NCBI GenBank assembly: GCA_030527765.1
Contig: JAUNAE010000033.1
Coordinates: 8,050 to 19,732 of the forward strand
Source of the DNA: Eubacteriales bacterium
Lineage (GTDB): Bacteria; Bacillota_A; Clostridia; Lachnospirales; Lachnospiraceae
DNA: 11,683 nt
Direction of reading: 5' to 3'
The first letter of the stretch is position 1. Every line of letters starts with the position of its first letter. This document shows, in pieces, positions 1 through 11,683 of this stretch. The position numbers were made by a program, and so were the translations under genes. The notes beneath the pieces were generated by a model. The model was not told the DNA's origin and ran no database searches. It saw only the letters and a program-made list of their open reading frames with translations.

Positions 1-1
1 A

Positions 2-190
2 TATGAAGCAATCACTCGTCCAATCACTTTCACATACGAGTACTATTCCGGTTCAAAAAAGTACTCAGAACAACAAACAATCGATCTCAAAGCCGGGATC
101 GCTATGCCGGTTCCTAAATATGCCACCAAAGATCAGGAACTGCATTCCATTTCCTATACGTTACAAGAGATGTTACAGAAGAATCTTTAA
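2..190 (+). CDS. C-terminal end of an unrecognised protein (partial, cut by window edge)
   Basis: An open frame runs from the first bases of the window to a TAA at 188-190 and gives 62 residues ending in LQEMLQKNL. The composition is that of a real protein: it begins YEAITRPITFTYEYYSG, then a charged stretch, and then a short amphipathic helix at the end. A different frame over the same bases has an ATG at 3 but reads as low-quality, basic, Cys/Arg-rich sequence, so I prefer this frame. The stop overlaps the stop of the convergent gene at 187. I do not recognise the family. It belongs either to the integrative element or to its cargo; the start lies outside the window. Confidence 0.55.
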   Translation, partial: YEAITRPITFTYEYYSGSKKYSEQQTIDLKAGIAMPVPKYATKDQELHSISYTLQEMLQKNL

Positions 191-372
191 TCTTTTTTCT
201 GAACAATCGCATATTCTCCTGTTATCTCTTTTGTGTATTCCAGCACTTCTATTGCTTCGTCTCTACTCAGGCGCTCTTCTGCGAACTTGTCGATGATATA
301 ATCCGCAAGTTCGCTGATTTTATTTCCGTCAAAAATTTCCCCACTTTTCATCAGAACATCTCTTGCTTTCAT
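187..372 (-). CDS. Small hypothetical protein of the element's leftward operon (61 aa)
   Basis: The 61-residue acidic protein begins MKARDVLMKSGEIF and looks all-helical, with no signal peptide or membrane segment. AAAGGAG lies 6 bases before the ATG, and only 11 bases separate it from the stop of the excisionase-like gene upstream, so the two are probably co-transcribed. It is the last gene of a leftward set of three small genes (912 to 187) and converges on the partial gene from the left, overlapping it by four bases. Small acidic helical proteins in this position are common in prophages and integrative elements of Clostridia, but I cannot name a function. Confidence 0.7.
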   Translation of the reverse strand: MKARDVLMKSGEIFDGNKISELADYIIDKFAEERLSRDEAIEVLEYTKEITGEYAIVQKKD

Positions 373-383
373 CTTGTCTCCTT

Positions 384-653
384 TCAGTTGAGCATCTTTC
401 TCAGTTCTTCAGGCAGCTCCTCTACACTCTCGATCCCGATGTAAGCGAGTACTTTCGGCAAGTAAACATCGTAGCGATATTTCACCCGCTTTGAGTTTTG
501 TGCTTTCGCCGGTCTGGCCTGGCCGATATTGAACGTTTTCTTCTCCGGAGCCAGGCTCATTTCCTTCCGGAGCATGTAGCGTACCGTATCTGGGTACACT
601 CCAAGGATCTTTGCAGCCTGGCTGACGGAGATTCTGACTTTACTGATCTCCAT
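384..653 (-). CDS. Excisionase-like / small helix-turn-helix DNA-binding protein (89 aa)
   Basis: Residues 7-32 (start RISVSQAAKILGVYPDTVRYML) form a winged-helix motif of the MerR/excisionase type: SxxxAAKILGVxxxTVRYML. A basic middle section (RPAKAQNSKRVKYRY) follows, then an acidic C-terminal helix. An upstream in-frame ATG at 704 exists, but AAGGAGGAG lies 4 bases before the ATG at 653, and the extra residues would overlap the preceding gene, so I choose 653. It is the second gene of the leftward operon. Proteins of this kind bind element ends and steer the integrase toward excision, or act as early regulators; which role applies here is inference. An operator copy (687-702) lies 34 bases upstream of the start. 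Confidence 0.75.
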   Translation of the reverse strand: MEISKVRISVSQAAKILGVYPDTVRYMLRKEMSLAPEKKTFNIGQARPAKAQNSKRVKYRYDVYLPKVLAYIGIESVEELPEELRKMLN

Positions 654-681
654 GTTTCTCCTCCTTCGTATTGCTTTTATC

Positions 682-912
682 TCACCGTCGCACATCTGCG
701 ACATATTGAGTAAAAAAAATCTTATTCACTTCGTTTTTATCCATTTTAAGGACTCTCGCCATAGCATCAACCTCTTTGATGCTAAATGTTGCTCCGTTAG
801 CAGATAATTTTCTATAAAAAGTTGCTTTATCAATTCCCACTTTCTCAGCCATTTCTGTGATGTTCATCCCACAGCTTCCTATTTTTTCTCTTAATTTGTT
901 TACATCAACCAT
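682..912 (-). CDS. Cro-like XRE-family helix-turn-helix protein (76 aa)
   Basis: The 76-residue protein starts MVDVNKLREKIGSCGMNITEM. The helix-turn-helix spans about residues 15-40 (MNITEMAEKVGIDKATFYRKL), and a conserved tail follows (MARVLKMDKNEVNKIFF). This layout is typical of small Cro-like phage regulators. Three starts are possible: GTG 921, ATG 918 and ATG 912. AGGAGG at 921-926 gives 8-base spacing only for the ATG at 912. It is the first gene of the leftward operon, opposite the S24 repressor, from a TTGACA/TATTGT promoter. It probably competes with the repressor for the shared operators. Its last codons contain one operator copy. Confidence 0.85.
   Translation of the reverse strand: MVDVNKLREKIGSCGMNITEMAEKVGIDKATFYRKLSANGATFSIKEVDAMARVLKMDKNEVNKIFFTQYVADVRR
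687..702. promoter_or_regulatory. Repressor operator copy inside the Cro-like gene
   Basis: GTCGCACATCTGCGAC is an inverted repeat (GTCGCA, 4-bp spacer, TGCGAC). It differs by one spacer base from the operator at 928-943. It lies in the last codons of the Cro-like gene and 34 bp before the excisionase-like start, so it could let the repressor block elongation or a secondary promoter. Binding is inferred from the repeat and context. Confidence 0.6.
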
Positions 913-927
913 TATCATCACCTCCTT

Positions 928-943
928 GTCGCATATCTGCGAC
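928..943. promoter_or_regulatory. Repressor operator at the leftward promoter
   Basis: GTCGCATATCTGCGAC is a perfect 6-bp inverted repeat around TATC. It begins 8 bp downstream of the -10 box of the leftward promoter, over the expected transcription start and just before the ribosome binding site of the Cro-like gene. A bound repressor would block that promoter. Confidence 0.75.
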
Positions 944-950
944 TAACATT

Positions 951-979
951 ACAATATCATTCAACCTTATTCATGTCAA
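951..979 (-). promoter_or_regulatory. Leftward early promoter for the Cro-like operon
   Basis: Reading the minus strand, TTGACA (979-974) and TATTGT (956-951) are separated by 17 bp. This is a near-consensus sigma-70 promoter aimed at the Cro-like gene. Operators flank it on both sides (928-943 and 987-1002). Confidence 0.8.
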
Positions 980-986
980 TTGTTTT

Positions 987-1002
987 TTCTCATTTCTGCG
1001 AA
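987..1002. promoter_or_regulatory. Degenerate repressor operator between the divergent promoters
   Basis: TTCTCATTTCTGCGAA matches GTCGCATATCTGCGAC at 12 of 16 positions, with one half-site (TCTGCGA) intact. It lies just upstream of the leftward -35 box and between the two divergent promoters, as expected for the middle operator of a repressor/Cro switch. Confidence 0.55.
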
Positions 1003-1018
1003 TATTTTTTCTATTTTC

Positions 1019-1034
1019 GTTGCATATTTGCGAA
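1019..1034. promoter_or_regulatory. Repressor operator over the repressor's own promoter
   Basis: GTTGCATATTTGCGAA matches the consensus operator at 13 of 16 positions and covers the -35 box (TTGCAT, 1020-1025) of the rightward promoter. This position fits negative autoregulation of the repressor. Confidence 0.65.
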
Positions 1035-1048
1035 ATACATGATATTAT
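1020..1048 (+). promoter_or_regulatory. Promoter of the S24 repressor gene
   Basis: TTGCAT (1020-1025) and TATTAT (1043-1048) are separated by 17 bp. AAAGGAGG follows at 1057-1064, just ahead of the ATG at 1071. The -35 box lies inside an operator copy. Confidence 0.7.
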
Positions 1049-1070
1049 TTTGCATAAAGGAGGTGTAAAC

Positions 1071-1703
1071 ATGGGTAGTCTAATTGGAAATAGAATAAAG
1101 GCCCGGCGCATATTCCTCAATCTCAGCGTTGATGAATTGGCAGAGCGAATAAACAAGTCCCGAGCAACTATATATAGATATGAGAATGGTGATATTGAAA
1201 GCTTGCCCACTACAATACTTGAGCCTCTGGCAAAAGCATTAGAAACCACTCCTGCAGATTTAATGGGCTGGGATGACACTGATGTTCCTCATCTTGCCGA
1301 GCAAATATCTCTTGGTGATTATCAAATACCAATCGTAGGTAGAGTCGCAGCTGGAGTGCCACTCTTTTCCGCTGATAACATCGAGGGGTATATAGATTAC
1401 AGGAAGAATCCTCGCAGCGAGGTCTTCGCTATGCATGTTGTCGGGCAGAGCATGGAGCCAAAGATCATGGACGGCGATCTCATTATTATCGATAAGAGTG
1501 CTGCATGGGACGATGGGGATATTGTTGTCGTTACTGTTAATGGGGATGAGGGGACTGTTAAGCGAATCCGAAGATATGCTGATGGTATTCGCCTGATCCC
1601 GATCAACCAGGCTGTGGATCCGATGGATTTTACAAAGGAAGAGGTTCTGGAGCTTCCGATCAAGGTGGTAGGTAAGGTTGTTCAGCTTCGCAGGGACATC
1701 TGA
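1071..1703 (+). CDS. LexA/CI-like repressor: XRE helix-turn-helix plus S24 self-cleaving protease (210 aa)
   Basis: The N-terminal XRE domain spans about residues 4-66; its helix-turn-helix includes LSVDELAERINKSRATIYRYE. A peptidase S24 domain follows (about 85-205). The nucleophile is Ser127 in GQSMEP and the general base is Lys164 in GTVKRI. The expected Ala-Gly autocleavage bond is Ala94-Gly95 in GRVAAGVP. The ATG at 1071 is chosen because AAAGGAGG precedes it; an earlier in-frame ATG at 1020 lies within the promoter and operator. In this family, RecA filaments formed on DNA damage trigger self-cleavage and release the operators, so the element is probably induced by the SOS response. It faces the Cro-like operon, and the four operators around it are its likely targets. 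Confidence 0.93.
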   Translation: MGSLIGNRIKARRIFLNLSVDELAERINKSRATIYRYENGDIESLPTTILEPLAKALETTPADLMGWDDTDVPHLAEQISLGDYQIPIVGRVAAGVPLFSADNIEGYIDYRKNPRSEVFAMHVVGQSMEPKIMDGDLIIIDKSAAWDDGDIVVVTVNGDEGTVKRIRRYADGIRLIPINQAVDPMDFTKEEVLELPIKVVGKVVQLRRDI

Positions 1704-1820
1704 TCATACCAATTGATCTGCTGCTCTGGTGAATATTTTTATAAATATGGAGGTGATGCGTAGAACTAGATATAGTTATTTTTTACATCCAATATTATTG
1801 TTATGAAAGGAGAACTAGCT

Positions 1821-2276
1821 ATGAAAAAGAAAGTAAGATTGTTTTCTCTGTTACTCGTATTTGTTTTGCTTCTGTCTATACCGACAACTGCAGGTGCTGC
1901 CAAGACCTACAAGGCAAAAAAAGTTACTTCGAAGCAAATCGTTACAGAATTTAAAAAGTCATTCAAGATTCATAAAATCAAAGATTACAAAAAAGGCAAA
2001 AACGACAGTTTAGTCGGCGAGGTCAATGATTATAAATCTAAGACTGATTTCTATGACAAACGTTACAACAAATATTGTACTGTTGAAGTGTTTGCAGATG
2101 CTTACGATGCAGCTGGCCGTCGTGCATTTCTTCAGCTCTATCAAGTGATATATAACGATGATTCTACCAACATGTATGTCTTCCGCCACAAAAATATTAT
2201 ACTACGCGTGACCAATGCAATGCCAAAGTCAGCTGCATTGAAATATTATCGAACTCTCAAATCAATTGTAAAATAA
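1821..2276 (+). CDS. Secreted hypothetical protein carried by the element (151 aa)
   Basis: The start is a typical Sec signal peptide: KKK at 2-4, hydrophobic residues 7-20, and a likely cut near residue 26-27 in TTAGAAKTY. The mature part is basic (KAKKVTSKQ..., many Lys/Tyr), then mixed, with DAYDAAGRRAFLQLYQVIY and a C-terminal helix. AAAGGAG precedes the ATG at 1821, so I prefer it to the in-frame ATG at 1803, which would overlap that site. I know no family name; small secreted Lys-rich proteins are frequent in Lachnospiraceae. It lies downstream of the repressor in the same direction (118 bp gap), so it could be expressed from the integrated state as a conversion or moron-type gene. That role is inference. 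Confidence 0.75.
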   Translation: MKKKVRLFSLLLVFVLLLSIPTTAGAAKTYKAKKVTSKQIVTEFKKSFKIHKIKDYKKGKNDSLVGEVNDYKSKTDFYDKRYNKYCTVEVFADAYDAAGRRAFLQLYQVIYNDDSTNMYVFRHKNIILRVTNAMPKSAALKYYRTLKSIVK

Positions 2277-2332
2277 ATGACCATTTTGGAAAATCACCTA
2301 GATGATCTCTAACTGATTACATTGTATCCGAG

Positions 2333-2373
2333 AAAAAAAACAAGAAGCCCCGGTGTTGGCGCACCAGAGCTTC
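2333..2373 (-). terminator. Rho-independent terminator of the Nudix-like gene
   Basis: On the minus strand GAAGC (2373-2369) pairs with GCTTC (2348-2344), with an inner GGTG/CACC stem and a GCGCCAA-type loop. TTG and a run of eight T follow (2340-2333). There is no T-run on the other side, so it acts leftward. The rest of the 186-bp gap 2277-2462 shows no gene. Confidence 0.8.
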
Positions 2374-2462
2374 CAGCCTACCGTTGCCGGTATAGGATGA
2401 TTGGTCTATGAAACCATACTTATTATATCAATTCTTCCGGCATCTGTATATATTTTTCTCTC

Positions 2463-2900
2463 TTATGATATTTTTTCTTTGACGAATTCAACTACATCTT
2501 TGTTTTTCGCCATGATTGTCTCATCCCGCTCCATATCTGCTATGGTCATCCATCGGTATCTCTGATTCTCGATGATGAATTCATGCTCCTGCATTACTGT
2601 GGGAATGAGCTTTATCCGGCATGAATACAGACTGTGTCTGTATAGTTTATCAATATGATCTCTTTCCGAATACTTTTCATGTATACGATTCGCAACGAAA
2701 TGCAGATGAATGTTTTCATACGACATCTTCAGCAATTCTGATAATTTACGCATGATGTTTCTCTCATTTTCATGTTCTATCGTTTTGAAGTTTGGAAAGA
2801 ACCAGCAATCCCAGGCAGTATCAAAATACAACAGAAATCTGTTTCGATTGGTATCTTCCCCGATTGCTATTATAGAGAATGCATGTATTTCTTTTTCCAT
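2463..2900 (-). CDS. Nudix-fold-like protein beside the integrase, catalytic box degenerate (145 aa)
   Basis: The protein starts MEKEIHAFSIIAIGEDTNRN. Residues 6-40 (AFSIIAIGED..., RFLLYFDTAWDCWFFPNFK) resemble the first strands of a Nudix domain. Residues 42-64 (IEHENERNIMRKLSELLKM...) occupy the place of the Nudix box but lack the GX5EX7REUXEEXGU pattern. A late strand-helix segment (RYRWMTIADMERDETIMAKNKDVVEFVKE) fits the end of such domains. Hydrolase activity is doubtful, and a binding or regulatory role is possible. The start at 2900 has AAGGTGAT with good spacing; a GTG at 2909 is less likely. It is divergent from the integrase with only 45 bp between starts, so its promoter and the integrase promoter must overlap or lie within the genes. 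Confidence 0.65.
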   Translation of the reverse strand: MEKEIHAFSIIAIGEDTNRNRFLLYFDTAWDCWFFPNFKTIEHENERNIMRKLSELLKMSYENIHLHFVANRIHEKYSERDHIDKLYRHSLYSCRIKLIPTVMQEHEFIIENQRYRWMTIADMERDETIMAKNKDVVEFVKEKIS

Positions 2901-2945
2901 ACTGATCACCTTGTTTTTCTATTGGATTTCATAGGAGGAATACGG

Positions 2946-4100
2946 ATGGCTAAACGCAAAAAATATCCTGTACTCCCGAACGGGTACGGATCCATCAGAT
3001 ACCTTGGCAAAAATCGTTCCAGGCCTTATGCAGTACATCCACCTGCGACCGAATGTGATCAATCCGGTCATTACATCCGTCCGAAAGCCCTGTGCTATGT
3101 GGATGACTGGTATGTAGGATTTGCCGTGTTATCGTCATATCATGCAGGAACCTACCACCCCGGAGATGAGATCCTACTACAGCAATACATGGCTGTATCC
3201 GATGCGGATCTCGACTCGTTTTGCAAACGACTGCTTCGTGATCACAGAATGAGCAATCACTCTTCTGCTGCGAATGAACCAACCTTTGCAGATGTATATG
3301 AGCAGTTCTTCGACTGGAAATTCGGAGAGAAGGCTTCCAAGAAACTTTCCTCTTCTGCCCGATACTCATGCATGGCAGCATTCAAGAATACAGCCATTCT
3401 TCATGATCGGGCATTCCGTTCGATCACTCTGGAAGAGCTGCAGTCTGTCCTGAATACCTGCCCGCTGAAGCAAGCCAGTATTGAAATCATCCTATCCCTG
3501 TTCAAGCAGATGTATCGGTTTGCAGAACCGCGAGAGCTTTGTGACAGGAATTATGCTCAGTATCTTGTAATGCCAAATGCCGAAGGCGATGCGCATGGCG
3601 AACCTTTTACCGAGGAAGATCTTCGCAAGCTCTGGCAGCATCAGGGCGATGATGCAGTTGCTCTCATTCTGATCATGTGTTACTCCGGTTTCCGGATATC
3701 AGCTTATGCAGGTCTTGAAGTGAATCTATCCGAAGGTTATTTTCGTGGAGGTGTGAAAACTGCTGCCAGCAAGAACAGAATCGTACCGATTCACTCCAGT
3801 ATATTCCCTCTGGTCCAGAAGCGCACCATTGATGGCAAATTCATCATCAAGACAAGTGCCCAAGTACGCGTATCCATGCGTGCAGTTCTGGTGAGACTTG
3901 GTATTGATCCACACACTCCACATGACTGCAGACATACTTTCTCTACCTTATGCGAAAAATACAAAGTAAACGAGAATGATCGTAAGCGATTGCTCGGACA
4001 CAGCTTCCAGGCTGATATAACTAATGGGATTTATGGCCACAGAACCGTGGACGAATTGAGAAGTGAAATTGAAAAAATAAAGCTGCCTGATGGGATCTGA
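2946..4100 (+). CDS. int: Tyrosine recombinase / integrase (384 aa)
   Basis: This phage-integrase-family recombinase cuts and rejoins DNA at attachment sites to insert or excise the element. The catalytic set is complete: Arg250 (CYSGFR), Lys276 (AASKNR), His326 and Arg329 (PHDCRHTF), His352 (RLLGH) and Tyr363 (GIYGHRTV). An SAM-like core-binding domain spans about residues 112-205 (TFADVYEQFFDWKF...), and the first 110 residues form a longer-than-usual arm-type or accessory N-terminus (YGSIRYLGKNRSRPYAVHPP). ATAGGAGGAA lies just before the ATG at 2946. An open frame continues upstream to 2772, but that part is antisense to the Nudix-like gene and has no ribosome site. The gene ends in a terminator with direct repeats behind it, typical of the int-att end of an element. 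Confidence 0.95.
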   Translation: MAKRKKYPVLPNGYGSIRYLGKNRSRPYAVHPPATECDQSGHYIRPKALCYVDDWYVGFAVLSSYHAGTYHPGDEILLQQYMAVSDADLDSFCKRLLRDHRMSNHSSAANEPTFADVYEQFFDWKFGEKASKKLSSSARYSCMAAFKNTAILHDRAFRSITLEELQSVLNTCPLKQASIEIILSLFKQMYRFAEPRELCDRNYAQYLVMPNAEGDAHGEPFTEEDLRKLWQHQGDDAVALILIMCYSGFRISAYAGLEVNLSEGYFRGGVKTAASKNRIVPIHSSIFPLVQKRTIDGKFIIKTSAQVRVSMRAVLVRLGIDPHTPHDCRHTFSTLCEKYKVNENDRKRLLGHSFQADITNGIYGHRTVDELRSEIEKIKLPDGI

Positions 4101-4117
4101 TCCACCGGGCAGCTTTT
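4079..4117 (+). terminator. Terminator at the end of the integrase gene
   Basis: AAAGCTGCC (4079-4087) pairs with GGCAGCTTT (4108-4116), the second arm running into TTTT. The hairpin begins inside the last codons of the integrase. Confidence 0.8.
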
Positions 4118-4120
4118 CAT

Positions 4121-4141
4121 TTGTGACTAGCTTGTGACTAG
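4121..4141 (+). repeat. Tandem direct repeat TTGTGACTAG behind the integrase
   Basis: TTGTGACTAG occurs at 4121-4130 and again at 4132-4141, 11 bp apart. Short direct repeats directly behind an integrase gene are the usual form of arm-type binding sites near an attachment site. The assignment is by position and form only. Confidence 0.5.
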
Positions 4142-4260
4142 TAATTCCATTTTATCACCATTTTTGTCCACTTATTCACAGGTTCAAAAATGCCGATTTT
4201 GCTGATACACACTGACTTTTTCGCGTATTTGCTGATTTTTTCAAATCAGCCTAATTTTAA
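4142..4260. other. Probable right boundary (attachment region) of the integrative element
   Basis: This AT-rich stretch runs from the direct repeats to the end of the PPC-like gene. It holds TTTGCTGAT twice (4198-4206 and 4228-4236) and a hairpin GCTGATTT/AAATCAGC (4231-4250) that includes the stop codon of the PPC-like gene. That gene appears to lack its last strand, which places the crossover near 4241-4260. The core sequence cannot be fixed because the left end of the element is outside the window. Confidence 0.35.
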
Positions 4261-5011
4261 TATTTATATAATAGGTTCCCGGTGTCAGTTTCCGTGTAAT
4301 TTTCAGCGTATCTCCCGGCCAGTAATTCGAATATGACATCCGGACATTGGATGAATCGTTCAGGTTGACTTCAAACGGTCTCCCCCCGATCATGTCAATC
4401 ACGTCAATATTCTCTGTCACAACATTTACTGTGTATTCTCCTTCTTCGGATACAGAAAATCTATACCAGTCTTCTTTTTCTGTATGGGTAATTGCTCCTC
4501 TGACAGTTTTGCCGACCGTATATACCTGTGGTGAAACAAAAGAAACTGCTTTCTGATCCTCCAGACCTTTGAACGCTGCAAACGCTGCACTAACCTTGAA
4601 TTTTCCACTCTTTTCCCGGTTATCTACATACACATTGAGATAATATCTTCCCGGTGACAGAGCATATGTCTTACGGCCAGTCTCTCCGCCAGCTAAATAA
4701 TAATAGCTATTTGAAGCAACTTTGCCGAGATCTTCTGTGTAAAGATTCCATTTAAGGCCGCGTTCCAGAGCATTTTCTACCTTAATGTTCAGATTACCCA
4801 CAGATGGGATCTCGACTTTATACCAGAAGTTTTCTGACGTCTGCTCCGGTACCTGCTGGGTCACCCAGCTTCCGTCTTTCTTTAAGGTCACTGCCTCACT
4901 CACTCCTGCTGCATAGATTTTTTCAGGTCTTTTTACACCCACTACCGTCAGCAAAAGCATCAGAATAACCATACATCTGGTTACTGCTTTTTTCATAAAT
5001 CTCTCCGCCAT
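4241..5011 (-). CDS. Secreted protein with two PPC-like beta-sandwich repeats, probably 3'-truncated (256 aa)
   Basis: A signal peptide occupies about residues 1-35 (MKKAV..., hydrophobic 13-26, KIYAAG cut). Two similar units follow. Unit 1 (about 57-146) has ENFWYKVEIP and ends LSPGRYYLNVYVDNREKSGKF plus a final strand. Unit 2 (about 168-256) has KEDWYRFSV and LTPGTYYINIKIRLI, then stops. This layout resembles bacterial pre-peptidase C-terminal (PPC) domains, which sit on secreted enzymes and surface proteins. Unit 2 lacks the roughly 16 residues that finish unit 1, and the stop lies at the inferred element boundary, so the gene was probably cut by integration. Two starts are possible, 5011 (GAAGGAG 10 bases away) and 4996. 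It is 33 bp behind the next upstream gene, so likely in one operon. Confidence 0.75.
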   Translation of the reverse strand: MAERFMKKAVTRCMVILMLLLTVVGVKRPEKIYAAGVSEAVTLKKDGSWVTQQVPEQTSENFWYKVEIPSVGNLNIKVENALERGLKWNLYTEDLGKVASNSYYYLAGGETGRKTYALSPGRYYLNVYVDNREKSGKFKVSAAFAAFKGLEDQKAVSFVSPQVYTVGKTVRGAITHTEKEDWYRFSVSEEGEYTVNVVTENIDVIDMIGGRPFEVNLNDSSNVRMSYSNYWPGDTLKITRKLTPGTYYINIKIRLI

Positions 5012-5044
5012 CGTTTTCCTTCTCCTTCGTCTCCTGTTTACTGG

Positions 5045-5647
5045 TTATTTACTGATCTCGATCATGTCCGGTTTGAAGCTGCCGGTCGTATTGATCAGAA
5101 TGAACTCACCGTTCTCTGCATCCGTATAAGTAATGTAGCGGATAGCTCCGTCAGCAGACTCTGCACTGTAGTATTCATTGTCTGCTTCATCCGTATGAAC
5201 ATGCTCCTTGCTCATGATGGTCTCATGTGCAGTTTCATTGACTGTCTTGTCATACACAGCCACTGAGAGAAACTCCTCTCTGTTTTCCATATCGTAGAGT
5301 ACGATGGTCTTTTCTTCTTCCTGCAGGATGGACTGTACTTCGATATCTCCTGCATAAGTGATCTTCAGATCACCAATCGTATAGACGATCTTTCCGTCTT
5401 CGTTGCGCTCATCTGCTGCATTTGCTGCATTCTCATAAGCATTCCAAAGTCGGTCACTCTCCTCTTTCATCTCTGACTGATATGCCTCGAATTCTTCGTC
5501 TGACATATCCAGGAAATTTAAAGTTTCTGCTTCTGTCTCATCTGCTGCGAATACTCTGTACTGATTATTTGTGATTCCGCCGGTCATGCCAAATGCAAGT
5601 GCCATACTGCAGACAGCTGCACCGACAGCGATGAATGTCTTTCTCAT
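5045..5647 (-). CDS. Secreted acidic hypothetical protein (200 aa)
   Basis: The signal peptide (MRKTFIAVGAAVCSMALAFG...) is probably cut after VFA (residue 34). The mature chain starts with an acidic helical stretch (about 36-80, DMSDEEFEAYQSEMKEESD). It then has a beta-rich part (about 87-200) with IVYTIGDLKITYAGDIEV and RYITYTDAENGEFILINTTG. AAAGGAGA lies 9-10 bases before the ATG. It sits 42 bp downstream of WXG unit 1 and 33 bp upstream of the PPC-like gene, so it likely shares their transcript. I do not recognise a family. Its place behind a WXG100 pair suggests a partner or simply an envelope protein of the same operon; this is inference. Confidence 0.75.
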   Translation of the reverse strand: MRKTFIAVGAAVCSMALAFGMTGGITNNQYRVFAADETEAETLNFLDMSDEEFEAYQSEMKEESDRLWNAYENAANAADERNEDGKIVYTIGDLKITYAGDIEVQSILQEEEKTIVLYDMENREEFLSVAVYDKTVNETAHETIMSKEHVHTDEADNEYYSAESADGAIRYITYTDAENGEFILINTTGSFKPDMIEISK

Positions 5648-5689
5648 GCTTTCTGTTCTCCTTTACGCTTGCAGTTTTGTATGTTTATT

Positions 5690-6010
5690 TTATACGATGA
5701 CATCTCCGGAGAGGCTGTTTGCCAGCTCTACGCTGGTCTGCTCTGCATTGCTGTACTGCTGTGCCATCTCGATCAGATCGGTGGAATGCTCTTTGATCAT
5801 CTTGTAGATACGCTGCATGTCATCCTGAAGCTGGTTGAACTTGTTTACGTATGCGGTAGCTGCCTCGCCTGTCCATACCTGTCCGCTTAATCCTGTTACC
5901 AGGGCGGTCATCTGCTGTGTCAGGTTGTTGACCTCTGTGCCGTGTCCCTCAAAACTTGCTGCTGTTGACTGTAACTGCTCCGGTGTTACCTTTAAGATAC
6001 CTGCTGCCAT
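5690..6010 (-). CDS. WXG100 family protein, WTG type, unit 1 (106 aa)
   Basis: This ESAT-6-like helical hairpin of 106 residues starts MAAGILKVTPEQLQSTAASF. The turn carries the signature Trp46-Thr-Gly48 (QVWTGEAA), and the tail has the T7SS export signal YxxxE (Tyr86, Glu90). There is no Sec signal peptide, as expected for a substrate of the EssC-type secretion ATPase. The ATG at 6010 has GAGGA 8 bases ahead; a longer upstream frame is translated repeat DNA and is rejected. It is the second gene of a pair with the YEG-type gene at 6328-6627, separated by 317 bp of structured repeats. Its protein is identical to the unit 3 copy and differs at one residue (Asn88) from unit 2. It probably forms a heterodimer with the YEG-type partner. 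Confidence 0.93.
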   Translation of the reverse strand: MAAGILKVTPEQLQSTAASFEGHGTEVNNLTQQMTALVTGLSGQVWTGEAATAYVNKFNQLQDDMQRIYKMIKEHSTDLIEMAQQYSNAEQTSVELANSLSGDVIV

Positions 6011-6071
6011 ATGTTTGTCCTCGCTTTCTTTTCTTTGTAAATCAGATAATTTTTCTTGTATTGTTAAACTG

Positions 6072-6139
6072 ATAAAAATCGATCTCGCCGCACCACGGGA
6101 TGAATGAGTGATGCTAATAAAAGTCGAATGAGTTAATTC
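6072..6139 (+). repeat. Tandem fragments of the cloverleaf repeat, unit 1
   Basis: ATAAAAATCG (6072) and ATAAAAGTCG (6117) begin two short derivatives, spaced 45 bp; the next unit begins 25 bp later at 6142. The first keeps the two ends of the full repeat (ATCGATCTCGCCGC fused to ACCACGGGA) without its interior. A spacer GAATGAGTGATGCTA is shared with unit 2. Confidence 0.7.
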
Positions 6140-6209
6140 TAATAAAAGTCGATTGCTCCGCGTTTCACGCTCCCGCAATCGCCACACCACTGCACCACGG
6201 GACTTATTA
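6140..6209 (+). repeat. Internally deleted cloverleaf repeat, unit 1 (70 bp)
   Basis: It starts TAATAAAAGTC and ends GACTTATTA, so the terminal inverted repeat is kept with one base missing. The first arm (CGATTGC ... GCAATCG with inner GCGT/ACGC) is identical to the full copies at 9455 and 11121. The second arm and most of the third are replaced by a short ACCACTGCACCACGGG join. Confidence 0.8.
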
Positions 6210-6331
6210 GAAACGCTGATCAAAGCGTTTCTACCGCCGGATTTGCGTTGCGTAGCAACATTTTCCTTTGCAAATCCGTGCGATCCACCGAAGGTGCTAA
6301 GGAAATACTGATGAAATCAGTGTTTCCTTAG
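6209..6331. repeat. Row of hairpins between WXG unit 1 genes
   Basis: Four hairpins follow the 70-bp derivative. They are AGAAACGCT/AGCGTTTCT (6209-6232); CGGATTTGC/GCAAATCCG with inner GTTGC/GCAAC (6238-6278); CACC/GGTG (6286-6296); and CTAAGGAAA..ACTGAT/ATCAGT..TTTCCTTAG (6297-6331). The last one contains the stop codon of the YEG-type gene and is absent from units 2 and 3. It may be the remnant of a second repeat type or a processing/termination structure between the pair. Confidence 0.65.
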
Positions 6332-6627
6332 TAATTTCTTGTTGTTGCTGTCTGTACGTTTGCCTGCTCTGCCTTCTCATATGCTGCTGCGATCTGCTCG
6401 AGCTTTGCCACATACTGTGCGATGGCATTGTAGAAGTTGTTCATCTGGGTGGTGTCTTTGGTGAATGCTGCGTGGAATGCATCACTTGCTTCACCTTCGT
6501 ACTGTCCTCTTAAGGTCTGCTCTTCCTGAGTCAGGGTATTTACTGCACTCTTGAACTGCTCATTCAGTCCGTTTAATTCCTCTGCTTTTGCTCTTAAAGT
6601 TGCACTGGTTACAAGAATTTCACTCAT
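6328..6627 (-). CDS. WXG100-like protein, YEG type, unit 1 (99 aa)
   Basis: This short all-helical protein starts MSEILVTSATLRAKAEELNG. The turn reads Gln-Tyr43-Glu-Gly45, so the usual Trp of WXG is Tyr, as in many partner subunits of WXG100 heterodimers. The tail has a YxxxE export-type signal (Tyr83, Glu87) and ends TTRNY. GAGAGGA lies 8 bases before the ATG. It is the first gene of unit 1, transcribed from a promoter at about 6689-6718. Its protein sequence is identical to those of units 2 and 3. It probably pairs with the WTG-type protein encoded downstream for T7SS export. No secretion gene is in view. Confidence 0.92.
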   Translation of the reverse strand: MSEILVTSATLRAKAEELNGLNEQFKSAVNTLTQEEQTLRGQYEGEASDAFHAAFTKDTTQMNNFYNAIAQYVAKLEQIAAAYEKAEQANVQTATTRNY

Positions 6628-6688
6628 GTATGTTTCCTCTCTTTCTGATGATTCATTTCTGTGTTTTTCTGTTTTTTAACTTGTCTAC

Positions 6689-6718
6689 ACTATACTACAA
6701 CTATTTGTATATTTGTAA
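6689..6718 (-). promoter_or_regulatory. Promoter of WXG unit 1
   Basis: On the minus strand TATAGT (6694-6689) follows TTACAA (6718-6713) by 18 bp. The -35 box is weak, and a regulatory module shared with the promoter at 7229 sits 32 bp upstream of the -10, which suggests activator dependence. Confidence 0.5.
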
Positions 6719-6725
6719 TAAATTG

Positions 6726-6751
6726 GATGAAATGCATATTTGCAGGATGAA
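6726..6751. promoter_or_regulatory. Shared promoter module A (GATGAA boxes 20 bp apart)
   Basis: GATGAA occurs at 6726-6731 and 6746-6751, flanking GCATATTTGC (6734-6743). The same arrangement with the same spacing occurs at 7267-7292. Direct repeats about two helical turns apart, just upstream of a weak -35, are typical of dimeric activators of the LytTR kind; the regulator is not known. Confidence 0.55.
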
Positions 6752-6767
6752 TGACTGTTTTCGTCTC

Positions 6768-6977
6768 TCAGTTTTTCTCTTTCTTATTTGGCAGCACTAA
6801 AGCTACGATAATGGTAATAATCGGGAAAATCATTCCGATGATCCACCAGGCTGCAAAATATCTGTATCCCTTCTTTCTTGTTGTCGTTGCTGCCAGATAG
6901 CCGGCTGCCACTCCCACCAAGATCAAAAATACGGTTGCCGGCATTAACATTAATCCTTCTGTGATCCCTACTTTCAT
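6768..6977 (-). CDS. Small membrane protein with two transmembrane segments (69 aa)
   Basis: The protein starts MKVGITEGLMLMPATVFLIL. One transmembrane helix spans about residues 9-30 and a second about 41-62, with a basic loop (TTTRKKGYRY) between them and a charged tail (PNKKEKN). AAGAGGTGG lies well placed before the ATG at 6977. It is the first gene behind a long structured leader (about 7225-6978) and lies 140 bp upstream of WXG unit 1. Small two-TM proteins are common and I cannot assign a family. Placement next to the WXG pair and a shared promoter module make a role near the secretion system possible, but that is inference. Confidence 0.75.
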   Translation of the reverse strand: MKVGITEGLMLMPATVFLILVGVAAGYLAATTTRKKGYRYFAAWWIIGMIFPIITIIVALVLPNKKEKN

Positions 6978-7022
6978 ATTGCCACCTCTTTCTACTAATT
7001 GCTTCTTTGTTGTTCTTTACTG

Positions 7023-7183
7023 TGAAAGTCCCGGACAGCGGCTGAGCAGATGTCGAGTTTACTCGAGCAGATGCTCAGACATTGGACGGGCAAGACGGTA
7101 TGAGCAAGTAGGCCGATCAGGCCGGATTGCGAATACCGGCGGCGATTCCGAGAGCTGCAATGCAGCGGAGGAATCGACTTTCA
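7023..7183 (-). repeat. Divergent cloverleaf repeat in the leader of the two-TM gene (161 bp)
   Basis: The ends are TGAAAGTC and GACTTTCA, a perfect 8-bp terminal inverted repeat. In the minus orientation it aligns with the 177-bp repeats: TCGATTCCTCCGC, GGAATCGCC, CGGTATTCG, CTCATACCG, TTGCCCGT, AATGTC and GGGACTTT match in order. All helices are kept, but with different base pairs: arm 1 CGATTCC/GGAATCG, inner GCTGCA/TGCAGC; arm 2 CGGTAT/ATACCG; arm 3 CCCG/CGGG, TGAGCA/TGCTCA, CGAG/CTCG. It is transcribed as part of the leader of the gene at 6768-6977, in the opposite sense to the copies inside the WXG units relative to the gene. Confidence 0.8.
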
Positions 7184-7194
7184 TACTTAGTAGG

Positions 7195-7212
7195 GTTCTG
7201 CACCAGCAGAAC
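7195..7212 (-). other. Hairpin near the 5' end of the two-TM gene leader
   Basis: GTTCTGC and GCAGAAC pair perfectly around a 4-base loop, about 20 bases after the -10 box and 11 bases before the divergent cloverleaf repeat. It would be the first structure in the transcript. Confidence 0.6.
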
Positions 7213-7228
7213 ATATACGTTTAGTTTG

Positions 7229-7257
7229 ATTATACTATATTCTTTTTGTTTTTACGG
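7229..7257 (-). promoter_or_regulatory. Promoter of the two-TM gene leader
   Basis: TATAAT (7234-7229, minus strand) is a consensus -10. The -35 position (about 7252-7257, CCGTAA) is poor and overlaps a TTTTTACGGTAAAAA palindrome. The resulting leader is about 250 nt long. The remaining gap sequence up to the plus-strand gene at 7398 shows no gene. Confidence 0.55.
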
Positions 7258-7263
7258 TAAAAA
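7249..7263. promoter_or_regulatory. Palindrome TTTTTACGGTAAAAA over the -35 region
   Basis: This perfect 15-bp palindrome lies between the -10 box at 7229 and module B. Related palindromes recur at 8736-8750 and 8799-8814. Its place over the -35 suggests a repressor site. Confidence 0.5.
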
Positions 7264-7266
7264 TTT

Positions 7267-7292
7267 GATGAACGGCATATTTGCCAGATGAG
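7267..7292. promoter_or_regulatory. Shared promoter module B (GATGAA/GATGAG boxes 20 bp apart)
   Basis: GATGAA (7267-7272) and GATGAG (7287-7292) flank GCATATTTGC (7275-7284). The distance to the -10 (33 bp) matches module A (32 bp). It also lies 106 bp upstream of the divergent plus-strand gene at 7398. Confidence 0.55.
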
Positions 7293-7397
7293 CGGAAGTT
7301 CTTTTTGCGTTTTCCTGCTGCCGGTGCTACTATAAAACTAAACATACCATCTGTTAATTCAGATATAACCATGAATAAAAAGGAAGGAGAAATTATT

Positions 7398-8069
7398 ATG
7401 AAACAGTTAAAAAGGACACTTTTTCTCACTCTTCTTTTGCTGATGCTGATCCCTCAGACGGCACTGGCTGCCTCTGCACGTTCTAAAGCACTCAGCGCAT
7501 ATCGAAATTTTCTGTCGCAGTCCACATTCAACTGGCCTGATTCACGTACGATTGTGGATATGCAGAAGTGTGAATTTGCACTCGTGTATGTCGACAAAAA
7601 CTCTGTCCCGGAGCTTTTGATCTATTCCGGAGCTAATTACAATACTCACGCTGACGGCTTCTATCTGTTATATACCTACAAAAAAGGAAATGTCGTATTT
7701 CTCGGAAATATGATGGACGGCTTTTCCTATTACAGAAAAAAAGGTGTCTACTGTGCCTTCCACGGCGGGACCAGCGGCATGGACCGCTATTATTTCAAGC
7801 TTTCCAAAGGCAAAGTCTCCGCTATTCTCTACACCTATGATGACAGCACCTACAAAGGATACGATCTGAACGGTGATGGTGTGGTAGCAGGAATCTCCTA
7901 CTATAAAGTAATTTCCGCCAAAGACCCAATGTATCTGTCTGTCACCGGAAAGCGTATCAGTAAGCGATCCTTTTCCAGGATCCTGAAGAAACAGGTTGGA
8001 TCCACAAAACGTTCTACCGTAAAAAAGTATCCTAATACTGCTGCAAACCGTGCGAAATATCTTCGTTAA
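7398..8069 (+). CDS. Secreted hypothetical protein with an EF-hand-like loop (223 aa)
   Basis: The signal peptide MKQLKRTLFLTLLLLMLIPQ is followed by TALA, the likely cut. The mature protein starts with a helical part (SKALSAYRNFLSQ). A beta-rich domain follows, with FALVYVDKNSVPELLIYSG, FYLLYTYKKGNVVFLGNM and DRYYFKLSKGKVSAILYTY. Residues 156-161 (DLNGDG) fit the first half of a calcium-binding loop. Secreted proteins with a VPELLI-type strand are frequent in Lachnospiraceae, without known function. AAGGAAGGAGAA precedes the ATG at 7398; a longer frame from 7281 has no ribosome site. TATAAA at 7331-7336 may be its -10. It is the only plus-strand gene in the WXG part and ends in a strong terminator. 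Confidence 0.8.
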   Translation: MKQLKRTLFLTLLLLMLIPQTALAASARSKALSAYRNFLSQSTFNWPDSRTIVDMQKCEFALVYVDKNSVPELLIYSGANYNTHADGFYLLYTYKKGNVVFLGNMMDGFSYYRKKGVYCAFHGGTSGMDRYYFKLSKGKVSAILYTYDDSTYKGYDLNGDGVVAGISYYKVISAKDPMYLSVTGKRISKRSFSRILKKQVGSTKRSTVKKYPNTAANRAKYLR

Positions 8070-8072
8070 AAG

Positions 8073-8113
8073 AGAGCCAGGTGTTCACTCCACTCCAACA
8101 CCTGGCTCTTTTT
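8073..8113 (+). terminator. Strong terminator behind the secreted protein gene
   Basis: AGAGCCAGGTGTT (8073-8085) pairs perfectly with AACACCTGGCTCT (8097-8109), followed by TTTT. AAAA precedes the first arm, so it can also stop the convergent leftward gene at 8143. Confidence 0.92.
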
Positions 8114-8142
8114 GCATTATTTTCTGTTTTTTGTATGATCTC

Positions 8143-8547
8143 TTAATATCTCAAATAATAATATTTGCTCCACTTACCGAACTTCTTTTTGCCATTTACT
8201 ATTTTGTAAGCTCTTGCACGTACACGTACTACCTCGTAGATTCCCCATCCTCTGACAGCACTTGTTTTTTTGGTAGTTACTTTACGATCATAATAACTGT
8301 CATAACGATTTTCCTTGATTCCGTAGCTGTACTGATAGCCGTCCGCTCCACGCACTTTTGTCCAGCTTAATCTGTAATAGGCACCGGTGACTCCCTTTGG
8401 TGTATAGGCATATTTTACAGATGTGACTCTTGGTGTACCTACTTTCTTTGCTGCTGAAGCTTTTGCTGATGCACCGATCGTGAACAGTGCTGTCAGAAGC
8501 AGTACCATCACCAGCATTTTTTTCATGTTCTTTTTTGCTCTTTCCAT
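8143..8547 (-). CDS. Small secreted fibronectin type III-like protein (134 aa)
   Basis: A signal peptide (MKKMLVMVLLLTALFTIGAS...) ends near ASA at residue 32. The rest is one FnIII-like domain: GTPRVTSVKYAYTP, LSWTKVRGADGYQYSYG (the common LxWxxVxGAxGYxv motif), VVRVRARAYKIVNGKKKFGKW and a Tyr-rich last strand (SKYYYLRY). Such single domains in Lachnospiraceae usually bind surfaces or partner proteins. AGAGAGG lies well placed before the ATG at 8547; a second ATG at 8526 would also leave the signal peptide intact. It converges on the gene at 7398 across a shared terminator, and a 435-bp regulatory gap lies upstream. Confidence 0.8.
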   Translation of the reverse strand: MERAKKNMKKMLVMVLLLTALFTIGASAKASAAKKVGTPRVTSVKYAYTPKGVTGAYYRLSWTKVRGADGYQYSYGIKENRYDSYYDRKVTTKKTSAVRGWGIYEVVRVRARAYKIVNGKKKFGKWSKYYYLRY

Positions 8548-8602
8548 TTCCTTTTCCTCTCTGTACCCCTTTATGTGTTCATCTTTATCTTTGTATCTTT
8601 AT

Positions 8603-8843
8603 GTAAACTATCGTTTACGGAAAATATCTGGCTTTCATACCTGAACTTCCGTAATTTTCAGCTTTTCTGAGCTTTTTAAGCGGCATTTTTCTCGCTGAAT
8701 CTCGATTTTACGGAAGTATAAAGTATATCCTGGGTATTTTACCGTAAAATCAGCCTGAAATTCTTCCAAACTGCCTGAGTCAGGCTTTTCAGAAGCTTAT
8801 TTTACGGATAAAATTTTGAAATATTAGTTTTTCTTCCGTAAAT
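8603..8843. promoter_or_regulatory. Cluster of TTTTACGG-type sites upstream of the FnIII-like gene
   Basis: In a 436-bp gap without genes (8548-8983) the motif TTTACGG or its complement occurs six times: 8614, 8646, 8706, 8736, 8799 and 8833. Two are palindromes, ATTTTACCGTAAAAT (8736-8750) and ATTTTACGGATAAAAT (8799-8814). GTAAAC/GTTTAC (8603-8618) is a further inverted repeat. A hairpin GCCTGA/TCAGGC followed by TTTT lies at 8773-8789. The site recurs at 7249. The spacing is irregular, which fits a cluster of binding sites better than a repeat array. Confidence 0.45.
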
Positions 8844-8865
8844 GCCTCCCGGCAAAAAAATCTAC

Positions 8866-8949
8866 AAAAAAATTGCAGTACCGAGAATCATATATCGGTA
8901 TCGGCCTTTCTTGCCTCCTCTGTAATATATGATCTCCGGTGCTGCGATT
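8866..8949 (-). terminator. Long terminator hairpin behind WXG unit 2
   Basis: Arms 8871-8895 and 8925-8949 pair almost throughout (ATCATATAT/ATATATGAT at the top, then an ACCG/CGGT region with a few G-T wobbles and two mismatches, then GCAG/CTGC at the base). On the minus strand the hairpin runs into a T7 tract (8872-8866). It lies 35 bp after the stop of the WTG-type gene. Confidence 0.7.
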
Positions 8950-8983
8950 TCAGTTTCTTTTCACTTGCTTATCCTGTCTTCTT

Positions 8984-9304
8984 TTAGACGATGACATCTC
9001 CGGAGAGGCTGTTTGCCAGCTCTACACTGGTCTGCTCTGCGCTGCTGTACTGCTGTGCCATCTCGATCAGATCTGTGGAATGCTCTTTGATCATCTTGTA
9101 GATGCGCTGCATGTCATCCTGAAGCTGATTGAACTTGTTTACATATGCGGTAGCTGCCTCACCTGTCCATACCTGTCCGCTTAAGCCTGTTACCAGTGCG
9201 GTCATCTGCTGAGTCAGGTTGTTGACCTCTGTTCCGTGTCCTTCAAAACTTGCTGCTGTTGACTGCAGCTGCTCCGGTGTAACCTTTAAGATACCTGCTG
9301 CCAT
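8984..9304 (-). CDS. WXG100 family protein, WTG type, unit 2 (106 aa)
   Basis: It is the same protein as at 5690 and 10693 except Ser88 for Asn (QQYSSAEQ). Trp46-Thr-Gly48 marks the turn, and Tyr86/Glu90 give the YxxxE export signal. Silent differences from the other two copies run along the whole gene (for example CAG/CTG choices near the start), so this copy has diverged most at DNA level. GAGGA precedes the ATG. It is the second gene of unit 2 and the last before the long terminator at 8866. The gap to its partner holds one full cloverleaf repeat and two fragments. Confidence 0.93.
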   Translation of the reverse strand: MAAGILKVTPEQLQSTAASFEGHGTEVNNLTQQMTALVTGLSGQVWTGEAATAYVNKFNQLQDDMQRIYKMIKEHSTDLIEMAQQYSSAEQTSVELANSLSGDVIV

Positions 9305-9365
9305 ATGTTTATCCTCGCTTTCCTTCCGTTATAAATCAGATAATTTTTCTTGTATTGTTAAACTG

Positions 9366-9454
9366 ATAAAAGTCGATTGCTCCGCACCACGGGACGAATG
9401 AGTGATGCTAATAAAAGTCGATTGCTCCGCACCACGGGGCGACTGACTTGATTT
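9366..9454 (+). repeat. Two tandem 45-bp deletion derivatives of the cloverleaf repeat
   Basis: Units start at 9366 and 9411, and the full copy's equivalent position is 9457, so the period is 45-46 bp. Each is AAAAGTCGATTGCTCCGC fused directly to ACCACGGG. That is the first and last parts of the full repeat joined at CCGC, a short sequence present at both sides of the missing interior. Confidence 0.8.
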
Positions 9455-9631
9455 TAATAAAAGTCGATTGCTCCGCGTTTCACGCTCCCGCAATCGCCAC
9501 CTGGTATTCGGAAATCGCTTCGTCGCTTTGCTCCGCAGCTTTTTTCCTCATACAGGTTTGCCCGTGCTATGTCGATGCATCCTTACGTGCCAGCACGACG
9601 TCTGCATCGCCGCACCACGGGACTTTTATTA
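9455..9631 (+). repeat. Full-length cloverleaf repeat, WXG unit 2 (177 bp)
   Basis: The ends TAATAAAAGTC and GACTTTTATTA are perfect inverted repeats. Inside, three arms are visible. Arm 1 is CGATTGC/GCAATCG (9465-9471/9490-9496) with inner GCGT/ACGC. Arm 2 is CCTGGTAT/ATACAGG (9500-9507/9550-9556, one bulge). Arm 3 is CCCGTG/CACGGG (9561-9566/9616-9621), GATGCA/TGCATC and CGTG/CACG. With the closing end pair this gives a four-way junction. It has no coding capacity and no transposase. Its right end includes the stop codon of the YEG-type gene. It appears identical to the copy at 11121. Confidence 0.9.
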
Positions 9632-9928
9632 ATAATTTCTTGTTGTTGCTGTCTGTACGTTTGCCTGCTCTGCCTTCTCATATGCTGCTGCGATCTGCTC
9701 GAGCTTTGCCACATACTGTGCGATGGCATTGTAGAAGTTGTTCATCTGGGTGGTGTCTTTGGTGAATGCTGCGTGGAATGCATCACTTGCTTCACCTTCG
9801 TACTGTCCTCTTAAGGTCTGCTCTTCCTGAGTCAGGGTATTTACTGCACTCTTGAACTGCTCATTCAGTCCGTTTAATTCCTCTGCTTTTGCTCTTAAAG
9901 TTGCACTGGTTACAAGAATTTCACTCAT
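9629..9928 (-). CDS. WXG100-like protein, YEG type, unit 2 (99 aa)
   Basis: The protein is identical to units 1 and 3 (Tyr43-Glu-Gly45 turn; YxxxE at 83-87; TTRNY end). At DNA level it differs from unit 1 at about one silent base near the stop, whereas unit 3 differs from it by about nine silent bases, all in the 5' part. AAAGGAGG lies 8 bases before the ATG, a stronger site than in units 1 and 3. It is the last of a tight run (10662 to 9629, gaps of 12-30 bp), so this copy is expressed with the two divergent WXG-like genes. Confidence 0.92.
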   Translation of the reverse strand: MSEILVTSATLRAKAEELNGLNEQFKSAVNTLTQEEQTLRGQYEGEASDAFHAAFTKDTTQMNNFYNAIAQYVAKLEQIAAAYEKAEQANVQTATTRNY

Positions 9929-9958
9929 GGATGTTTCCTCCTTTTTCTACTCTGCTTT

Positions 9959-10276
9959 TCAGGCGTATTCCCTTGTCTCCGCCGTTTTTAAGGCTGCCAG
10001 CTCTGCATCTCTCATCTTTGCGGCGATCTGGCGTATCATCTCTGCTGCCTTCTCGATCTGATTGGCATTCTGCAGAATTTCTTCTTTGATAATCTCCCCT
10101 TTTTTGAAATAGGCTGCAGCATTTTCACTCTTCCAGATTCCGGCTATGTCTGCCAGACACTCTTCCAGATCCTGCCCAGCCTTATTTCTCATATTCTGTG
10201 CAATTTCCGTAAGAGTTTCTGCCTGTTCTATCGCTCTGGCGTAATTCAGTTGAATTTCGCTTGCACTACCTGCCAT
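9959..10276 (-). CDS. Divergent WXG100-like protein, WKS turn (105 aa)
   Basis: The 105-residue all-helical protein starts MAGSASEIQLNYARAIEQAE. The turn reads Gly-Ile-Trp48-Lys-Ser50, so Trp is kept but Gly is Ser, as in several WXG100 relatives. The end (TAETREYA) recalls the TTRNY end of the YEG-type proteins. The ATG at 10276 has AAGGAGG 5 bases ahead; the GTG at 10291 would overlap the previous gene and has no site of its own. The preceding gene ends 12 bp upstream and the YEG-type gene starts 30 bp downstream, so all are co-transcribed. It is probably a T7SS substrate or a partner of the 124-residue protein upstream. Confidence 0.8.
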   Translation of the reverse strand: MAGSASEIQLNYARAIEQAETLTEIAQNMRNKAGQDLEECLADIAGIWKSENAAAYFKKGEIIKEEILQNANQIEKAAEMIRQIAAKMRDAELAALKTAETREYA

Positions 10277-10287
10277 TGCTGCCTCCT

Positions 10288-10662
10288 TCACTGCTTTCCG
10301 ATCACAAATCCAAGATGTTCCAAACTGCTTCGAATTCCCTTCAGATTCATTCTCTGAATCTTATATCCGACAATTCTTATCCCCCTGCTGTTTCCCACGA
10401 TCTTGTCCTCTGTATTTTTGTATAACTCACAGACCCTCTGGAGTCCCTCAGCCAGAGAACGCATCTGATGCTGCTGTTCTTCAAGATCTCGTCTGCTGCG
10501 TTCAAGGACATGATACAGCACTTCCATCTCCTGGGTTTCCTGCTGTCTCATCCAGTTCATACAGCTCTCCAAATTCTCTATTCTGCCGTGATAACTGCCG
10601 GCGGTCTTTCTCATCTGCTCCGCCTGCCTCAGCAGCGAATCTGTCTTGACTTCCATCATCAT
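10288..10662 (-). CDS. Helical WXG100-like protein with a basic C-terminal tail (124 aa)
   Basis: Residues 5-87 form two long helices. The turn region holds Trp37-Met-Arg39 (CMNWMRQQ) in place of WXG, and the second helix ends with a YxxxE signal (Tyr81, Glu85). Residues 90-124 are an extra basic and hydrophobic tail (RGIRIVGYKIQRMNLKGIRS...) not found in the other proteins here. The start at 10662 has AAGGGAGA 9 bases ahead; ATGs at 10659 and 10656 are possible. It lies 30 bp behind the WTG-type gene of unit 3 and 12 bp before the WKS-type gene. The pairing of two dissimilar WXG-like genes suggests a second heterodimer. Confidence 0.75.
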   Translation of the reverse strand: MMMEVKTDSLLRQAEQMRKTAGSYHGRIENLESCMNWMRQQETQEMEVLYHVLERSRRDLEEQQHQMRSLAEGLQRVCELYKNTEDKIVGNSRGIRIVGYKIQRMNLKGIRSSLEHLGFVIGKQ

Positions 10663-10692
10663 CTTCTGTGTCTCCCTTTTCTTCCGAATCTA

Positions 10693-11013
10693 TTATACGA
10701 TGACATCTCCGGAAAGGCTGTTTGCCAGCTCTACACTGGTCTGCTCCGCATTGCTGTACTGCTGTGCCATCTCGATCAGATCTGTGGAATGCTCTTTGAT
10801 CATCTTGTAGATGCGCTGCATGTCATCCTGAAGCTGGTTGAACTTGTTTACATATGCGGTAGCTGCCTCGCCTGTCCATACCTGTCCGCTTAATCCTGTT
10901 ACCAGGGCGGTCATCTGCTGTGTCAGGTTGTTGACCTCTGTGCCGTGTCCCTCAAAACTTGCTGCTGTTGACTGTAACTGCTCCGGTGTTACCTTTAAGA
11001 TACCTGCTGCCAT
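10693..11013 (-). CDS. WXG100 family protein, WTG type, unit 3 (106 aa)
   Basis: The protein is identical to unit 1 (Asn88 form, Trp46-Thr-Gly48, YxxxE at 86-90). In DNA, the first half of the gene and its upstream stretch match unit 1 almost base for base, whereas the second half has about six silent changes, a patchwork that suggests gene conversion. GAGGA precedes the ATG. It follows the YEG-type gene of unit 3 across a 281-bp gap holding one cloverleaf repeat and one fragment, and is followed after 30 bp by the 124-residue WXG-like gene. Confidence 0.93.
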   Translation of the reverse strand: MAAGILKVTPEQLQSTAASFEGHGTEVNNLTQQMTALVTGLSGQVWTGEAATAYVNKFNQLQDDMQRIYKMIKEHSTDLIEMAQQYSNAEQTSVELANSLSGDVIV

Positions 11014-11074
11014 ATGTTTGTCCTCACTTTCTTTTCTTTGTAAATCAGATAATTTTTCTTGTATTGTTAAACTG

Positions 11075-11120
11075 ATAAAAGTCGATCTCGCCGCACCATG
11101 AATGACTGCGTTGATTCTAC
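11075..11120 (+). repeat. Truncated cloverleaf repeat fragment, unit 3
   Basis: ATAAAAGTCGATCTCGCCGC is followed by ACCA and then unrelated sequence; the full copy's equivalent position is 48 bp further on. It shares the TCGATCTCGCCGC variant with the first fragment of unit 1. Confidence 0.65.
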
Positions 11121-11297
11121 TAATAAAAGTCGATTGCTCCGCGTTTCACGCTCCCGCAATCGCCACCTGGTATTCGGAAATCGCTTCGTCGCTTTGCTCC
11201 GCAGCTTTTTTCCTCATACAGGTTTGCCCGTGCTATGTCGATGCATCCTTACGTGCCAGCACGACGTCTGCATCGCCGCACCACGGGACTTTTATTA
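11121..11297 (+). repeat. Full-length cloverleaf repeat, WXG unit 3 (177 bp)
   Basis: By eye it is identical over its whole length to the copy at 9455-9631, with the same ends, arms and position relative to the YEG-type stop codon. The identity continues into the 3' part of the YEG-type gene. Confidence 0.9.
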
Positions 11298-11594
11298 ATA
11301 ATTTCTTGTTGTTGCTGTCTGTACGTTTGCCTGCTCTGCCTTCTCATATGCTGCTGCGATCTGCTCGAGCTTTGCCACATACTGTGCGATGGCATTGTAG
11401 AAGTTGTTCATCTGGGTGGTGTCTTTGGTGAATGCTGCGTGGAATGCATCACTTGCTTCACCTTCGTACTGACCTCTTAAAGTCTGCTCTTCCTGGGTCA
11501 GGGTGTTGACTGCGCTCTTGAACTGCTCGTTCAGTCCGTTTAATTCCTCTGCTTTTGCTCTTAAGGTTGCGCTGGTTACAAGAATTTCACTCAT
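11295..11594 (-). CDS. WXG100-like protein, YEG type, unit 3 (99 aa)
   Basis: The protein is identical to units 1 and 2. The 3' part of the gene (11295 to about 11470) matches unit 2 base for base, while about nine silent differences fall between 11471 and 11575. GAGAGGA lies 8 bases before the ATG at 11594; a longer frame reaching 11681 has no start site and is rejected. It is the first gene of a run that continues to 8984. The 89 bp upstream to the window edge probably hold its promoter, but I see no clear -35/-10 pair and no GATGAA module there. Confidence 0.9.
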   Translation of the reverse strand: MSEILVTSATLRAKAEELNGLNEQFKSAVNTLTQEEQTLRGQYEGEASDAFHAAFTKDTTQMNNFYNAIAQYVAKLEQIAAAYEKAEQANVQTATTRNY

Positions 11595-11683
11595 GTATGT
11601 TTCCTCTCTTTCCGATGATTTGTTTTTGTATTTTTTCCAAAATTGCAATAACAAGTTGCACACTTTTGCTCCACACCACACCT

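Follow-up and report, generated by a model that had tools for sequence, protein, structure and literature searches.

The window analysed here, a stretch of 11,683 nucleotides of bacterial DNA, contains several copies of a repeat that folds into a cloverleaf, which raises the question of what this repeat is and how it came to occupy the locus. The initial annotation proposed either a non-autonomous mobile element or the spread of a structured RNA, and recognised in it no known riboswitch or named repeat.

Identity of the repeats and their place in the esx modules

The window repeats are copies of Rfam RF01699 (Clostridiales-1), an RNA family of gut bacteria. This match to an element already described and named overturns the latter statement, and rules out a new RNA family; the initial annotation had itself listed such a match among its grounds for refutation. 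Three full copies match the Rfam covariance model end to end, with 102, 95 and 95 bits against a curated cut-off of 48 bits. They lie among shortened derivatives and the genes of three esxA-esxB modules:

7023..7183, plus strand: RF01699 core, divergent 161-nt copy in its own intergenic region; 101.8 bits, model positions 1-166 of 166
9455..9631, minus strand: RF01699 core, 177-nt copy immediately after the stop codon of the module 2 esxA gene; 95.4 bits
11121..11297, minus strand: RF01699 core, 177-nt copy at the same place in module 3; 95.4 bits, identical to 9455-9631
6140..6209, minus strand: module 1 derivative with an internal deletion that spares the P4 arm and the two ends; repeat families D4, D6 and D7
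6070..6101 (end approximate), minus strand: remnant in module 1, first and last nucleotides joined; repeat family D4
9364..9395, minus strand: 32-nt remnant, the element's first and last nucleotides joined; repeat family D4
9409..9440, minus strand: 32-nt remnant of the same make-up; repeat family D4
11073..11099 (end approximate), minus strand: remnant in module 3, first and last nucleotides joined; repeat family D4
8984..9304, minus strand: module 2 WXG100 gene, esxB-like, on the downstream side of the copy; PF06013, E 1.8e-16; repeats D2
9629..9928, minus strand: module 2 WXG100 gene, esxA-like, on the upstream side of the copy; PF06013, E 2.6e-12; repeats D1
5690-6010 and 10693-11013: esxB-like homologues of 8984..9304; repeats D2
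6328-6627 and 11295-11594: esxA-like homologues of 9629..9928; repeats D1

For the three full copies, the model gives exactly the ends stated in the initial annotation. The 70-bp derivative at 6140-6209 is also picked up, but its score over 6140-6319, 33.8 bits, falls short of the cut-off. When aligned with each other, the 161-nt and 177-nt forms carry the same letter in 125 of 184 columns, and the two-sided arm changes reported earlier are readable in the alignment: CGATTGC/GCAATCG to CGATTCC/GGAATCG, GATGCA/TGCATC to TGAGCA/TGCTCA, and CGTG/CACG to CGAG/CTCG. The folds of 7023-7183 (z -8.6) and 9455-9631 (z -6.2) each beat all 200 shuffles. The ends of this window subfamily, AAAGTC/GACTTT, are unlike those of the type with proven target duplications.

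The three esxA-esxB modules share 94-99% identity over 300-nt blocks of their genes. Because the copies at 9455 and 11121 both sit in copies of one such module, they are not independent, and two of the three full window copies multiplied through gene duplication. The orthologous esxA-esxB gaps measure 21-121 nt in eight of nine relatives, compared to about 280-330 nt in the window, and the gaps of all nine gave no RF01699 match at the cut-off.

Further copies, which the initial annotation had suggested looking for in related genomes, were found in 161 of the 299 genomes of a single family, presumably Lachnospiraceae; two genomes have 93 and 31 matches. A phylum sample of 398 yielded four hits only, all among the 161 genomes. 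Rfam classes RF01699 as sRNA. The full window copies cover its entire model and exceed the cut-off. In Weinberg et al. 2010, Clostridiales-1 is a table entry, listed as probably an RNA, not cis-regulatory and not a switch, and the words "mobile" and "multiple copies" are absent from the main text (PMC2864571). In a partial literature search, titles and abstract openings gave no sign of mobility of Clostridiales-1 or RF01699. The family is already named; its place as the core of a MITE-like element in relatives is new.

RF01699 is the core of a mobile element in relatives

In relatives, the RF01699 structure proved to lie at the core of a mobile DNA element that is small and present in many copies. 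Typically ~180-190 bp long, this element consists of a 5' end GATRCCAGGGTCAAAAG, a cloverleaf with a closing stem and three arms, and a 3' tail ending in CTTTTGACCCCAACATC. Its ends are imperfect inverted repeats (GATRCCAGGGTCAAAAG versus GATGTTGGGGTCAAAAG), and GATRCC ends characterise the mobile form. Direct repeats of 7-8 bp border the copies and reflect an A/T-rich target close to ATNNNAT; among 33 seven-base repeats, position 1 is A in 28, position 2 is T in 30, position 6 is A in 30 and position 7 is T in 32. In genome G285, 29 of the 59 copies examined have a recognisable tail and were kept, the other 30 being without one. Exact flanking repeats of at least 6 nt occur in 24 of these 29, compared to a mean of 1.28 and a maximum of 5 in 1000 shuffled pairings. 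Single copies were drawn from 33 genomes, of which 21 tailed ones were kept and 12 had no recognisable tail; 13 of the 21 show such repeats (shuffled mean 0.47, maximum 4, 2000 pairings). An exact 6-nt repeat is missing in five tailed copies of G285 and eight of the single-copy set.

Empty sites, whose search had also been proposed, were found for two insertions, each empty at the orthologous site in two relatives. Twelve sites had been prepared, of which four were taken on and two aligned; at the L125 site, two further relatives, G334 and G332, were cut too short to be shown. Moreover, 800 kb of genome G052 contain thirteen end pairs within 8 kb with exact repeats, eleven of them 182-184 bp apart, one 69 and one 36. 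Altogether, the family in relatives has both the target-site duplication and the terminal inverted repeats of MITE-like elements. REP/RAYT and IS200/IS605-type elements insert without target duplication, and the duplications in relatives reject that identity. Both initial proposals, non-autonomous mobility and the spread of a structured RNA, hold for the family in relatives, as covariation, flanking repeats and empty sites attest, whereas for the window's own branch we infer mobility, having shown only that the orthologous esxA-esxB gaps of eight of nine relatives are much shorter.

Shorter forms also occur. The 36-bp form, almost ends only, has exact 8-bp duplications in G052 and in G285 (L196); it may have been shortened after insertion. 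The G052 listing with this form includes full-size elements only where an exact repeat was present, so it yields no duplication rate for them. The 69-bp forms always keep one hairpin arm, but their junctions vary, and they may have arisen by deletion more than once; given these junctions, they do not bear out that most of the core is dispensable. In G285, 15 of 20 extra 5' ends have no tail in the adjoining stretch.

No transposase for the element was found among the loci and genomes examined, and neither a coding version nor a longer element with the family ends (GATRYYRGGGTCAAAAG) in 800 kb of G052 or the loci examined. An IS256 partner was rejected, as IS256-type transposases occur in three of ten genomes and four of five loci are without paired ends of this type; an ISL3 partner was set aside on rarity, ISL3-type transposases occurring in one of eight genomes. 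Carriage by phages was not borne out: the hairpin pattern matched nine viral contigs, none RF01699 at the cut-off, the 5' end had no viral match, and the 3' end had nine, none with the 5' end upstream. By blastn, the window copy matched nothing among phages and plasmids. A G052 copy searched together with its flanks had matches in three plasmid records, of which a Butyrivibrio fibrisolvens plasmid alone was good (E 2e-16, 75% identity across 46% of the query). It also matched 21 phage records, 19 named "Bacteriophage sp."; those listed come from fecal samples and carry no annotation.

Covariation of the cloverleaf and origin of the window copies

The larger alignment of 36 copies confirmed the covariation strongly. 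Standard pairs make up 93.9%, compared to 78.2% when shuffled, and the covariation score is 0.457 against 0.180 (sd 0.009), with none of 500 shuffles as high and slid controls at most 0.090. On the Rfam strand, G-U pairs outnumber A-C by 20 to 5, as they do by 21 to 8 in a SAM riboswitch control drawn from 25 of the same genomes. A DNA-only constraint with rare G-U was rejected, since the G-U share of the SAM riboswitch is about the same (3.0% versus 2.2%).

The two-sided changes could also be mechanical rather than selected, if template switching in quasi-palindromes transfers a mutation from one arm to its partner. The summed per-pair table holds 253 cells with two-sided and 42 with one-sided changes, and the interior does undergo deletions. 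However, the SAM control is also richer in two-sided changes (43 to 10), unpaired blocks such as ATGAG and CGAAT are likewise conserved, and variation in G285 is lower at paired positions (6.4%) than at unpaired ones (9.7%), which makes such a mechanical origin quite unlikely.

A riboswitch or cis-regulator of constant position and orientation before related genes was rejected, as the sites differ and the orientation is mixed. By simple ORF calls in G285, the next gene has the same orientation as the element for 41 of the 59 copies, and between co-directional genes 18 elements run with the genes and 11 against. Insertion behind promoters in one orientation was also discarded, on these orientation counts and because promoter-like scores are alike on the two sides (left higher in 13, right in 10 of 29). 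Neither genes nor promoters thus revealed a rule for the element's orientation.

We consider it likely that RF01699 is the core of a mobile element moved by an outside enzyme, with the window copies as a divergent branch. A DDE-type transposase made elsewhere would bind the GGGTCAAAAG ends and insert the element, for the most part into intergenic DNA. Tandem copies would arise when the target, regenerated by one insertion, is used again, and the numerous short derivatives through deletions between internal repeats of the element. The cloverleaf would be a putative RNA of the Rfam strand, carried since it helps the element to persist, for example by shielding neighbouring transcripts. The window copies would represent an old branch, of which one insertion at the esxA stop codon was multiplied along with the esx module, with partial deletions, the copy at 7023 being separate.

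It is unlikely that the window branch is immobile, that is, an older chromosomal RNA from which the GATRCC-ended mobile form arose, or the reverse. Its ends differ, visual inspection of the flanks of 7023-7183 and of the esx copies gave no clear target duplication, and similar copies from G002 and G003 (L029, L031, L035) also have no recognisable tail. Nevertheless, none of the nine relatives has the copy in its orthologous gap, eight of these gaps being short, and a second, unlinked copy lies at 7023. Alternatively, the cloverleaf itself might be the moving form, a folded single-stranded RNA or DNA substrate or intermediate whose arms are needed in cis. The strong conservation of the arms, the many 5' fragments without a 3' end and the arm always kept in the 69-bp derivatives would fit; yet fixed-size target duplications and inverted-repeat ends suit a DDE enzyme better, and the nearly ends-only 36-bp form has exact duplications, although possibly shortened after insertion. 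We therefore give this form of movement little credence.

An ordinary small RNA gene multiplied by duplication, without any mobile element, would agree with the sRNA class in Rfam and with the duplicated window copies, but is already contradicted in relatives by target duplications, empty sites and copy number, and appears very improbable. A bolder extension of the preferred reading is a mobile RNA of one bacterial family: one structured RNA would persist across Lachnospiraceae since it rides in, and benefits, a transposon-like element. The enzyme would be a transposase maintained by the host and unrelated to the usual IS families, and the RNA would act in trans, for example as cofactor or regulator of the enzyme, so that the 69-bp and 36-bp forms could parasitise it. 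This is unlikely, slightly more so because the 69-bp junctions vary, perhaps through recurrent deletions.

Significance and comparison with known systems

As the inside of a high-copy mobile element, a gut-bacterial RNA family to which Rfam assigns no function gains a concrete setting, which alters the reading of RF01699 "sRNA" annotations and accounts for the high copy number. The elements offer markers of recent insertions between strains. The questions raised are which enzyme serves the element, given the rarity of ISL3 and IS256 transposases, and what role the conserved cloverleaf plays inside it.

The RAGATH-18 RNAs of IS607 TnpB are, like RF01699, structured RNAs of orphan status that a transposon came to explain; the former adjoin a nuclease gene, whereas no coding version of the RF01699 element was found (PMC11061315). 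The bcr repeats are also high-copy and interspersed, with mobile features, and bcr1 averages 39 copies per strain in the Bacillus cereus group, up to 130. They differ in being restricted to that group, in their TTTAT motif and in a recombination-like mechanism, and inverted-repeat ends of the RF01699-element type go unmentioned in the sections of that source used here (PMC6542083). Comparable as well are bacterial MITEs such as RUP of Streptococcus pneumoniae, a 107-bp element that targets TA and has ends in common with IS630-Spn1; like RUP, the RF01699 element is short and intergenic, has no coding capacity seen, inverted-repeat ends and target duplication, and reaches about 100 copies (PMC2229807). 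Unlike RUP, its partner was not found, its target is 7-8 bp, and its interior is a cloverleaf that covaries across a bacterial family.

RF01699 copies in the window and their cloverleaf

The initial annotation described a cloverleaf-like repeat family with compensatory changes, taken as unrecognised and read as either a mobile element or a structured RNA that had spread. The Rfam covariance model of the Clostridiales-1 RNA (RF01699; cut-off 48 bits) gives the same coordinates for the three full copies, all above the cut-off; the repeats thus stand, as members of a family already named in Rfam.

RF01699 matches in the window
7023-7183, + strand: divergent copy, full-length covariance-model match, 101.8 bits
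9455-9631, - strand: 177-nt copy, full-length covariance-model match, 95.4 bits
11121-11297, - strand: 177-nt copy, full-length covariance-model match, 95.4 bits
6140-6319, - strand: match below cut-off, 33.8 bits

The two 177-nt copies are identical in sequence, and both forms in the window fold better than 200 of 200 shuffles. Short remnants, in which the first and last nucleotides of the element are joined, adjoin the window copies.

The cloverleaf structure is real. In an alignment of 36 copies (two from the window and 34 from 31 genomes), 35 of the 43 pairs change on both sides, and the covariation score of 0.457, against 0.180 in a shuffled control inflated by related rows, bears out the compensatory changes. 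Pairs are formed in 93.9% of cells, compared to 78.2% after shuffling and at most 41.3% in a slid control, which retains relatedness but favours the structure derived from the same sequences. Among the RNAalifold pairs, G-U and A-C number 20 and 5, compared to 21 and 8 in a SAM riboswitch control (26 sequences, 25 of the same genomes), with similar G-U shares of 3.0% for the riboswitch and 2.2% for RF01699; judged from these sequences, the Rfam strand would resemble ordinary RNA in this respect. Within G285, a relative's genome, variation reaches 6.4% at paired and 9.7% at unpaired positions, and one-sided changes yield G-U more often than A-C (44 to 18) among copies that are non-independent.

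Distribution, ends and shortened forms in relatives

Copy numbers and flanks were analysed in relatives of the window reached through the esx genes. The RF01699 family is high-copy and confined. It matches 161 of the 299 genomes in the taxonomic family of G001 (taken to be Lachnospiraceae), and in 130 of these the score reaches the cut-off; up to nine candidates were scored in each. A phylum sample, with at most six candidates scored per genome, gave matches in 4 of 398 genomes (G001, G194, G221 and G275), all of which are among those 161. Fuller searches found 93 matches in G285 (150 of 177 candidates scored) and 31 in G246.

Most of the 59 G285 copies analysed with flanks start abruptly with GATACCAGGGTCAAAAGG or a near variant, outside which the flanks share no common sequence. 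Their 3' side extends beyond the Rfam model, in 29 of the 59 as a hairpin tail ending in CTTTTGACCCCAACATC or a variant, CTTTTGACCCCAACATC and the 5' end being imperfect reverse complements of each other. Immediately outside both ends, 24 of these 29 tailed copies carry an exact direct repeat 6 nt or longer, usually 7-8 nt; 1000 shuffled pairings gave 1.28 such copies on average and never more than 5. With one copy per genome, exact flanking repeats occur in 13 of 21 tailed copies (mean 0.47, maximum 4 in 2000 shuffles), after 12 of the 33 copies examined were left out for want of a recognisable tail. The duplicated target is close to ATNNNAT in the lists from G285 and G052, another relative; where targets depart from it, such as TTTCTAT and TATTTTTA, the left and right repeats depart together, and the flanking repeat is therefore a duplication, not part of the element.

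G285 also has 104 5' ends (at most three mismatches) against 49 main-type 3' tails, a ratio that is rough because the tail pattern misses variant tails; 15 of 20 additional 5' ends have no tail in the adjoining stretch. Beyond the right-hand repeat of some complete elements lies the 5' fragment of a further copy. Some cores (e.g. L199:3126-3674) have a second type of continuation, AGGTGCGG..CCACAAGGAAA..GTGCTCTTTTTCATG, which is tandemly repeated at one place (3.5 units over 159 bp, 98% identity).

Empty sites were sought with four joined-flank queries against 41 genomes (G285 and relatives), and two sites aligned. At locus L111, the upstream gene in G336 and G332 is followed by spacer sequence, with the element absent; at L125, the two flanking genes are separated by a short spacer in G335 and G019.

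Shortened derivatives also carry such repeats. Thirteen facing end pairs up to 8 kb apart in 800 kb of G052 have an exact outside repeat, with spacings of 182-184 bp in eleven, 69 in one and 36 in one. Together with 20 stretches selected around known ends, G052 yielded 20 full-size elements, from which no rate can be derived since they were listed only when carrying an exact repeat. It also has eight 69-bp elements, seven with exact repeats, which consist of the ends and the first cloverleaf arm; four retain the arm's GACYTTGGGRCCC, and four have the tail's GACCTTTTGACCC or its GGCC variant. As these arm and tail stretches are near-direct repeats within the full element, 69-bp forms can arise repeatedly by deletion, and the varied junctions weaken their constant length as proof that they move as such. 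The 36-bp forms, almost only ends, have exact 8-bp repeats in G052 and G285 (L196), and with the same caution may also come from deletion.

The esxA-esxB modules

An esxA-esxB (WXG100) module occurs three times in the window; compared in 300-nt blocks, its genes show 94-99% identity between the copies. The identical 177-nt copies occupy the equivalent site in two of these near-identical modules and therefore multiplied with the module, whereas module 1 carries a 70-bp internal-deletion form. The esxA-esxB gap is about 280-330 nt in the window, compared to 21-121 nt in eight of nine relatives encoding the pair; in the ninth (L011) a different repeat of ~45 nt fills a 293-nt gap. RF01699 reaches the cut-off in none of these nine loci. 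Because the relatives' gaps are mostly shorter and show no RF01699 at the cut-off, the most plausible reading of the element in the window is that it inserted at the esxA stop codon within this lineage; no clean target duplication was seen at that site in the window.

The L011 gap (7708-8000) is a tandem array of GCGGGCATGAGAATTATTTAGCGGCGCTC-like units below the RF01699 cut-off, and a similar sequence comes after the L031 copy of RF01699. Beside the deleted element, in module 1 only, lie two strong palindromes, TAGAAACGCTTTGATCAGCGTTTCTA and TAAGGAAACACTGATTTCATCAGTATTTCCTTA (6210-6338, - strand). Together with two more small genes (9959-10662), of which one weakly matches WXG100, the three modules span 5690-11594, an arrangement resembling a type VII secretion cluster. 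Next to the esx cluster, the stretch 384-4100 contains a tyrosine recombinase (2949-4100), a helix-turn-helix LexA-like repressor and small regulators, and has the appearance of the terminal part of an integrated element. Related motifs TGCATATTTGC and GGCATATTTGCCAGATGA, possibly a candidate operator, lie upstream of several genes (1021-1042, 6733-6754 and 7242-7291).

Probable mobilisation and related elements

Clostridiales-1 is a table entry in a 2010 paper, as probably an RNA, neither cis-regulatory nor a switch (PMC2864571), and neither "mobile" nor "multiple copies" occurs in the main text of that source. For the family in relatives there is good support for a mobile element; for the window's divergent branch we infer one. 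Taken as a whole, we consider it likely that RF01699 is the core of a small, high-copy mobile element of which the window copies are a divergent branch.

As to the enzyme, of 10 high-copy genomes three have IS256-type transposases. Paired ends of the element's type are lacking at four of five IS256-type loci examined; an ISL3-type transposase occurs in one of eight genomes. Neither the analysed loci nor 800 kb of G052 yielded a longer pair of such ends flanked by matching sequence. RAYTs are host-kept transposases for REP repeats, and we would guess that a single-copy host-kept transposase may likewise move this element. That the RNA itself acts in trans for such an enzyme, outside the usual IS families, seems improbable to us. 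Both this and the mobile-element explanation become somewhat less likely because the 69-bp forms, with their varied junctions, may arise by recurrent deletion.

The 59 G285 copies showed no firm orientation rule relative to genes. By simple ORF calls, with tandem copies counted separately, the nearest downstream gene has the element's orientation for 41 of the 59 copies, and between co-directional genes the element runs with them in 18 and against them in 11; promoter-like scores did not differ between its two sides. The nearest known kinds are RUP and other bacterial MITEs (PMC2229807) and the bcr repeats (PMC6542083).
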